This document shows, in pieces, positions 1-64,000 of a stretch of DNA of 64,000 nucleotides. The DNA lies in NCBI GenBank assembly GCA_030160035.1, contig BSNO01000003.1:1302001-1366000 (forward strand), given 5' to 3'. Made by a program: the position numbers and the translations under genes. The notes under the pieces are model-generated. The model was not told the DNA's origin. It saw nothing but the letters and a program-made list of their open reading frames with translations, and searched no databases. The stretch's first letter is position 1, and the number at the start of each line of letters is the position of its first letter. The stretch comes from Rhizobium albus (GTDB taxonomy: Bacteria > Pseudomonadota > Alphaproteobacteria > Rhizobiales > Rhizobiaceae).

Positions 1-48
1 AGGACTGCAAATCCTTGTATCCCGGTTCGATTCCGGGCGAGGCCTCCA
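1..48 (+). tRNA. tRNA-Cys (GCA), 3' part
   Basis: This is the 3' part of a tRNA cut by the window edge. It has an anticodon loop ACTGCAAAT with anticodon GCA, a T arm with stem CCCGG/CCGGG (21-25/33-37) around TTCGATT, the 3' acceptor strand at 38-44, a U discriminator base at 45 and an encoded CCA at 46-48. U73 and GCA are the identity elements of tRNA-Cys. The 5' half lies outside the window. Confidence 0.9.
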
Positions 49-205
49 ATCTTTCGATCCCAGCAAGAACAGTCCCGCCAGTTGCAGTGCGTGTGCAGGC
101 GAGGGCGGTTCTTTGTCTTTGCCATTCGCGCGATGACGGTTTATCGAAGCGACGGGCAGCGCTTGCAGCGGTGCCGACGGGGATATGCAGGAGTTTTCCA
201 GTCCG

Positions 206-880
206 ATGACGATCGATTACGCTCAGGCGCGTGCCAAGATGGTCGACTGCCAGATCCGCACGATGGATGTCACGCAACATGCGGTCCTTGCGGCCTTCTC
301 GGAGGTGCCGCGCGAGGCTTTCGTGCCGGCCAAGTTCGCTCAGCTTGCCTATATCGATGACGATCTGCTCGTGAAGGAAGGCAAGGACGGTGCGCCCGAT
401 CGCTTCATGATGGAGGCCGGCCAGCACGCCCGTCTCGTTCAGCTTGCGGAAATCACGCCGAACGACGTCGTCCTGGAGATCGGATGTGCGACCGGCTACG
501 GCGCTGCGATCCTGTCGCGTCTTGCCGGCTCGGTCGTCGCACTGGAATCGGATCCTGAGCTTGCCGATGAAGCCAGCGCGAAGCTCGCCGATCTTGGCTT
601 CGACAACGTCGCGGTCGTGCAGGGTGACCTGGCAGCCGGTTGTCAGGACGAAGCGCCTTACGACGCCATCATCTTTTCTGGCGCCGTGGAGGTTTTTCCT
701 TCGGCGATTCTGACCCAGTTGCGCGATGGTGGCCGGCTCGTCGTGGTCGAGGGAACGGGCAACGCCGCGCGCGCCAAACTCTATATACGCGAAGGCGAAT
801 TCACCGCGCAGCGGACCGTCTTCAACTCGGCCGTGAAGCCGCTGCCCGGCTTCTCCAAGGCCCCTGAATTCGTGTTTTGA
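206..880 (+). CDS. protein-L-isoaspartate O-methyltransferase family protein
   Basis: The predicted protein is a 224-residue Rossmann-fold SAM-dependent methyltransferase of the PIMT (PCMT) superfamily. The SAM-binding loop is seen as VLEIGCATGYGAA, with the acidic strand end VALES after it. The N-terminal segment (QARAKMVDCQIRT, then REAFVP) is that of the short PIMT-like proteins that precede tolC in Rhizobiales. I prefer the ATG at 206, which follows a CAGGAG-like site at 188-193; an in-frame ATG at 185 would add seven residues. A second, more canonical PIMT is encoded at 26699-27361, so this copy may act on another substrate. Whether it repairs isoaspartate cannot be judged from the sequence. 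Confidence 0.8.
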   Translation: MTIDYAQARAKMVDCQIRTMDVTQHAVLAAFSEVPREAFVPAKFAQLAYIDDDLLVKEGKDGAPDRFMMEAGQHARLVQLAEITPNDVVLEIGCATGYGAAILSRLAGSVVALESDPELADEASAKLADLGFDNVAVVQGDLAAGCQDEAPYDAIIFSGAVEVFPSAILTQLRDGGRLVVVEGTGNAARAKLYIREGEFTAQRTVFNSAVKPLPGFSKAPEFVF

Positions 881-1037
881 TCGGTTGAATGGCGCTGTTG
901 CGATCCGGCAACGCGCCGCCGCATACTTGGCGTAAGCTTGCCTGTGTACTTGTCTCTAATAGACGGCGGCGCGATAAGCGTCTGACGGACACGATTCATC
1001 ATCGTGATCGCGATGTATTTTGACTGAGGAGTTCGTC

Positions 1038-2384
1038 ATGGCGCGTTACCGCAAATGGCTTTCGACATTCGCGCTTGCGTCTATCATGGCCTTCTCCCCC
1101 ACGATCTCCATGGCCGAAACGATCCTCGGCGCCATGGCCAAGGCCTACGAGAACAATCCTGATCTGAACGCGGCAAGAGCCGGCCTCAGGGCGACCGACG
1201 AGGGCGTCGCGATTGCCCGATCGGGATACCGCCCCCGCATCGCCGCGCAGCTCGATGTGTCGGCCACCGAGACCTCGACCGGCTTTGGCGATGGCACCGA
1301 TGCTGCGCTCGGACTGTCCGTTTCGCAGACCTTGTTTGACGGGTTCCAGACGCGCAATGCCGTTCTCGGCGCGCAGTCGGATGTGTTCGCGGGCCAGGAA
1401 GGGCTTCGCAGCACCGAACAGGACATCCTGCTGTCGGCGGCGCAGGCCTTCATGAACGTCGTGCGTGACCGCCAGATCGTCCAGATCCGTCGCCAGAACC
1501 TCGAATTCCTCAACGAGCAGCTGAATGCTGCCCAGGCGCGTTTCGATGTAGGTGAAGGCACCCGCACCGATGTCAGCCAGGCGCAGGCCTCGCTCGCTGC
1601 AGCGGAAGCCGGTCTGGTGGCCGCGCGGGCGCAGGTGAGCTCGTCTGAAGCCGTGTACGTCCAGATCGTCGGCGCGGCGCCGCCCGCGTCCATGACGCCG
1701 GCCCCGGCTGCAGGTGGTCTGCTGCCGCCCTCGCTGGATACAGCGGTCACATCCGGTCTTGCCGAGCACCCGCTGGTCAAGTCCGCGCAATTCGCGATGA
1801 ACGCGGCCGACTTTTCGGTCAAGCAAGCCGAAGGCGCGCTTCTTCCGGGCGTCAATCTGAGCGGCTCGGTTGGCCAGGATCTCCAGAGCGGCGATACGCA
1901 GGCGACGATCGGGGCAACGCTGTCGGTGCCGATCTACCAGGGCGGCTTGACGTCGGCACAGGTGCGCCAGAGTAAGGAACTGCTCGGCCAGGCGCGCATC
2001 AACGTCGATGTTGCCCGCAACCAGCTTCGTCAGGCGATCGTCACGTCCTGGACCCAGCTCGAGGCCTCCCGCGCTGCGATCGCGGCAAACCGCGCCCAGC
2101 TCAATGCATCCGACCTCGCTCTCTCGGGCGTTATCGAAGAGCGCGATGTCGGGCAGCGCACCACGCTTGACGTGCTGAATGCGCAGCAGGACGTGCTGAC
2201 AGCGCGCGAAACGCTGGCGCAGGCCGAGCGCGATGCCATCGTGGCCAGCTATTCGGTGCTGTCCACCACCGGCCGGTTGCTTGTCGGTCGCCTTGGTCTC
2301 CAGGTGGCCGAATATCGGCCGGAAGTCCATTACGAGGCTGTCCAGGACAAGTGGTACGGCCTGCGGACCATCGACGGACGCTAG
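1038..2384 (+). CDS. tolC: TolC family outer-membrane efflux channel
   Basis: The 448-residue protein is an outer-membrane efflux protein that would form the trimeric exit duct for type I secretion and RND pumps. It has a cleavable signal peptide ending near SMA/ET, then the internally duplicated OEP layout rich in long Ala/Gln helices (such as QARFDVGEGTRTDVSQAQA) and a conserved GQRTTLDVLNAQQDVLTARE segment late in the protein. The ATG at 1038 is chosen because GAGGAG lies about seven bases upstream; an in-frame TTG at 1020 is less likely. An intrinsic terminator follows at 2428-2462. The gene lies between the PIMT-like and popZ-like genes. No pump subunits are adjacent, which is usual for a shared TolC. 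Confidence 0.93.
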   Translation: MARYRKWLSTFALASIMAFSPTISMAETILGAMAKAYENNPDLNAARAGLRATDEGVAIARSGYRPRIAAQLDVSATETSTGFGDGTDAALGLSVSQTLFDGFQTRNAVLGAQSDVFAGQEGLRSTEQDILLSAAQAFMNVVRDRQIVQIRRQNLEFLNEQLNAAQARFDVGEGTRTDVSQAQASLAAAEAGLVAARAQVSSSEAVYVQIVGAAPPASMTPAPAAGGLLPPSLDTAVTSGLAEHPLVKSAQFAMNAADFSVKQAEGALLPGVNLSGSVGQDLQSGDTQATIGATLSVPIYQGGLTSAQVRQSKELLGQARINVDVARNQLRQAIVTSWTQLEASRAAIAANRAQLNASDLALSGVIEERDVGQRTTLDVLNAQQDVLTARETLAQAERDAIVASYSVLSTTGRLLVGRLGLQVAEYRPEVHYEAVQDKWYGLRTIDGR

Positions 2385-2427
2385 TCTACACTTCGGTCTC
2401 GAAGCTTATTGTCAGACAAAGTTGTGC

Positions 2428-2462
2428 ATCCCCGGTGGCCCACGGTCACCGGGGATTCTTTT
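2428..2462 (+). terminator. intrinsic terminator after tolC
   Basis: There is a perfect 10-bp stem (ATCCCCGGTG at 2428-2437 with CACCGGGGAT at 2447-2456) and a 9-base loop, followed by TCTTTT. It sits 43 bases past the tolC stop codon and before the popZ-like gene. Confidence 0.85.
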
Positions 2463-2539
2463 CGTCGCATCAATCGCTTATGATCAAACCGAACGAATCG
2501 GGCCGATCAGGCCCGGCAGGCGGCGGTAAGAGGGCAACG

Positions 2540-3316
2540 ATGGTACAGACGAGCGCGGCGCGAGAGCCTTCCATGGAGGAAATTCTGGCCTCCATCCGCC
2601 GGATCATCGAGACCAACGATGCAGCGTCGCCGGACCGTGGCGATAGCCGGCCCCAGCTTGCCGCCGTGAGCGAGGTGCCTGCTGCGGCACAGCCCCAGAA
2701 CACCCAAGTCGACAATCACCCGCAGCCCCAGGCTGCACAGTCAGCTGCGGCGGCCCGAACCATTTCGCTTGCCGATGTCGCCGCACGTCTTCGGTCGGCG
2801 CCGGATGCGCAGCCGATACCGGCCGCCGCAGCGCCTGCCGTAGAGGACGAGGTCGCAAGGGCCATGACCGCGGATAGCCTCCAGCGCTTCGACAGCGAAG
2901 AACTGGACGTCGCCGAGGACGATGCCGCGAATGACCATTGGAACCGCCTGGCCGACGAGGAGCATTTCGAAGAGCCGGCCGATGGAAGCGACTGGCCGGA
3001 CCTCGACGCGCTCGATCAGTCCGCCTCCGTTCTTCACCTGCACGAGCATGCTGCCGAAAAGGCGCAGGACACGCGCACATCCACCGAGCAGAAGGGCGGC
3101 GAGCTCATCTCGAGTGCTGCCGGCGCCAAGGTCGCAGCGGCCTTCGAAGACCTGAACGAAGCGGTCGTGCGCGGCCAGATGCGGTCTTTCGACGACATCG
3201 CGGAGGACATGCTGCGTCCGATGCTGAAGGATTGGCTCGACGACAATCTGCCGACGCTCGTGGAACGCCTCGTGCGCGAAGAGATCGAGCGCGTCGCGAG
3301 GGGTGGTCGGCGCTAA
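2540..3316 (+). CDS. popZ: PopZ-like polar organizing protein (DUF2497)
   Basis: The 258-residue protein has the three-part build of DUF2497/PopZ. There is an N-terminal helix EPSMEEILASIRRIIE, an acidic Pro/Ala-rich disordered middle (about residues 35-180), and a C-terminal helical oligomerisation region ending MLRPMLKDWLDDNLPTLVER and LVREEIERVARG. In alphaproteobacteria PopZ forms a polar matrix that anchors the ParB-parS complex and cell-cycle regulators. The ATG at 2540 is preceded by TAAGAGGG; the reading frame is open further upstream but the family N-terminus begins here. It lies between tolC and valS. The family assignment is firm, while the exact polar role in this organism is inferred. 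Confidence 0.85.
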   Translation: MVQTSAAREPSMEEILASIRRIIETNDAASPDRGDSRPQLAAVSEVPAAAQPQNTQVDNHPQPQAAQSAAAARTISLADVAARLRSAPDAQPIPAAAAPAVEDEVARAMTADSLQRFDSEELDVAEDDAANDHWNRLADEEHFEEPADGSDWPDLDALDQSASVLHLHEHAAEKAQDTRTSTEQKGGELISSAAGAKVAAAFEDLNEAVVRGQMRSFDDIAEDMLRPMLKDWLDDNLPTLVERLVREEIERVARGGRR

Positions 3317-3468
3317 CTTCCGACGCCGCCTCGAACGTCAGCTGACATTGCAAACTGCATCTGCAAGCGGGCAGGCCTATGGAGCCTCGCTCGGTTGCGC
3401 ATTTGGTTGACTCGGCGCCGGCCATCCGGTTTACACCGCACCACCAGTTCTCCCCGAAAGCCGCGTTG

Positions 3469-6375
3469 ATGCTTGAAAAAACCTATGATGCACGGGCAAT
3501 CGAGCCTGAAATTTCCAAGCGTTGGGAAGAGGCCGATGCCTTCCGCGCCGGTGCCGGCGCCAAGGAGGGAGCTGATCCCTATACCATCGTCATCCCGCCG
3601 CCAAACGTCACCGGCTCGCTCCATATGGGCCACGCGCTCAACAACACGCTTCAGGATGCGCTGATCCGTTTCGAGCGCATGCGCGGGAAGAACGTGCTGT
3701 GGCAGCCGGGCATGGACCATGCGGGCATCGCCACGCAAATGGTCGTCGAGCGCCAGCTGGCCGAGCGCCAGGAGCCGAACCGCCGCACCATGGGCCGCGA
3801 CGCGTTCGTCGACCGCGTCTGGCAGTGGAAGGACGAGTCCGGCGGGATGATCATGAACCAGCTGAAGCGCCTTGGCGCCTCGGCGGATTTCTCGCGCGAA
3901 CGGTTCACCATGGACGAGGGCCTGTCCAAGGCAGTCCTGGAGGTGTTCGTCACGCTCTACAAGGAAGGCCTGATCTATCGCGGCAAGCGGCTGGTCAACT
4001 GGGACCCGAAATTCGAAACTGCGATTTCGGATCTCGAAGTCGAGAATCGCGAAGTCGAAGGCCACATGTGGCACTTCAAGTATCCGCTGGCCGGGGGCGA
4101 AACCTACGAATATGTCGAGCGCGATGCCGATGGAAACGTCGTGCTCAGCGAGACCCGCGATTATATAGCGATCGCAACAACACGCCCGGAAACGATGCTC
4201 GGCGACGGTGCTGTCGCTGTTCATCCATCGGATGAGCGTTATGCGCCGATTGTCGGAAAGCTTTGCGAAATTCCCGTCGGGCCCAAAGATCACCGCCGCC
4301 TGATCCCGATCATCACCGACGAATATCCCGACAAGGATTTCGGTTCCGGTGCGGTCAAGATCACCGGTGCGCACGACTTCAACGACTACGCTGTCGCCAA
4401 GCGCAACGACATCCCGCTCTACCGCCTGATGGACCTGACAGCTTCGCTGCGCACCGACGGCCAGGGCTACGCGACCTGCGCCGCGCAGGCTGCTGAAATC
4501 GTCCGTTCGGGCGAACTGCCTGACGAAGCGACCATCGACGAGATCAATCTCGTTCCCGACGAATACCGTGGTCTCGACCGCTATGCCGCGCGTGAAAAGA
4601 TCGTTCAGGCGATCAACGCGGAAGGTCTCGCGGTCATGACGACCGATGTCGAGGGCAACACCGTGCCCTTCGTCGAGACCAAGATGATCATGCAGCCCTT
4701 CGGCGATCGCTCCGGCGTCGTCATCGAGCCGATGCTGACCGACCAGTGGTTCGCCGATGCCGCAACATTGGCAAAGCCCGCCATCGCCTCTGTCCGCGAA
4801 GGCCGCACCAGGTTTGTCCCAAAGAACTGGGAAAAGACCTATTTCGAATGGATGGAAAACATCCAGCCCTGGTGCATCTCGCGCCAGTTGTGGTGGGGTC
4901 ACCAGATCCCGGCCTGGTATGGCCCGGATGGCTCCGTTTTCGTCGAAAAGACGGAAGAAGAGGCGCTCCACGCTGCCATCCAGCACTACATTTCGCATGA
5001 AGGCCCATGGAAGGCCTGGATCGAGGAGAAGCTCGAGACCTACAAGCCCGGCGAGATCTTGACCCGCGACGAGGACGTGCTCGACACGTGGTTCTCCTCC
5101 GCGCTGTGGCCGTTCTCCACGCTCGGCTGGCCCGACAAGACGAAGGAACTCGAAACCTATTACCAGACCGACGTCCTCGTCACCGGATTCGACATCATCT
5201 TCTTCTGGGTCGCCCGCATGATGATGATGGGTCTGCATTTCATGGACGAAGAGCCGTTCCACACGGTCTATGTCCACGCGCTCGTTCGCGACAAGAACGG
5301 CGCGAAGATGTCGAAGTCGAAGGGCAACGTCATCGATCCGCTCGAACTCATCGACGAGTACGGCGCCGACGCGCTGCGCTTCACGCTGGCGATCATGGCG
5401 GCGCAGGGCCGCGACGTGAAACTCGATCCGGCCCGCATCGCCGGCTACCGGAACTTCGGCACCAAGCTCTGGAATGCGACGCGCTTTGCCGAGATGAACG
5501 GCGCCATTCATGGCGGGGATTTCGATCCGGCATCTGCAAAGCTGCCGGTCAATCGCTGGATCCTGACCGAACTTACCCGGACCGCGCGTGAGATGACGCG
5601 CGCGATGGAAGAATACCGCTTCAACGAAGCCGCCGCGAGCGCCTACCGGTTCGTCTGGAACCAGGTTTGCGATTGGTATCTGGAGCTTCTGAAGCCCGTC
5701 TTCATGGCCGGCAGCGCGGACGAACAGGCCGAGGCGCGCGCCTGTGCCGGCTTCGTGCTCGATTCCATCTACCGCCTGCTGCACCCGTTCATGCCGTTCA
5801 TGACGGAAGAGCTGTGGCGGGTGACGGCCACGGGCGAGGGCCGTGCAACGCTTCTGTGTCACGCCGAATGGCCGAACCCGGACTTCGCCGACGAAGCGGC
5901 AGCCGGCGAACTCAACTGGCTGGTCGATCTCGTCACCGGCATTCGGTCGGCGCGTTCCGAGATGAACGTTCCGCCTTCGGCAACGGCGCCGCTCGTCGTC
6001 GTCGGTGCCTCCGCCGACACCGTTTCGCGGCTGGAACGTCAGCGCGACGCTATGGGCCGTCTGGCGCGTGCCACGTCGATCGATCACGCAGAGGCCCCAC
6101 CTCGCGGTGCCGCCCAGATCGTCGTGGGTGAAGCGACCTATTGCCTGCCGCTCGGCCAGTTGATCGACGTGGAGGCTGAAAAGGCTCGCCTCGACAAGGC
6201 GATCGGCAAGGTCGATGCGGATCTCGCCAAGATCGGCGGCAAGCTGTCGAACGAGAAGTTCGTCGCCAATGCCAAGCCCGAAGTGGTCGAAGCCGAGCGC
6301 GAGAAGCTTGCCGAGCTCGAAGCCCAGCGTGCCGGGCTGGTCGCAGCCCGCGAGCGGATCGCAGCGGCCGACTGA
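3469..6375 (+). CDS. valS: valyl-tRNA synthetase
   Basis: The 968-residue class I aminoacyl-tRNA synthetase charges tRNA-Val. The ATP-binding HIGH motif is seen as HMGH near residue 52 (PPNVTGSLHMGHAL) and the second motif as KMSKSKGNVIDP near residue 613. The CP1 editing domain lies between (TTRPETMLGD). A C-terminal coiled coil follows (VEAEKARLDKAIGKVDADL and EKFVANAKPEVVEAERE), as is usual for ValRS. The ATG at 3469 (MLEKTYD) matches the family start; 30 further in-frame codons upstream look non-coding. Confidence 0.97.
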   Translation: MLEKTYDARAIEPEISKRWEEADAFRAGAGAKEGADPYTIVIPPPNVTGSLHMGHALNNTLQDALIRFERMRGKNVLWQPGMDHAGIATQMVVERQLAERQEPNRRTMGRDAFVDRVWQWKDESGGMIMNQLKRLGASADFSRERFTMDEGLSKAVLEVFVTLYKEGLIYRGKRLVNWDPKFETAISDLEVENREVEGHMWHFKYPLAGGETYEYVERDADGNVVLSETRDYIAIATTRPETMLGDGAVAVHPSDERYAPIVGKLCEIPVGPKDHRRLIPIITDEYPDKDFGSGAVKITGAHDFNDYAVAKRNDIPLYRLMDLTASLRTDGQGYATCAAQAAEIVRSGELPDEATIDEINLVPDEYRGLDRYAAREKIVQAINAEGLAVMTTDVEGNTVPFVETKMIMQPFGDRSGVVIEPMLTDQWFADAATLAKPAIASVREGRTRFVPKNWEKTYFEWMENIQPWCISRQLWWGHQIPAWYGPDGSVFVEKTEEEALHAAIQHYISHEGPWKAWIEEKLETYKPGEILTRDEDVLDTWFSSALWPFSTLGWPDKTKELETYYQTDVLVTGFDIIFFWVARMMMMGLHFMDEEPFHTVYVHALVRDKNGAKMSKSKGNVIDPLELIDEYGADALRFTLAIMAAQGRDVKLDPARIAGYRNFGTKLWNATRFAEMNGAIHGGDFDPASAKLPVNRWILTELTRTAREMTRAMEEYRFNEAAASAYRFVWNQVCDWYLELLKPVFMAGSADEQAEARACAGFVLDSIYRLLHPFMPFMTEELWRVTATGEGRATLLCHAEWPNPDFADEAAAGELNWLVDLVTGIRSARSEMNVPPSATAPLVVVGASADTVSRLERQRDAMGRLARATSIDHAEAPPRGAAQIVVGEATYCLPLGQLIDVEAEKARLDKAIGKVDADLAKIGGKLSNEKFVANAKPEVVEAEREKLAELEAQRAGLVAARERIAAAD

Positions 6376-6828
6376 GGATTCGGAAGGCGCGGGCCGCAAG
6401 GAACCGCGCCTCCACCCCGCAGAGCGTGGTCCCTGCACCGCTCTGCCCATCGGCCTGGGTGGCCTGGTTCATTCAATGTGAATCACTCGGGACCGTTGCC
6501 GAGAACCGGCGACATCCGCCTCTTGCAGGAGCTTACGTAAGGGCAGATCACGTCAAGAATGACGGATGGATTGCTTTGCGACGGAATGTTGCGCAACAGC
6601 AACAAATCGCGGTGCGAGGCCGAAATTTGTCTTAAATCGGGCCGTTCGTGCCTCAATCCGGTTGAAATCCTGTCGCGACGTCCCATCGGAGCGCGAAAAC
6701 CGAGCGATTTTGAACCGCGTGTGGGCGCTTAGAAGAAATCGCCCAAATGCGCACATATTGCCATTCCGCCGCGAACAAGTACCCATTCCATCACGCTCGT
6801 TGACTAGACTGATCGGGGAGGGGTTACC
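6376..6828. other. 453-base intergenic region upstream of the OmpP1/FadL gene
   Basis: No convincing gene was found here. Just after valS there is a G+C-rich inverted repeat, GGCGCGG with CCGCGCC (about 6384-6408), without a T tract. The second half is more A+T-rich and presumably holds the porin promoter. A very strong purine-rich ribosome-binding site (GGGGAGGGG, 6815-6823) precedes the ATG at 6829. Confidence 0.5.
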
Positions 6829-8073
6829 ATGAAGCGTGCACTACTTATTTCGACGGCTCTTGGCGTCGCATTGTCCGCCAGCCAGGCTTTCGCCGGCGGC
6901 CTGGAACGCGGCGGCTACAACATCGATCTCCTGTTCGATCCGAGCGACTACGCAGCCGACGCCAGCGTGACCTACGTCATGCCGAAGCGCGAACTCGACA
7001 ATGTTAGGGACGTCAACCCGGCAAACGGCGTTGGCTCGAACGGTATCGGTGGCGGTCAGTCTAGCGGCGTTCGTGATACGGAAAGCTATTTCGTCCCGCG
7101 CGTCGGCTTCAAGGCCGGTTTCGCCGAAGCGGCAGACTGCCTCGTGCAGTATTCGCAGCCTTGGGGTGCCCATTCCAATCCGGGTGCTGACTGGGTCGGC
7201 GCGAACTCGAACATCGAGACCAAGATCGACAGCCACAGCGCCGACTTTACTTGTTCCTATCGCTTCGCGGTCGGTCCTGGCCAGTTCCGCATCATCGGCG
7301 GTGGCTACTACCAGGAAGTCGAAGGCTTCAAGGAGCGTCTCGTCGCTCCGGTTCCGCTGCTCGCACCGGGTGCCGGCACCGGCGTCGGTCGCCTGGATCT
7401 CGAAGGCAATGGCTGGGGCTACCGCGTCGGCGCCGCCTATGAAATGCCTGAGATCGCCCTTCGCGCGAGCCTCGTCTATAACTCCGAAGTCGATCTCGGC
7501 GACGTTACCGGTACACTCGATCTGCGTCAGATCCCTGGTGCCATCAATCCGGCAAACCCGTTCCTGGGCGGTGTAACGGACGTGTTCGGCACGGCCACCA
7601 TGCCCCAGAGCGTCGAGCTCAAGGTACAATCGGGCATCGCGCCAGGCTGGCTCGCTTTTGGTAGTGTGAAGTGGGTCGACTGGAGCGTTCTTCAGACGCT
7701 GCCCTTCTGCCCCACCGCCTTTAGCGCGGTTCCCTGCACCGCAGGTGGCCCGACGGAAGCGACCTCGCTGGAACTCCTCTACCAGGATGGCTGGACGGTG
7801 TCGGCTGGTATCGGTCACAAGTTCTCCGAGACGATCAGCGGCGCTGCGTCGCTCACCTGGGATCGTGGCACGGCAACGACGCTCGGCACCCAGACTGACA
7901 CGTGGACGGTGTCCGGCGGCCTGTCCTACACGCCAAGCGAGATGGTGGAACTGCGCTTCGGCGGCGCGCTGGGCGTGCTGACCTCCGGATCGTCTATCGA
8001 TGAGGATGTCGCCTACGATTTCGGCAATGATTTCGTCGGTGCGATCCAGGCTGGCGCCCGCATCCGGTTCTGA
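6829..8073 (+). CDS. OmpP1/FadL/TodX family outer-membrane protein
   Basis: The 414-residue precursor has a signal peptide (ending SQAFA/GGLERGGYNI) and a beta-barrel pattern of alternating residues and Gly/aromatic turns to the C-terminal Phe (IQAGARIRF). The mature N-terminus (RGGYNIDLLFDPSDYAADASVTYVMP) and the SAFAEAADCLVQY-like block fit the OmpP1/FadL/TodX long-chain fatty-acid and hydrophobic-compound channels of Rhizobiales. These barrels let hydrophobic compounds cross the outer membrane by lateral diffusion. The gene stands alone, with long upstream DNA and its own terminator. The actual substrate cannot be told from the sequence. Confidence 0.85.
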   Translation: MKRALLISTALGVALSASQAFAGGLERGGYNIDLLFDPSDYAADASVTYVMPKRELDNVRDVNPANGVGSNGIGGGQSSGVRDTESYFVPRVGFKAGFAEAADCLVQYSQPWGAHSNPGADWVGANSNIETKIDSHSADFTCSYRFAVGPGQFRIIGGGYYQEVEGFKERLVAPVPLLAPGAGTGVGRLDLEGNGWGYRVGAAYEMPEIALRASLVYNSEVDLGDVTGTLDLRQIPGAINPANPFLGGVTDVFGTATMPQSVELKVQSGIAPGWLAFGSVKWVDWSVLQTLPFCPTAFSAVPCTAGGPTEATSLELLYQDGWTVSAGIGHKFSETISGAASLTWDRGTATTLGTQTDTWTVSGGLSYTPSEMVELRFGGALGVLTSGSSIDEDVAYDFGNDFVGAIQAGARIRF

Positions 8074-8098
8074 TACGACCTTCAAGTGTTGACTGCGA

Positions 8099-8126
8099 AA
8101 CCCGGCGCATGCGCCGGGTTTTTTTG
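8099..8126 (+). terminator. intrinsic terminator after the fadL-like gene
   Basis: The self-complementary stem AACCCGGCGC/GCGCCGGGTT (8099-8108 with 8111-8120) is followed by a run of T (7 Ts in total). Confidence 0.93.
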
Positions 8127-8339
8127 TGCTTTGCTCTAAGTCTGTTGCACGCTGCTACTCTCACTTTGTTGCGATGTGGCGCTTTGGTCACAGTCGTGAG
8201 CAGACAAGTTTGCTAACCATTCCTCGGGCATGATCTGCCCCCGTGCCGCCACAAACCGGCGGCAGTTGGAGGGGGCTCGAAGGGGGACCGCGATGATCGC
8301 GGAGTTCGAGCGAGAGAGAGTGCCGGGGTCGGGTCATTC

Positions 8340-10064
8340 ATGGACGTCAAGTCGTTCGACAAATCGAAACTTCCGAGCCGTCATACGACGGTGGGTCCGG
8401 CGCGGGCTCCGCACCGGTCGTATCTTTACGCCATGGGTCTTTCGGCTGAAGAGATCAACCAGCCACTCGTCGGCGTCGCCAGCTGCTGGAACGAGGCAGC
8501 GCCGTGCAACATCTCGCTGATGCGCCAGGCGCAGGTTGTGAAGAAGGGCGTTGCCGCCGCCCGGGGTACCCCGCGAGAATTCTGTACCATCACCGTCACC
8601 GATGGCATCGCCATGGGCCACCAAGGCATGAAGGCGTCGCTGGTTTCCCGTGACGTCATCGCCGACAGCGTCGAGTTGACGATGCGCGGCCATTGCTACG
8701 ATGCCATCGTCGGTCTTGCCGGTTGTGACAAGTCGCTGCCCGGTATGATGATGGCGATGGTCCGTCTCAACGTGCCCTCGATCTTCATTTATGGCGGGTC
8801 GATCCTTCCTGGCTCGTTCCGCGGACGCCAGATCACCGTTCAGGACGTCTTCGAAGCCGTGGGCCAGCACTCCGTTGGCGCCATGTCGGACGAAGACCTG
8901 CTCGAGATCGAACAGGTCGCCTGTCCCTCAGCCGGTTCCTGCGGCGCGCAGTTCACGGCCAATACGATGGCAACCGTCGCCGAGGCGATCGGTCTGGCGC
9001 TGCCCTATAGCTGTGGTGCACCGGCGCCATACGAAATCCGCGACCGCTTCTGCTACGCTTCCGGCGAGAAGGTGATGGAACTCATCGCCCGTAACATCCG
9101 TCCGCGCGACATCGTCACGAAGAAGGCGCTGGAGAATGCGGCAGCCGTGGTCGCCGCCACGGGCGGGTCCACCAACGCCGCATTGCATCTGCCAGCCATT
9201 GCGCATGAATGCGGCATCGAGTTCGATCTCTTCGACGTCGCCGAGATCTTCCGCAAGACGCCCTATATCGCCGATCTGAAGCCCGGCGGGCGCTATGTGG
9301 CCAAGGACATGTTCGAGGCCGGCGGCATCCCGCTCCTGATGAAGACCATGCTCGAGCACGGCTATCTTCATGGCGATTGCATGACCGTGACAGGCCGCAC
9401 TATCGCCGAAAACATGGACTATGTCCGCTGGAATGAGCAGCAGGATGTCGTTCGCCCAGCCGATAAGCCCATTACGGCAACGGGCGGTGTCGTGGGGCTA
9501 CGGGGCAACCTCGCGCCGGAAGGCGCGATTGTTAAGGTTGCCGGCATGACGAACCAGAAATTCTTGGGACCCGCCCGCTGCTTCGACAGCGAGGAAGCCT
9601 GCTTCGAGGCCGTCAGCCAGCGCGCCTATAACGAGGGCGACGTGATCGTCATTCGCTACGAGGGTCCGAAAGGCGGCCCGGGCATGCGTGAGATGCTGGC
9701 GACGACCGCGGCGATCTATGGCCAGGGCATGGGCGACAAGGTCGCTCTGATCACCGACGGCCGTTTTTCCGGCGCGACCCGCGGCTTCTGCATCGGCCAT
9801 GTCGGACCGGAAGCGGCCGAAGGTGGTCCGATCGGCCTGCTGCGCGATGGCGACATCATCGAGATCGATGCGATCGCCGGCACGCTGAACGTCCAACTGA
9901 CGGACGAGGAACTGAAGGCCCGCGCTGCGGATTGGAGCCCTCGGGAAACGGACTACGCCTCGGGCGTGCTATGGAAATACGCGCAGACGGTCGGATCGGC
10001 ACGCTATGGCGCTGTGACCCATCCGGGCGGCGCCAAAGAAAAACACTGCTATGCGGATATTTGA
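8340..10064 (+). CDS. ilvD: dihydroxy-acid dehydratase
   Basis: The 574-residue IlvD/Edd family enzyme would dehydrate 2,3-dihydroxy-isovalerate and -methylvalerate to 2-oxo acids in valine, leucine and isoleucine synthesis. Cluster cysteines are visible in GVASCWNEAAPCN, GLAGCDKSLPGM and PSAGSCGAQFTANTM. The C-terminal region has DGRFSGATRGFCIGHVGPEA. The length fits the roughly 570-residue subtype; related sugar-acid dehydratases exist in this family, so the substrate is inferred. The next gene, exoR, starts within a few bases of its stop. Confidence 0.88.
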   Translation: MDVKSFDKSKLPSRHTTVGPARAPHRSYLYAMGLSAEEINQPLVGVASCWNEAAPCNISLMRQAQVVKKGVAAARGTPREFCTITVTDGIAMGHQGMKASLVSRDVIADSVELTMRGHCYDAIVGLAGCDKSLPGMMMAMVRLNVPSIFIYGGSILPGSFRGRQITVQDVFEAVGQHSVGAMSDEDLLEIEQVACPSAGSCGAQFTANTMATVAEAIGLALPYSCGAPAPYEIRDRFCYASGEKVMELIARNIRPRDIVTKKALENAAAVVAATGGSTNAALHLPAIAHECGIEFDLFDVAEIFRKTPYIADLKPGGRYVAKDMFEAGGIPLLMKTMLEHGYLHGDCMTVTGRTIAENMDYVRWNEQQDVVRPADKPITATGGVVGLRGNLAPEGAIVKVAGMTNQKFLGPARCFDSEEACFEAVSQRAYNEGDVIVIRYEGPKGGPGMREMLATTAAIYGQGMGDKVALITDGRFSGATRGFCIGHVGPEAAEGGPIGLLRDGDIIEIDAIAGTLNVQLTDEELKARAADWSPRETDYASGVLWKYAQTVGSARYGAVTHPGGAKEKHCYADI

Positions 10065-10068
10065 AACC

Positions 10069-10863
10069 ATGCTGCGTCGGTCGCGCCTTTGTCGGTTGAT
10101 GGGTTTTGTCGCGAGCGTCGCGACGGTCTGCATCGCGGCGACTCCGTCGCGTGCTTTCGACCCCGACGCCGGCGTGACGCGTGAATCCGGTCCGTTCGAT
10201 CTCTTCCGCTTCGGCTTTTCCGCCTACAAGAACGGCGACAAGGACGACGCCGTCGAAGCGTATCGCTACGCGGCCGAAAAGGGCCATCCCGGTGCCCGTT
10301 GGGCGCTCGCCAACATGTATGCCTATGGCGATGGCGTGGAAGAAAACGACTACGAAGCCTTCAAGATCTATAACGAGATCGCAAGGCAGGGCGTCGAGCC
10401 CGGGTCGGAAGATCTCGGCTACTTCGTCAACGCCCTCATGTCGCTTGCCGGCTACTACAAGCGCGGCATTCCGGGCAGCCCGGTGGCCGTCGATATGGTG
10501 CAGGCGCGCCAGCTTTATTTCCACGCTGCTTCGGCATTCGGCCTCGCAGACGCGCAATTCGAGCTCGCTCGGCTGATGATGGATGGCTTGGGCGGCGACG
10601 ACGATGTCCACCAGGCGAAGAAATGGTTGAACCGCGCCGCTCAGGCTGGCCACGCGGGCGCGACCGCTTTGCTCGGTCATCAGCTCTTCACCGAAGGGCA
10701 GGTCGTCCGTGGCCTGGCTTACATGACGAGTGGGCTGGAACGGGCAAGCGACGCCGAAAAGATTTGGATCCGCACGCTGCAGGAGCAGGCGTTTTCGATC
10801 GCAGACGAAAACGATCGTCGCACTGCGATCGCACTGGCCCAGGATCTTATAGCCCGCCAGTAG
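10069..10863 (+). CDS. exoR: ExoR, periplasmic Sel1-repeat regulator of exopolysaccharide synthesis
   Basis: The 264-residue secreted protein is built of Sel1/TPR-like repeats after a signal peptide (ending near SRA/FDPDAG). The segments FGFSAYKNGDKDDAVEAYRYAAEKG, RWALANMYAYGDGVEEND and KKWLNRAAQAGHAGATALLG closely match, from memory, Sinorhizobium/Agrobacterium ExoR. There ExoR binds the sensor ExoS/ChvG in the periplasm and holds the ChvG-ChvI system off, so controlling exopolysaccharide, motility and acid response. The ATG at 10069 lies four bases after the ilvD stop; another at 10051 would overlap ilvD by 14 bases. Translational coupling to ilvD is likely. No chvG/chvI genes are in the window. 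Confidence 0.82.
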   Translation: MLRRSRLCRLMGFVASVATVCIAATPSRAFDPDAGVTRESGPFDLFRFGFSAYKNGDKDDAVEAYRYAAEKGHPGARWALANMYAYGDGVEENDYEAFKIYNEIARQGVEPGSEDLGYFVNALMSLAGYYKRGIPGSPVAVDMVQARQLYFHAASAFGLADAQFELARLMMDGLGGDDDVHQAKKWLNRAAQAGHAGATALLGHQLFTEGQVVRGLAYMTSGLERASDAEKIWIRTLQEQAFSIADENDRRTAIALAQDLIARQ

Positions 10864-10881
10864 CCACTGAGTGGCTCTTGA

Positions 10882-11163
10882 TCAGCACGAGCCAGGCTGG
10901 CGGAGCCACGACGTGTTGTTGAGCTTCATGCCGCACTGCACGTTGTAGCGCTCTCCATTGACCTCTAGGCAGATCGTGTCGCCCTGAGCCACACGCTCAC
11001 CCTGATGCCGGCATCGCCCGCCACGGACTATCGCAGGGTCGTCTCCGCGGTCCTGGCCTTCACCCATCGCGCTTTGGCTGGGCCATTCCCGAGCCGGCTC
11101 CTGCGCGGCTGACCCGGTTGCCATCAGTGCCGATAGTAGAAGAACTCGTCCCAGTGTTTGCAT
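10882..11163 (-). CDS. small secreted four-cysteine protein of unknown function
   Basis: The 93-residue protein begins with a good signal peptide (MQTLGRVLLLSALMATGSAAQ) and has four Cys residues in the mature part (GRCRHQ, TICLEV, VQCGMK and the last residue), enough for two disulfides. The ATG at 11163 is preceded by GGGAGG with a seven-base spacer, an excellent ribosome-binding site, which argues that it is real despite its size. It is convergent with exoR, 18 bases apart, and 76 bases beyond the xthA stop on the same strand, so it could be transcribed alone or by read-through from xthA. I recognise no family. Confidence 0.7.
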   Translation of the reverse strand: MQTLGRVLLLSALMATGSAAQEPAREWPSQSAMGEGQDRGDDPAIVRGGRCRHQGERVAQGDTICLEVNGERYNVQCGMKLNNTSWLRQPGSC

Positions 11164-11239
11164 TGCGACACCTCCCGCGCTCCCATCCACAGGATGCGCC
11201 GGGTTCGCCCGACAAGCAATGTCGCCGAGCTGCAGGTGT

Positions 11240-12022
11240 TCAGAACGCCAGAACGGCCGCTGCGGGCACGTGGTCCGAAGGCTTTTCCCAACTGCGCACC
11301 TGCCGGTCGATGTCGGCGGATACCAGCTTTGAGGCAGCTTCCGGCGACAGCAGCAGATGGTCGATGCGGATGCCGTTGTTCTTCTGCCAGGCGCCTGCCT
11401 GGTAGTCCCAGAAGGTGTAGAGGCCCGGCGCATCGCTGACCGCGCGGATTGCGTCGGTCATGCCCAGATTTTCAAGCATGCGGTAGGCGTTGCGCGTCTC
11501 GGGCTGGAAGAGAGCATCGCCGAGCCACGCATCCGCATTGTAGCAGTCATAGGGCTCTGGAATGACGTTGTAGTCGCCGGCGATCACGATCGGCTCCTCG
11601 AGCGCGAGCCGCCCCTCCAGCCAGATGTGAAGCCGCTTCATCCAGGCGAGCTTGTAGGGGAATTTCGGCGTGTCGATCGGATTTCCGTTGGGCAGATAGA
11701 TGCAAGCGACCCGCACGACGCCGGAGGCGGTGGAAAAGACGGCTTCCATGAAACGCGCGTGGTCGTCCTCGTCGTCACCCGGAAGACCGCGAAGCACTTC
11801 GTCGGGCGAGGTGCGCGACAGGATGGCCACACCGTTGAAGCCCTTCTGGCCGTGAGTCTCCACATGGAAGCCGAGCGTCTCGATCTCCAGTCTCGGGAAG
11901 TTCTCGTCGACGGATTTGATCTCCTGAAGGCAGATCACGTCCGCATCCGTCTCCTTCAGCCAGGTGAGAAGATTGTCGAGCCGCGCCTTGATTCCATTGA
12001 TGTTCCAGGTGACGATTTTCAT
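11240..12022 (-). CDS. xthA: exodeoxyribonuclease III
   Basis: The 260-residue AP endonuclease/3' exonuclease belongs to the EEP family and acts in base excision repair. Visible active-site blocks are the N-terminal WNINGIKAR, the metal-binding LQEIK, GDYNVIPEP, the RIDHLL strand and the terminal SDHVP with catalytic Asp-His. The start codon overlaps by four bases the stop of the upstream membrane-protein gene on the same strand, suggesting translational coupling in an erpA - membrane protein - xthA unit. Confidence 0.95.
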   Translation of the reverse strand: MKIVTWNINGIKARLDNLLTWLKETDADVICLQEIKSVDENFPRLEIETLGFHVETHGQKGFNGVAILSRTSPDEVLRGLPGDDEDDHARFMEAVFSTASGVVRVACIYLPNGNPIDTPKFPYKLAWMKRLHIWLEGRLALEEPIVIAGDYNVIPEPYDCYNADAWLGDALFQPETRNAYRMLENLGMTDAIRAVSDAPGLYTFWDYQAGAWQKNNGIRIDHLLLSPEAASKLVSADIDRQVRSWEKPSDHVPAAAVLAF

Positions 12023-12234
12023 GCCGATGATCTCGCTCGGGTGGAAAGGCGCCGCGAGGCGACGATCGAAGAAATGGCGGCCGTCACCACGGGAAGGAGA
12101 ACGAGGCTGACGCCGAATGCGAGCAGGGATAGATCATGTGGCTCGTCCGTCAAGGCATGGCGCAGTTCCGTGCCGATGATCACCAGCAACCCCGCTGAGA
12201 TCATGGTGCCGAGGACGAAACGCCGCGCGAGCAT
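12019..12234 (-). CDS. small membrane protein of unknown function
   Basis: The 71-residue protein has two predicted transmembrane helices ([19 protein letters not shown] and [23 protein letters not shown]). I chose the ATG at 12234 (MLARRFVLG) because longer versions would run into the erpA coding region; a start at 12315 is possible but would overlap erpA by 29 bases. The stop overlaps the xthA start. The position between erpA and xthA suggests an operon, but nothing in the sequence gives a function. Confidence 0.6.
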
Positions 12235-12286
12235 CCCGGCCGAATAGCTGGCCAGCGCCGGCGGCTGAAACCGGCGCCTCAGCCGT

Positions 12287-12628
12287 TCAGATCGAGAAGC
12301 TGGTGCCGCAGCCACAGGACGCGATCGCGTTCGGATTGCGGATCTGGAAGCTCTGGCCCATCAGGTCATCGACAAAATCGATCTCCGAGCCGGCCATGTA
12401 GACGAGTGACATGGAATCGATCAGCACTTTGCCGCTCTCGCCGCCAAGAACCAGGTCGTCGTCCTGTTGGTCGTCCACCAGATCGAACTTGTAGGAAAAG
12501 CCCGAGCAGCCGCCACCTTCGACCGAGACGCGCAGAGCCGTTTTGGACGGCTCGGCCGCAACGATCTCCGCAACGCGCCGGGCGGCAGCCTCCGACAATG
12601 TCACTTTCTGGATATCTTGGATGGTCAT
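12287..12628 (-). CDS. erpA: iron-sulfur cluster insertion protein (ErpA-like, A-type carrier)
   Basis: The 113-residue HesB/IscA/ErpA-type carrier delivers Fe-S clusters to apo-enzymes. The three invariant cysteines are present: one in [11 protein letters not shown] and two in the C-terminal SCGCGTSFS. The ATG at 12628 has GGAG six bases upstream; an in-frame GTG at 12634 would add two residues. It is divergent from dgt, with an A+T-rich palindromic stretch between them. It could also be named iscA/sufA-like; the insertion motif [17 protein letters not shown] fits the ErpA branch common in alphaproteobacteria. Confidence 0.9.
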
Positions 12629-12670
12629 GGTCACTCCGTCGACAGGGCCGCGCGAGAGGCAGCATAAATT

Positions 12671-12692
12671 CCTGTAACTATATATCTATAGG
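12671..12692. promoter_or_regulatory. A+T-rich imperfect palindrome in the erpA-dgt divergent promoter region
   Basis: CCTGTAACTATATATCTATAGG is close to its own reverse complement (CCT-TA at one end, TA-AGG at the other, with an ATATAT centre) and is the only strongly A+T-rich run in this 143-base divergent spacer. It could be a -10 region for one or both genes or an operator. It does not match the RirA or Irr box as I know them. Confidence 0.35.
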
Positions 12693-12771
12693 TATGAAGC
12701 GGGCGAGGGGGCGTCAATGGCGCTTGTCCCCCTGCTTCAAACGTGGATGCGGCTTCAAGGGATGGGCGGAG

Positions 12772-13980
12772 ATGCTGGACAAGAGCCTTCTGGGCTACGG
12801 ATTTTGCGAGCGGGCACCTTATGCGGCAGATCCTGCGGGCACGCGCGGCCGACTGGTTCCCGAAGAGCAAAGCCGCACGCGCTCCGATTTCCAGCGGGAC
12901 CGCGACCGCATCATCCATTCCACCGCCTTCAGGCGGCTTGCGCACAAGACGCAGGTTTTCGTGGCGCTTGAAGGCGACCACTACCGCACGCGCCTCACAC
13001 ACACGATGGAAGTGGCCCAGATCGCCCGTGGTCTCGCCCGGGCGCTGCGGCTTGACGAGGATCTCGCAGAGGCCGTCGCACTCGTGCATGATTTTGGCCA
13101 TACGCCCTTTGGCCACACGGGCGAGGATGTGCTCGACGAGGTGCTGGGTCACTGTGGCGGCTTCGACCACAATGCGCAGTCGCTGCGCATCGTCACCGCG
13201 CTGGAGCGCCGCTACGCGAATTTCGATGGCCTGAACCTGACCTGGGAGACGCTTGACGGCCTGGTCAAGCACAATGGGCCCATGGTGGGCCCGCATTCGA
13301 ACGGGAAACCGGTGCCGAAGCCGATCCTAGATTTCGACGCCCGCCTCGATCTGGAACTCGACAGTTTCGCAAGTCTGGAAGCACAGGTGGCGGCGATCGC
13401 GGACGATATCGCCTACAACACCCACGACATCGATGACGGCCTGCGCGCCGGCCTGCTGACACTGGAGATGCTGGACGAGGTGCCTTTCCTGGCCGAGATG
13501 CTCGCATCGATGCGGGCGCAGCACCCGAAGCTCGAGGCCGACCGTATCGCCCATGAGATCATGCGCCGGCAGATCACCTCCATGGTCGAAGACGTCATTA
13601 CCGTCGCTCAAACCCGCATCACGGAAGTCAATCCGCAATCGTCCGGCGATGTCCGCGCCGCGGGCCAGGCGTTCGCAGTTTTCTCTGATGAAATGGCCGC
13701 GACAGATAAGGCTTTGAAGCGCTTCCTGTTCGCCAACCTCTATCGCCATCCGGACGTCATGCGGGTCCGCAAGGCGGCGGCGAAGGTGCTGCATGATTTG
13801 TTCGGCGCCTTGATGGACGATCCGAGCTTGATGAAAGGTCACTTCTGGCAGGATGGTATCGTGGGGGCATCGGGCGACGACAAGGCGCGCCATGTCGCCG
13901 ACTATCTGGCCGGGATGACGGACACCTACGCGCTGTCGATGCACCGGCGATTGTTTGACCATACGCCTGAATTGCGTTAG
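12772..13980 (+). CDS. dgt: deoxyguanosinetriphosphate triphosphohydrolase-like protein
   Basis: The 402-residue HD-domain dNTP triphosphohydrolase (DgtPase type 2) splits dNTP into deoxynucleoside and triphosphate. The HD metal site is visible as H in [16 protein letters not shown] and the [13 protein letters not shown] motif, with [15 protein letters not shown] further on. The N-terminal [27 protein letters not shown] is typical. I chose the ATG at 12772 ([11 protein letters not shown]), which matches family starts; AAGGGA lies about nine bases upstream, and the open frame upstream overlaps the promoter region. In Rhizobiales dgt commonly sits between erpA and argS, as here. Confidence 0.92.
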
Positions 13981-14064
13981 CGCAGGCCCGACTTCCCGCT
14001 TCCCCGTCGTGACCATGTGCGCGCTCTTCAACGCCGTGAACGACCCGTATTTCGGACTGAGACG

Positions 14065-15819
14065 ATGAATTTGTTCAAAGACTTCGAAGGCCGCATCAAG
14101 AACGGGCTTCAAACCCTTGAAGACATTGCAGCTGCCGAAGGTCTGCCGCTTGATCGCATTGCCGTCGAGCCGCCGCGCGACGCGTCCCATGGCGACGTTG
14201 CGACCAATGCCGCGCTGGTTCTCGCCAAGCCCCTTGGGTTGAACCCCCGCGCGCTTGCCGAACGTATCGTGCCCGTTCTGGAAGCCGATCCGGATATCGC
14301 CGCCGTCTCGGTCGCCGGGCCCGGCTTCATCAACATGAAGCTGTCGCCCGCCTACTGGCAGAAGCTTCTGGCCCATGTCCTGAAGCAGGGAACGGACTTT
14401 GGGCGCTCCGAGATCGGCGCTGGCAAGTCCGTCAACGTCGAATATGTCTCCGCCAACCCGACTGGCCCGATGCATGTCGGTCACTGCCGCGGCGCCGTTG
14501 TCGGCGATACGCTCGCCAACCTGCTCGGCTTTGCGGGCTATGAGGTCACCAAGGAATATTACATCAACGACGCCGGCGCGCAGATCCAGGTGCTCGCCCG
14601 TTCCGCCTATCTTCGTTACCGCGAAGCGCTTGGCGAAACGATCTGCGAAATCCCGTCCGGTCTCTATCCGGGCGACTATCTCGTGCCGGTAGGCGAGGCG
14701 CTGAAGGCGGAATTCGGCGATGATCTGAAGCATATGCCGGAAGAGGAATGGCTGCCGATCGTCTCAGATCGCGCGATCGACGCCATGATGGTGATGATCC
14801 GCGCCGATCTCGCCCAGCTGAATGTGGTGCACGACGTTTTCTATTCGGAGCGCTCGCTTCATGCCGGGAGTGGCGGCGCGATCCTGTCGGCGATCAACGA
14901 TCTGACCTTCAAGGGCCACGTCTATAAAGGTACGCTGCCGCCGCCGAAGGGCCAGCTGCCGGAAGACTGGGAAGATCGCGAGCAGACCCTGTTCCGCTCG
15001 ACTGCTGTCGGCGATGACATTGATAGGCCGCTGGTGAAATCCGACGGAACCTTCACGTATTTTGCCGCTGACGTCGCCTATTTCCGCGACAAGTTCGAGC
15101 GCCATTTCGACGAGATGATCTATGTGCTCGGGGCCGACCATGGCGGTTATGTGAAGCGGCTTGAAGCCGTTGCGCGCGCCGTTTCCGAAGGCAAGTCCAA
15201 ACTGACCGTGCTTTTGTGCCAGCTCGTCAAGCTCTACCGCAATGGCGAGCCCGTACGCATGTCGAAGCGCTCCGGCGATTTCGTGACGCTGCGTGAGGTG
15301 GTCGACGAGGTCGGCCGCGACGCCGTGCGCTTCATGATGATCTATCGCAAGAGCAGTGAGCCGCTCGATTTTGATTTCGCCAAGGTCACCGAGCAGTCGA
15401 AGGACAACCCGGTGTTCTACGTGCAGTATGCTCATGCCCGCTGCGCCAGCGTGATGCGGCAGGCGGCGGAGGCCTTTCCTGATGCAGCACTCGACGACGC
15501 CGCCTTCGCCGAAAATCTCGACCTGTTGACCGACCCGAGCGAATTGCAGCTGATCGGCAAACTCGCCGAATATCCGCGCATGGTGGAAAGCGCCGCCATC
15601 GCACAAGAGCCGCACAAGATCGCATTCTATCTCTACGATCTGGCCAGCGAATTCCACGGCCACTGGAACAAGGGGAAGGATTTCCCTGAATTACGCTTTG
15701 TTAACGATAAAAATCGAGAATTAAGCTTCGCCAGACTGGGTCTGGTGCGCGCAGTCGCCGCAGTCCTTCGTTCCGGACTGACCTTGACCGGCACTGAAGC
15801 ACCAGAAGAAATGCGGTAG
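14065..15819 (+). CDS. argS: arginyl-tRNA synthetase
   Basis: The 584-residue class I synthetase charges tRNA-Arg. The N-terminal additional domain is followed by [21 protein letters not shown], containing the HIGH motif as HVGH. The KMSKS position reads [20 protein letters not shown], as in many ArgRS. The C-terminal DALR anticodon-binding domain includes [17 protein letters not shown]. The ATG at 14065 ([11 protein letters not shown]) matches the family. dgt is 84 bases upstream and the SPOR-domain gene 65 bases downstream; the order dgt-argS-SPOR-nagZ is typical of Rhizobiales. Confidence 0.96.
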
Positions 15820-15884
15820 CAAAGCCACCATTTCCCCACAATAGTCTGGCATCCGAAACTGGTTTTGCGGGCGAGTGAGTGGTT

Positions 15885-18800
15885 ATGGCTGACAATCAAA
15901 GGACGCGTTACACGGGTAGAGACGCGCCGTTCCTGTCGGATGGCGATCCTCTCGCGGAGCTTGCACGTATTGCGGGCTTCGACCAGCCCGAGGAGCAAGT
16001 GGTCGAACAGCACTCGACTTCGACCGAGGACGCGGATGCATCCGCATTCGACCTCGAAGCCGAACTCATGCGCTCGATCGGCCTCGAAGACGCACCTGAG
16101 ATCACGCCGGAAGCGGTCGAGGTTCAGCATTCGGAGAGCCATGAGCCTGTCGAGCTGAGAGAAGAGGAAATCCCGGCCTTCCTCAAAGCACGCCCGGCGC
16201 CGGCCGAATCGAATGCGCCGCCTGCTGTTGAAAACACTCCGCCCGTCCTCGTCGAAGAGCCAGTCATGGCCTCGGCTGCCGACGAAGCCTTGCCGGACCA
16301 GTTTGAGCTTGCTGACGCATCACTGATGGCCGAACCGTCCGTACCGGAAGTCGATCGTCAGTCAGCCGCCAACGCTGAACTTGCCATCGATCAGCGCCTG
16401 GAAGCTGTTGGCGAAAGCGCGCCTGCTGGCGAGACCGATGACGCTGTTGCGGCAGAGGCAGAACGCGAGGCGGGCCCGTCCGCGCTGATCCATCTCTTGG
16501 AAGAAGCAACCGTTGAAGCGGAATTTGGCGGGGTCGAGGAGTTCGATGCCCCTGAGTTCGATGCCACTGAGGAGGCGCAACTCAGCGACGAAATCCTGCG
16601 TTCGTTCGACGAGGACCTCGAAACGGCTTCGTTCGATGAGCCGGCCGTCGAGGCTTGGGAGCCGGCCACGGCGTCAAGCCCGCTACCGGCTTTGGCCGCC
16701 TACGCTCAACCGGCCGACACCAGTGCCTTGACCGATTTTTCGGCTCTCGACACTTCGGATGACGACGCCGTCTGGCGCGAGATGGTGCAATACGCGCTTC
16801 CCGGAAACGAAGCGCAGGCCGTCGCAGCCGCTCCTGCGGTGATGGCGCCTGAGCATGGTGAGCCTGAACATGCTGAGCCTGAGCATTCGGATGCCGAGAT
16901 CGTAGCCGAAGAAGCCCCGTTCGAGCTTGTCGAGGCGGAGCCGGTCGCGGTCGCCGCGGTTCCCGCTTCCCTTGTCGACGACGGTCATTGGGACATCGCA
17001 GACGAGCTTGAGGCCGCATTTGCCGACTACGGCTCGCCAAAGGCCGCGCCGATCGCCGAGCCGGCCGCCGAAGTAACGATCCCTGAGACCGAGGTTGAAC
17101 CTCTCTCCTCGACGGTTGAGTACTCGGAAGACCTGTCGCATCCCATCGAAGAGGACCTTGCCGAGGCATTTGAAGCTCTTCCGTTCAAGGCCGAAGAGCA
17201 AAGCACTGAAGCCTTTGCCGAGCCCGTTGCCCTGGCAGTGGAGGCCTTCGAGCCAGTTGTTGGCGCCGAGGATGCCTATCACGAAAGCTTCGATGAGCCT
17301 GCCGTAGCTTTTGCGCCGGAGCCTCAGCCAGAGCCAGAGCCAGAAATCGAGCTCGATTTCTCGGCACTTGAGAATTTCGAGTTCGACGAACCCCAGGACC
17401 TGTCCCAGGACGAGCCGGTGTACGAACGGGCCTACGAGGCGCTGTCCTTCACGCCCGAAGCACCTGAAGCTCCGCAACCGGATCCATTCATAGAAGAACT
17501 CACGATCACTGATCTGGAGCTCGATGAGCCGGCGCCGGGTGAGAGCGCTGCGGACCACGCATTCGTGGATATCGAGCCCGCGTCATCGATGGATTCGTCG
17601 TCGGTCAGCGACGGACAGGACATCAATTTCGATTTCTCGGATTTCGAATTCGAACTGCAGGATGTCGGGCCAGCCGATCCCGTGCCCGCGGAACACGCTG
17701 CTGCACCCGAGCCATTGACCGAGGCACCGGTTGCCGAGGACGCTACCTGGCAGGATCAGACGTCTGAATCGATCGTCCAGCCGGCACCGATTGCCGCCGC
17801 GGCGGCAGCGGTCGTCGCTGCGCCAACCTTGGCATCGCTTCTCGGTCGGCGGGCGAGCGACCCTGCGCCAGCCCACGTTGAACCTGTGCGGAACGATTAT
17901 TCCAGCGTGGAATCGCAGCGGAGCGAGCCAGCCCGTCCCGAGCCCACGCGCATCGAGCCCACCCGCATCGAGCCGGCCCGCACCGAGCCGGCACGTCAGG
18001 AAGCATTGTCGTTCGAAGCGGCCATTGCCTCGCGGCCGAAGCCCGTCCGACAGGAACCGGTCGCGCCGGCAGTCCTGCCCTTCGAATTTCATGATGTTGC
18101 CGACACAAGCGACGTGATCGAGCCGGTTCGTGAAATCGAAGTTCCCGACTTTCCGGAAGACGAAGAGGTTCCCCGAGCAGACACGAGCGACGATTTCGAT
18201 CTGTCGGGTCTGGAAGCGGAATTCGCTGACATTTTGGCACGCAACGAACCGAGCGACGCTGCCGAACCGTCGACAGCACAAAACAATGCCGCGTCGGCTG
18301 TCGTCATTCCGCTGGCAGCCGCAAGACCCGAAGCTGCGCGGCCGCTGCCTGACCAGATCGATTTCACCGACTTCGATTTCGGCCAGGCCACTCGCCCATC
18401 CAGTTCTGCTCCCGACCATGACAACGAACGGGATGTCGACGATATCTCGTTCGCTGATCTGGAACGCGGCGAGATCGCTCCGGGCGCGGTTGCTCAAGGA
18501 GCGGCTGCTCGGCGTCCTGCGTGGAAAACGGGCGTTGCAGCGCTTGCGATTATCGCGGCTGCAGGTCTTGCCGCCTACGCCTTCATGGGCAGCCCCGGCG
18601 GCGGCAGCGGCGAGCCTCGCATCATCGCGGCGAGCGAAGAGCCAATCAAAGTCGCACCCGAAGATCCGGGCGGCCGCACCGTTCCGAACCAGGATCAGGC
18701 CGTCTATGGGCAGGTCGATGGCAGCAGCGCCAATGGCGACGACATCAACCTGATTTCCCGTGCCGAAGAACCCGTGGACGTGGTTCAGCGCACGGTCGAT

Positions 18801-19760
18801 CCCAATGTGCTGCCGCTTGAGGGTCGCCCGTTCTCCGGCGGAGCGCCCGAAGACGACATGGACGTGATGGATGAGGATGTGGCGGGCCTCAGCGAAGGCA
18901 ATCTCGCCATGCGCGGCGCCGTTAGCGACGAGGATCCGCTGGGTGTCGCACCCCGCATGGTTCGCACCTCCGTTGTCCGTGCCGATGGAACGCTCGTTCC
19001 TGCCGCGCCGGTCGATCTCTCGGCGGCAGCAGATGTGCCGGTCGTTGGTGAGGATGCGCAACTGCCTGGCGACGAGGCTGCGGGCATTGCCTCGATCAGT
19101 GACCAGGCGGCTCTGGACGCTACGCAGCTGATTGCAGCCGCCGACGCGGGCGCAGGTCTTACCGATGGAACGGCTCAGGTGCCGGCTGATCAGGCTGCTG
19201 CGGCGTCACCAGCGCCGGGTGTCCCGCTGCCGCAACCTCGCCCCGACGCTGCTTCCGCGCCCGCTGTAGCCAGCGAGCGGCTCCAGGCAGAAGTGCCGCC
19301 GGCTTCTGCGGAATCGGTGGCGCCCGTGAGAACGGTTCAGACGACGACCTTCAGCAATCCCGCTCAGCCGACGCCTGGCGACCGGCCGGCCGATCAGCCG
19401 GTGACGATCGTCGGTCAGACATCGCCAGCTGCCGGGCAAGCGCCGCAGCCGGCGGCACCCGCCGAGCAGCCTGTGCAAACGGCTGCCGTCGCGCAGTCCG
19501 GCGCGCTCGACAATCCGGGCGGCTATGTCGTGCAGATCGCCTCGCAGCCGACGCAGGAATCGGCACAGTCGACCTATAACAGCCTGGCCTCGCGGTACGG
19601 CTCGATCATCGGCGGACGGCAGGTTCAGATCCAGGCCGCCGAAATCCCTGATCGCGGAACGTTCTACCGCGTGCGGGTCGCAGGCGGTTCACGCGAAGAG
19701 GCTGTGGCACTGTGCGAGCGGTACCAGGCGGCCGGCGGCAGCTGCTTCGTCGCCCGCTGA
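15885..19760 (+). CDS. giant SPOR-domain membrane protein
   Basis: The 1291-residue bitopic protein has an acidic, Pro/Glu/Ala-rich, largely disordered cytoplasmic part of about 870 residues, one transmembrane helix near residues 880-900 (TGVAALAIIAAAGLAAYAFMG), a disordered periplasmic linker, and a C-terminal SPOR domain from about residue 1210 (GGYVVQIASQ to SCFVAR). SPOR domains bind denuded glycan at the division septum, so a septal or wall role is likely. The N-terminus MADNQ to DPLAELARIAGF is the conserved start of the argS-linked SPOR proteins. The cytoplasmic region holds repeated stretches (DLEAEL, EFDAPEFDATEE, PEHGEPEHAEPEH, RIEPT/RIEPA). It is longer than the homologues I know. 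Confidence 0.88.
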   Translation: MADNQRTRYTGRDAPFLSDGDPLAELARIAGFDQPEEQVVEQHSTSTEDADASAFDLEAELMRSIGLEDAPEITPEAVEVQHSESHEPVELREEEIPAFLKARPAPAESNAPPAVENTPPVLVEEPVMASAADEALPDQFELADASLMAEPSVPEVDRQSAANAELAIDQRLEAVGESAPAGETDDAVAAEAEREAGPSALIHLLEEATVEAEFGGVEEFDAPEFDATEEAQLSDEILRSFDEDLETASFDEPAVEAWEPATASSPLPALAAYAQPADTSALTDFSALDTSDDDAVWREMVQYALPGNEAQAVAAAPAVMAPEHGEPEHAEPEHSDAEIVAEEAPFELVEAEPVAVAAVPASLVDDGHWDIADELEAAFADYGSPKAAPIAEPAAEVTIPETEVEPLSSTVEYSEDLSHPIEEDLAEAFEALPFKAEEQSTEAFAEPVALAVEAFEPVVGAEDAYHESFDEPAVAFAPEPQPEPEPEIELDFSALENFEFDEPQDLSQDEPVYERAYEALSFTPEAPEAPQPDPFIEELTITDLELDEPAPGESAADHAFVDIEPASSMDSSSVSDGQDINFDFSDFEFELQDVGPADPVPAEHAAAPEPLTEAPVAEDATWQDQTSESIVQPAPIAAAAAAVVAAPTLASLLGRRASDPAPAHVEPVRNDYSSVESQRSEPARPEPTRIEPTRIEPARTEPARQEALSFEAAIASRPKPVRQEPVAPAVLPFEFHDVADTSDVIEPVREIEVPDFPEDEEVPRADTSDDFDLSGLEAEFADILARNEPSDAAEPSTAQNNAASAVVIPLAAARPEAARPLPDQIDFTDFDFGQATRPSSSAPDHDNERDVDDISFADLERGEIAPGAVAQGAAARRPAWKTGVAALAIIAAAGLAAYAFMGSPGGGSGEPRIIAASEEPIKVAPEDPGGRTVPNQDQAVYGQVDGSSANGDDINLISRAEEPVDVVQRTVDPNVLPLEGRPFSGGAPEDDMDVMDEDVAGLSEGNLAMRGAVSDEDPLGVAPRMVRTSVVRADGTLVPAAPVDLSAAADVPVVGEDAQLPGDEAAGIASISDQAALDATQLIAAADAGAGLTDGTAQVPADQAAAASPAPGVPLPQPRPDAASAPAVASERLQAEVPPASAESVAPVRTVQTTTFSNPAQPTPGDRPADQPVTIVGQTSPAAGQAPQPAAPAEQPVQTAAVAQSGALDNPGGYVVQIASQPTQESAQSTYNSLASRYGSIIGGRQVQIQAAEIPDRGTFYRVRVAGGSREEAVALCERYQAAGGSCFVAR
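17934..17993 (+). repeat. four 15-bp tandem repeats in the SPOR gene
   Basis: Four in-frame 15-base units encode RPEPT, RIEPT, RIEPA and RTEPA in a row. Units differ at a few bases (CGCATCGAGCCCACC next to CGCATCGAGCCGGCC). Such units can expand or contract by slippage without breaking the frame. Confidence 0.9.
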
Positions 19761-19866
19761 GGCGAAGGACCTGACAGCAGGCTCTAGGGGAGCCGGAACA
19801 TTCTAAAGATGTTGATGGCCGGGTGGCGTGCTACCCGGTCTCTGCCTCGGTCGCTATCATGGCGGG

Positions 19867-20886
19867 ATGACCGAATCAAAAGCGATGATCCTGGGCCTCA
19901 AAGGCCCCGAAATTCTCCCGGAAGAGCGCAGCTTCTTCGAAGCGGAGCGCCCCTGGGGTTTCATTCTTTTCTCTCGAAACATCGTTGATGCCGACCAGCT
20001 TCGCGCGCTGACGGCCGACCTCAGGTCGATCGCAGGCGACCGGCCCCTTCCGATCTTCATCGATCAGGAAGGCGGGCGGGTTCAGCGTTTGCGGCAGCCA
20101 TTCGCGCCCAACTATCCACCGGGCGCCCGCCTGGGCGACATCTATCGCCAGGACCGCCAGAGCGGCTTGCGCGCTGCCTGGCTGCTGTCACGCATCCACG
20201 CCTTCGACCTTAATCGTTTCGGGATCAATGCCGATTGCCTTCCGGTTCTCGACATTCCCGTTCCCGGCAGCCACGACGTGATCGGTGACCGTGCTTATGG
20301 CACCGATCCGGTCACGGTTGCGGAGATGGGCGAGGCGGCCATGCAGGGCCTTCTCGCGGGTGGCGTTCTTCCGGTCATCAAGCACATTCCCGGCCATGGC
20401 CGGTCACGGGGAGATTCGCACCTCGAACTGCCGGTGGTGGATGAATCCCTCGAAGAACTGGAAGCAACGGATTTCAAGCCGTTCGCCGCACTGAACAAGG
20501 CGCCGATGGCGATGACCGCGCATGTGGTCTACCGTGCGATCGATGCCGATCATCCGGCGACGACCTCCAGAAAGGTCATCGCCGACATCATCCGCGGCCG
20601 GATGGGCTTCGACAGCTTACTGATGTCGGACGATGTGTCCATGAAGGCGCTGGCCGGCTCTTTCGCTGACCGGACACGGGCGATCTTTGCAGCCGGCTGC
20701 GATATGGCCCTGCACTGCAATGGCGACATGGACGAGATGACCGCCATTGCGGCCGAGACGCCCGTCCTTGAAGGCCGCCCGCTCGAACGTGCCAAAGCCG
20801 CGCTTGAAGGCTTGTCATACAGGGACGATGCGGATGAGCGCGCCATTCGCGACGAATTCGAGGGACTGACCCAAGCCGTGGCTTGA
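19867..20886 (+). CDS. nagZ: beta-N-acetylhexosaminidase
   Basis: The 339-residue glycoside hydrolase family 3 enzyme removes GlcNAc from 1,6-anhydroMurNAc-peptides in the cytoplasm during peptidoglycan recycling. Visible are FIDQEGGRVQRLR, the general-acid loop KHIPGHGRSRGDSH (around residue 172) and the nucleophile Asp in LLMSDDVSMKAL (around residue 253). No signal peptide is seen, as expected. The ATG at 19867 (MTESKAMILG) fits homologues. It lies between the SPOR protein and scpA; a small inverted repeat without T tract lies upstream (about 19817-19842). Confidence 0.95.
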   Translation: MTESKAMILGLKGPEILPEERSFFEAERPWGFILFSRNIVDADQLRALTADLRSIAGDRPLPIFIDQEGGRVQRLRQPFAPNYPPGARLGDIYRQDRQSGLRAAWLLSRIHAFDLNRFGINADCLPVLDIPVPGSHDVIGDRAYGTDPVTVAEMGEAAMQGLLAGGVLPVIKHIPGHGRSRGDSHLELPVVDESLEELEATDFKPFAALNKAPMAMTAHVVYRAIDADHPATTSRKVIADIIRGRMGFDSLLMSDDVSMKALAGSFADRTRAIFAAGCDMALHCNGDMDEMTAIAAETPVLEGRPLERAKAALEGLSYRDDADERAIRDEFEGLTQAVA

Positions 20887-20899
20887 GAGGGCTGTTCAG

Positions 20900-21736
20900 A
20901 TGCTGCCGAAGCCTGTCGAAAGCGCAAGCCAGACAACCGTCAGCCCGGCGGAGGCGTTGCCCTGGGATGCGCCCGAGCGCAGACCGGAAGAAGCTCTGCA
21001 CATCGACGTGGATGGTTTTGAAGGCCCGCTCGATCTGCTGCTGCATCTCGCGCGACACCAGCGTGTTGATCTGGCACGGATCTCGATCCTTGCGCTTGCC
21101 GAGCAATATCTGGATTTCATCGATCAGGCGCGAAAGGTTCGGCTCGAACTCGCGGCCGATTACCTCGTCATGGCGGCCTGGCTTGCGTTCTTGAAATCGC
21201 GCCTGCTTTTGCCGAAGCCCGCCAAGGACGATGGGCCGAGCGGCGAGGAGTTGGCGGCGCAACTCGCCTTCCGGCTGAAGCGGCTTGAAGCCATGCGCGA
21301 GGCTGCAGCCCGCCTCGTCAACCGCAACCGGCTTGGCCGCGACGTCTTCGCGCGTGGGGCGCCGGAGGAGATCGAAGCCGAACGCGGCTCGAAGTTTCAG
21401 GCCTCGCTCTATGATCTCCTGATCGCCTATGCCTCTCAGCGCCAGCGGCTCGCCGTCACAACGGTCACGATTGCCTCGCGGGCGGTGTGGTCGCTTGCCG
21501 ATGCCCGCGCGATCCTCACCCGCATGGTTGGCACGATTGAAGAGTGGACAGCGCTCGACCAGTTCCTCGTGCGCTACCTGTCGCGGCCCGAGGAGCGCGC
21601 CAGCGCCATGGCCAGTGCCTTCGCGGCATCGCTCGAACTGGTGCGGGAAGGGCATCTGGACATCCGCCAGGCCGAGCCCTTCGCCCCTATCTACCTGCGC
21701 CGGGGCCCGAAGGCGGGTGCACAACCCAATGGCTGA
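20900..21736 (+). CDS. scpA: segregation and condensation protein A
   Basis: The 278-residue kleisin subunit links SMC heads with ScpB in chromosome condensation. The family core is seen as DGFEGPLDLLLHLARHQRVDLARISILALAEQYL, then the helical MAAWLAFLKSRLLLP. The C-terminal winged helix follows (RPEERASAMASAFAASLELVREGHL). The ATG at 20900 has GAGAGGG about eight bases upstream. Its end overlaps the scpB start by eight bases, a coupling often seen for these partners. Confidence 0.95.
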   Translation: MLPKPVESASQTTVSPAEALPWDAPERRPEEALHIDVDGFEGPLDLLLHLARHQRVDLARISILALAEQYLDFIDQARKVRLELAADYLVMAAWLAFLKSRLLLPKPAKDDGPSGEELAAQLAFRLKRLEAMREAAARLVNRNRLGRDVFARGAPEEIEAERGSKFQASLYDLLIAYASQRQRLAVTTVTIASRAVWSLADARAILTRMVGTIEEWTALDQFLVRYLSRPEERASAMASAFAASLELVREGHLDIRQAEPFAPIYLRRGPKAGAQPNG

Positions 21737-22436
21737 TATCGTTCCTCTGAAGCCTGGTCAGAAGGGCACGTCGACCGGGCTCGATGCCGAGATCGACGAG
21801 GCCGCGCGCATCGCGGAAGCGCTGATTTTTGCTTCGGCCGAACCGGTCGACGAAGCGCTGATCGTCCGCAAGCTGCCGCAGGGCATCAACGTGCGCGTCG
21901 TCATGGATCGGCTCATGCACCACTATGCCGACCGCGGCGTGAACCTGGTCCGGGTCGGCGATGCCTGGGCGTTTCGCACCGCCGCCGATCTTGCCTTCCT
22001 GATCCGGGACGACAAGACCGAGATACGCAAATTGTCGCGGGCAGGTCTCGAAGTGCTCGCGATCATCGCCTATCACCAGCCGGTGACACGGGCGGAAATC
22101 GAGGAAATCCGGGGTGTGGCGACGTCGAAAGGCACGCTGGACGTGTTGCTGGAATCTGGCTGGGTTCGCATGCGCGGCCGACGCCGGTCGCCGGGCCGCC
22201 CTGTGACCTATGGAACCACGAACGGCTTCCTCGACCATTTCGGCCTGGCCGAGCTCGGGGATCTGCCGGGAGTGGAGGAATTGAAGGGCGCCGGTCTCCT
22301 TTCCGGGCGCGTTCCGGCCAATTTCAGCTTCCCGATGCCGGGAGAGGGCGAGGAACTCGCCGAGGACGAAGATCCGATCACGCAGATGGACCTCGAAGAG
22401 CTCGGCCTGCTTGCGCCACGCGGCGAAGAGAATTGA
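21729..22436 (+). CDS. scpB: segregation and condensation protein B
   Basis: The 235-residue protein has the two winged-helix domains of ScpB: EAARIAEALIFASAEPVDEALI and LEVLAIIAYHQPVTRAEIEEIRGV. It then has the conserved GRRRSPGRPVTYGTTNGFLDHFGL segment. It binds ScpA and SMC. The C-terminal tail is acidic. The ATG at 21729 overlaps the scpA stop; an open frame continues upstream inside scpA but is a shadow of it. Confidence 0.95.
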   Translation: MADIVPLKPGQKGTSTGLDAEIDEAARIAEALIFASAEPVDEALIVRKLPQGINVRVVMDRLMHHYADRGVNLVRVGDAWAFRTAADLAFLIRDDKTEIRKLSRAGLEVLAIIAYHQPVTRAEIEEIRGVATSKGTLDVLLESGWVRMRGRRRSPGRPVTYGTTNGFLDHFGLAELGDLPGVEELKGAGLLSGRVPANFSFPMPGEGEELAEDEDPITQMDLEELGLLAPRGEEN

Positions 22437-22489
22437 AATCACCGCGGAATAGATCGAGCGGCCAGCCGTTTATCAGCTTGAAGACTGAT

Positions 22490-22522
22490 GCCCAATCGAT
22501 TGCACGTGCGCAATGATTGGGC
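22490..22522. repeat. inverted repeat between scpB and tatA
   Basis: GCCCAAT (22490-22496) pairs with ATTGGGC (22516-22522) and, inside, ATTGC (22499-22503) with GCAAT (22510-22514). Together they give a 12-bp stem with a small internal bulge and a six-base loop ACGTGC. There is no T tract, so it looks more like an RNA hairpin or operator than an intrinsic terminator. It lies about 80 bases before tatA. Confidence 0.6.
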
Positions 22523-22604
22523 TAACCACTGGCAGGATTGAATTTGAAAGGGGCTGGCTCGTATCCCACATGAGGGAAGCGGGCGTGCCGCATGGGAGAA
22601 TGTG

Positions 22605-22817
22605 ATGGGTAGCTTTAGCATCTGGCACTGGCTGATCGTTCTGGTCGTCGTTCTGCTTCTTTTCGGCCGCGGCAAGATCCCCGAGCTGATGGGCGACGTC
22701 GCAAAAGGCATCAAGAGTTTCAAGCGGGGCATGAGCGACGACGAGACTGCGGCAACGCCGGACAGCTCCAAGACGGTCGAGCACCAGGCTGAAGAGCGCA
22801 AGGATCGGGTGAGCTAA
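22605..22817 (+). CDS. tatA: Sec-independent protein translocase subunit TatA
   Basis: The 70-residue protein has the TatA/E build: a short N-terminal transmembrane helix ([15 protein letters not shown]), the [24 protein letters not shown] hinge plus amphipathic helix, and a charged tail. TatA oligomers form the pore for folded twin-arginine substrates. The ATG at 22605 follows GGGAGA; a GTG just before it (22602) is in frame. It is first of tatA-tatB-tatC. Confidence 0.96.
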
Positions 22818-22864
22818 GTCGGTCCGACCGTCTTTAGAGCTCAGCGCGAGGAGCGTTCACTTCC

Positions 22865-23662
22865 ATGTTGGACTTAGGTTGGGGAGAAATCCTCGTCATC
22901 GCGATCGTGCTGATCCTCGTCGTCGGCCCGAAGGACTTGCCGCGCGTGTTGCGGACATTCGGGCGGACGATGACGAAGCTCAGATCCATGGCCGGCGAAT
23001 TCCGCAGCCAATTCGACGAGGCTCTGAAGGAAGCGGAGCTCGATGACGTTCGAAAGACCGTCAACGACGCTCGTAGCCTCAATCCCGCCCGCGAATTGCG
23101 CGATGCGCTGAACCCGCTGAAGCAGGCGGGCGACGACCTTCGCTCCGACATCAACAAGGCCATGCGCGACAAGCCGACCGTCGCGCAGAAGGATCCATCG
23201 GCTCCGGCGCCTGGTTCGGACGCCGCAAATCCGGTGCCTGCATCTACGCCGCCAGCCGTCGCGGCTGCGTCGTCTGCCGCGGCGTCCGGCGCTGCAGCAT
23301 CGACCTCATCCACTTCGGCCTCATCTGCAGCCGCTGTTTCAAAGCCGGAAGCAGTTGCCAAGCCAGTAGCGGCCGCCAAGCAAGTTGCTCCAGCCAAGTC
23401 GACCACATCCGCCAAGCCGGCTGCGTCCGCCAGCGCCGCGCCGAACAGCACGGCAGGTGTCGCCAAGCCTGAAGCCGTGAGTGCGACAACGGTTGGTGCG
23501 CCGCCGAGCAGTGTGCGCAAGCCAGCTGCAACGAAAACCCCACGATCGAAGCCGGCGTCGTCGGCCAGTGCCGCCGATCCGAAGCCGAACCAGGCGTCTG
23601 CCGATAAGCCTGCTGCCGCGCCAAGAGCCCGTCAGGCAGCAAAAAAGACAGGTGAAGCGTGA
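22865..23662 (+). CDS. tatB: Sec-independent protein translocase subunit TatB
   Basis: The 265-residue protein starts with a transmembrane helix (GEILVIAIVLILVVGP), the TatB hinge GPKDLPRVLRTFGRTM and an amphipathic helix. An Ala/Ser/Pro/Lys-rich disordered tail of about 150 residues follows, a common feature of rhizobial TatB. TatB with TatC receives Tat signal peptides. Its stop codon overlaps the tatC GTG start (GTGA). Confidence 0.95.
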   Translation: MLDLGWGEILVIAIVLILVVGPKDLPRVLRTFGRTMTKLRSMAGEFRSQFDEALKEAELDDVRKTVNDARSLNPARELRDALNPLKQAGDDLRSDINKAMRDKPTVAQKDPSAPAPGSDAANPVPASTPPAVAAASSAAASGAAASTSSTSASSAAAVSKPEAVAKPVAAAKQVAPAKSTTSAKPAASASAAPNSTAGVAKPEAVSATTVGAPPSSVRKPAATKTPRSKPASSASAADPKPNQASADKPAAAPRARQAAKKTGEA

Positions 23663-24483
23663 GCGCGGACATCGAGGACAAGCCCCAGCCACTGATCGAG
23701 CATCTCATCGAGCTTCGTTCGAGGCTGATGTGGGCTGTCGGCGCGTTCTTCCTCGCCTTCCTCGTCTGCTTTTTCTTCGCTCAGCCGTTGTTCAACATCC
23801 TCGTCTATCCATTCCAGTGGGCCGTCGTCTGGGCCGGGCTGGACGGCCGCGAGGTCGAGCTGATCTACACGGCGCCGCAGGAATTCTTCTTCACGCAGAT
23901 CAAGATCGGCATGTTCGGCGGCCTGGTGCTCGCCTTTCCGGTGATCGCGGCGCAGATCTACAAGTTCGTTGCCCCGGGCCTCTACAAGAACGAGAAGCAG
24001 GCATTTCTGCCGTTCCTGGTGGCTTCGCCGATCCTGTTTCTGGTTGGTGGCGCGCTCGTCTATTTCTTCTTCACGCCCATGGTCATGTGGTTTTTCCTGG
24101 CCATGGAGCAGACCGGCGCAGGCGGCGAAGTCGCGATCCAGTTGCTCCCGCGCGTCTCGGAATATCTCGGTCTGGTCATGACCTTGATCTTCGCGTTCGG
24201 CCTGGTGTTCCAGTTGCCGGTCGTCACAACGCTGATGGTCAAGTCCGGATTGATCACGGTCCAGTCGTTGATCGACAAGCGCAAATTTGCGATCGTCATC
24301 GCCTTCGTGGCTGCCGCCATCCTGACCCCGCCGGATCCGGTTAGCCAGATCGGTCTCGCGCTGCCCACGATCCTTCTTTACGAGATCTCCATCTGGATCG
24401 GTCGTCGCATCGAACGCCAGCGTAAGGAAGATGAGGCGAAAGCCGAGGCCGCAGAGCAGGCAACGGTTCCAGCCAAGGACTGA
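23659..24483 (+). CDS. tatC: Sec-independent protein translocase subunit TatC
   Basis: The 274-residue inner-membrane protein has six hydrophobic helices. The conserved first periplasm-proximal region and the motifs [15 protein letters not shown] and [10 protein letters not shown] are seen, as is [12 protein letters not shown]. It is the receptor core for twin-arginine signal peptides. The GTG at 23659 overlaps the tatB stop by four bases, so translation is probably coupled. Confidence 0.96.
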
Positions 24484-24604
24484 TCCTCCGAGCGGGAGTG
24501 CGTGTCGCGAGGGGCGGGGCTTCCGCTTGCCTCTCAAATCGCGTAGAGCGCGCGCACGGTCATTGAACCCAATTCCACGCAGCTCGAAGACTTTTGGACG
24601 CGAC

Positions 24605-25888
24605 ATGCTCGATATCAAATGGATCCGTGACAATCCCGGCCTCATGGACCAGGCACTGAGGAAGCGCGGTGCCGAGCCCATTGCCGCGCGTCTGATCGCG
24701 CTGGATGAAGCGCGCCGCGCGGAGATTGCGCGGCTTCAGGACATGCAGTCGCGCCGCAACGCCGCCTCGAAAGAGATCGGCACTGCGATGGCGGCCGGTG
24801 ACAAGGAGCGCGCCGAGGCCCTGAAAGCCGAGGTTGCTGGTCTCAAGCAGGCGATGCAGGACAGCGAAGAGGCTGCACGTCGCAATGACGAGGAACTGTC
24901 GGCAGCGCTCAGCGTGCTGCCGAACATCCCGGCCGACGACGTGCCCGAGGGCGCCGACGAAACCGACAATGTCGAAATCCGTACCCATGGTGAAAAACCG
25001 ACCTGGAATCATCCGGCCAAGGAGCATTTCGAGATCGGTGAAGCGCTTGGCGGCATGGATTTCGAGGGTGCCTCCAGGATCTCCGGCGCACGTTTCACGG
25101 TCCTCAAGGGCGATCTCGCCCGGCTGGAACGCGCGCTTGGTCAGTTCATGCTGGACCTGCACACGACTGAGCACGGTTATCAGGAAGTCTCGCCGCCCTT
25201 GCTGGTGCGTGACCCGGCTTTGTTCGGCACAGGTCAGCTGCCGAAGTACGAAGAAGATCTCTTCAAGACCGGCGATGGCCGCTATCTGATCCCGACCGCC
25301 GAAGTGCCTCTGACGAACCTCGTGCGCGACGAGATCGTGGACATCGCCGCATTGCCGCTGCGCTTCACGGCGCTGACGCCGAGCTTCCGCTCCGAAGCGG
25401 GTTCGGCCGGCCGCGACACGCGCGGAATGCTGCGTCAGCATCAGTTCATGAAATGCGAGCTCGTCTCCATCACCGATGCGGAGAATTCGGTGGCGGAGCA
25501 TGAGCGGATGACAGCCTGTGCGGAGGAGGTCCTGAAACGCCTCGGCCTGCATTACCGTGTCGTGACGCTCTGCACCGGCGACATGGGCTTCAGCGCTCGC
25601 AAGACCTACGACATCGAAGTCTGGCTGCCTGGCCAGAACGCCTATCGCGAAATTTCATCCTGCTCCGTCTGCGGCGACTTTCAGGCGCGGCGGATGAACG
25701 CCCGTTACCGCGTTGCCGGCGAGAAGACGATGCGCTTCGTGCACACGCTGAACGGGTCGGGTATAGCGGTCGGGCGCGCACTCATTGCCGTGTTGGAGAA
25801 CTATCTGAACGCGGATGGGTCTGTCACCATCCCCGAGGCTCTGGTTCCTTACATGGGTGGCAAGACGCGGATCGAGGCAGTTCGCTAG
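24605..25888 (+). CDS. serS: seryl-tRNA synthetase
   Basis: The 427-residue class II synthetase begins [18 protein letters not shown] and has the N-terminal antiparallel coiled coil (about residues 30-110) that grips the long arm of tRNA-Ser. Class II motif 2 is seen as [25 protein letters not shown] and motif 3 as [18 protein letters not shown]. The ATG at 24605 matches the family start. It sits between tatC and surE, as usual in Rhizobiales. Confidence 0.96.
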
Positions 25889-25918
25889 GACGGACGGACA
25901 AACAAGGGAGCGAGGCGC

Positions 25919-26689
25919 TTGCGCATTCTTCTGACCAATGACGACGGCATCCATGCCGAAGGCCTGAAGGTGCTGGAGCGCATCGCGGCAACGCTGTCCG
26001 ATGACGTGTGGGTCGTCGCGCCGGAAACCGATCAGAGCGGTCTCGCCCATTCGCTGACCCTGTCGGAGCCATTGCGCTTGCGCAAAGAGGGCGACCGGCG
26101 TTTCGCACTGCGCGGCACGCCGACCGATTGCGTCATCATGGGCGTGCGCGAAGTGATGAATAGCCCCCCAGATCTCGTGCTGTCCGGCGTCAATGCAGGC
26201 CAGAACATCGCCGAAGACGTGTCCTATTCCGGCACCGTTGCCGGTGCGATCGAAGGCACGCTGCTCGGCATCAGGTCGATCGCGCTCAGCCAGGCGTTTC
26301 TGTCCCATCGTGAACGCCGCATCGACTGGGAAACGGTCGGCCGCCACGCACCGGCGCTGTTGAAGCGTCTCATCGGCCTGGAGATCCCGCGCGACACCTT
26401 CCTCAACGTCAACTTCCCGCCTTGCGGTCCGGAAGATGTCGTCGGCGTCAAAGTGGCGTCGCAGGCCCGCCGCCTGCATGGCCTGTCGATGGAAAAGCGC
26501 GCGGACGGGCGCGGCTTTCCCTATTACTGGCTGCGGTTCTCCCGCGATGCTGCCGAAGACATTGCACCCGGCACCGATGTCGAGGCGATGACCGAAAATC
26601 GCATATCGGTAACGCCGCTTAAACTGGATATGACCGATTATAAGTTTCAGGCGCACCTGGCAGAGGTGCTGCAAGACGCAGCAGAGTGA
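25919..26689 (+). CDS. surE: 5'/3'-nucleotidase SurE
   Basis: The 256-residue metal-dependent survival protein E removes phosphate from nucleoside 5'- and 3'-monophosphates. The N-terminal metal site is [15 protein letters not shown] and a further site is [25 protein letters not shown]. The start is the TTG at 25919: MRILLTNDD is the family N-terminus and AAGGGAGCGAGG lies just upstream, so no ATG is available. In many proteobacteria surE lies next to pcm and an nlpD-like gene, and both are present here. Confidence 0.93.
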
Positions 26690-26698
26690 TCGTCGTCC

Positions 26699-27361
26699 TT
26701 GATTGACAGCCGAAATCCTCTTGGAGAGATCGAAGGCTTTGCGAGCCTGCTCCTGCGTTTGCGGCGGGAAGGCATCGCGGACGCGACCCTGCTTGCCGCC
26801 TTGGAAGAGACGCCCCGCTCGCAATTCGTGCCCCCGATCCATGCGGATCTGGCGTACTCGTCGCGGATGATTCCGATCGAGTGCGGCACCTTCATGGAAG
26901 GCGCGGACCTGATGGCGCGTCTTCTTTACCAGCTCGATCTGAAGGCGGGGCAGCGGGTGCTGGAAGTCGGCACCGGCTCCGGTTTCGCCGCAGCCGTCAT
27001 GGCGCGCATCGTCGACCGAGTGGTCAGCGTCGAGCGCTACCGTACGCTGCATGCCATTGCGCAGCAGCGGCTGGAGCATTTCGGCCTGCGCAATGTCGCG
27101 CTCAAGCTCGCCGATGGCCGGCAGGGTGTCGCCGGCGAGGGGACATTCGATCGCATCTTCGTCGCGGGCGCCTTCGAGCAGATGCCGCGAAGCTTCGTCG
27201 ATCATCTTGCACCGGAAGGGCAGATGCTGACGGGCATCATCAAGGAAAACGGCCGGGTCGTCCTGTCGCGGCTCACTCGCATCGGCAACCGCTTCGAACG
27301 CACCGATGGGCCTGAGCTGCCCTATCTGCCGCTGGTCCCCGGCGTCGCAGCGCGCATCTAA
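26699..27361 (+). CDS. pcm: protein-L-isoaspartate O-methyltransferase
   Basis: The 220-residue PIMT transfers methyl from SAM to isoaspartyl residues for repair. The SAM loop is VLEVGTGSGFAAAVMARIV and the family block ETPRSQFVPPIHADLAYSSRMIPIECG is present. The start is probably the TTG at 26699: in this frame a stop codon lies four codons upstream. The spacing from the surE stop is nine bases. The surE-pcm-nlpD order supports the assignment. A divergent paralogue is encoded at 206-880. Confidence 0.88.
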   Translation: MIDSRNPLGEIEGFASLLLRLRREGIADATLLAALEETPRSQFVPPIHADLAYSSRMIPIECGTFMEGADLMARLLYQLDLKAGQRVLEVGTGSGFAAAVMARIVDRVVSVERYRTLHAIAQQRLEHFGLRNVALKLADGRQGVAGEGTFDRIFVAGAFEQMPRSFVDHLAPEGQMLTGIIKENGRVVLSRLTRIGNRFERTDGPELPYLPLVPGVAARI

Positions 27362-27433
27362 TAGCGGAAATCACGAAATCGATCGGCTTTTCTGCGGGTT
27401 ATTCGCATCTTGTGCGGGACAATGCGTGGCGCA

Positions 27434-27449
27434 TTAACCGGCGGGTAAC
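27434..27449. promoter_or_regulatory. CtrA-like box upstream of the LysM/LytM lipoprotein gene
   Basis: TTAA (27434-27437), seven bases, then GTAAC (27445-27449) differs by one base from the CtrA consensus TTAA-N7-TTAAC. It lies 54 bases before the chosen start of the LysM/LytM gene. CtrA is the cell-cycle master regulator of alphaproteobacteria. Confidence 0.45.
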
Positions 27450-27502
27450 ATTAACAGGGCTTAATGACGGTCATGCGTATCTGCGTCGTCTTGGGGCTCT
27501 AC

Positions 27503-29008
27503 ATGCGAAAGACTGGTCCATCTAAATCCGCCAAATCCGCCGGCGTCATCGGCGCGGCACTGCTGGCCGTCCTTCTCGCCGGCTGCAGCTCTGAATCCCT
27601 GAGGCTTGGCGGTCTCGACAATTTCACCACCGCCACGGTGCCGACCCCGCAGGAAAACGTTGGCCAGGGTGGCATGGCGCAGGGCATGGCGGCGCCTCAG
27701 CAGGCAGCGGCTTCCCAGCCTTACCCCGGCGATCAAAGCTATTCTTCCGGCCAGTATGCGCTCGCTCCGACCGGTGGCGTGCAGCGTTCGCAGTTGGCGC
27801 CGACATCGTCCGCCCCCATGGCGCCGGACACCATGACGACGGCAACGACCCCGGTTGCCACGGCGCCGGTCATTCCTCCGGCAACGGCGAGCGCCAACCG
27901 GCCCCGTGGCTGGTCGACCGAAGGTGCGCCGCGCGTCACCGTGCAGCCGAACGAAACACTCTTCAGCATTTCGCAGCGTTACAGCGTGCCGGTCGAGCAG
28001 ATCATGCAGGCAAACGGCATCAGCGATGCATCCCAAATCAGAAGCGGTCAGCAGATCGTCATCCCGGGCTATAGCCGCGGCGGCACCGTTGCTTCGGCAG
28101 CGCCTGCCCAGTCGGCGCCTGCCCAGCCTGCGGCTCCCTCAGCTCAGCAGATGGCAGCCGCTTCGCCGGCGGTGGATCCGCGTCTTGCCGAACGGTCGCT
28201 CAACGAGCAGGCCGCGCAGCTGACAGCGCCTGCCGCCTCGGCTCCTTCGGCGGGTGGTTCAACCTACACCGTCAAGGCAGGCGATACGCTGAGCCGCATT
28301 TCGCGTGAGACCGGTGTTTCCGTCGCAGCTCTTCGCCAGGCGAACAACATTTCCGGCGACAACATCCGTCTTGGCCAGACGCTGAACCTGGGTGGTGCAG
28401 CCGCTCCGCAGCCGGCGGCTACCGCTGTCGCACAGGCGCCCGCTCAGCAGCCACGTGTCGACCCACAGCAGACCGCCGCCGTCACCACTGCTGCCGCCGC
28501 ACCCGCCGCCCAGCCGCAGCAGCCTGCGGCGCCGCAGCAGAGCTACACGCCCCCGGCGGCCAGCGAGCCAGCTGCACGCATCGACGACGCCGTCGGCAAC
28601 GATGTCGCCGCGATCGCTCCGGAAGCAACGGGCATCGGCAAGCTTCGCTGGCCGGTACGCGGTCAGGTCGTAACGGCGTTCGGTGCTCAGGATGGCAGCG
28701 TGCGCAATGACGGCATCGACATTTCGGTCCCGGAAGGCTCTGAGATCAAGGCAGCCGAGAACGGCGTCGTCATTTATGCAGGCTCCGGCCTCAAGGAATA
28801 CGGCAACACCGTTCTGGTGCGTCACGACAACGGCTTGGTCACGGTTTACGGCCATGCAAGCGAGCTGAAAGTCAATCGAGGCGACAACGTCACGCGCGGT
28901 CAGGTCATCGCGGCATCGGGCATGACGGGCACGGCAACACAGCCGAAAGTCCATTTCGAGGTGCGCGAAAACGCCACGCCGGTGGACCCGACCCGCTTCC
29001 TCGACTGA
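27503..29008 (+). CDS. LysM/degenerate LytM (M23) lipoprotein, NlpD/DipM-like
   Basis: The 501-residue lipoprotein precursor has lipobox LLAGC, a Pro/Gln/Ala-rich linker, LysM1 (RVTVQPNETLFSISQRYSV to QQIVIPGY), LysM2 (YTVKAGDTLSRISRETGV to GQTLNLGG) and a C-terminal M23/LytM domain. In that domain the HxxxD zinc motif reads NDGID and the HxH motif reads KVH, so two active-site His are lost (His to Asn and His to Lys), while YGHAS is kept. It is therefore probably an activator of amidases (as NlpD, EnvC, DipM) rather than a hydrolase. The ATG at 27503 (MRKTGPSK) leaves a normal lipoprotein signal; one at 27464 would crowd the CtrA-like box. Confidence 0.88.
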   Translation: MRKTGPSKSAKSAGVIGAALLAVLLAGCSSESLRLGGLDNFTTATVPTPQENVGQGGMAQGMAAPQQAAASQPYPGDQSYSSGQYALAPTGGVQRSQLAPTSSAPMAPDTMTTATTPVATAPVIPPATASANRPRGWSTEGAPRVTVQPNETLFSISQRYSVPVEQIMQANGISDASQIRSGQQIVIPGYSRGGTVASAAPAQSAPAQPAAPSAQQMAAASPAVDPRLAERSLNEQAAQLTAPAASAPSAGGSTYTVKAGDTLSRISRETGVSVAALRQANNISGDNIRLGQTLNLGGAAAPQPAATAVAQAPAQQPRVDPQQTAAVTTAAAAPAAQPQQPAAPQQSYTPPAASEPAARIDDAVGNDVAAIAPEATGIGKLRWPVRGQVVTAFGAQDGSVRNDGIDISVPEGSEIKAAENGVVIYAGSGLKEYGNTVLVRHDNGLVTVYGHASELKVNRGDNVTRGQVIAASGMTGTATQPKVHFEVRENATPVDPTRFLD

Positions 29009-29033
29009 CAGTCGATCACAAGTTTCAAAAATC

Positions 29034-29057
29034 GCGGCGCCCATGTGGCGCCGCTTT
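29034..29057 (+). terminator. intrinsic terminator after the LysM/LytM gene
   Basis: An eight-bp stem GCGGCGCC/GGCGCCGC (29034-29041 with 29047-29054) with loop CATGT is followed by TTTCGTTT. The neighbouring DUF815 gene is convergent, ending at 29069. The T tract is short, so strength is uncertain. Confidence 0.65.
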
Positions 29058-29068
29058 CGTTTGCGCCG

Positions 29069-29956
29069 TCAGGCGCGCCGGGCTGTGAGCGCCTTACCGC
29101 TTCGGCCGGCGAGATCCTGAATGTACTGCCAGGCGACGCGGCCGGACCGATCGCCCCGCGTCGTCGCCCATTCAAGCGATTCTCGCCTGAGCGTGTCCGC
29201 ATCGGCATCGAGGCCGTAATGGCTGGCATAGGACGTCACCATGGCAAGGTAGTCGTCCTGGCTGCATTTGTGAAAGCCGAGCCAGAGCCCGAACCTGTCC
29301 GACAGAGAGACTTTTTCCTCAACCGCCTCGGAGGGATTGATCGCCGTCGAGCGCTCGTTCTCCATCATGTCGCGCGGCAGCAGGTGGCGGCGGTTGGACG
29401 TCGCGTAAAACAACACGTTCTCCGGACGCCCCTCGATCCCGCCATCAAGCGCGGCCTTGAGCGATTTGTAGTCCGTATCGTCGTGATCGAACGATAGATC
29501 GTCGCAGAAAAGGAGGATGCGGTACGCCGTTTCCAGGCGCAGAACAGCCATCAGACGCGGTAGAAGAGCGATGTCTTCGCGGTGAATTTCCACGAGCTTC
29601 AGCGGCGGCCGTGCTGGATCGGCGCTTGCCGTCAGCGTCGCATGCGTCGCCTTGATCAGGGAAGATTTGCCCATGCCGCGCGCGCCCCAGAGCAGCACGT
29701 TGTTGGCCGGGAGGCCATCGGCAAACCGTTGCGTGTTTTCAACGAAGATGTCGCGGACGCGATCCACGCCCTTGATGAGGCTGAGGTCAATACGGTTCGG
29801 CTGAGGCACAGGCTTCAGCGTTCCAGTCTCACCTTCGAAGAGGAAGCACTGCGCCGCGGCGAGATCCGGTTTCGGCCACTGACGACCGCCTCGCTCGACA
29901 GCCAGGCGCAGCAAGCGCACCTCCTCGATCAACTCGCTCAACACTGCCTTCGTCAT
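29069..29956 (-). CDS. DUF815 family AAA ATPase
   Basis: The 295-residue P-loop ATPase of the DUF815 family has Walker A GARGMGKSSLIKA (near residue 93), Walker B ILLFCDDLSFD and the sensor-like FYATSNRRHLLPRDM. The AAA C-terminal part reads LSDRFGLWLGFHKCSQDDYL. The function is unknown; it is conserved next to yajC in Rhizobiales. It is transcribed against the surrounding plus-strand run, divergent from yajC (182-base gap) and convergent with the LysM/LytM gene. Confidence 0.9.
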   Translation of the reverse strand: MTKAVLSELIEEVRLLRLAVERGGRQWPKPDLAAAQCFLFEGETGTLKPVPQPNRIDLSLIKGVDRVRDIFVENTQRFADGLPANNVLLWGARGMGKSSLIKATHATLTASADPARPPLKLVEIHREDIALLPRLMAVLRLETAYRILLFCDDLSFDHDDTDYKSLKAALDGGIEGRPENVLFYATSNRRHLLPRDMMENERSTAINPSEAVEEKVSLSDRFGLWLGFHKCSQDDYLAMVTSYASHYGLDADADTLRRESLEWATTRGDRSGRVAWQYIQDLAGRSGKALTARRA

Positions 29957-30138
29957 CCGCCTCTACCCAGCCTCCACCAACGTTGAGGGCGCGGTTAGCA
30001 TGTCATGCCACCGGGCGAAAGACGACGGCTTGGATGACGCGCCCAGTTCGGTTGCATTCCAAGGCGTCGTGGCTATATTCCGCGCACGCCAAGGGGGGCA
30101 AGAAGCCGCCGCAACGAGTTTTCCGAAGGAGCCTATTC

Positions 30139-30462
30139 ATGTTCGTCACTCCGGCCTATGCGCAGACCGCGGGCGGCGGCGCCGAGATCGTCATGTCGAT
30201 CCTGCCGTTCATCCTGATCTTCGTCATCATGTACTTCCTCATCATCCGGCCCCAGCGCCAGCAGATGAAGAAGCGCGAAGAAATGCTGAAAGGCATCCGC
30301 CGCGGCGACCAGATCGTCACGGGCGGCGGCATCCTGGCGCGCGTCACCAAGGTGATCGACGACACGGAACTGGAAGCGGAAATTGCCGAGGGCACGAAGG
30401 TCCGTATCGCCCGCGCGCTGATTGCCGACGTCCGCGTCAAGGGCGAGCCGGTCAAGGAATAG
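30139..30462 (+). CDS. yajC: preprotein translocase subunit YajC
   Basis: The 107-residue protein has an N-terminal transmembrane helix (IVMSILPFILIFVIMYFLIIRPQ) and the YajC signature RPQRQQMKKREEMLKGIRRGDQIVTGGGI, then a small KOW-like cytoplasmic domain. It is an accessory of SecDF in the holotranslocon. The ATG at 30139 has AAGGAG upstream; a longer frame from 29983 is spurious. secDF follows after 100 bases. Confidence 0.96.
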   Translation: MFVTPAYAQTAGGGAEIVMSILPFILIFVIMYFLIIRPQRQQMKKREEMLKGIRRGDQIVTGGGILARVTKVIDDTELEAEIAEGTKVRIARALIADVRVKGEPVKE

Positions 30463-30513
30463 CCCTTCGCCGTAGAAAGACCATCCTGCGCTCCTAGAGG
30501 GGGCGCATAGACC

Positions 30514-30539
30514 GCGGACCGATGGAGCCATCGGTCCGC
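30514..30539. repeat. perfect 11-bp inverted repeat just upstream of secDF
   Basis: GCGGACCGATG (30514-30524) and CATCGGTCCGC (30529-30539) form an 11-bp stem with a four-base loop GAGC. It ends 23 bases before the secDF start codon and lacks a T tract, so it would sit in the secDF leader RNA close to the ribosome-binding region. Confidence 0.8.
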
Positions 30540-30562
30540 AATCCAATTGGAAGCACCCCGCC

Positions 30563-33130
30563 ATGCTGTATTTCGACCGCTGGAAAACCATCCTGATCTG
30601 GCTCGTGGTTCTCGCCGGCGTCGTCGTCGCGGCACCGAACCTGGTCTCGCAGGAACGGCTGGCGGGTCTGCCCGATTGGCTGCCCAAGCGGCAGATGACA
30701 CTGGGCCTTGATCTGCAGGGTGGCGTCCATCTCCTGCTCGAGATCGATCGCGACGACATCGTCGAAGAGCGTCTGCGCACCGTCGAGAGCGACGTCAGGC
30801 AGTATCTGCGTGAAGCCGGCATCGGCTATACCGGTCTCGTGCGCTCCGATACGTCGGTCCGCGTTCGCATCCGTGATGCCGAGCAACTGGCTGCAGCGCG
30901 CACGGCTCTCCAGCCGCTGACGGCGCCGGTCAATTCCGGCCTGTTTGGTGGCGGAACCGTGAGCGAAGTCGCGATCGAAGAGCCGGAAACGGGCGTCCTC
31001 AACATCGGGCTTACCGATTCCGGTATCGATTACCGCATGTCGTCGGCGGTGGCGCAGTCCGTCGAAGTGGTTCGCCGCCGTATCGACGAACTCGGTACGA
31101 CCGAGCCGACCATCCAGCGCCAGGGTTCCAACCGCGTGCTCGTGCAGGTTCCAGGCGAAGCCGATCCGCAGCGCGTCAAGGATCTGATCGGTCAGACCGC
31201 TCGCCTGTCGTTCCGCATGGTCGATACGTCCATCCCCGTGCAGGAAGCGATCAACGGACGGCCGCCGGCCACGTCGGAAGTGCTTCAGTCCGTCGAAGGT
31301 GATCAGCCTTATCTCGTCGAGATCCGCGAGCTCGTTTCGGGCGAAAGCCTCACCGACTCCCAAGCTGGTTTCGATCAGCGCACCAATGAGCCGATCGTGA
31401 CATTCCGCTTCGATTCACGCGGCGCCCAGGCATTTGGCGCAGCAACGCAACAGAATGTCGGCCGTCCTTTCGCGATCGTGCTCGACAACCAGGTCATCTC
31501 CGCACCTGTCATCAACGAACCTATCCTCGGTGGTTCTGGCCAGATTTCCGGCAGCTTCACGCCGCAGACGGCCAACGACCTTGCCATCCTCCTGCGCGCC
31601 GGTGCGCTGCCGGCGGACCTGACCGTCGTCGAGGAACGCGCTGTCGGTCCGGGTCTCGGTGCCGATTCCATCGCGGCCGGCCAGTTCGCATCGATCATCG
31701 GCGGCCTGCTGGTCGTCGTGTTCATGGTCGTGGCCTATGGCCAGCTCGGCATCATCGCCAACATCGCCCTCGTCGCCAACGTCGCGCTCATTATCGCGAC
31801 GCTGACATTCCTGGGTGCAACGCTCACCTTGCCCGGCATCGCCGGCATCATCCTCACCATGGGCATGGCGGTGGATTCCAACGTCATCATCTATGAGCGC
31901 GTGAAGGAAGAGCGCAGACAGGGACGCAGCCTCGTCCAGTCGCTCGATGCGGGCTTTTCCCGCGCCATGGCGACGGTTCTCGATGCCAACATGACCACGC
32001 TGATCGCCGCTGTGATCCTGTTCTATCTCGGCTCCGGCCCGGTTCGCGGCTTCGCCATCACGCTTGCGATCGGCATCGTGACGACCGTCTTCACCGCCTT
32101 CACGCTGACCCGCTGGCTGATCGCGTTCTGGCTGCGCCGTGCCAAGCCGAAGGAAATGCCGAAGGGCATGGTCACGCTGGTGCCGCCGGATACGAAGATC
32201 GGCTTCATGCGCTGGCGCAAGGCTGCCTTCGGCTTCTCGATCGTCTCGTCGATTGCCGCAATCGCCATGTTCTTCACCATGGGCCTGAACTACGGCATCG
32301 ATTTCCTCGGCGGTTCGAGCATCGAAGTCCGTGCCCAGTCGGGCGCAGCCGACGTTGCCGATGTTCGTGAGCGCCTCGGCAGCCTGCAGATCGGCGAGGT
32401 CCAAGTTCAGGAATTCGGTTCCGAAAGCGATCTGCTCGTCCGCATCGGCTCTGCCGAAGACGACGTGACGACGCAGGCCAATGTCACCGCCGCACAACAG
32501 GAACTGGCATCCGACTACGAAATCCGGCGTGTTGAAGTGGTCGGGCCAACGGTTTCGTCGGAACTGGCACTGGCCGGCACGATCGGCGTTCTCGCCGCGA
32601 TGGCGGCGATGCTCGTCTACATCTGGCTGCGGTTCGAATGGCACTTTGGCCTGGGCGCCATTGCCTCGACCCTGCATGACGTGATCCTGATGATCGGGTT
32701 CTTCGTGCTCTTCGGCATCGAATTCAATCTGACCAGTATCGCGGCCATCCTCACGATCGTCGGCTATTCGATCAACGACACCGTGGTGGTCTACGATCGC
32801 GTGCGTGAGAATCTGCGGCGCTACAAGAAGATGCCGTTGATCGAGCTTCTTGATCTGTCGATGAACCAGACGCTTTCGCGGACAGTGCTCACCGGCATCA
32901 CGACGCTGCTGGCCCTGACTGCGCTCTACCTTTTCGGCGGTGAAGTCATTGCCTCGTTCACGCTGGCCATGATCATCGGCATCGTCGTCGGCACTTACTC
33001 GTCGATCTTCATCGCCGGTCCGATGCTCGTGCTTTTCAACCTTCGTCCAGGCGCGCTGTCGCTCGACGATGGCAACGAGCGCGGCAGCACGACCGAGGGT
33101 GCGATCGATCAGCGTCCTGGAACGGCCTGA
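30563..33130 (+). CDS. secDF: fused protein translocase subunit SecDF
   Basis: The 855-residue membrane protein joins SecD and SecF. The SecD half has MTLGLDLQGGVHLLLEID near the N-terminus, the P1 periplasmic region and GIAGIILTMGMAVDSNVIIYERVKEE in its membrane domain. The SecF half begins near residue 560 (LNYGIDFLGGSSIEVR) and has ILTIVGYSINDTVVVYDRVREN. SecDF uses the proton gradient to pull secreted proteins through SecYEG. The single-chain form is usual in Rhizobiales. The gene is four bases before the NDUFAF3-like gene, so the two are probably co-transcribed with yajC. Confidence 0.96.
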   Translation: MLYFDRWKTILIWLVVLAGVVVAAPNLVSQERLAGLPDWLPKRQMTLGLDLQGGVHLLLEIDRDDIVEERLRTVESDVRQYLREAGIGYTGLVRSDTSVRVRIRDAEQLAAARTALQPLTAPVNSGLFGGGTVSEVAIEEPETGVLNIGLTDSGIDYRMSSAVAQSVEVVRRRIDELGTTEPTIQRQGSNRVLVQVPGEADPQRVKDLIGQTARLSFRMVDTSIPVQEAINGRPPATSEVLQSVEGDQPYLVEIRELVSGESLTDSQAGFDQRTNEPIVTFRFDSRGAQAFGAATQQNVGRPFAIVLDNQVISAPVINEPILGGSGQISGSFTPQTANDLAILLRAGALPADLTVVEERAVGPGLGADSIAAGQFASIIGGLLVVVFMVVAYGQLGIIANIALVANVALIIATLTFLGATLTLPGIAGIILTMGMAVDSNVIIYERVKEERRQGRSLVQSLDAGFSRAMATVLDANMTTLIAAVILFYLGSGPVRGFAITLAIGIVTTVFTAFTLTRWLIAFWLRRAKPKEMPKGMVTLVPPDTKIGFMRWRKAAFGFSIVSSIAAIAMFFTMGLNYGIDFLGGSSIEVRAQSGAADVADVRERLGSLQIGEVQVQEFGSESDLLVRIGSAEDDVTTQANVTAAQQELASDYEIRRVEVVGPTVSSELALAGTIGVLAAMAAMLVYIWLRFEWHFGLGAIASTLHDVILMIGFFVLFGIEFNLTSIAAILTIVGYSINDTVVVYDRVRENLRRYKKMPLIELLDLSMNQTLSRTVLTGITTLLALTALYLFGGEVIASFTLAMIIGIVVGTYSSIFIAGPMLVLFNLRPGALSLDDGNERGSTTEGAIDQRPGTA

Positions 33131-33134
33131 GCCC

Positions 33135-33521
33135 ATGGCGAAAGGCATCGTCATTCGCGAAGCGCACTTTCCGGGCCGGGCACCCATCGACGCATATGGG
33201 GACGGTGGCTTCCGGTTTGCCGACATGTCGCATCGCGGATCGCTGCTGTGCCTCCCGTCGGGCATTCACGGCTGGTCGGCGGAGGAGGGCGCGGCACTGG
33301 ATGTCGAGCTGTTCGAGCGGGTGCTGGCGGAAGCCGGCGACATTGAGGTGTTGCTGGTCGGCACGGGCCGCGAAATCCGGCCTCTCCCCAAGGAACTGAA
33401 GGCCGCGTTTCGGGCAGCCGGGATGACGTCCGATCCGATGAGTACAGGTGCGGCCGTGCGGACATACAACGTCATGCTAGCCGAATCGCGCGCTGTCGCC
33501 GCCGCCTTGATCGTCGTTTGA
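33135..33521 (+). CDS. Mth938-like (DUF498) protein, NDUFAF3 homologue
   Basis: The 128-residue protein has the Mth938-like fold pattern: YGDGGFRFADMSHRGSLLCLPSGIHGWSAE, then EVLLVGTGREIRPLPKELKAAFRAAGM and a C-terminal AVRTYNVMLAESRAVAAALI. Its mitochondrial homologue NDUFAF3 is a complex I assembly factor, and linkage of the bacterial gene to secDF is a known conserved neighbourhood. The ATG at 33135 is four bases past the secDF stop. The role in complex I assembly is inferred from the eukaryotic homologue. Confidence 0.87.
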   Translation: MAKGIVIREAHFPGRAPIDAYGDGGFRFADMSHRGSLLCLPSGIHGWSAEEGAALDVELFERVLAEAGDIEVLLVGTGREIRPLPKELKAAFRAAGMTSDPMSTGAAVRTYNVMLAESRAVAAALIVV

Positions 33522-33527
33522 TCCCCC

Positions 33528-34394
33528 ATGGATCGCGAGGCCGACGGCACGCTCACGCAACACGAAGCATACTGCCTCGCTGAGCTGCGCGAGCTCGACC
33601 GGGACCGCTATCTCGCCTGCCTGCTTTCACCGGCTTCGGTCCGCGGAGCGCTCGCTTCGCTCTACCTGTTCAACGCAGAGATTGCGCGTGTTCGCGACCT
33701 CGTACGGGAGCCATTGGCTGGCGAAGTGCGCCTGCAGTGGTGGCGCGATGTGATCACCGGTTCGGGTACGAGCACCGCAGCAGGCCACCCGGGTGCCGAG
33801 GCGCTGCTCGCTACGATCGACCGACACCGCCTGCCGCGCGATGCCTTCGATCGGTTCATCGAAGCCCGCCTCTTCGATCTTTACGATGATCCCATGCCGG
33901 ACCGCGCAGCCTTCGAAGCCTATGCCGGTGAGACGGCAGCGACGGTCATCCAGCTCGCGGCAGTGATTCTGGGTGGAGAGCGGGCAACGAGCGCTGCGGA
34001 AGCAGCAGGCCATGCAGGCGTTGCACAGGCGGTCGCCGGCACGCTGCTCCTGCTGCCCATCCACCATGCACGCGGCCAGCTGCTGGTGCCGGGCGATATT
34101 CTCTCGGCATGCGGCACCGATGCCGAATCGTTTCTGGGTGAGCGGCACCACGAAGGATCGGTGATTGCAGCCCTCGTCGCCTATGGACGCGATCATCTCG
34201 CGCGCGCCCGCAACGCCGCGAAACGGATGGATAGGGACCTGTTCGCTGCGTTCCTGCCGATTGCGCTCGTTGCCCCGATCCTTGATCGTGCGGCGCGATC
34301 GGGGCAGACGATCGAAGACCTCTCGCGCATACAGCCACCCCAGTGGCGGCGACAGCTCAGGTTGCTCCGGGCTGCCTCCACAAGTCGTTTCTAA
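33528..34394 (+). CDS. squalene/phytoene synthase-fold protein, NDUFAF6-like
   Basis: The 288-residue protein belongs to the all-alpha trans-isoprenyl synthase family: YLACLLSPASVRGALASLYLFNAEIARVRD, then EVRLQWWRDVI. The first Asp-rich motif (DxxxD) expected in active squalene or phytoene synthases is replaced by NAEIARVRD, and FEAYAGETAATV stands where the second block usually is. This is the pattern of NDUFAF6, a mitochondrial complex I assembly factor. It lies six bases after an NDUFAF3 homologue. I therefore favour a non-catalytic assembly role over terpenoid synthesis; no carotenoid or hopanoid genes are nearby. Confidence 0.78.
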   Translation: MDREADGTLTQHEAYCLAELRELDRDRYLACLLSPASVRGALASLYLFNAEIARVRDLVREPLAGEVRLQWWRDVITGSGTSTAAGHPGAEALLATIDRHRLPRDAFDRFIEARLFDLYDDPMPDRAAFEAYAGETAATVIQLAAVILGGERATSAAEAAGHAGVAQAVAGTLLLLPIHHARGQLLVPGDILSACGTDAESFLGERHHEGSVIAALVAYGRDHLARARNAAKRMDRDLFAAFLPIALVAPILDRAARSGQTIEDLSRIQPPQWRRQLRLLRAASTSRF

Positions 34395-34513
34395 CCACGC
34401 CAAAGCGGCGCAACGAAGGTGCTTGATCATTGGGCCGTTCATTGACGGCTTGACCGGCAGGGGGAGCTGGCTGCAAGGCTGATGCGTATTCACGCTCTTG
34501 GGAGGCGGTTGCA

Positions 34514-34975
34514 GTGAGTCTCGGTCTGCTCGTTGCCATTGTGATAGGCGGTATCGTGCTCGTCGTCCTGACGGTTCATCGCTCAGGCGGGTCCGCACAG
34601 GCATTGCTGGACGATGCCGGCGCCGCGATCGTTGAATTCGGCAAGGCCTATCCGGCTCTTCCCATCCGCGACGTCGTGCTGACCGCCGATCGCCGCGCGG
34701 CGTTCCTGCGCCTTGCCGACCAGCAGACGGGCTTCGTTCAGGCACACGGACGTCACACGATTGCACGCCTGCTGCAGGGAGGCGCCGTGCATGTGTCGGC
34801 AGGGCCGGAAGCGCGCTCCCTCGCGATCGATTTCAAGGAAACCACCTTCAAGGACGGCGTTTTCGTGTTCGCATCGGCGGAAGACGCCGCCGAAGTGTCG
34901 CTATGGCTCATCGGAGCCCTGATTGCTGCCAGGGATGAAGAGCGGCCGGCCCGGGGAGAGAATGGCGATGCCTGA
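34514..34975 (+). CDS. small membrane-anchored protein of unknown function
   Basis: The 153-residue protein has one N-terminal membrane helix (GLLVAIVIGGIVLVVLTV) and then a soluble domain with FGKAYPALPIRDVVLTADRRAAFLRLADQQTGFVQAHG and a C-terminal LWLIGALIAARDE. The GTG start at 34514 follows GGGAGGCGG. Its end overlaps the next gene by eight bases, so the two are probably translated together. I do not recognise a named family. Confidence 0.7.
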   Translation: MSLGLLVAIVIGGIVLVVLTVHRSGGSAQALLDDAGAAIVEFGKAYPALPIRDVVLTADRRAAFLRLADQQTGFVQAHGRHTIARLLQGGAVHVSAGPEARSLAIDFKETTFKDGVFVFASAEDAAEVSLWLIGALIAARDEERPARGENGDA

Positions 34976-35906
34976 TTTTCCGGATGTCACGCAACTCGCC
35001 ATCCCGCTGTTCATCGGCGCGATGCTCATCGAAATCGTGCTGATCCGTCGGTTCAAGCGGCGCGGTGCCTTCGAAACGCGCGATACGCTGGCGAGCCTGC
35101 TGCTCGGCACCGGCAATGTCGTCTCCGGTCTGCTGCTTGGTTTCGTGTCTTTCGGCGTTTTGATCTGGGCATGGGACTACCGCATCTTCGATTTCGGCAC
35201 GTCGTGGTGGGCCATCGCGCTCTGCTTCGTGCTCGATGATCTGCGCTACTACTGGTATCACCGCATCGCCCATCGTTCGCGCTGGGTCTGGGCGGAGCAT
35301 GTGATCCACCATTCCTCGCAGCACTACAATCTCTCCACCGCGCTTCGCCAGAGTTGGACCGGCACCTTCACGGGCATGTTCATCCTGCGGCTGCCGTTGG
35401 TGCTGATCGGCTTCCATCCACTCGTCATCCTGTTCGTCGGTGGGCTGAACCTCGTCTATCAGTTCTGGATCCATACCGAGACGATCGGAAAGATGTGGCG
35501 GCCGATCGAATGGATCTTCAACACGCCATCGCATCATCGCGTGCACCACGCGACCAATCCGCGGTACCTGGATGCCAACTATGCCGGTTGCCTGATCGTT
35601 TGGGATCGCATGTTCGGCACGTTCGTTCCGGAACTGGATAGCGACCAGCCGCGCTATGGGATCGTCCGCAATGTCGGCACCTTCAATCCGATCCGGCTCG
35701 CATTTCACGAGTGGATCGACATGTTCAAGGATGCCGCACGCCCCGGGCTGACCTTGCGCCAGAGGCTCGGATACCTGTTCGCGCCGCCAGGCTGGAGCCA
35801 CGATGGCTCGCGTCAGGGATCGCTCGAACTGAAGGAAGAGTATGTGCGACAGAACCCTGATCAGATCGGAACGCCGGGCCTGCCGGGGCAGGGCGTAGCT
35901 CCGTGA
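34968..35906 (+). CDS. fatty acid hydroxylase/sterol desaturase family protein
   Basis: The 312-residue membrane di-iron enzyme of the FA_hydroxylase (sterol desaturase) family has several membrane helices and the expected His clusters HRIAH, HVIHHSSQHYN and HHRVHH. Such enzymes hydroxylate or desaturate lipids, for example carotenoids, sphingolipids or ornithine lipids; the substrate here is unknown. I chose the ATG at 34968, seven bases after GGGGAGAG; the ATG at 34962 is too close to that site. The start overlaps the previous gene and the stop overlaps the next (GTGA). Confidence 0.85.
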   Translation: MPDFPDVTQLAIPLFIGAMLIEIVLIRRFKRRGAFETRDTLASLLLGTGNVVSGLLLGFVSFGVLIWAWDYRIFDFGTSWWAIALCFVLDDLRYYWYHRIAHRSRWVWAEHVIHHSSQHYNLSTALRQSWTGTFTGMFILRLPLVLIGFHPLVILFVGGLNLVYQFWIHTETIGKMWRPIEWIFNTPSHHRVHHATNPRYLDANYAGCLIVWDRMFGTFVPELDSDQPRYGIVRNVGTFNPIRLAFHEWIDMFKDAARPGLTLRQRLGYLFAPPGWSHDGSRQGSLELKEEYVRQNPDQIGTPGLPGQGVAP

Positions 35907-37666
35907 CATCAGTGGAGCAGAACCAGTCTTCGACCGGCCCGCGCAAGGGCTGGGGCAGCGTGATCGGCGAGATGTTCGATGGCACGCTCAATGCGCTGCG
36001 GCGTTTTCCAGTTGTGGCGCTGCTTCTGGTGCTCATCACCATCGAGGCGAATGGCCGAGTTGGCGAATGGTGGCCGCTGTTCTGGGGCGACCGCGGTTTC
36101 GCCTATCCGTTGACGGTCGCCACCATAGCGGCACTGGCTGTCTGTCTGTCGCTACAGTCGCGGCGATTGGGGCGACTACCCGAACTGCTGGCCGCGCTTC
36201 TCGCCTTCTGTCTGATCGAGTGGAAAGAAGCCGTTCGTATTTACGAGCAGACATTCGTCGTCGCACTCGCTGGACTGGTCCTTGTCGGCCCATTCCTGCA
36301 GCGCGGGAGCAGCGAAAGTTTCTGGCTGTTCGTGGTGCGTTTCCTGTTCGCCGGCTTGCTCGGGCTTCTTGCCCTGCTTCTCTTTGCCGGCGGCTTCTCC
36401 GCAATCCTCGCGAGCCTCACCTATCTCTTTGGCATCGCGGTACCGGAGCAGGTCTATGGCCATGTCTGGGCGACAGTCGGCTGCTTTGCAGCGCCCTTGT
36501 TCGCGCTTGGCCAATTGCCGGCGGCGACAGATTTCGACACACCTGAAGACGCTCCTGTTCCCGTGCGGCGCGGCATGCAGGTGCTTGGCGATTATGTGGC
36601 CGCACCGCTGCTGGTCATTTACGCCGTGCTCCTGCACATCTATGCCGCGACAATTATCCTGTCCGGTGACTGGCCGGCAGGCCAGGTGGGTTGGCTCGTG
36701 CTCACCTTCGGCGTCTGCCTGTTTGCAGCGCTGATGGTCATCCACCCGTTCCTCTCCAGCGCCCGGCCGCCGACACGACTGCTCCTGCGCTGGTGGCCGG
36801 TCATGCTTCCCGTACCGCTGCTCCTTCTTTTGTTGGCAACCTGGCAGCGCATCTCGGTCTATGGCGTAACGCCGGATCGCTATCTGCTTGTGCTTTTTGG
36901 AGTGGTGACGGCGGCGATCCTTCTCGCGCAACTGCGGCCGAGCCTTCGCGGCGACATCCGGGTCATCGCGGCTCTTCCCGTTCTGGCGCTTCTCGTCACG
37001 TCCTTCGGACCCCAGGGTGCAGTCAGCATCTCGATCGAAAGCCAGAGCGAGCGGTTTCGTGCAATGGTCGCCGATCCGCCCTTCACGCCGGAAGAGAACG
37101 CCGAGGCACTCGACATTCTCAGCTATCTCGAAGTCGCAGGTGGGCTCGGCGCGGTCGAGCCGGAGGTTCTGCCGAGTTCTGCCGAAGCAGGCACAGGCCT
37201 GTTACGCCGCATCGCGGTGGCCTATGGCCTTGATCCGACACTGCGAACCACGGGCGAAGCAGGCCAGTTCAGCCGATCTTTCCAAACATCGGGTGTCATC
37301 GCCACGAACGGCTACGACATCCTGCTCGTCGATTTCTCTGCCTACCGCGGAACGACTGCGCGCAACTGGTCCGTGCCGGGGCTGTCGCAGCCGCTGTCGA
37401 TCAGCCTGCGGGACAACTCCCTGACGCTCAGCAGCGAAGGCGAAACGGTCGTCTTCGACGTTCCGGTCGACACATTGTTGGAGATGGAAGACGGGACGCC
37501 AGCCGAAGCGGCCGAGATCACACTCTCGAGCCAAGGGCGCCAGATCAGCATTCAGCCGAACTACGTCACCTTCGATCGGTTCGATGCGCCGTCGCTCGCC
37601 AACATCGGCGGCGTTCTCTTGCTCAGGCTGTCTGACTGGAGCAGCGACGGCCCTGCCCAGCGCTGA
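35903..37666 (+). CDS. DUF4153 polytopic membrane protein
   Basis: The 587-residue protein has about eleven membrane helices over residues 35-370 and a large C-terminal soluble domain (from about residue 375). The order of hydrophobic blocks, with ESQSERFRAMVADPPFTPEENAEALDILSYLE at the membrane-to-soluble junction, fits DUF4153. The function is unknown. The GTG at 35903 overlaps the stop of the desaturase-like gene, so the 34514-37666 genes form a coupled set. It is convergent with trmFO, with a gap of 22 bases. Confidence 0.8.
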   Translation: MTSVEQNQSSTGPRKGWGSVIGEMFDGTLNALRRFPVVALLLVLITIEANGRVGEWWPLFWGDRGFAYPLTVATIAALAVCLSLQSRRLGRLPELLAALLAFCLIEWKEAVRIYEQTFVVALAGLVLVGPFLQRGSSESFWLFVVRFLFAGLLGLLALLLFAGGFSAILASLTYLFGIAVPEQVYGHVWATVGCFAAPLFALGQLPAATDFDTPEDAPVPVRRGMQVLGDYVAAPLLVIYAVLLHIYAATIILSGDWPAGQVGWLVLTFGVCLFAALMVIHPFLSSARPPTRLLLRWWPVMLPVPLLLLLLATWQRISVYGVTPDRYLLVLFGVVTAAILLAQLRPSLRGDIRVIAALPVLALLVTSFGPQGAVSISIESQSERFRAMVADPPFTPEENAEALDILSYLEVAGGLGAVEPEVLPSSAEAGTGLLRRIAVAYGLDPTLRTTGEAGQFSRSFQTSGVIATNGYDILLVDFSAYRGTTARNWSVPGLSQPLSISLRDNSLTLSSEGETVVFDVPVDTLLEMEDGTPAEAAEITLSSQGRQISIQPNYVTFDRFDAPSLANIGGVLLLRLSDWSSDGPAQR

Positions 37667-37688
37667 GCGAAGGGCCGGGTTTTCGCGG

Positions 37689-39125
37689 CTACTCGGCGGC
37701 TTGACGAAAATCGCTTTCGCCAAGCCATGCGGCGCAATCGGCGAGCGCGCGATGTGCCATGGCGCGCTTCTTGGCGACCGTTTTGTCCTTGCCGCGAAAG
37801 CGCTTCACGCCCTCCGGCCGCACGATCGCTCCCGGGTCCAGTGGCGGGAACAGACCGAAATTGACGTTCATCGGCTGGAACGACCGCTTGCCCGGCTCAT
37901 CGTCGGAAACGATATGGCCACCCGTAATATGCCCCAGCAGCGACCCGAAAGCGGACGTCGCAGGTGGCACGGAGGGCGCAAGGCCCTTGGCCTCCGCCGC
38001 AGCGAAGCGACCGGCCAGGAGACCGATTGCGGCCGATTCGACATAGCCTTCGCAGCCCGTAATCTGTCCGGCAAAGCGGATGTCCGAACGCGCCTTCAGG
38101 CGCAGCGTCGCGTCGAGCAGCACCGGCGAGTTGAGATAGGTGTTGCGATGCAGGCCACCGAGACGGGCGAATTCGGCATGCTGCAGCCCGGGTATCATCC
38201 GGAAGATCTCGGTCTGTGCGCCATATTTCAGCTTGGTCTGGAAGCCGACCATGTTGAAGAGCGTACCGAGAGCATTGTCCTGGCGCAGCTGGACGACCGC
38301 GTAGGCCTTCTCGGTCGGCTTGTGGGCGTTGGTCAGGCCCATCGGCTTCATCGGCCCATGGCGAAGCGTTTCGCGGCCTCGCTCGGCCATTACTTCGATC
38401 GGGAGGCAGCCATCGAAATAGGGCGTGCCTTCCCAATCCTTGAAGCTCGTCTTGTCGCCGGCCAGCAATGCGTCGACGAAGGCGTTGTATTCCGCTTCCG
38501 TCATCGGGCAGTTGATATAGTCTTTGCCCGTGCCGCCGGGGCCGACCTTGTCGTAGCGCGACTGATACCAGCAGATATCCATGTCGATGGACTCGGCGTG
38601 GACGATCGGCGCGATCGCATCGAAGAAGGCGAGGGCATCGGCACCCGTGACTTCACCGATCGATTCGGCGAGCGAGGGCGCCGTCAGGGGACCGGTGGCG
38701 ATGATCGTCCGACCCCATTCGACGGGTGGCAGGCCCGTCACTTCCTCACGCTCGATGGTGACGAGCGGATGGTCGTTCAGCGCCTTCGTCACGGCGTCGG
38801 AAAAGCCCACTCGGTCGACGGCAAGCGCGCCTCCTGCCGGCACCTGATTGCGGTCGCCGCACGCCATGATGAGCGACCCGGCAAGCCGCATCTCGGCATG
38901 CAGGACGCCGACCGCGTTCGTCTCCGCATCGTCCGACCGAAACGAGTTCGAGCAGACGAGTTCGGCGAGGCCGTCGGTGAGGTGGGCATCGGTGCCGCGG
39001 ATCGGTCGCATTTCGTGGAGAACGACGGGAACGCCTGCCTGAGCGATCTGCCAGGCGGCTTCCGAGCCTGCAAGTCCTCCGCCGATCACGTGAACGGGCT
39101 TTGGGTGATCTGCTGTATCTGTCAT
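37689..39125 (-). CDS. trmFO: methylenetetrahydrofolate--tRNA-(uracil-5-)-methyltransferase
   Basis: The 478-residue flavoprotein makes the m5U54 (ribothymidine) of the tRNA T loop, using methylene-THF. The FAD-binding site is [17 protein letters not shown], followed by [19 protein letters not shown] and later the [18 protein letters not shown] and FRGKDKT-type segments. The C-terminal [11 protein letters not shown] is also typical. It is the last gene of a minus-strand group whose upstream members are DUF1127 genes (43 bases away), so it may be read from the same transcripts. Confidence 0.95.
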
Positions 39126-39168
39126 GCGCGCGTCATATCATTCTGGCGCGGCAAGGCCAACGGGCGTT

Positions 39169-39309
39169 TCAGCGCGCCTGGCGTCCGCTGCGGGCAACGT
39201 CGAAACGCGTCAGGCCGATGTCTTCGAGCGTCTCGTTGGAGAGGCCGCGAAGCGTGTTCATGGTGCGGCGACGGCTGAGCCACGACCGGGCATTGTTGAG
39301 AATGAGCAT
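39169..39309 (-). CDS. DUF1127 small Arg-rich protein, copy 1
   Basis: The 46-residue basic protein MLILNNARSWLSRRRTMNTL continues with RGLSNETLEDIGLTRFDVAR. It shows the DUF1127 pattern, an Arg-rich first helix and then L(S/T)-E(T/R)L-DIGL-R-D. Such proteins bind RNA in some alphaproteobacteria (CcaF1 of Rhodobacter) and affect phosphate and stress metabolism. AGGTGA lies four bases before the ATG. It is 43 bases upstream of trmFO on the same strand. Confidence 0.8.
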   Translation of the reverse strand: MLILNNARSWLSRRRTMNTLRGLSNETLEDIGLTRFDVARSGRQAR

Positions 39310-39493
39310 GGTTCACCTGATTGGGATGTGACGGCGCACGAGCCGTCTCTTGGTGCTGCTTCTACTGCCCATTGGCGAGCGTAAGTAGCGCTGATGTCCG
39401 AGGCCAGCCATGCGAGGCAGGCAGCGCTGGGATCAATCCGAAGCGGCAACCATGAAATGCCGATTTTTCAGGCATGTGCCGGTACTTTGAGCG

Positions 39494-39637
39494 TTACTTG
39501 ACCGCGGTGCGAGCCACAAGCGGGATGTCGCGTCGGGTCAGCCCGAGATCAGCGAGCTCTCTGCTCGTCATCTGCTCGAGATCCGTGCAGGCGATACGGT
39601 ATTGGCGCCAGCGCCGAAAGGATTCCGCAAGGCTCAT
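39494..39637 (-). CDS. DUF1127 small Arg-rich protein, copy 2
   Basis: The 47-residue protein begins MSLAESFRRWRQYRIACTDL and continues EQMTSRELADLGLTRRDIPL, the standard DUF1127 sequence with WRxYR and LxxLGxxRxDI. A GGAG lies nine bases before the ATG. Its start lies only 58 bases downstream of the terminator of the hairpin RNA at 39690-39806, so its expression may depend on read-through. A weak stem (ATGCC/GGCAT) follows its stop. Confidence 0.85.
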   Translation of the reverse strand: MSLAESFRRWRQYRIACTDLEQMTSRELADLGLTRRDIPLVARTAVK

Positions 39638-39689
39638 GATGCTCGCTCCGTTCGGTCCGGGACCGGAATTTGGATCACGTCGCTGAAAA

Positions 39690-39806
39690 CAAGAGCGCCC
39701 GCCGGGGGAGGAGATCCGGCGGGCGCACTTTGTTTGATCGGAAGCTGGGAGGAGGAGGGCCGCCGATCGCTCGGCCCGACACTGGGAGGAGGAGTGTGTC
39801 CGGCCG
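39690..39806 (-). ncRNA. triple-hairpin RNA with CUCCUCCC loops (cuckoo/alpha-r14-like), 3' of DUF1127 copy 3
   Basis: Reading the minus strand there are three consecutive hairpins. SL1 has the stem GGCC.GACAC/GTGTC.GGCC (39773-39782 with 39796-39805). SL2 has the stem GATCGG/CCGATC (39763-39768 with 39736-39741). SL3 has an 11-bp stem GCGCCCGCCGG/CCGGCGGGCGC (39716-39726 with 39695-39705) followed by TCTTGTTTT. Each apical loop contains CUCCUCCC or CUCCUCCUCCC, matching the 16S anti-Shine-Dalgarno. The array starts about ten bases after the DUF1127 copy 3 stop, the layout of Rhodobacter CcaF1-CcsR (cuckoo RNAs). SL3 looks like an intrinsic terminator. Confidence 0.82.
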
Positions 39807-39816
39807 AATTTCGTAA

Positions 39817-39957
39817 TTAGATCGCCTGGCGAGCGATGCGCGCGATGTCAGCGCGGTTTACACCGATGTCGCTGAGTTCGCGGTCCGACATGCGGGCCAG
39901 TTCGTTGCGGGTCTGACGGTACTTGCGCCAGTTGTTGAAAGTGCGTGCTACGTTCAT
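39817..39957 (-). CDS. DUF1127 small Arg-rich protein, copy 3 (CcaF1-like)
   Basis: The 46-residue protein begins MNVARTFNNWRKYRQTRNEL and continues ARMSDRELSDIGVNRADIARIARQAI, the closest of the three copies to the DUF1127 consensus. I chose the ATG at 39957: AAGGA lies seven bases upstream, whereas an ATG two codons earlier (39963) would sit on top of it. The promoter block at 40010-40072 lies just upstream and the hairpin RNA at 39690-39806 just downstream, so ORF and RNA are probably one transcript, later processed. Confidence 0.9.
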   Translation of the reverse strand: MNVARTFNNWRKYRQTRNELARMSDRELSDIGVNRADIARIARQAI

Positions 39958-40009
39958 CTTCATGTCCTTCGTATTTCCCAGGCCTGCTCTTGGGCGGCCC
40001 GATCTCGTT

Positions 40010-40072
40010 GGACTGAAGATAGGTGCGATCACCCAATTTGTGCAGTGCGAAATAAGCATCGTGGCTATGCGC
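40010..40072 (-). promoter_or_regulatory. promoter block of DUF1127 copy 3 and its hairpin RNA
   Basis: On the minus strand a -35-like TGCACA (40039-40044), a 17-base spacer and a -10-like TATCTT (40016-40021) are seen, giving a predicted start near 40009 and a leader of about 50 bases. The upstream side carries an element, CGCACTGCACAAATT, shared with the block at 40407-40469. Confidence 0.6.
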
Positions 40073-40224
40073 TGGCTGCAGACCGAATGAGATCGTTAAG
40101 ATTTGATTCATTTGCACGTGCATCCGCGCTTAGGCCGATGGAGCACGAGATGACGCACGACATTGCTGGCCGCCGCCGGGAACGGCGAGGCGAACCAATC
40201 ATATGATTTATTTGGGAAGATCTG

Positions 40225-40406
40225 AAAAAAATAACGCCCGCTGGGGGAGGAGGATCCAGCGGGCGCCATTTGTAGCGATGAATGGTTGGGAGGAGGAGAA
40301 CCATCCATCATATCGGAGAGGCAATGGGAGGAGGAGTTTGCCGCTCCGAATTCTTTGCCGCCTTACGGGCGACCCTCGATCGAGGCACTCAGTTGCGCCG
40401 TTCGAT
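40225..40406 (-). ncRNA. second triple-hairpin RNA with CUCCUCCC loops (cuckoo/alpha-r14-like)
   Basis: On the minus strand, SL1 pairs CGGAG-GGCAA with TTGCC-CTCCG (40314-40324 with 40338-40348) and has loop ACUCCUCCUCCCA. SL2 has the stem GATG.ATGGTT/AACCAT.CATC (40299-40309 with 40077-type partner at 40277-40287) and loop CUCCUCCUCCC. SL3 is a perfect 10-bp stem CGCCCGCTGG/CCAGCGGGCG (40256-40265 with 40235-40244) with loop AUCCUCCUCCC, followed by TTATTTTTTT, a strong terminator. No DUF1127 frame precedes it, so it looks like a free-standing RNA starting near 40406 at its own promoter. The transcript length is an estimate. Confidence 0.8.
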
Positions 40407-40469
40407 GACTTCAACATAAGGCGACCGATCAGATTTGTGCAGTGCAATATCTGCATGGAAGCCATGCAC
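40407..40469 (-). promoter_or_regulatory. promoter block of the second hairpin RNA
   Basis: On the minus strand TGCACA (40436-40441), 17 bases, then TATGTT (40413-40418). The block repeats the one at 40010-40072, including TTGCACTGCACAAAT and a GCAT/ATGC pair further upstream. The same spacing in both copies supports real promoters. Confidence 0.6.
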
Positions 40470-40671
40470 CTTACGCAACTCTGTCACACGTCAGCTTTTG
40501 GCCGGCCTTGCGTCCGCAATGTGAGGGGCCGATCACCGCGTTTCAAGAGCGGGCCGCTCGCTCACCGAGGCGAACACGGTGCATAAACGCGCTCGCTAGG
40601 GGAGAGTTCCATTCGATCTTGCGTCGATGCTAAAAGAGCGAAACGGCGGCGCCAAATACCCCATTTTTCCT
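40470..40671. other. intergenic region between the hairpin RNA locus and tRNA-Leu
   Basis: No gene is apparent in this stretch. No further CUCCUCCC hairpins or DUF1127 frames were found on either strand. Confidence 0.5.
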
Positions 40672-40699
40672 TTGAACCCTCCAGAACGGGTGATATAGA
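40672..40699 (+). promoter_or_regulatory. candidate promoter of tRNA-Leu
   Basis: TTGAAC (40672-40677), 16 bases, then TATAGA (40694-40699) resembles a housekeeping promoter and would start transcription about 45 bases before the tRNA. Confidence 0.45.
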
Positions 40700-40753
40700 G
40701 ACGCGCGTTCAAGGCTGGCCCGCTATGCCTTGAGTGTTGATCTGGCGAGCAGA

Positions 40754-40838
<85 letters not shown>

Positions 40839-40936
40839 GACAGAATTGAACGCCGCTTCCGGCAATTTGAATTCCGGTTCAGCGCTCCTCGACGACGTCG
40901 CGAGAGCGCTGCCAAGAACTATCAAGAAGGTGAACG

Positions 40937-42421
40937 ATGCAGGTAACCGAGACCCTGGCCGAAGGCCTGAAGCGCGAGATCAAAGTCGTCGTGCCCGCGC
41001 AGGAGATGGAGCAGAAGCTCAACGAGCGCCTGGCCGATGCCAAGAACAAGGTCCGTCTGAACGGCTTCCGCCCCGGCAAGGTGCCGATGTCGCATCTCAA
41101 GAAGATGTACGGCAAGTCGTTCATGGCCGATCTCGTCAATGAGATCATCCGCGACAAGCCGGGCGCGATCCTGACAGAGCGCGGCGAGCGCTCCGCCACG
41201 CAGCCTGAAATCAAGATGACCGAGGACGAGGCGGAAGCCAACGAGATCCTCGACGCCAAGAAGGACTTCGAGTTCTCGCTGGCCTACGAAGTCATCCCGG
41301 CAATCGAACTCAAGGGCGATTCCAAGCTGACGGTCACGCGCGAAGTCGTCGACATTCCGGATGAGGAAGTCGAAGAGCAGGTGCTCCGCATCGCCGAGAA
41401 CGCCAAGACCTATGAGACCAAGAAGGGCAAGGCTGCCGACGGCGATCGCGTGACCATCGACTATCTCGGCAAGATCGACGGCGAGCCCTTCGATGGCGGC
41501 AAGGACGACGATGCCGAACTGGTCATCGGCTCCAAGCGCTTCATTCCCGGCTTCGAAGAGCAACTGGTCGGCGTGAAGGCCGGCGACGAGAAGACGATCA
41601 CAGTTTCGTTCCCGGATGATTACCCGGCGGCCAACCTTGCCGGCAAGGAAGCCACCTTCGACATCAAGGTCAAGGACGTCGCCGCTGCGGCCGAACTGAC
41701 GATCGACGACGAGCTGGCCAAGAAGCTCGGCCTCGAATCGGCCGATAAGCTGCGCGAAGTCGTTCGCGGTCAGATCGAGAGCCAGTACGGCCAGATGACG
41801 CGCCAGAAGGTGAAGCGTCAGATCCTCGACCAGCTCGACGAACTCTACCAGTTCGACACGCCCGAGACGCTTGTCGACGCCGAGTTCAACAACATCTGGA
41901 CGCAGATCACCCGTGATCTCGAACAGTCCGGCAAGAGCTTCGAAGACGAGGACACGACCGAGGAAGCAGCGCGCGAAGAGTATCGCAAGCTTGCCGAACG
42001 CCGCGTCCGCCTCGGTCTGGTTCTTTCCGAGATCGGCGAAAAGGCCGGCGTGAAGGTTGCCGACGAGGAAATGCAGCGCGCGCTCTATGAGCAGGTTCGC
42101 CAGTTCCCCGGCCAGGAACGCCAGATCATGGAATATTTCCAGAAGACCCCGGGTGCAGCCGCATCGCTGCGCGCGCCGATCTTCGAGGAAAAGGTCATCG
42201 ATCACCTGCTTTCCGAAGCCGACGTCACCGACAAGACCGTCAGCAAGGAAGAGCTGATGGCTGAAGACGAGGACGAGACGGGCAGCAAGGCTGAAGCTTC
42301 CGAAAAGAAGCCTGCCAAGAAGAAGGCTGCCAAGAAGGACGAGACGGTTGCCGCCGACGAGGGCGAAAAGAAGCCCGCCAAGAAGAAGGCAGCCAAGAAG
42401 GACGACGCCGAAGAGGCCTGA
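40937..42421 (+). CDS. tig: trigger factor
   Basis: The 494-residue ribosome-bound chaperone and prolyl isomerase has the ribosome-docking signature GFRPGKVP, an FKBP-type PPIase domain ([21 protein letters not shown] to [18 protein letters not shown]) and a helical C-terminal domain ([31 protein letters not shown]). After it comes an unusual 45-residue tail with repeated [12 protein letters not shown], resembling histone H1-like tails, as in some other Rhizobiales. The ATG at 40937 follows AAGAAGGTG. The next gene has its own start after an intrinsic terminator. In other bacteria clpP usually follows tig, but not here. Confidence 0.96.
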
Positions 42422-42451
42422 TCCTCGCTTCGGATCTCTAAGTTCGACAAG

Positions 42452-42482
42452 AGGCCGTCCGCAAAACGCGGGCGGCCTTTTT
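42452..42482 (+). terminator. intrinsic terminator after tig
   Basis: An 11-bp stem AGGCCGTCCGC/GCGGGCGGCCT (one G-T pair) with loop AAAAC is followed by a five-T run. Confidence 0.92.
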
Positions 42483-42539
42483 CAATCCTTGCAGCGCGCT
42501 ATGTGCCGGACATCGGATGGATGAAGGGCTTAGACCACA

Positions 42540-44084
42540 GTGGCGCAAACGAAAGACCGCACGGGCGGAACGCTCAGATTTGTCCTTGGCGATCAACTGA
42601 GCCGCGACCTGTCTGCGCTGGACGGAGCCGACAAGGATCGCGACGTGATCCTGATTGCGGAAGTGGGCGCCGAGGCAAGCTACGTGCGCCATCACAAGAA
42701 GAAGATCGCCTTCCTCTTCTCCGCCATGCGCCATTTCGCACGCGATCTGGAGGGCGCCGGCTTCACCGTTCACTACATGCGATTCGACGAGGGCGTCGCG
42801 TCGCTCGAGGATGCGCTGAAGCGGGCGATCGACGCGCATGCCCCTGAAGCAGTCGTGATGACCGAGGCGGCGGAGCACCGCGTGCTGATGATGCAGAAGG
42901 AGTGGCGCGATGGGGTGGGCGTGCCGCTGACGGTTCTTCCGGACACGCGCTTCTTCTGCTCCCACAAGCGGTTCAAGGAATGGGCGGGCGAGTACCCGAA
43001 GTCGCTCCGGATGGAGTATTTCTACCGCGAGATGCGCCGCCTGACCGGCTACCTGATGGACGGCGATGCACCGGAAGGCGGGAAGTGGAACTTCGACCAC
43101 GACAATCGGGTGAAGCTGCCAGCCGATCTGAAAGCGCCGAAGCGGCCGACCTATACGGTCGACGATGAGACGAAAGCGGTCCTCGCGCTCGTCGCGGAGC
43201 AGTTCAAAGACAATTTCGGTGACCTTGAGCCCTTCGATTATCCCGTCACGCGCCGGCAGGCGCTGCACTATCTCGATTGGTTCATCGACACGGCACTGCC
43301 GAATTTCGGGACCTATCAGGACGCCATGCGCCAGGGCGAGCCGTTGCTCTTTCATTCAAACCTGTCAGGTCTCATCAATTGCGGGCTCCTATCGCCGCGT
43401 GAATGCTGCGACCGCGTGGAAGAAGCGTGGCGCGACGGGGCTGTGCCGATCAACGCGGCGGAAGGCTTCATCCGTCAGGTCATCGGCTGGCGCGAATTCA
43501 TCCGCGGCATCTACTGGCTGAAAATGCCGGACTATGCCGGTTCAAACGCCTTGTCGGCTGACAAGAAGCTGCCCGACTTCTTCTGGACGGCGAAAACCGA
43601 GATGAACTGCCTGAAGCAGTCGATAGGGGAGACCAAGGCAAATGCCTATGCCCATCACATTCAGCGCCTGATGGTCATCGGCAATTTCTGCCTGCTCACG
43701 GGCCTCGACCCAAAGGAAGTGCAGGAATGGTACTTGCTCGTCTACCATGACGCCTATGAATGGGTGGAGATGCCGAACGTCGTCGGCATGATCCTCTATG
43801 CCGATGGCGGCTTCTTCGCCTCCAAGCCCTATGCCGCCTCCGGCGCCTATATCGACCGGATGTCGGACTATTGCGGCAACTGCCGCTACGATGTGAAGAA
43901 GAAGAACGGCGAAAAGGCCTGTCCCTTCAACTATCTCTACTGGGATTTCCTGCTGCGCAACCGCGCCGCCTTCCAGAAGAATCACCGCATGGGCGTCATC
44001 ATGAAAAGCCTCGACCGGATGGGCGAGGACAAGATCCACGCCATCAGGCGCGACAGCCGGCGATTCCTCGATCAGCTGAGCTGA
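42540..44084 (+). CDS. phrB: iron-sulfur bacterial cryptochrome/(6-4) photolyase (FeS-BCP/PhrB type)
   Basis: The 514-residue protein starts with TLRFVLGDQLSRDLSAL, the N-terminal Rossmann part of the PhrB/FeS-BCP group, and has the FAD-binding domain with INAAEGFIRQVIGWREFIRGIYW. Four cysteines at 357, 445, 448 and 461 (MNCLKQ, YCGNCRYD, ACPFNY) have exactly the spacing of the [4Fe-4S] ligands of Agrobacterium PhrB (350, 438, 441, 454), each shifted by seven. PhrB repairs (6-4) photoproducts with blue light. The start is the GTG at 42540; GAAGGG lies about ten bases upstream. It is convergent with radC, 16 bases apart. Confidence 0.93.
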   Translation: MAQTKDRTGGTLRFVLGDQLSRDLSALDGADKDRDVILIAEVGAEASYVRHHKKKIAFLFSAMRHFARDLEGAGFTVHYMRFDEGVASLEDALKRAIDAHAPEAVVMTEAAEHRVLMMQKEWRDGVGVPLTVLPDTRFFCSHKRFKEWAGEYPKSLRMEYFYREMRRLTGYLMDGDAPEGGKWNFDHDNRVKLPADLKAPKRPTYTVDDETKAVLALVAEQFKDNFGDLEPFDYPVTRRQALHYLDWFIDTALPNFGTYQDAMRQGEPLLFHSNLSGLINCGLLSPRECCDRVEEAWRDGAVPINAAEGFIRQVIGWREFIRGIYWLKMPDYAGSNALSADKKLPDFFWTAKTEMNCLKQSIGETKANAYAHHIQRLMVIGNFCLLTGLDPKEVQEWYLLVYHDAYEWVEMPNVVGMILYADGGFFASKPYAASGAYIDRMSDYCGNCRYDVKKKNGEKACPFNYLYWDFLLRNRAAFQKNHRMGVIMKSLDRMGEDKIHAIRRDSRRFLDQLS

Positions 44085-44100
44085 ACGCGGAGCCGGCCAT

Positions 44101-44871
44101 TCACATCAGTTGCAGGCCCCGCAGGCTCGCATGGCCCTGTCGGCCAATGATGATGTGATCATGCACGACGATGCCGAGCGGCTTTCCGGTCTCCACGATG
44201 GTGCGCGTCATGTCGATATCGGCACGCGATGGTGTCGGATCCCCTGATGGATGGTTGTGCACGAGGATCAGCGCGCTTGCTGAAAGCTCCAGCGCTCGGC
44301 GCATCACCTCGCGGGGATAGACGGGCGTATGATCGACCGTGCCGGTCTGCTGCACTTCGTCTGCAATCAGGACGTTTTTCTTGTCGAGGAACAGGATACG
44401 AAACTGCTCCCGTGTCTCGAACGCCATGGCGGCATGGCAATAGTCGATCACCTGCTGCCAGGAAGCCAGCACCTGGCGCGCCGCGATCTCGCCTTTCAGC
44501 ATGCGTTGGCCGACCGCCGCCACCACTTTGAGATCGAGCGCCGCCGCCTCGCCGATACCGTCGATCTCGCTGAGAAGATGCGGCGGTGCGCCGAGGACCT
44601 CCGACAAGGATCCGAACCGCGCGATCAGCGCCTTTGCGATTGGTTTTGTGTCGCGTCTGGGCAGTATGCGGAAGAGCAGAAGCTCCAGAAGCTCGTAATC
44701 TGCGAGCCCCTGGACACCATTGTCTCGAAAGCGGTCGCGCAGCCGGTCTCGGTGACCATGGTAGTGGGCCGGCGCCGTCTTCGTGGCACGAGGCGGCTGG
44801 ACCGGGCCTTCTGCGAAAAAGGCGCGTTCGTCGGCGTACTGCTCGTCGTCCGGCTCTATGATCGATGCCAT
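44101..44871 (-). CDS. radC: RadC family JAMM/MPN protein
   Basis: The 256-residue protein has an N-terminal helix-hairpin-helix region ([27 protein letters not shown] and [15 protein letters not shown]) and a C-terminal JAMM domain with metal motif [14 protein letters not shown]. RadC was first linked to DNA repair, but its function is still uncertain. It is downstream of map on the same strand (24 bases). Confidence 0.95.
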
Positions 44872-44895
44872 GACGAACGCCCCCGCCGCGCCGCG

Positions 44896-45723
44896 TCAGC
44901 CAGGCAGGCCGGGACGGTCGAGACCGCCAGGCGAGAGCGTGAATATCTCGCAGCCTGTCTCGGTCACGCCGACCGTGTGTTCGTACTGAGCGGAAAGCGA
45001 GCGGTCGCGCGTCACGGCTGTCCAGCCATCGGCAAGCACCTTCACATGCGGCTTGCCGAGATTGATCATCGGTTCGATCGTGAAGATCATGCCGGGCCGC
45101 ATTTCCGGGCCTTCATTCGCGCGGCCATAGTGCAGGATGTTGGGCGCATCGTGAAAGAGGCGACCGAGCCCGTGGCCGCAGAAATCGCGAACGACCGAGC
45201 AGCGCTCGGCCTCGGCGTAGGTCTGGATCGCTTCGCCGATCGCCCCGGTGCGTGCGCCGGGCTTCACCGCCGCGATGCCGCGCATCATCGATTCGTGCGT
45301 GACTTCGAGCAGTCGCTCGGCAGCGCGCTTGATCTGCCCAACCGGATACATGCGGCTTGAATCGCCATGCCATCCATCGACGACGAGCGTCACGTCGATA
45401 TTGACGATGTCACCGTCGCGCAGGGGCTTGTCGTTCGGGATGCCGTGACAGACGACGTGATTGATCGAGGTGCAGGACGATTTGGTGTAGCCGCGATAAT
45501 TCATCGTTGCGGGCAGGGCGCCGTGATCGCGGCCGAATTCGAACACGAACTTGTCGATCGCATCTGTGGTGACACCCGGCACGACCATCGGCGCCAGTGC
45601 GTCAAGGCATCGTGCGGTCAGCTGGCAGGCCTTGCGCATCCCTTCGAAGCCATCTTCACCGTAGAGGCGGATCTGCCCGTTGTTCTTCTGTGGCGCCAAT
45701 TCTGCGGCGATGTAGCTGACCAT
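44896..45723 (-). CDS. map: methionine aminopeptidase type I
   Basis: The 275-residue metalloprotease removes the initiator Met. The pita-bread fold ligands are visible: DIVNIDVTLVVDGWHGDSS (Asp pair), FCGHGLGRLFHD (His), IFTIEPMI (Glu) and QYEHTVGVTETG (Glu region). An N-terminal extension of about 20 residues precedes the core. The start touches the sfsA stop directly. The order sfsA-map-radC is common in Rhizobiales. Confidence 0.96.
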   Translation of the reverse strand: MVSYIAAELAPQKNNGQIRLYGEDGFEGMRKACQLTARCLDALAPMVVPGVTTDAIDKFVFEFGRDHGALPATMNYRGYTKSSCTSINHVVCHGIPNDKPLRDGDIVNIDVTLVVDGWHGDSSRMYPVGQIKRAAERLLEVTHESMMRGIAAVKPGARTGAIGEAIQTYAEAERCSVVRDFCGHGLGRLFHDAPNILHYGRANEGPEMRPGMIFTIEPMINLGKPHVKVLADGWTAVTRDRSLSAQYEHTVGVTETGCEIFTLSPGGLDRPGLPG

Positions 45724-46473
45724 CTATGGTTGTCCGGTTTTCAGGAGCCGGTCCTCGCGGACCATCATCCCGGGCTCATCGATCACGATGAGATCCACGG
45801 GACGAATTTCTTCTGAAGTGATGTCGCATCGAACGGCGAAAGCTTCAACCCCGCGCCCTACGGCGCGGTCGAAAGCCGCAGCATAATTGGGATCGAGATC
45901 GCGACAAAGCTTCAATCGGGATCCATCGCTGCGCTGGACGAGAAACAGCATGACCGCACGGTGCCCCGCTTCGACCATGTCGCCGAGCTCGTCCAGATGC
46001 TTGGCACCGCGAGTGGTGACGCTGTCGGGAAACTCAAACAGTCCCTTCACGCGCGTCATGTGCACGTTCTTGACTTCGACATAGGCCCGGCCGAGCTGCG
46101 GGTCCTCGAGCAGAATGTCGATGCGCGATGCTTGGCCGTATTTCTGTTCGCGCTTCAGCACGGCGTAGTCGCCGAGATTCGAGATCAGCCCTGCAAGGAT
46201 CGCTTCCTCCGCAAGACGGTTGGGCAGGCCCGTGTTGATGCCGACGATGGTGCCGTCGGCTTCGACCAGTTCCAGGCAGTGACGATATTTGCGGGTGGGG
46301 CTATCGTGCTCGGAAAGCCAGATCCGCGAACCCGGCGTCGTCAGGCCCCACATCGACCCCGTGTTGGGGCAGGAGCCCGTGATTTTCGTGCCGTCGTTAA
46401 GGACGGCGTCGAACAGAAAGCGCTTGTAGCGGCTGACCAGCGTCGCCGGCACGAGGGGCGTCTTGAACTTCAT
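45724..46473 (-). CDS. sfsA: DNA/RNA nuclease SfsA
   Basis: The 249-residue SfsA family protein (once called sugar fermentation stimulation protein) has [23 protein letters not shown], the PD-(D/E)xK nuclease-like segment [21 protein letters not shown] and [16 protein letters not shown]. The ATG at 46473 ([10 protein letters not shown]) matches homologues and lies eight bases after the phaC stop; a start at 46515 would overlap phaC. Translation is probably coupled to both neighbours. Confidence 0.94.
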
Positions 46474-46480
46474 CGAGGCG

Positions 46481-48328
46481 TCAGGCTCTGGAGCGAACGT
46501 AGGAGCCCGGTGCATCCTCGATGGGCTTAAGCTTCCTGCCGCCGGGCTTGCGCGATTTGGCGTCCACCATCGCGTCCATGCCTTCGAGCTCGGTCAACCA
46601 TTGCTGCCAGTGAGGCCACCACGATCCGGGATGCTCTTCGGCATTCTGAACCCAGTCTTCGAAGGCGCCGACCGGTGGGCCACCTGTCCAGAACTGGTAT
46701 TTCTTCTTGTCGGGCGGATTGACCACCCCGGCGATGTGGCCGGAGCCAGACAGGACATATTGCACGTCACCGCCGAAGAACTGGCTGCCGATGAAGACCG
46801 ACTTGGCAGGCGCGATGTGGTCTTCCTTCGTTGCCAGATTATAGACCGGTATCCGAACGTCCTTCAGCGAGAGACGATGCCCTGCAAGCTCCATCTTGCC
46901 CATAGACAGCTTGTTCTCAAGATAGCAATTGCGCAAGTAGAACGAGTGGTTGGCGCAGGGCATTCGCGTCGAATCGGAATTCCAGTAGAGCAAGTCGAAG
47001 GGCATCGGATCCTTGCCCTTCAGGTAGTTGTTGACGACGTAAGGCCAGATCAGGTCGGACGATCGGAGCATGTTGAAGGCCGTCGACATCTTGGAGCCGT
47101 CGAGGAAGCCGGATTTCTCCATGCCGGCTTCGATCGCCTCGATCTGGTCCTCGTCGACGAACACCTTCAGGTCGCCCGCATGGGTGAAATCGACCTGCGT
47201 CGTCAGGAACGTCACGGATTTGATCCGCGTGTCCTTTTCCTTGGCGTGAAGTGCCAGCGTTGCCGCCAGAAGCGTGCCGCCGACGCAGTAGCCGATGGCG
47301 TTGACGCCGGTTTCCCCCGTTGCCTGCTCGGCAGCATCGAGCGCGAATCCGATGCCGTCGCGCGCATAGGACTCCCAGTCCATGTTGCGGTGGCGCTCGT
47401 CCGGATTGACCCAGGAGATCACAAAGACGGTATGCCCCTGCGCCACGGCCCAGGCGATGAACGACTTCTGCGGATTGAGGTCGAGGATGTAAAACTTGTT
47501 GATCCATGGCGGGCAGATGAGAAGAGGCCGCTTCAGCACCTTCTCCGTCGTCGGCTCGTATTGAATGACCTGGCAGACATCGCTCTGTGCGATCACTTTC
47601 CCCGGCGTCGTCGCCAGGTTTTCGCCGACCTTGAACTTGGATGCGTCGGACTGACGAAGCTTAAGGTCGCCTTTGCCGGCGGCGATGTCTTCGGCCAGCA
47701 TGCGCATGCCGCGCACGAGGTTCTCCCCGTTCTCCGCCACGGTGTCGCGGTAGAGCTCAGGATTGGTCAGAAGAAAGTTGCTCGGCGAAAGCGCGTCGAT
47801 GATCTGGCGCGTGTAGAACTGCGCCTTGTGTTTCAGATGCGGGTCGAGACCTTCGGCATCGACGATCAGCTTCTCGGCCCAGTCGGATGTCACCCAATAG
47901 GCACCGCGCAGGAAATCGAAGAAGGCGTTGTCGTTCCAATCCTTGTCGGAAAAGCGCTTGTCGCCGACATGTGCAGGAGGCGTGGCCGGTGGCGCGTCTG
48001 CGCCCGAGAGGCGCTGGATCGACGCATTCCAGATCGAGAAATAGGACGTGAGAAGATGCGTCTGCGCTTCGATCGCGCGCGAGGGATCGGAAAGCCAGTA
48101 CTCGGAAACCTTCGCAAAGGTTTTCACCATGTCGGCATAAGGCTCTGAAATGGTGTCGGTTTTCTCGCCGCTCTCCCGCGGCGCGACCCAGGCTGCGGCA
48201 GCACGACCCAGCTCTTCGAGCATGCGCGCGAGGTTGCGCGCGAACGCCTCGGGATCCTTGACGATATAAGGCTCAATTGCCTTTGCGTCGCCGATCGGCG
48301 GCTTGTCGCTGCCAGACGCCTTTGTCAT
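46481..48328 (-). CDS. phaC: class I poly(3-hydroxyalkanoate) polymerase
   Basis: The 615-residue class I PHA synthase polymerises (R)-3-hydroxyacyl-CoA, typically hydroxybutyryl-CoA, into storage granules. It has the N-terminal PhaC domain, the lipase-like box GYCVGGT with nucleophile Cys (near residue 345), the Asp in KEDHIAP and the His in [12 protein letters not shown]. The ATG at 48328 has GGGAGG six bases upstream; one at 48334 is too near it. No phaR, phaA, phaB or phasin gene lies nearby. It heads the phaC-sfsA-map-radC group. Confidence 0.96.
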
Positions 48329-48505
48329 GGCCATCCTCCCTCATGCTGCGCTTGGATTGCGCGTCGCCTTAACGGCTTGTTCCCAAAGCCTACTATACCG
48401 AAGCGCTTCATTGTAAGAGAAATAAGACGATGGGATTCGATGTGTCGGCCCGTCATGCGACCGGTGCGGTCAGCATGCGGCGGAGTGTGGCGGCAGGATG
48501 GACGT

Positions 48506-48895
48506 ATGACGAAACATTTGCGGTGGATCCTTCTGGTCCTCTGTGCGGGGCTTGCAGCGTGCACATCGAGCGACCCGAGTGCGCCGAACTACAACCCGAG
48601 CTTTGCGGCCATCAATGACACGCTGAACCGTCCGGAGCCCCGCACGCCCGCGCCCTTCGTTGAGGCCGGTGCGCGGCGTAGCGGCGTGTTTCCGACCTTT
48701 GCCACGCCGCCCGCGCGAAGCACGGTCCAGATGACCGAGCTGCAGCGCGAGATGCAGCGTGCAGAACTGGCCGCGGCACTCGCTTCGCAGCGCAACGACC
48801 GCAGCGCCGCCAACCGCTATCGCGCGCGCGTAGCCGAACTGCAGGCGCTGGCGCGAAACCATGGCCCGGAGCAGCTGGCGAGGATCGAGAACTGA
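48506..48895 (+). CDS. small lipoprotein of unknown function
   Basis: The 129-residue precursor has a lipoprotein signal (WILLVLCAGLAAC) and a mature part rich in Pro, Ala and Arg, ending in a likely helical or coiled-coil segment (MTELQREMQRAELAAALASQRNDRSAANRYRARVAELQALAR). The ATG at 48506 follows AGGATGG. It is divergent from phaC (178 bases apart) and upstream of the NDUFA12 gene. I do not know its family. Confidence 0.75.
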   Translation: MTKHLRWILLVLCAGLAACTSSDPSAPNYNPSFAAINDTLNRPEPRTPAPFVEAGARRSGVFPTFATPPARSTVQMTELQREMQRAELAAALASQRNDRSAANRYRARVAELQALARNHGPEQLARIEN

Positions 48896-49037
48896 TCCGC
48901 CGGCCCGTTGGGATTTCGCGCGGCAACGGGCACGGGATGGGTATCGGATTGGCGCCGCCTATGGACTTCGCAACGCGTTGACGCCATAACGCGCCTGTTG
49001 AAAACAGCCGGGCGCTCGGCGTTTATCGAGGTTTCTC

Positions 49038-49436
49038 ATGAAGAAATTTTTGCTGCAGTTCTTCACCTGGTGGAACGGCGCAACGCTCAACACGCGCTTC
49101 CACACGTGGCGACACGGCGCCGAGGTGGGAACGGATGAGTTCGGCAATGTCTACTATCAGGGCGGCACCGATTCCGAGGGCCGGACGAGGCGCTGGGTCA
49201 TGTACAACGGGCTTGCTGATGCATCCCGGATTCCTGCAGCCTGGCATGGCTGGATGCACCACCGGACCGACATTGCGCCGAACGACGAAAACTATCAGCC
49301 GCGGGCATGGCAGAAGCCGCACAAGCCGAACCTGACCGGCTCATCCGCGGCTTACCGTCCGAAGGGGTCGATCCTGACCGGGACTGAGCGTCCGCGCGTT
49401 ACCGGCGATTACGACGCCTGGACGCCGAAGTCCTAA
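49038..49436 (+). CDS. NADH:ubiquinone oxidoreductase 17.2 kDa (NDUFA12) subunit
   Basis: The 132-residue protein matches the NDUFA12 family: KKFLLQFFTWWNGATLNTRFHTWRHGAEVGTDEFGNVYYQ, then RRWVMYNGLADASRIPAAWHGWMHH and a YQPRAWQKPHKPNLTGSSAAYRPKGS segment. NDUFA12 is an accessory subunit of complex I shared by mitochondria and alphaproteobacteria, and it is always distant from the nuo operon. The DUF2155 gene follows 115 bases downstream, a conserved pairing in Rhizobiales. Confidence 0.95.
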   Translation: MKKFLLQFFTWWNGATLNTRFHTWRHGAEVGTDEFGNVYYQGGTDSEGRTRRWVMYNGLADASRIPAAWHGWMHHRTDIAPNDENYQPRAWQKPHKPNLTGSSAAYRPKGSILTGTERPRVTGDYDAWTPKS

Positions 49437-49550
49437 GCGATCGACCAGCCGAAACCTTTTGGCCACAATGCGCAGTTAGGTCACCGATGAATCGGCTCGC
49501 CGCTCGTCAGGCGCAGAGCTGAGCTGAAAGCGGCTTCAAGGCAGGCGAGC

Positions 49551-49985
49551 ATGACATCTTTGATCAGGAAACATCTTATCGTTTGCGGCGCGACCGCTTT
49601 GCTCGGCGCCACAGGTTTAGCGCAGTTCGCGGTTCCTGAAGCTCAGGCTGCGCGGATCGAGAATCGTGTCGCCGTGTTCTCGGGCATCGACAAGATCACC
49701 GGCCGCATCACCACCTTCGACGTCTACATCAATGAGACCGTCCAGTTTGGGGCGCTGCAAGTGACCCCGCGCGTCTGCTACACGCGCGACGAAACCGAAG
49801 CGCCGAAAACGACGACCTTCGTGGAGGTCGACGAGATCACCCTCGACCGCAAGATCAGACGTATATTCACCGGGTGGATGTTTGCCGATTCACCGGCACT
49901 CAACGCTGTCGAACATGCAGTTTACGACGTCTGGCTCGACACCTGTAAAATGGAATCCGACGTTCCTGCACCACAGGAAAGCTGA
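49551..49985 (+). CDS. DUF2155 periplasmic protein
   Basis: The 144-residue precursor has a signal peptide (ending EAQA/ARIENRV) and the DUF2155 core: AVFSGIDKITGRITTFDVYINETVQFGALQVTPRVCYTRDETEAP, later GWMFADSPALNAVEHAVYDVWLDTCK. The two Cys residues (VCY, DTC) may form a disulfide. Its function is unknown; it is almost always adjacent to NDUFA12 and aat in Rhizobiales. A bidirectional terminator follows. Confidence 0.92.
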   Translation: MTSLIRKHLIVCGATALLGATGLAQFAVPEAQAARIENRVAVFSGIDKITGRITTFDVYINETVQFGALQVTPRVCYTRDETEAPKTTTFVEVDEITLDRKIRRIFTGWMFADSPALNAVEHAVYDVWLDTCKMESDVPAPQES

Positions 49986-50007
49986 TCGATCCACATGATT
50001 GCGAATT

Positions 50008-50044
50008 AAAAAGGCCGCCGGATGAAAATCCGGCGGCCTTTTTT
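50008..50044. terminator. bidirectional intrinsic terminator between DUF2155 and the OmpA protein
   Basis: An 11-bp perfect stem GGCCGCCGGAT/ATCCGGCGGCC (50013-50023 with 50028-50038), with loop GAAA, is flanked by A5 on the left and T6 on the right, so it can stop transcription from both sides. Confidence 0.95.
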
Positions 50045-50061
50045 GTTGCGGTAAAAGCGTT

Positions 50062-52197
50062 TTACTGAGCTTGGGCAGTCTGAACAAGCGGTGTGATGCG
50101 GCGGACCGTCACGCGACGGTTCAACTGCTCCGGCTCCTGCGTGTTCACCTTCAGGTACCGTTCGCCGTAACCCTGCGTCTGCAGGTTTTCCGGCGGGATA
50201 CCGAACACGTTGGTCAGAGCGACAGCGATCGACTCGGCGCGCTGGTCGGAAAGCAGCAGGTTGGCCTGGTCGCTGCCGACAGCATCCGTATGACCTTCAA
50301 GCAGGAAGATCTCGCTCTCGTCGGCCTCCAGCATATCGATCATCGCATTCGCGATTTCCTCGAGCGCCGGAACCTGACTCTCGCTGATCGATGCACTGCC
50401 GAAGTCGAACGTGATGTTGTCCAGATCGACACGGGGCATGATGTCGCGAACGCGAGCCGAGCGCTTCACTTCCTCGACCGAATAGATTTCGGTCACAGGC
50501 TCGATCGGCGGCTGCTCGAAGAACGTGACGTAGTCCGTGTAGTCATCCGCCCGCGTCGAGTCGTAGATATACTGATCGACCGGAATGGTGAGCTGCAACG
50601 GCGGCAGGTATGTGCCCGGATCGACGTAAACATACTGTTCTTCCTGATCATATTCAGGCGCATAGAACAGGACGACTTCCTGACCGTTCGGACGGACGCG
50701 CGACCGCTGAACGATGTCGCCGTAGCGATTGCGGATCGTGATGATCTGGGAACCGTTTTCGCGCAGAACGACTTCACGGACACGGCCACGCGGCAATTCT
50801 TCGTAATACACGTCCTGAGAATTGATGGCGATACGATCGCGATCGTTGTTCTCGACGATATAACGGTTGTTCACCTCGTAGACGTAACGGTTTTCCGTCT
50901 GATTAATAATCGTGATGTTGTCCGGCCGCTCGAATGTGGGAATCGCGTCGAGACGCTGACCTTCCTCAGCGATGACCGATTGAACCTCAATCTGAGGCGC
51001 GAACTCCCGAGCGATGGCCTGAGCTTCGGCGTCCGACGTCGGGCGCTGATTGCGCTGCGCTTCGAGAGCTTCGATGCGCTGACGAAGACGTTCGACTTCT
51101 TCCGGATCCTGTGTTGGAACAGGCTGAGCCTGGACGGCAGCATCGGCACCGGCAGCGTTCGGATCCGTCGTGGCTTCAACCGGAAGCGGCTCTTCCTTTG
51201 CACTGTCGAGGATCGGCGCACCGCCTTCGACCGGAAGCATTTCCGGAGCGGGCTGTTCGACCGCACCTTGCTCGCCGCCGGTCGCATCCGGGGTACCTTC
51301 AACAGGCGCTTCCGTGCCGGCAGGTGCTTCGCCCGGCAGAGGCTGGGCTGGAGCGGCAGCGGGATCTTCTACAGGAGCGCCATCGGCTGCCGGCTCTTCG
51401 GCGGCAGGTGCTTCAGGCGCCGCATCGACCGGAGCCTCAGCTTCAGGCGCTGCATCGACGGGAGCTTCCTGCGGGACAGGGACATCTTCGGCTGCAGGAG
51501 CTTCGCCTTCAACCGGTGCTTCCTCGGCAGCGGGAGCCTCTTCAACGGCCGGAGCTTCTTCCTGCATCGTTTCGACAGGAGCTTCTTCAGCGGCAGGTGC
51601 CTCTTCGGCCGGAGCCTCTTCTACGACAGGGGCTTCTTCAGCCGCCGGCGCTTCCTCGACCGGAGTTTCTTCTGCGGGCGCTTCTTCGACAGGAGCTTCT
51701 TCGACCGGTGCTTCTTCAACAGCCGGAGCTTCTTCGACGGGCGCAGCTTCGGGCGCCGGCGCTTCTTCAGCGGCTGGCTCTTCCATCACCGGCGCTTCTT
51801 CCGGCACGGGTGCTGGCTCAGGTGCGGGTTCTGGTGCCGGAGCAGGCTCCGGGGCGGGCTCAGGCTGAGGAGCCGGCTCTGGAGCCGGTTCCGGGGCGGG
51901 CGCGGGCTCAGGAGCAGGCTCGGCCGGAGCTTCCGGTGGCGCTTCCTGTACTGGCGGCTGCTCTTGCGGCGCTTCCTCTACAGGTGGCTCGGCTTGCGGG
52001 GCCGGAGCCTCGCCGCCGACGCAAGCGCCATCCATGGGCACGGTCCCGGGGGGGCACTCTGCCTGAGCCAGCAGCATCGAGGTGCCAGCCGCATTGGTGG
52101 CCTGCTTCGGCGCAGCGTTGGCGCCGCCAGCGGCAATACTGGCCGCCAATAGGGGAAGAGCCGCTGTCGCCAGCAGCTTCTTTCGAATGACCGACAT
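50062..52197 (-). CDS. OmpA family protein with long Pro/Glu/Ala repeat
   Basis: The 711-residue precursor has a signal peptide (MSVIRKKLLATAALPLLAAS, cleaved near ANA/APKQ), a short Cys-containing segment (ECPPGTVPMDGACVGG), a long PAPEP and EEAP repeat tract (about residues 63-360), a middle domain with EVNNRYIVENNDRDRI, and a C-terminal OmpA domain with ITFDFGSASI and LEGHTDAVGSDQANLLLSDQRAESI that binds peptidoglycan. The ATG at 52197 has AAGGA eight bases upstream. The repeat may span the periplasm or protrude from the cell. It stands alone between DUF2155 and aat. Confidence 0.9.
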   Translation of the reverse strand: MSVIRKKLLATAALPLLAASIAAGGANAAPKQATNAAGTSMLLAQAECPPGTVPMDGACVGGEAPAPQAEPPVEEAPQEQPPVQEAPPEAPAEPAPEPAPAPEPAPEPAPQPEPAPEPAPAPEPAPEPAPVPEEAPVMEEPAAEEAPAPEAAPVEEAPAVEEAPVEEAPVEEAPAEETPVEEAPAAEEAPVVEEAPAEEAPAAEEAPVETMQEEAPAVEEAPAAEEAPVEGEAPAAEDVPVPQEAPVDAAPEAEAPVDAAPEAPAAEEPAADGAPVEDPAAAPAQPLPGEAPAGTEAPVEGTPDATGGEQGAVEQPAPEMLPVEGGAPILDSAKEEPLPVEATTDPNAAGADAAVQAQPVPTQDPEEVERLRQRIEALEAQRNQRPTSDAEAQAIAREFAPQIEVQSVIAEEGQRLDAIPTFERPDNITIINQTENRYVYEVNNRYIVENNDRDRIAINSQDVYYEELPRGRVREVVLRENGSQIITIRNRYGDIVQRSRVRPNGQEVVLFYAPEYDQEEQYVYVDPGTYLPPLQLTIPVDQYIYDSTRADDYTDYVTFFEQPPIEPVTEIYSVEEVKRSARVRDIMPRVDLDNITFDFGSASISESQVPALEEIANAMIDMLEADESEIFLLEGHTDAVGSDQANLLLSDQRAESIAVALTNVFGIPPENLQTQGYGERYLKVNTQEPEQLNRRVTVRRITPLVQTAQAQ
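51400..51990 (-). repeat. low-complexity tract encoding Pro/Glu/Ala repeats
   Basis: The stretch is a degenerate series of short units such as GAAGAAGCTCCT variants, encoding EEAPV, EEAPA, APEPA and PAPEP in succession. Unit borders are irregular (9 to 27 bases), so this is an expanded low-complexity region rather than a clean tandem array. It creates long open frames on the other strand. Confidence 0.85.
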
Positions 52198-52346
52198 ATC
52201 GTATTCCTTTTTGTTGTCCGTCCCTGCGGTCAAAAACGTGTGAACAGGTCCCTGGTTCCAACAAGGATCGGTCGGACTACAATGAAAGTGCTAAGCTGAA
52301 CGGGCCATGAAAGCGTTGTTCATCAAATGCTGATAACGCAATGATT

Positions 52347-52961
52347 TCAGAAGGATATATTTGGATAGGAGAGCGCGTCGGCAAGAAGCCCGTCATAGGT
52401 CGAACGCGGTACGTCGACGGCGCCGAAGCGCTTCAGATGATCGGTCGTGAACTGCGTGTCGAGCAGCTGAAAGCCGCGCCGCTTGAGCCGGTCGACGAGA
52501 TGCACCAGGCAGATTTTCGATGCATCGGTCGCGGTCGAGAACATGCTCTCGCCGAAGAACGCGGCGCCGAGCGATACACCATAGAGCCCACCCACGAGCT
52601 CGTCGCCCCGCCAGGCTTCGACGGAATGCGCGTGGCCGAGCCTATGAAGATCGTTGTAGAGCGCGCGGATCGTCGCGTTGATCCAGGTGGATTTACGGCC
52701 GGGCGCAGGCTCGGCGCACCCGGCGATAACTGCTGGGAACGCGGTGTTCACGCGGATATCGAAGGGGTCTGCACGCAGGGTGCGGGCAAGGCGCCGCGGC
52801 AGATGGAAGTCGTCGAGCGGTATGATGCCGCGCACTTCCGGCTCGACCCAGAAGATCGTCGGATCATCGGCGGATTCGGCCATGGGAAACAAGCCGCAGC
52901 TATAGGCCTTGAGAAGCAGCTCCGGCGTCAGTTCCAGCCGACTGTCCCGTCCGCGCGCCAT
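52347..52961 (-). CDS. aat: leucyl/phenylalanyl-tRNA--protein transferase
   Basis: The 204-residue L/F-transferase adds Leu or Phe to N-terminal Arg or Lys proteins, marking them for ClpAP through ClpS (N-end rule). Family segments visible are [75 protein letters not shown] and [17 protein letters not shown]. It lies downstream of accC on the same strand with an 83-base gap, the common order in Rhizobiales. Confidence 0.96.
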
Positions 52962-53044
52962 CGCCGTCTTGCTCTCCAGAAAATGCCGCGCGTCTCAAAA
53001 AGCCGCACGGCGCTGTTTGCTCAGGACCTGAGAAGCGCCTCAGT

Positions 53045-54388
53045 TCACTCAGGCTCTTTCAGAAACTGCTCCAGCCAATGGATATCATAATCGCCATTGG
53101 CGATGTCGGGATTGTTGAGCAGTTCGCGGAAGAGGGGGATCGTCGTCTTGATACCATCGACCACGAACTCGTCGAGCGCGCGGCGCAGACGCATCATGCA
53201 TTCGACGCGCGTGCGCCCATGCACGATCAGCTTCCCGATGAGGCTGTCGTAATAGGGCGGAATGGCGTAGCCCTGGTAGACGGCCGAATCGACGCGCACG
53301 CCGAGACCGCCAGGCGTGTGATAGTGGGTCACGGTGCCCGGTGACGGCACGAAAGTGCGTGGATCTTCAGCGTTGATGCGGCACTCGATGGCATGGCCAT
53401 GGAAGCGAACGTCTTCCTGGCGCACCGAGAGACCACCGCCCGAGGCGACGCGGATCTGTTCATGAACCAGATCGATGCCGGTGATCGCCTCCGTGACCGG
53501 ATGCTCCACCTGCAGGCGCGTGTTCATCTCGATGAAATAGAACTCGCCATTTTCATAGAGAAATTCGATCGTGCCGGCGCCGCGATATTTCAGCTTGCAC
53601 ATAGCATCGGCACAGATCTGGCCGATGCGAGCACGCTGCTCCTCATTGAGAGCCGGCGAATTGGCTTCTTCCCAGACCTTTTGGTGACGACGCTGCAGCG
53701 AGCAATCACGTTCGCCGAGATGGATCGCATTTCCCTGGCCATCGCCAAGAACCTGGATCTCGATGTGCCGCGGCTTGCCGAGATACTTTTCCAGATAGAC
53801 GGAGTCGTTGCCAAACGCTGAGCCGGCTTCGGAGCGCGCGGTCGAGAGCGCCTCGGAAAGGTCAGCGGGCGTGCGCGCGACCTTCATGCCGCGACCGCCG
53901 CCACCGGCCGTCGCCTTGATCAGGACCGGGTAGCCGATCTCTTCGGCGATGCGGGCGGCTTCGGCATCATCCTGCACTTCGCCTTCCGAACCGGGCACGA
54001 CCGGAATGCCCAGCGCTTCGGCCGTCTTCTTCGCGGTGATCTTGTCGCCCATGATCCGGATGTGTTCGGAGGTCGGGCCGATGAAGGTGAGGCCGTGCGC
54101 CTCCAGGATTTCCGCGAATTTCGCGTTCTCGGACAGGAAGCCGTAGCCAGGATGGACGGCATCCGCACCGGTGATTTCGCAGGCAGCGACGATCTGATGG
54201 ATATTCAGGTAGCTGTCACGCGAGGGCGGCGGGCCGATGCAAACGCTTTCGTCGGCAAGACGCACATGCATCGCGTTCTGGTCGGCCGTGGAATGCACGG
54301 CAACCGTTTGAATGCCGAGTTCCTTGCAGGCGCGCAGCACGCGAAGGGCGATTTCGCCGCGATTGGCTATGAGGACCTTTGAAAACAT
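53045..54388 (-). CDS. accC: acetyl-CoA carboxylase biotin carboxylase subunit
   Basis: The 447-residue biotin carboxylase charges biotin on AccB with CO2 using ATP, the first step of fatty acid synthesis. It starts [20 protein letters not shown] and has the ATP-grasp glycine loop [30 protein letters not shown] and [16 protein letters not shown]. It is ten bases after accB, as in most bacteria. Confidence 0.97.
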
Positions 54389-54398
54389 CGCGGGCGGC

Positions 54399-54875
54399 CT
54401 ACTGGATCGTCACGAGCGGCTCGCCGAACTCGACGGGCTGGCCATCTTCGATCAGGATCGCCGTCACGGTGCCGGATTTCGGCGCCGGGATCTGGTTCAT
54501 CGTCTTCATCGCTTCGATGATCAGGATCGTCTGGCCTTCCTTCACCGTCTGGCCGACTTCGGCGAAGGGACGTGCGCCGGGCGAGGGCGCCAGATAGGCT
54601 GTGCCGACCATCGGCGAAGACACGATGTCCTTCGGGTTGTGTTCGGGCTTGGCCGGTGCAGCAGGCTCGGCTGTAGGGGCGGACGCAGGCGCTGGCGCCG
54701 GTGCAGCAGCCTGCTGTCCAGCCGGTGCCTGAACATATTGGGGAGCGGGACTGCGCGAAACGCGGATCCGAAGATCGTCCTGCTCGACCTCGATTTCGGT
54801 CAGATTCGTTTCGGTCAGGATGTTCGCGAGATCGCGGATGAGCCCCTGATCGATGCCCGGCTTCTTGTCTGCCAT
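54399..54875 (-). CDS. accB: acetyl-CoA carboxylase biotin carboxyl carrier protein
   Basis: The 158-residue carrier has an N-terminal region ([35 protein letters not shown]), a Pro/Ala linker and the C-terminal biotinyl domain with the biotin Lys in [18 protein letters not shown] chose the ATG at 54875 (MADKKPG) because family proteins start there; an ATG at 54896 is also possible. The accB-accC pair lies downstream of aroQ, the usual arrangement. Confidence 0.95.
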
Positions 54876-54903
54876 CGGCTTGTCGCCCTTCTTCATGATC
54901 TTG

Positions 54904-55353
54904 TCAGTTCTTTTGCTGGTTCACGATGCCCACGAGCGCCTGAAGCGCAAGCGGATAGCCCGCAGGCCCGAAGCCACAGATGACGCCTTTGACGACAGGC
55001 GCGATCATCGTGCGGTGGCGGAAGGCCTCGCGGGCGTGGATGTTGGAGAGATGCAGCTCGACGACGGGGATACCGATTGCACGGATCGCGTCGTGGAGCG
55101 CAATCGAGGTGTGACCGTACGCGCCGGGATTGATGACGACGCCCTCGGCCTTCTCGCCGGCCTCATGCAGCCAGTCGACCAGCACGCCTTCATGGTTTGT
55201 CTGTCGGAATTCCAGCACACAGCCAAGCTCGTCGGCCTTCTGCCGGCAGGCGGTCTCGATATCCGCCAGCGTCACGGCGCCGTAAATGCCAGGCTCGCGC
55301 TTCCCGAGCGCATTGAGATTGGGACCGTTGAGGACAAACAGGGTGCCTGACAC
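54904..55353 (-). CDS. aroQ: 3-dehydroquinate dehydratase, type II
   Basis: The 149-residue type II dehydroquinase removes water from 3-dehydroquinate in the shikimate pathway. Visible are [20 protein letters not shown] with the catalytic Tyr, the [16 protein letters not shown] block and [13 protein letters not shown]. The start is uncertain: the GTG at 55353 ([10 protein letters not shown]) best fits family length, while a TTG at 55371 would add six residues; neither has a strong ribosome-binding site. It is 28 bases before accB. Confidence 0.93.
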
Positions 55354-55558
55354 GTTCAGCTTTACTCGCAATGGGCAGGCCGATGTGTGTCACGCATCCG
55401 GCGAGACTTCTGTCATCGTCGGTGGGGTCGTCCATCGGCGCGCATTCAATTTTGTGCGGGTGGTATAACGGTCCAAGTGACGCAACGGAAGGCTTTTGAC
55501 ACAGACAAAGCCACCCTTTGCACGGTTTCGGATAGTCAATCCGCGCTTGATGAGCGCT

Positions 55559-56326
55559 TCAGCAGGTCGCGCTGTCGCAGCTGCGCACGTTCTCGATCTT
55601 CTGGATCAGGAACTCGGCTCCCATTGCGCCATAGACCGCTTCGTCACCGATCACATAGGAGGGGGTGCCCGAGATGCCGAGCGCATCTGCAAGTTCATAG
55701 GACTGCCGGATCTGGGCATCGATCTGCGGATCGGCAAGTTTCTCGCGAAGCGCGGCTTCCTCGACACCCAACTCGGCCGCAACGGCAATGGCCGATGCCT
55801 CGTCGGCGCGTTCGCCGGTCATCAGCGCATCCTGAAACGCGCCATATTGCTCGGGCGACACCGCGCGGAATGCCATGCTGATGCGATGCGCGCCGATGGA
55901 ATCCGGTCCGAGGATCGGGAATTCCTTCAGGATCACGCGCACATTGTCGTCGCTCGCGATGATCGCCTTCATGTCCGCATGTGCGCGCTTGCAGTAGCCG
56001 CAATTGTAATCGAAGAACTCGACGATGGTGACGTCGCCGTCCGGATTGCCGAGTGCGACATCGCCAGGCGCTTCGAACAGCGCCGATGCCGAGGCGGCGA
56101 TCGCCGCGCCAGCGCGCTCCTGCAGGCTAGCCTGCTGACGCGTTTCCAGCGCCTGCTGCACTTCGATCATGATCTCGGGATTGGCGATCAGATATTCGCG
56201 AATGAACGCGCCCATCTCTTCCTTCTCCGCATCGTCAAGCGCCAGGGCGGGGCTTGCGATGGTAAGAGCGGCACCGAGCAAAAGCGCACCGCTATGGCGA
56301 CGCAGGGTTTGGAGCAGGCTGTTCAT
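55559..56326 (-). CDS. DsbA family periplasmic thiol oxidoreductase
   Basis: The 255-residue precursor has a signal peptide (ending SPALA/LDD), a helical N-terminal region (EEMGAFIREYLIANPEIMIEVQQAL), then a DsbA-type thioredoxin domain with active site FDYNCGYCKRAH and cis-Pro loop SGTPSYVIG. Two extra Cys sit at the very end (SCDSATC). This architecture is the DsbA/DsbG-like (COG1651) group next to aroQ-accB in Rhizobiales. The ATG at 56326 has AGGA six bases upstream. Whether it acts as oxidase, reductase or isomerase is not clear. It is downstream of the M48 protease gene. Confidence 0.9.
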   Translation of the reverse strand: MNSLLQTLRRHSGALLLGAALTIASPALALDDAEKEEMGAFIREYLIANPEIMIEVQQALETRQQASLQERAGAAIAASASALFEAPGDVALGNPDGDVTIVEFFDYNCGYCKRAHADMKAIIASDDNVRVILKEFPILGPDSIGAHRISMAFRAVSPEQYGAFQDALMTGERADEASAIAVAAELGVEEAALREKLADPQIDAQIRQSYELADALGISGTPSYVIGDEAVYGAMGAEFLIQKIENVRSCDSATC

Positions 56327-56369
56327 CTGGATCCTGTTCTTTCTCGGCAGTGTCACGGTTTCGCCGCGC

Positions 56370-57737
56370 TCATTGGCCGACGGTGACGATGTCATTGGCA
56401 CGTGTCCATGCCGGAGTGCCCGGCTGCAGCTTCTGCTGCGCCCGAGCTGCGAAAATGCGCGCTTCCTGCACGTTGCCGGCGCGGAAGTAACCCTCTGCCA
56501 TGGTCAGTTCGGCATTGGCAACATCGCCGCGCTGGCCATAGGCCTGCGAAAGCTGGCGATAAGCGCTGAGATTGGTTGGGTCGGCGCCGATCGCCTCACG
56601 GAGATCGCTGATCGCCTGCTCGACGAGCGCCGGCTGGCCGGTCCGCATCAGCGCGAACCCACGCTGCGCACGGATCAGGCCGGAATTGTTCGGGTCGAGC
56701 TGAGCCGCGCGCTGGAATGAGCTGGCGGCTGCTTCCGCCTGGTTGCCGCTGAGCAGGATCTCGCCCTTGGCCTCGTGAAAATACGGATTGTTCGGCTGCT
56801 CGGCGAGAAGTGCGTCGATCTTCTGCAACGCCGAGCCGACATTGCCCGACAACCGCGTCGCGATCGCGTCGCCGTAGCGATAGCCGACATTGGCCGTGTT
56901 GCCGTTGAACGCGCGCTGCAGAGCTGGGTGACCGCCGACATTGGCAGCGATCTTCCCCCGCATGAGGTCGTGTCGCCGCTGCAGCGAAGCATCGACCGGG
57001 CTGTTGAAATAGGGGCTGGATCGGGCGAGGTCTTCGAGAAGCGCAATGCGCTCGCGCGGAAGAGGGTGGCTCTGCTGATAGGGATCAACCTGCACGCCCG
57101 CGAGCGCCAGGCCCTGCGAGAAGCGATTGAAGGTCGCGAGCATGCCGGCCGCCGACTGGCCCGTCGCATTGAGATAGGTGATCGCCGACTGGTCGGCGTT
57201 GATTTCCTCGGTGCGGCGATAGCTGAGCAGGCTGCGCTGCGCGATGCCGCCCGATGCCGCCGCAACGCCCATGCCGGCCGAGGCAGTGCCGTCATTGCCG
57301 GAGAGTGATCCGGCAGCGACAGCGCCGACGCCGAGAAGACTGCCGACCACGCCGAAAATCTGGGAGCGTGCAATCTGCTCGCGAAGCCGTGCCTGGTGCC
57401 CGCCTGCAATATGGCCGGCCTCATGAGCAAGGACGCCGATGATTTCGCCCGGCGATTCGGCGAGCAACAGCGCGCCCGTGTTGATGAAGATGCGGCGTCC
57501 ATCGACGAAAGCGTTGAAGGAGCGGTTGTTGACCAGAACGATCTCGATGTTGCGCTGCGTCAGTCCCGCCGCACCGAAGATCGGGCGGGCGTAATCCTTC
57601 AGCAATGCTTCGATTTCGGCGTCGCGAACGATGGCAATCGATTGCGCGCTGGCCGTCGGCGCATTTGTGAGCATGGACGAACAGGCGATGGCGGCCGTAG
57701 CCGCGAAGGTCAGTGCCTTGCGCACGAGCTTGTGCAT
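56370..57737 (-). CDS. M48 family metalloprotease with TPR repeats (BepA-like)
   Basis: The 455-residue precursor has a signal peptide (cleaved near ASA/QSIAIV), the M48 zinc site LAHEAGHIAGGH with the downstream Glu ligand in RRTEEINADQSAI, and a C-terminal TPR array (from about residue 290; QLDPNNSGLIRAQRGFALM and DLREAIGADPTNLSAYRQLSQAYG). BepA of E. coli has the same order and degrades or helps assemble outer-membrane proteins. The ATG at 57737 has GGAG six bases upstream. It is divergent from the aminotransferase gene and followed by the DsbA-like gene. Confidence 0.92.
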   Translation of the reverse strand: MHKLVRKALTFAATAAIACSSMLTNAPTASAQSIAIVRDAEIEALLKDYARPIFGAAGLTQRNIEIVLVNNRSFNAFVDGRRIFINTGALLLAESPGEIIGVLAHEAGHIAGGHQARLREQIARSQIFGVVGSLLGVGAVAAGSLSGNDGTASAGMGVAAASGGIAQRSLLSYRRTEEINADQSAITYLNATGQSAAGMLATFNRFSQGLALAGVQVDPYQQSHPLPRERIALLEDLARSSPYFNSPVDASLQRRHDLMRGKIAANVGGHPALQRAFNGNTANVGYRYGDAIATRLSGNVGSALQKIDALLAEQPNNPYFHEAKGEILLSGNQAEAAASSFQRAAQLDPNNSGLIRAQRGFALMRTGQPALVEQAISDLREAIGADPTNLSAYRQLSQAYGQRGDVANAELTMAEGYFRAGNVQEARIFAARAQQKLQPGTPAWTRANDIVTVGQ

Positions 57738-57895
57738 GACGTCTCCTATCCCACCGAACGCCAAAGCCTAGCGGGTTCCTGAGCAGAATTGAACCCGCGG
57801 CATTTGGCGCTTGCCGGCCATCGCGCCATTGTGATCGCCGCACCAATCCGGCATTTGTGAGGCCGTAATGCCAGACCCCCGATGATGAGGTAATC

Positions 57896-59047
57896 GTGTT
57901 CGAAGTTTCCACGCGCAGCGCCGTTGAACCCTTTCACGCAATGGATGTGCTGGCCGAAGCCAACCGCCGCCGCGCCGCTGGCCGCAGTGTCGTGTCGCTT
58001 GCCGTCGGCCAACCATCCCATCCGGCACCGGCCGTCGCGCTCGAAGCGGCACGACAGGCGCTCGAGACCGGCCGGCTTGGCTATACCGACGCTCTTGGAA
58101 CGCAGTCGCTGCGTCAGGCGATCGCACAACACTATGCGGAATATTACGGGGTAACCGTCGCGCCGGAGCGAATCGCAGTGATGACCGGCTCGTCTGCGGC
58201 GTTCAATGTTGCGTTTCTCACGCTCTTCGATGCCGGAGACAGGGTCGCAATCACGCGCCCCGGATATCCCGCATACCGCAACATTCTTGCAGCGCTTGGG
58301 CTGCAGCCGGTGGAGATTGCTGTCAGTGAGGAGACGGGCCACACACTGACACCCGACGCCTTGAAGGCCGCGGAAGCGGAATACGGCCGCATCAAGGGCG
58401 TCTTGCTCGCAAGTCCGGCCAATCCGACGGGTACCGTCACGGGGCGCGCCGCTTTGTCTGCATTGGCCGACCACTGCGCCCGAACCGGAACGGCCTTCAT
58501 CTCCGACGAGATCTATCACGGCCTGACATTTGCGGGAGAAGAGACCACCGCGGTCGCGCTCAGCGAAGAAGCGGTCGTGATCAACTCCTTCTCGAAATAC
58601 TACTGCATGACGGGCTGGCGCATCGGCTGGATGGTTCTGCCGCAGCATCTGGTGCGCGCGGTCGAGCGGGTCACGCAGAGCCTCTACATCTCGGCACCCG
58701 AACTGTCGCAGATCGCCGCCGCGGCTGCATTTCGTGGGAAGACGGAGCTCGACGGCGTCCGAGAGCATTACCGCACGAACCGTCAGATTCTGGCAGATCG
58801 TCTCCCTGGCCTCGGCTTTCAGATCGCATCGCCCATGGACGGCGCCTTCTACGCTTATGCCGACGTATCGCGCATGACCAACGACACGATGGATTTCGCC
58901 TGGAAGATGCTGCGCGAGATCGATGTGGCGATCACTCCTGGGATCGATTTCGATCCCGTCAACGGCCACCGCACCGTACGCCTTTCTTATGCGGGCGCGA
59001 CGGAAGACATCGTCGAGGCACTGGACCGCATCGCGGCCTGGGTCTGA
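57896..59047 (+). CDS. class I/II pyridoxal-phosphate aminotransferase
   Basis: The 383-residue fold-type I aminotransferase has SLAVGQPSHPAP at the N-terminus, LGYTDALGTQSLRQAIAQHY, SPANPTGTVTGR, ISDEIYHGLTF and the PLP-binding Lys in VINSFSKYYCMTGWRIGWM. The substrate is not obvious; it resembles the aspartate/aromatic transaminase group. The GTG at 57896 follows GATGAGG. A bidirectional terminator separates it from convergent rne. Confidence 0.88.
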   Translation: MFEVSTRSAVEPFHAMDVLAEANRRRAAGRSVVSLAVGQPSHPAPAVALEAARQALETGRLGYTDALGTQSLRQAIAQHYAEYYGVTVAPERIAVMTGSSAAFNVAFLTLFDAGDRVAITRPGYPAYRNILAALGLQPVEIAVSEETGHTLTPDALKAAEAEYGRIKGVLLASPANPTGTVTGRAALSALADHCARTGTAFISDEIYHGLTFAGEETTAVALSEEAVVINSFSKYYCMTGWRIGWMVLPQHLVRAVERVTQSLYISAPELSQIAAAAAFRGKTELDGVREHYRTNRQILADRLPGLGFQIASPMDGAFYAYADVSRMTNDTMDFAWKMLREIDVAITPGIDFDPVNGHRTVRLSYAGATEDIVEALDRIAAWV

Positions 59048-59056
59048 GTAGAAACG

Positions 59057-59090
59057 AAAAGACCCGCCTCGATGAAGAGGCGGGTCTTTG
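59057..59090. terminator. bidirectional intrinsic terminator between the aminotransferase gene and rne
   Basis: A 10-bp stem GACCCGCCTC/GAGGCGGGTC (59061-59070 with 59077-59086) has loop GATGAA and is flanked by AAAA on the left and TTT on the right; the convergent genes end on either side. Confidence 0.9.
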
Positions 59091-59120
59091 ATTATTCAGA
59101 AGGGCTGGGTACCCGCGCGG

Positions 59121-62100
59121 TCAAAAGAAACCGCGGCGCTGCCACCAGCCACCCTTTTTGGGCTTGGCTTCACCTTCCGGCTCGGCCTTCTGTCCATTGG
59201 ACACAAGTTGCGGCTCGGCAGGCTTCGCTGGCTCGACGGGTGCTTCCGCTTCCGGTTGGACGACGGGCGCGCTCTCCTGGACAGCCTCCGCAGCAACCTC
59301 CTCGGCGACTGCCGGTGCAGCTTCCTGCGTTTCCGGCTCAGCAGCGACTGTGCTCACATCCTCGGCCGGCTCGGCCTTGGCAGCTTTCTTAGCACGCGGC
59401 TTGCGCGCAGGCTTGACCGGCTCCGCGTCAGCGTCGGCCTCAACGGCATCGGACTTCTTCCGCGTGGCGCGGCGCCGCTTTGGCTTCTCTTCGGACGCCG
59501 CTGCCTCGTCTTCAGCCGGCGCCGCTACGGCCTCTTCGGAAACGACAGGTGCAGGCTCGGCGTCAGCCGGCGCAGCAGCAAGCTCCACCGTTTCCACCAC
59601 TGCACCCTCGACGGCGTCTGCCGCATCCTGATCGGCCTGCGCCGGCTCGCCTTCGCCGACTTCGTGCTCGGCCGATGTCTCTTCGCCGGACGCATCGCCC
59701 TCGGAAGCGTTCAGCTCCTGACCATCTTCACCCTGACGGTTGCGACGACCGCCACGCTTGCCGCGGCGGCGGCGCTTGCGCGGCCGTCCGTCATCGTCGC
59801 TCGCCTGGACTTCCGAACCCGATTCTACGCTATCCGCTGCATCGTCGTCGTCTTCGTCGGTTTCAGTCGAACCGGCTTCGGCTGCGACGGCACCGTTCTC
59901 GTCGTCGCGGTCACGGCCGCCACGACGGCGCCTGCGACGACGCTTCTTCCGGTCTCCGTTTTCGCCGTTCTCCACGCGTGTTTCGCTGCGCGTCTCCGCG
60001 CGTGCCTCGACAGGCGCTTCGGCAACGTCTGCGTCTTCCTCTTCCTCGTCCCAAACAGGACCCGCGACGCCATCGTCGTCATCGTCGTAATTGGCAAGAG
60101 GCATGATCGTCTCGATGCGCACCGGGTTCTCGACGGGAGCACCGCGATCGATGGCGAGATGTGCCGAACCAATGGAAGCATCCGCATCGATGGTGATCGA
60201 AACGCCGAAGCGGCGTTCCATCTCCACAATGCTCTGGCGCTTCTGGTTGAGCACGTAGATCGCCGTCGCCGGCATCGTGCGCACGATCAGATCGTGCGTC
60301 GTGCTCTTCAGTAGGAACTCCTCGATCGAGCGGATCACGTGGAGCGCGACCGACGATTGCGAGCGAACATGGCCCGTGCCGCCGCAATGATCGCAAACCT
60401 GGGTGGTCGATTCCAGAACCGAGGCGCGGATTCGCTGGCGCGACATTTCCAGAAGGCCGAAATGCGAGATGCGGCCGACCTGGATGCGTGCGCGATCGTT
60501 CTTGAGCGCATCCTTGAGGCGCTTTTCCACCGACCGGTTGTTGCGCTTCTCTTCCATGTCGATGAAGTCGACGACGATCAGGCCGGCGAGGTCGCGCAGC
60601 CTGAGCTGGCGCGCCACTTCGTCGGCTGCTTCCAGGTTCGTCTGGAGTGCCGTGTCCTCGATGGAGTGCTCACGTGTGGAGCGGCCCGAGTTTACGTCGA
60701 TCGCAACCAGCGCTTCGGTCTGGTTGATGATGATGTAGCCGCCAGACTTCAGCGTCACCTGCGGCTGCAGCATGCGATCGAGCTGCGCCTCGATGCCCGA
60801 GCGCGAGAAGATCGGGTGCACTTCGCGGTAGGGCTGAACCACCTTTGCGTGGCTCGGCATCAGCATCTTCATGAAGTCTTTCGCTTCACGATAGCCGTCC
60901 TCGCCCGAAACGACGATCTCGCTGATGTCCTTGTTGTAGAGATCGCGGATCGAACGCTTGATCAGGCTGCCCTCCTCGTAGACGAGGCAGGGGGCCGTGG
61001 AAGCGAGCGTCAGATTGCGCACGTTCTCCCACAAACGCATCAGATATTCGAAATCGCGCTTCACTTCGGCTTTGGTGCGGTTGGCACCGGCAGTGCGCAG
61101 GATAACGCCCATGCCCTGAGGCACTTCGAGGCCGCGGGCCACTTCCTTCAGGCGCTTACGGTCCTGCGCATTGGTGATCTTGCGCGAAATGCCGCCACCA
61201 CGTGCCGTGTTCGGCATCAGGACCGAATAGCGGCCGGCCAGCGACAGATAGGTCGTCAGAGCGGCGCCCTTGTTGCCGCGCTCTTCCTTGACCACCTGGA
61301 CGAGAAGGATCTGGCGGCGCTTGATGACTTCCTGGATGCGGTACTGCTTGCGCGGCTTGCGCACCGAACGATCCGGCAGTTCTTCGAGCGCATCTTCCGC
61401 GCCGACCGATTCGACGCGGCCGCCGGCTTCTTCTTCGTGATCGTCGCCGCCGCGTCGGGCCTGGTTGCGGCGTCCGCGGCGGCGCTTGCCGTCCCGCTCG
61501 CCATTGCTGTCGCCTTCGCCGTCGTCGTCGCTGCCTGCCTGGTCGTCCTCTTCATCCTCGTCGTCGTCACTCTCGGTGACGGCGTTGCGGAGATCGAGGT
61601 TGCTGTCGGCAGCCTTGCCTTCGACGAACTTTGCGGCTTCGAAATCCACTTCGCCCGGGTCGCGCTCGCCGTCGTCGCCAGTGTCGACAGGCTCGGAAAC
61701 GGATTCCGTTTCAACGATCGCAGCCATCGAGCGACCGTCGCTCTCATCGTCATCGCTGTCGTCATCACCGACAATGGCAGACGAGCCGCCATCCAGATCC
61801 TCGACCGCGTCTTCCACGGCGTCTGTTTCGGCATCCGCCTTGCGACCGCGGCGGCGTCCACGCTTCGACTTGCGCGCCGGTGCAGCATCGTCGTCGCCAT
61901 CGCTGTCGCCGATGTCTTCGCTCGCGTCGTCGGCCGGCGCCGACGCTGCTGCGCGGTCGGCCGCCTCGTCGGCTTCGTTCTCGTGCCGAGCACGCTCGGC
62001 TTCCGCTTCGGCCTCGGCAGCGAGCAGGGCCTGACGGTCGGCGAGCGGGATCTGGTAGTAGTCGGGATGAATTTCGGAGAAGGCGAGGAAGCCGTGGCGG

Positions 62101-62291
62101 TTGCCGCCGTAGTCGACGAAGGCGGCCTGGAGTGACGGCTCTACGCGGGTGACCTTCGCGAGGTAGATATTGCCCCGCAGCTGCTTCTTATGCTGCGATT
62201 CAAAATCGAATTCTTCTATGCGGCTGCCGCGAACGACAACGACACGCGTCTCTTCCTTGTGAGACGCGTCGATAAGCATTTTGTCTGCCAT
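59121..62291 (-). CDS. rne: ribonuclease E
   Basis: The 1056-residue RNase E/G family endoribonuclease is the core of the RNA degradosome. The S1 domain (NIYLAKVTRVEPSLQAAFVDYGG) is split by a long acidic and basic insert (about residues 88-312), common in alphaproteobacteria. Catalytic Asp are in VAIDVNSGRST and VDFIDME, and the Zn-link is CDHCGGTG. The C-terminal third is disordered with Arg-rich RNA-binding blocks. The extreme C-terminus, GGWWQRRGFF, resembles the GWW motif by which Caulobacter RNase E binds PNPase. The ATG at 62291 has GAGGAG about ten bases upstream. Confidence 0.95.
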   Translation of the reverse strand: MADKMLIDASHKEETRVVVVRGSRIEEFDFESQHKKQLRGNIYLAKVTRVEPSLQAAFVDYGGNRHGFLAFSEIHPDYYQIPLADRQALLAAEAEAEAERARHENEADEAADRAAASAPADDASEDIGDSDGDDDAAPARKSKRGRRRGRKADAETDAVEDAVEDLDGGSSAIVGDDDSDDDESDGRSMAAIVETESVSEPVDTGDDGERDPGEVDFEAAKFVEGKAADSNLDLRNAVTESDDDEDEEDDQAGSDDDGEGDSNGERDGKRRRGRRNQARRGGDDHEEEAGGRVESVGAEDALEELPDRSVRKPRKQYRIQEVIKRRQILLVQVVKEERGNKGAALTTYLSLAGRYSVLMPNTARGGGISRKITNAQDRKRLKEVARGLEVPQGMGVILRTAGANRTKAEVKRDFEYLMRLWENVRNLTLASTAPCLVYEEGSLIKRSIRDLYNKDISEIVVSGEDGYREAKDFMKMLMPSHAKVVQPYREVHPIFSRSGIEAQLDRMLQPQVTLKSGGYIIINQTEALVAIDVNSGRSTREHSIEDTALQTNLEAADEVARQLRLRDLAGLIVVDFIDMEEKRNNRSVEKRLKDALKNDRARIQVGRISHFGLLEMSRQRIRASVLESTTQVCDHCGGTGHVRSQSSVALHVIRSIEEFLLKSTTHDLIVRTMPATAIYVLNQKRQSIVEMERRFGVSITIDADASIGSAHLAIDRGAPVENPVRIETIMPLANYDDDDDGVAGPVWDEEEEDADVAEAPVEARAETRSETRVENGENGDRKKRRRRRRRGGRDRDDENGAVAAEAGSTETDEDDDDAADSVESGSEVQASDDDGRPRKRRRRGKRGGRRNRQGEDGQELNASEGDASGEETSAEHEVGEGEPAQADQDAADAVEGAVVETVELAAAPADAEPAPVVSEEAVAAPAEDEAAASEEKPKRRRATRKKSDAVEADADAEPVKPARKPRAKKAAKAEPAEDVSTVAAEPETQEAAPAVAEEVAAEAVQESAPVVQPEAEAPVEPAKPAEPQLVSNGQKAEPEGEAKPKKGGWWQRRGFF

Positions 62292-63031
62292 TGAACTTCT
62301 GCTCCTCGGCAGCCGCGCAGCCGCGCGCCCGCCGCACCGTCAGGACACAAGGTCCGACGAAGAGGCGGGGCGACAGATTGCAGGGTGCCGGATGTCGATA
62401 TTCTCGATCGATGACGCGGGGCGGAAGATTGGGTGTCGGCCAAAGCGCCGGTCGATGACCGCCTGCCTGTCCGCTCCACCGTTCCGAACCCGAATGTCAT
62501 AAAGAAACCACGAGAATAATTGTTTCCTGAAAGGCCTCGTCGAGGCCGATGAAAATGCCCGATGCACAGGCGATGGGGTGGCCGATGGCCATTAACGAGA
62601 CCCGGCGCAGCCGGGCGAACGCGATTCATGGTGAGGGAAATCGGGGCGGAAGGACGTCGGATGTACCCGGGTCGGCGCTACTGCGTTTTCGCCACAGTGT
62701 CAGCCGCTGTCACGCCGGTCACTATCCCGTCATCGTCCCAATTCCTCTCTTTGCTTTTATGAATTCAAAGTTGATTAGGCAAGGAAATAAAAATGGGCGG
62801 CAGGACGGGTTGAAGCGTCGGCTACGCCGAACAGCAAAGGTCCGGCGGTGGGAGCAGAGCGGCAGAAACGGGCCGTCAACCCTTCATTAACCATGTCGGC
62901 GCAGTGTCGCAGCGCATATGGGCAGACGTTCCGGACTTGTGGTCCAGGCTCGCATCCTGCTAGCCCCATTGAAGCCACTGACATCCGCGACACGGCATCG
63001 TCTACGCCATGACCTGAGGAGGCAGACCGAG
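62292..63031. other. 740-base divergent intergenic region between rne and amiC
   Basis: No convincing gene was seen. The centre (62735-62800) is A+T-rich; on the minus strand CTTGCC, 17 bases, then ATAAAA is a possible rne promoter, which would give rne a leader of about 450 bases. The amiC side holds a CtrA-like box (62875-62890) and GAGGAGG (63016-63022) before the amiC ATG. Confidence 0.5.
62875..62890. promoter_or_regulatory. CtrA-like box upstream of amiC
   Basis: Read on the minus strand, TTAA, seven bases, then TTGAC differs by one base from TTAA-N7-TTAAC. It lies about 140 bases before amiC and could also affect rne. Confidence 0.35.
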
Positions 63032-64000
63032 ATGGACAGGACCCGAATGACCCGGTCTTTCTTGCGTGTGGTGGCCGCGATTTTGGCGTGTCTGACCATC
63101 CTGTCGCTGCCAGCCGCTGCTCAAGAGCGCGCCTCAGGGAGCCGTCATCTGGCTTTCGGCGCGCGTATCGCCGGCGACGAGTTGCGCACCCGCGTCGTCG
63201 TGGATTTCGAGACCGAACCTCAGTTCGAGGTGCATTACCTGAACGATCCCAAGCGGGTGATCATCGATCTGCCCGAGACGGTCTTCGCGTTCGACGAGGA
63301 TGCCCTGCCGCCGCGCGGCCTCTTCGAAATGATTCGCTATGGCGCCATGGGCCCTGGCCGATCGCGGATGGTGTTCACGGCCATCGGCCCCGTCGAGCTG
63401 GAGAACGCGATGGTCGAACCGCGCGAGGACGGCCGCGGCCATCGTTTCGTGTTCGACGCCGTCGCCACCAGCGATGAGGCATTCGCGTCGAATGTGCGCG
63501 GCCAGCAATGGCGCCAGGCAGGCGGCCCATCCGGAGCGCAGTCAGGCACGCAGGGTGTGACGGTCGGCGAGGGCGCAGGCGAGGCGCGCCCGTTCACCAT
63601 CGTTCTCGATCCCGGACATGGCGGCATCGATGCCGGTGCGAAGGGCCGAGCCGGTACGGACGAAAAGGACGTCACGCTTGCATTCGCCAAGGCGGTCGCG
63701 GCCGCTCTGGAGACGAGCGATGACATTCGGGTGGTGCTGACCCGTGACGACGACCGCTTCATCGCGCTTGGTGAACGTGTGCGCATTGCGCGCCAGCACA
63801 GTGCGGACCTGATGATGTCGATCCACGCCGATTCGATCAGACTGCCCGAAATCCGCGGCGCGACAGTCTACACCCTGTCTGACCGCGCCTCCGACGCCAT
63901 GGCGGCCGATCTCGCCCGTCGCGAAAACCGCGTGGACGAACTCGCCGGTGTCGCGACCGGCAGCGAAGATGAAGACGTGGTGGACATCCTGCTCGATCTG
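63032..64000 (+). CDS. amiC: N-acetylmuramoyl-L-alanine amidase (AmiC-like), 3' end beyond window
   Basis: The first 323 residues of a periplasmic amidase are visible; the gene is cut by the window end. There is a signal peptide (ending LPAAA/QERASG), an AMIN domain (about residues 40-150: GDELRTRVVVDFETEPQFEVHYL to PRGLFEMIRYGAM) that targets the septum, then the Amidase_3 domain with zinc ligand in IVLDPGHGGIDAGAKG (His near residue 195) and SIHADS. Such enzymes cut septal peptidoglycan and need LytM activators of the type encoded at 27503-29008. The ATG at 63032 follows GAGGAGG. The rne-amiC divergent pair is conserved in Rhizobiales. Confidence 0.93.
   Translation, partial: MDRTRMTRSFLRVVAAILACLTILSLPAAAQERASGSRHLAFGARIAGDELRTRVVVDFETEPQFEVHYLNDPKRVIIDLPETVFAFDEDALPPRGLFEMIRYGAMGPGRSRMVFTAIGPVELENAMVEPREDGRGHRFVFDAVATSDEAFASNVRGQQWRQAGGPSGAQSGTQGVTVGEGAGEARPFTIVLDPGHGGIDAGAKGRAGTDEKDVTLAFAKAVAAALETSDDIRVVLTRDDDRFIALGERVRIARQHSADLMMSIHADSIRLPEIRGATVYTLSDRASDAMAADLARRENRVDELAGVATGSEDEDVVDILLDL

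Follow-up and report, generated by a model that had tools for sequence, protein, structure and literature searches.

The two ar14 RNAs and their locus

The window (the whole 64-kb stretch of Rhizobium albus DNA that was analysed) was found to carry two arrays of three hairpins apiece on its minus strand, at 40229-40354 and 39690-39812, lying among small DUF1127 genes and bordered by trmFO-like, tRNA-Leu and tig genes. The span picked out by the first-pass annotation, 39690-40406, also covers one of these DUF1127 genes (DUF1127 #3) and extends into the region upstream of ar14-1. The features of the locus are as follows:

37692-39125, minus strand: trmFO-like gene (GidA family; PF01134), syntenic landmark
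39169-39309, minus strand: DUF1127 #1, 46 aa (PF06568, E 3.8e-10)
39494-39637, minus strand: DUF1127 #2, 47 aa (PF06568, E 3.6e-11)
39690-39812, minus strand: ar14-2, the second copy, in the 3'UTR position of DUF1127 #3 (RF02344)
39817-39963, minus strand: DUF1127 #3, host gene of ar14-2, 47-48 aa, with the ATG of 39963 or of 39957 as start (PF06568, E 8.3e-19)
40229-40354, minus strand: ar14-1, stand-alone sRNA of the ar14/NfeR1 type (RF02344)
40754-40838, plus strand: tRNA-Leu, syntenic landmark (Rfam tRNA match)
40937-42418, plus strand: tig (trigger factor), syntenic landmark (PF05697, PF05698)

The predicted folds were considerably more stable than dinucleotide shuffles of the same sequences, with z-scores of -8.8 (ar14-1) and -5.8 (ar14-2) and 0/200 shuffles as stable. 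The loops of hairpins 1 and 2 of both arrays contain CUCCUCCUCCC and those of hairpin 3 contain CCUCCUCCC or UCUCCUCCC, with the third hairpin of ar14-1 being followed by a U run. When the window was searched against all 4227 Rfam families, both arrays were identified as ar14 (RF02344) over the complete model (positions 1-123 of 123), scoring 112.5 bits (ar14-1) and 105.3 bits (ar14-2) against a gathering cut-off of 58.8 bits, with E-values in the whole-window search of 5.3e-20 and 2.1e-18, respectively. The sole other family above its cut-off in the window was tRNA; ar7, 6C and other weak Rfam matches all scored under their own cut-offs and were rejected. A genome-wide search with RF02344 returned no copies beyond the two in the window.

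The two window copies were aligned with one copy per locus from 29 loci of relatives (31 copies in total). Within this alignment the stems are variable and the loops almost fixed, nearly all positions of the CCUCCUCCC stretches being invariant or at least 90% conserved. Both sides had changed in 26 of the 28 consensus pairs, and 90.7% of stem cells were paired, compared with 36–47% when the partners were slid by 1–3 columns; the observed pairing values were reached by 0/500 shuffles. The reading of the arrays as ar14-type sRNAs is supported by (i) the full-length covariance match, (ii) fold stability, (iii) stem covariation, and (iv) synteny (see below). The window RNAs extend a known sRNA family and are not themselves a new type. 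The two arrays are quite probably paralogous trans-acting sRNAs of the ar14/NfeR1 family, with three anti-Shine-Dalgarno (anti-SD) loops that would act on SD sites, their transcription, processing and physiology being deduced from the sequence.

The first-pass annotation had proposed two minus-strand triple-hairpin arrays with SD-like repeats on the plus strand, DUF1127 genes adjoining them and kinship with both the NfeR and the Rhodobacter CcsR (cuckoo) RNAs. Its interpretation of the locus was essentially right: the arrays were confirmed by their folds and ar14 matches, the repeated motif is present on the plus strand, three same-strand DUF1127 ORFs lie alongside, and the expected conservation of the loop motifs in relatives was observed. 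The proposed kinship stood for ar14/NfeR1 and not for CcsR1 (RF02791), an identity rejected at 28.3 bits for both copies with a cut-off of 65.3; as this model falls so far below its cut-off, the term cuckoo/CcsR can describe a looser kinship only.

Host genes and conservation of the locus

DUF1127 #3 is located between the two arrays with DUF1127 #2 and #1 downstream, all being on the same strand as ar14, and a fourth DUF1127 gene is found elsewhere in the genome. DUF1127 #2 and #1, which lie between ar14-2 and trmFO, score below #3 against Pfam. ar14-2 starts only 4 nt past the stop codon of DUF1127 #3, and upstream of ar14-1 no same-strand DUF1127 ORF was found within 400 nt. The association suggested by the first-pass annotation recurs among relatives: of 100 ar14 places, 47 have a DUF1127 ORF on their own strand whose end lies under 400 nt upstream. 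These 47 come from 29 of 36 genomes (a set including the Rhizobium albus genome and one genome, G050, from another family), and the gap is 0–12 nt at 24 of the 47 places. The 100 places comprise matches above the gathering score and five slightly below it within tandem arrays; two others that scored about the same (57.5 and 57.4) were excluded, as was everything weaker. Tandem ar14 arrays were seen in Aurantimonas (six copies in locus L062 and four in L078), while four tandem copies lie behind one DUF1127 ORF in L167 and several lie in L174, where no DUF1127 ORF was found.

The pairing of a DUF1127 gene with an sRNA is already known as CIN1 (PMC10253847), and its arrangement, a same-strand DUF1127 ORF directly upstream of an anti-SD sRNA, is seen at ar14-2. 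The CcsR1-4 RNAs of the Rhodobacter CIN1 locus likewise carry CCUCCUCCC loops directly downstream of a DUF1127 gene, ccaF1. Co-transcription and release, reported in Rhodobacter with RNase E, may be a further likeness; however, the ccaF1-CcsR promoter is of the RpoHI/RpoHII type (PMC10253847), whereas a PhaR/LsrB-type promoter is predicted here. Both RNA-binding (CcaF1) and protein-binding (with PhoR) have been reported for DUF1127 proteins, the question being still debated (PMC12501420). A contribution of DUF1127 #3 to the maturation of ar14-2 is thus no more than possible.

A second kind of ar14 host gene beside DUF1127 is the phasin gene. In six relatives ar14 starts 9–29 nt after a phasin stop codon (loci L140 in G010, L145 in G032, L159 in G033, L165 in G029, L170 in G009, and L172 in G017), and all six host genes score above the NCBIfam phasin cut-off (TIGR01985). 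Five of the six, all but G029, have a PhaR-like box (described below) 544–572 nt upstream of ar14 and hence in front of the phasin gene. No printed report of a phasin-ar14 pairing was found in the literature searched, a coverage that stops short of the cuckoo RNA paper itself.

The window locus is syntenic with that of Sinorhizobium meliloti Ak57, where the order is tig, tRNA-Leu, ar14 copy A, ar14 copy B, DUF1127, DUF1127, trmFO, the tandem ar14 pair thus occupying the same position. The Ak57 record is labelled pSymB, yet is 3.7 Mb in size and carries tig and trmFO, which makes a mislabelled replicon possible. Its annotation places a group II intron reverse transcriptase beside tig (L259 1-365). 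Just upstream of copy B lie TGCATCACTTGCAT (TGCA-N6-GCAT) and CTATAT. These match the features printed for the NfeR1 promoter (PMC10746234) and copy B is therefore taken to be NfeR1, an identification made in the present analysis. From the gene order and the identity of copy B, the window locus looks like an ortholog of the nfeR1 locus. It shares with S. meliloti ar14/NfeR1 the full-length covariance match, the three hairpins, identical anti-SD loops, the tig-trmFO location and an LsrB-type motif in the predicted promoter. It differs in that ar14-1 has a leader before its first hairpin and ar14-2 lies in a DUF1127 3'UTR.

Of 199 genomes belonging to the same bacterial family, 194 have an ar14 match at E <= 0.001 (184 above the cut-off). 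In the first genome set, which includes Rhizobium albus, 44 of 60 genomes had a match (36 above the cut-off), the misses being mostly outside the family. The closest TrmFO among the named genomes searched, a set that may lack the genome itself and its nearest relatives, is that of Pararhizobium haloflavum (84%), and an ar14 match 5' of trmFO was found in 48 of 80 named TrmFO loci (model from the 31 copies, E <= 0.01).

Predicted promoter elements in the window and in relatives

A sigma-70 consensus scan of the locus gave no usable promoter and a terminator consensus scan gave counts near chance. A promoter model was derived from comparison of relatives after the consensus scan gave none, with the following elements at the two window units:

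40443-40456, minus strand: LsrB-type motif ATGC-N6-TGCA (the reverse of TGCA-N6-GCAT) of ar14-1, 0 mismatches to the motif of PMC10746234, overlapping the PhaR-like box
40435-40447, minus strand: PhaR-like box TTGCACTGCACAA over the putative -35 TGCACA (40436-40441) of ar14-1, one mismatch to the published 21-nt PhaR motif
40413-40418, minus strand: putative -10 TATGTT of the ar14-1 promoter, 17 nt after TGCACA (spacing comparison over 61 boxes)
40067-40080, minus strand: LsrB-type motif TGCA-N6-GCAT upstream of DUF1127 #3, 0 mismatches
40035-40055, minus strand: published 21-nt PhaR motif, exact, in the DUF1127 #3 promoter (motif search)
40038-40050, minus strand: core TCGCACTGCACAA over the putative -35 of DUF1127 #3 (motif search)
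40016-40021, minus strand: putative -10 TATCTT of the promoter of DUF1127 #3 and ar14-2, 17 nt after TGCACA (spacing comparison)

The two units are laid out alike: the LsrB-type motif is followed by TTGCACTGCACAA or TCGCACTGCACAA, and a -10-like hexamer stands 17 nt beyond TGCACA in each. Transcription is predicted to start near 40406 (ar14-1) and near 40009 (DUF1127 #3 and ar14-2) on the minus strand. PhaR (AniA) is a PHB-binding repressor whose motif, WNWDDNYGCRNYGCRNHHWNW, has been printed together with the phaP1 site TTATTGTGCACTGCACAAATT (Lagares et al., 2025; PMC12542648), and a PhaR gene is present in the genome (PF07879). The full motif matches only at DUF1127 #3, and this is the sole exact 21-mer match in the window; five places match with at most one mismatch. 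Exact TGCA-N6-GCAT is found upstream of both units and in 9/320 random windows, and the VtlR 15-mer matches the two units poorly (3 and 6 mismatches). The predicted -35/-10 pairs, TGCACA-N17-TATGTT and TGCACA-N17-TATCTT, differ from the CTTAGAC-N17-CTATAT of the sigma-70 promoter of NfeR1. The PhaR-like box over the putative -35 of both window units is, by eye, lacking just upstream of S. meliloti copy B; copy A has a TTGCACTGCACAA box with TATATT 17 nt after TGCACA (L259 2869-2905).

The box TTGCRNTGCACAA was read off the window itself; the published motifs served afterwards as a check of greater independence. Five exact sites of this box exist in the genome: one each before ar14-1, a phasin gene and a 3-hydroxybutyrate dehydrogenase gene, and two in places without clear PHB genes. 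The latter two (L176, G000:C1:403860; L179, G000:C3:177001) have a murA-like gene nearby and an SGNH-hydrolase-like gene downstream of the box among their neighbours, as named by eye. With one mismatch allowed, 35 genome sites were found compared with 12 for a reversed control, so that many of the single-mismatch sites are due to chance.

The published motifs were counted in 250-nt promoters of relatives. The exact PhaR motif was found in 18/30 phasin, 1/24 abcR, 8/49 stand-alone ar14 and 8/31 DUF1127-ar14 promoters and in 2/320 random windows, the last being drawn from TrmFO loci and largely coding, and therefore an imperfect background for intergenic DNA. Most ar14 units lack an exact match, which was seen in just 16 of 80. 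With at most one mismatch the motif occurs in 23/30 phasin, 3/24 abcR, 20/49 stand-alone ar14 and 17/31 DUF1127-ar14 promoters (random 17/320), and 26 of the 36 genomes have at least one ar14 unit with it. The LsrB-type motif, counted here as TGCA-N6-GCAT or GCAT-N3-TG-N3-T, is present in 15/24 abcR, 1/30 phasin, 30/49 stand-alone ar14 and 20/31 DUF1127-ar14 promoters (random 19/320). Both motifs together (PhaR with at most one mismatch) occur in 14/49 stand-alone ar14, 13/31 DUF1127-ar14, 3/24 abcR and 1/30 phasin promoters and 3/320 random windows; the PhaR and LsrB sites are both TGCA repeats and overlap at ar14-1, so that the two counts are not independent there. Our own box was seen at 16 phasin, 17 stand-alone ar14, 20 DUF1127-ar14 and 3 abcR promoters, with dinucleotide-shuffled promoters averaging 0.05–0.4 per set (shuffles cover this box and the VtlR 15-mer only). 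Among the relatives, then, the PhaR motif prevails at phasin promoters and the LsrB motif at abcR promoters, whereas both are seen at ar14 promoters.

The 49 and 31 ar14 units were obtained after tandem copies behind another ar14 and DUF1127 gaps of 110–400 nt had been dropped. The phasin promoters represent 30 matches of ~60 listed, with positions taken relative to where the profile match begins and not to the start codon, in a genome set overlapping the ar14 set only partly. The abcR promoters represent 24 matches above the cut-off, and close relatives (three genomes of one genus) were counted separately.

In 17 of the 61 distinct boxes, a -10-like hexamer follows TGCACA at a distance of exactly 17 nt, and every other offset between 6 and 36 gives five at most; the remaining boxes either have a VtlR-like site immediately on their 3' side, which constitutes a second layout, or follow no clear layout. 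In 25 named loci (29 ar14 copies), hand-picked from the 48 TrmFO loci with an ar14 match, a loose pattern applied with no control placed a PhaR-like box upstream of the first ar14 copy in 19; in the other six, Sinorhizobium glycinis included, this pattern was absent within 420 nt of that copy.

Proposed function and regulation

The ar14 loops can pair with GGGAGGA leaders, and GGGAGGA followed by ATG at 4–9 nt occurs at 69 places in the genome compared with 7 for the reversed pattern. The first 30 of these 69 places, all on contig C1, included 11 solute-binding protein genes and one ABC ATPase gene. Solute-binding proteins accounted for 0/20 genes with an AAAGGAG ribosome binding site (p = 0.0016), a control in which 42 leaders were found, 30 fetched and the 20 with ORFs of at least 89 aa scanned, the other 10 loci having shorter ORFs, several of which are probably not genes. 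This enrichment fits the transporter mRNA targets of NfeR1 in S. meliloti (PMC7143759), and ar14 may regulate such genes; alternatively, solute-binding proteins may simply favour strong SDs. S. meliloti NfeR1 silences ntrBC and transporter mRNAs through its loops (PMC10746234, PMC7143759); the candidate ntrB leader of this genome offers only a 6-nt complement, GAGGAG, to the ar14 loops.

In the mechanism that we propose, ar14-1 would be made as a stand-alone transcript with a short leader and ar14-2 within the 3'UTR of the DUF1127 mRNA, from which it would probably be freed by RNase cleavage in the manner of the CcsR RNAs from ccaF1 mRNA. Each RNA would display three copies of the 16S anti-SD in its loops and compete with 30S subunits for SD sites, above all on mRNAs of periplasmic solute-binding proteins, so lowering nutrient uptake, and the third hairpin would serve also as terminator. 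Three redundant loops, Hfq-independence and loop-dependent silencing are known for NfeR1 (PMC10746234) and may by analogy apply to the window RNAs. The shared promoter type would consist of a PhaR-type operator on the -35 next to an LsrB/VtlR-type activator site. LsrB would turn the RNAs on under redox or nitrogen stress and PhaR would keep them off until titrated by PHB granules, uptake thus being cut when carbon stores are full. The proteins binding these putative operators, like the transcription, processing and physiology of the RNAs, are those that we infer for the window locus. The loops share what we take to be the sequence of the 16S tail. Being of the same sense, they can bind SD sites and cannot pair with the ribosome's own tail, so that of the two partners named by the first-pass annotation, SD sites and ribosome ends, only the former is retained.

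The independence of ar14-2 may be questioned, as it begins just 4 nt beyond the DUF1127 #3 stop codon and could be mainly the 3'UTR and terminator of that mRNA with no separate role in trans, leaving ar14-1 as the only free sRNA. It is also the case that only one of the six S. meliloti copies was reliably detected by Northern blot under the conditions tested (PMC7143759). However, ar14-2 keeps three intact loops, which goes beyond the needs of a terminator, and CcsR RNAs in a like position are released by RNase E and active (PMC10253847); we consider such a purely terminal role rather unlikely. Far more improbable is that the functional element consists of the plus-strand GGGAGGAGG repeats (for example as tandem SD sites or a DNA repeat) and that the hairpins are incidental. 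The repeated GGGAGGAGG motif is indeed carried by that strand, but covarying stems with fixed loops and an Rfam match on the minus strand speak against this, and the ORFs that cover the arrays on the plus strand are either short or lack a match to the known genes looked for.

A different doubt concerns the promoters and leaves the sRNA part unchanged, namely that TTGCACTGCACAA is a second LsrB site (LysR-type, T-N11-A) near the -35 and not a PhaR operator, in which case PHB would be irrelevant. T-N11-A does fit TTGCACTGCACAA itself, LsrB activates NfeR1 and binds TGCA-N6-GCAT (PMC10746234), and LysR-type motifs are said to stand in tandem in most abcR1 promoter sequences (PMC8844928). The three abcR promoters with a PhaR match at up to one mismatch also point this way, as does the merging of the box with a VtlR-type site in two of the three box-bearing abcR promoters. 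Yet 21 of 24 abcR promoters lack the PhaR motif at that stringency while 23 of 30 phasin promoters have it, an LsrB-type match is found in only one of the 30 phasin promoters, and S. meliloti copy B, with its NfeR1 promoter features, has the LsrB motif without a TTGCACTGCACAA-type box just upstream (by eye). A second LsrB site is a serious, if less favoured, explanation. One abcR (ar15) copy is present in the Rhizobium albus genome beside a LysR-type gene, for which no match to any LsrB-specific model was found.

The PhaR operator is given an even chance of being correct. In Rhizobiaceae, the ar14/DUF1127 units would then form a so far undescribed branch of the PhaR regulon, which senses PHB. 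PhaR would occupy the -35 element in a separate class of ar14 promoters (among them those of both window units and of the sister copy of S. meliloti NfeR1) and be released upon PHB accumulation, whereupon the RNAs would shut down the synthesis of solute-binding proteins. The ar14 copies in phasin 3'UTRs of six relatives, five with a PhaR-like box, would provide an alternative link, and LsrB a second, stress-related input. AbcR1/2 (ar15, RF02345) are also anti-SD RNAs acting on transporter mRNAs from an LsrB/VtlR-type promoter, but belong to a separate Rfam family, and the abcR promoters of relatives are mostly without the PhaR motif. MmgR (alpha-r8) of S. meliloti has both an aSD motif and a PhaR (AniA) promoter site that is bound efficiently by PhaR (PMC12542648, PMC7143759), but is of another sRNA family and carries the aSD motif in loop 1 alone. 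An action of VtlR on DUF1127 genes has also been published.

No printed report of PhaR acting on ar14 was found in the literature searched. Neither NfeR1 nor DUF1127 is mentioned in the PhaR paper (PMC12542648), and PhaR and DUF1127 together led, in the literature searched, only to a paper whose title concerns Rhodovulum taxonomy. What was not found in print is thus the PhaR-type putative operator on ar14 promoters and the ar14 copies in phasin 3'UTRs.

If the promoter reading is true, a broad anti-SD riboregulator of nutrient uptake would be tied directly to the state of carbon storage. It could also explain why most S. meliloti ar14 copies went undetected under the laboratory conditions tried, as the PhaR-like box at copy A could account for non-NfeR1 copies escaping detection in the usual media.
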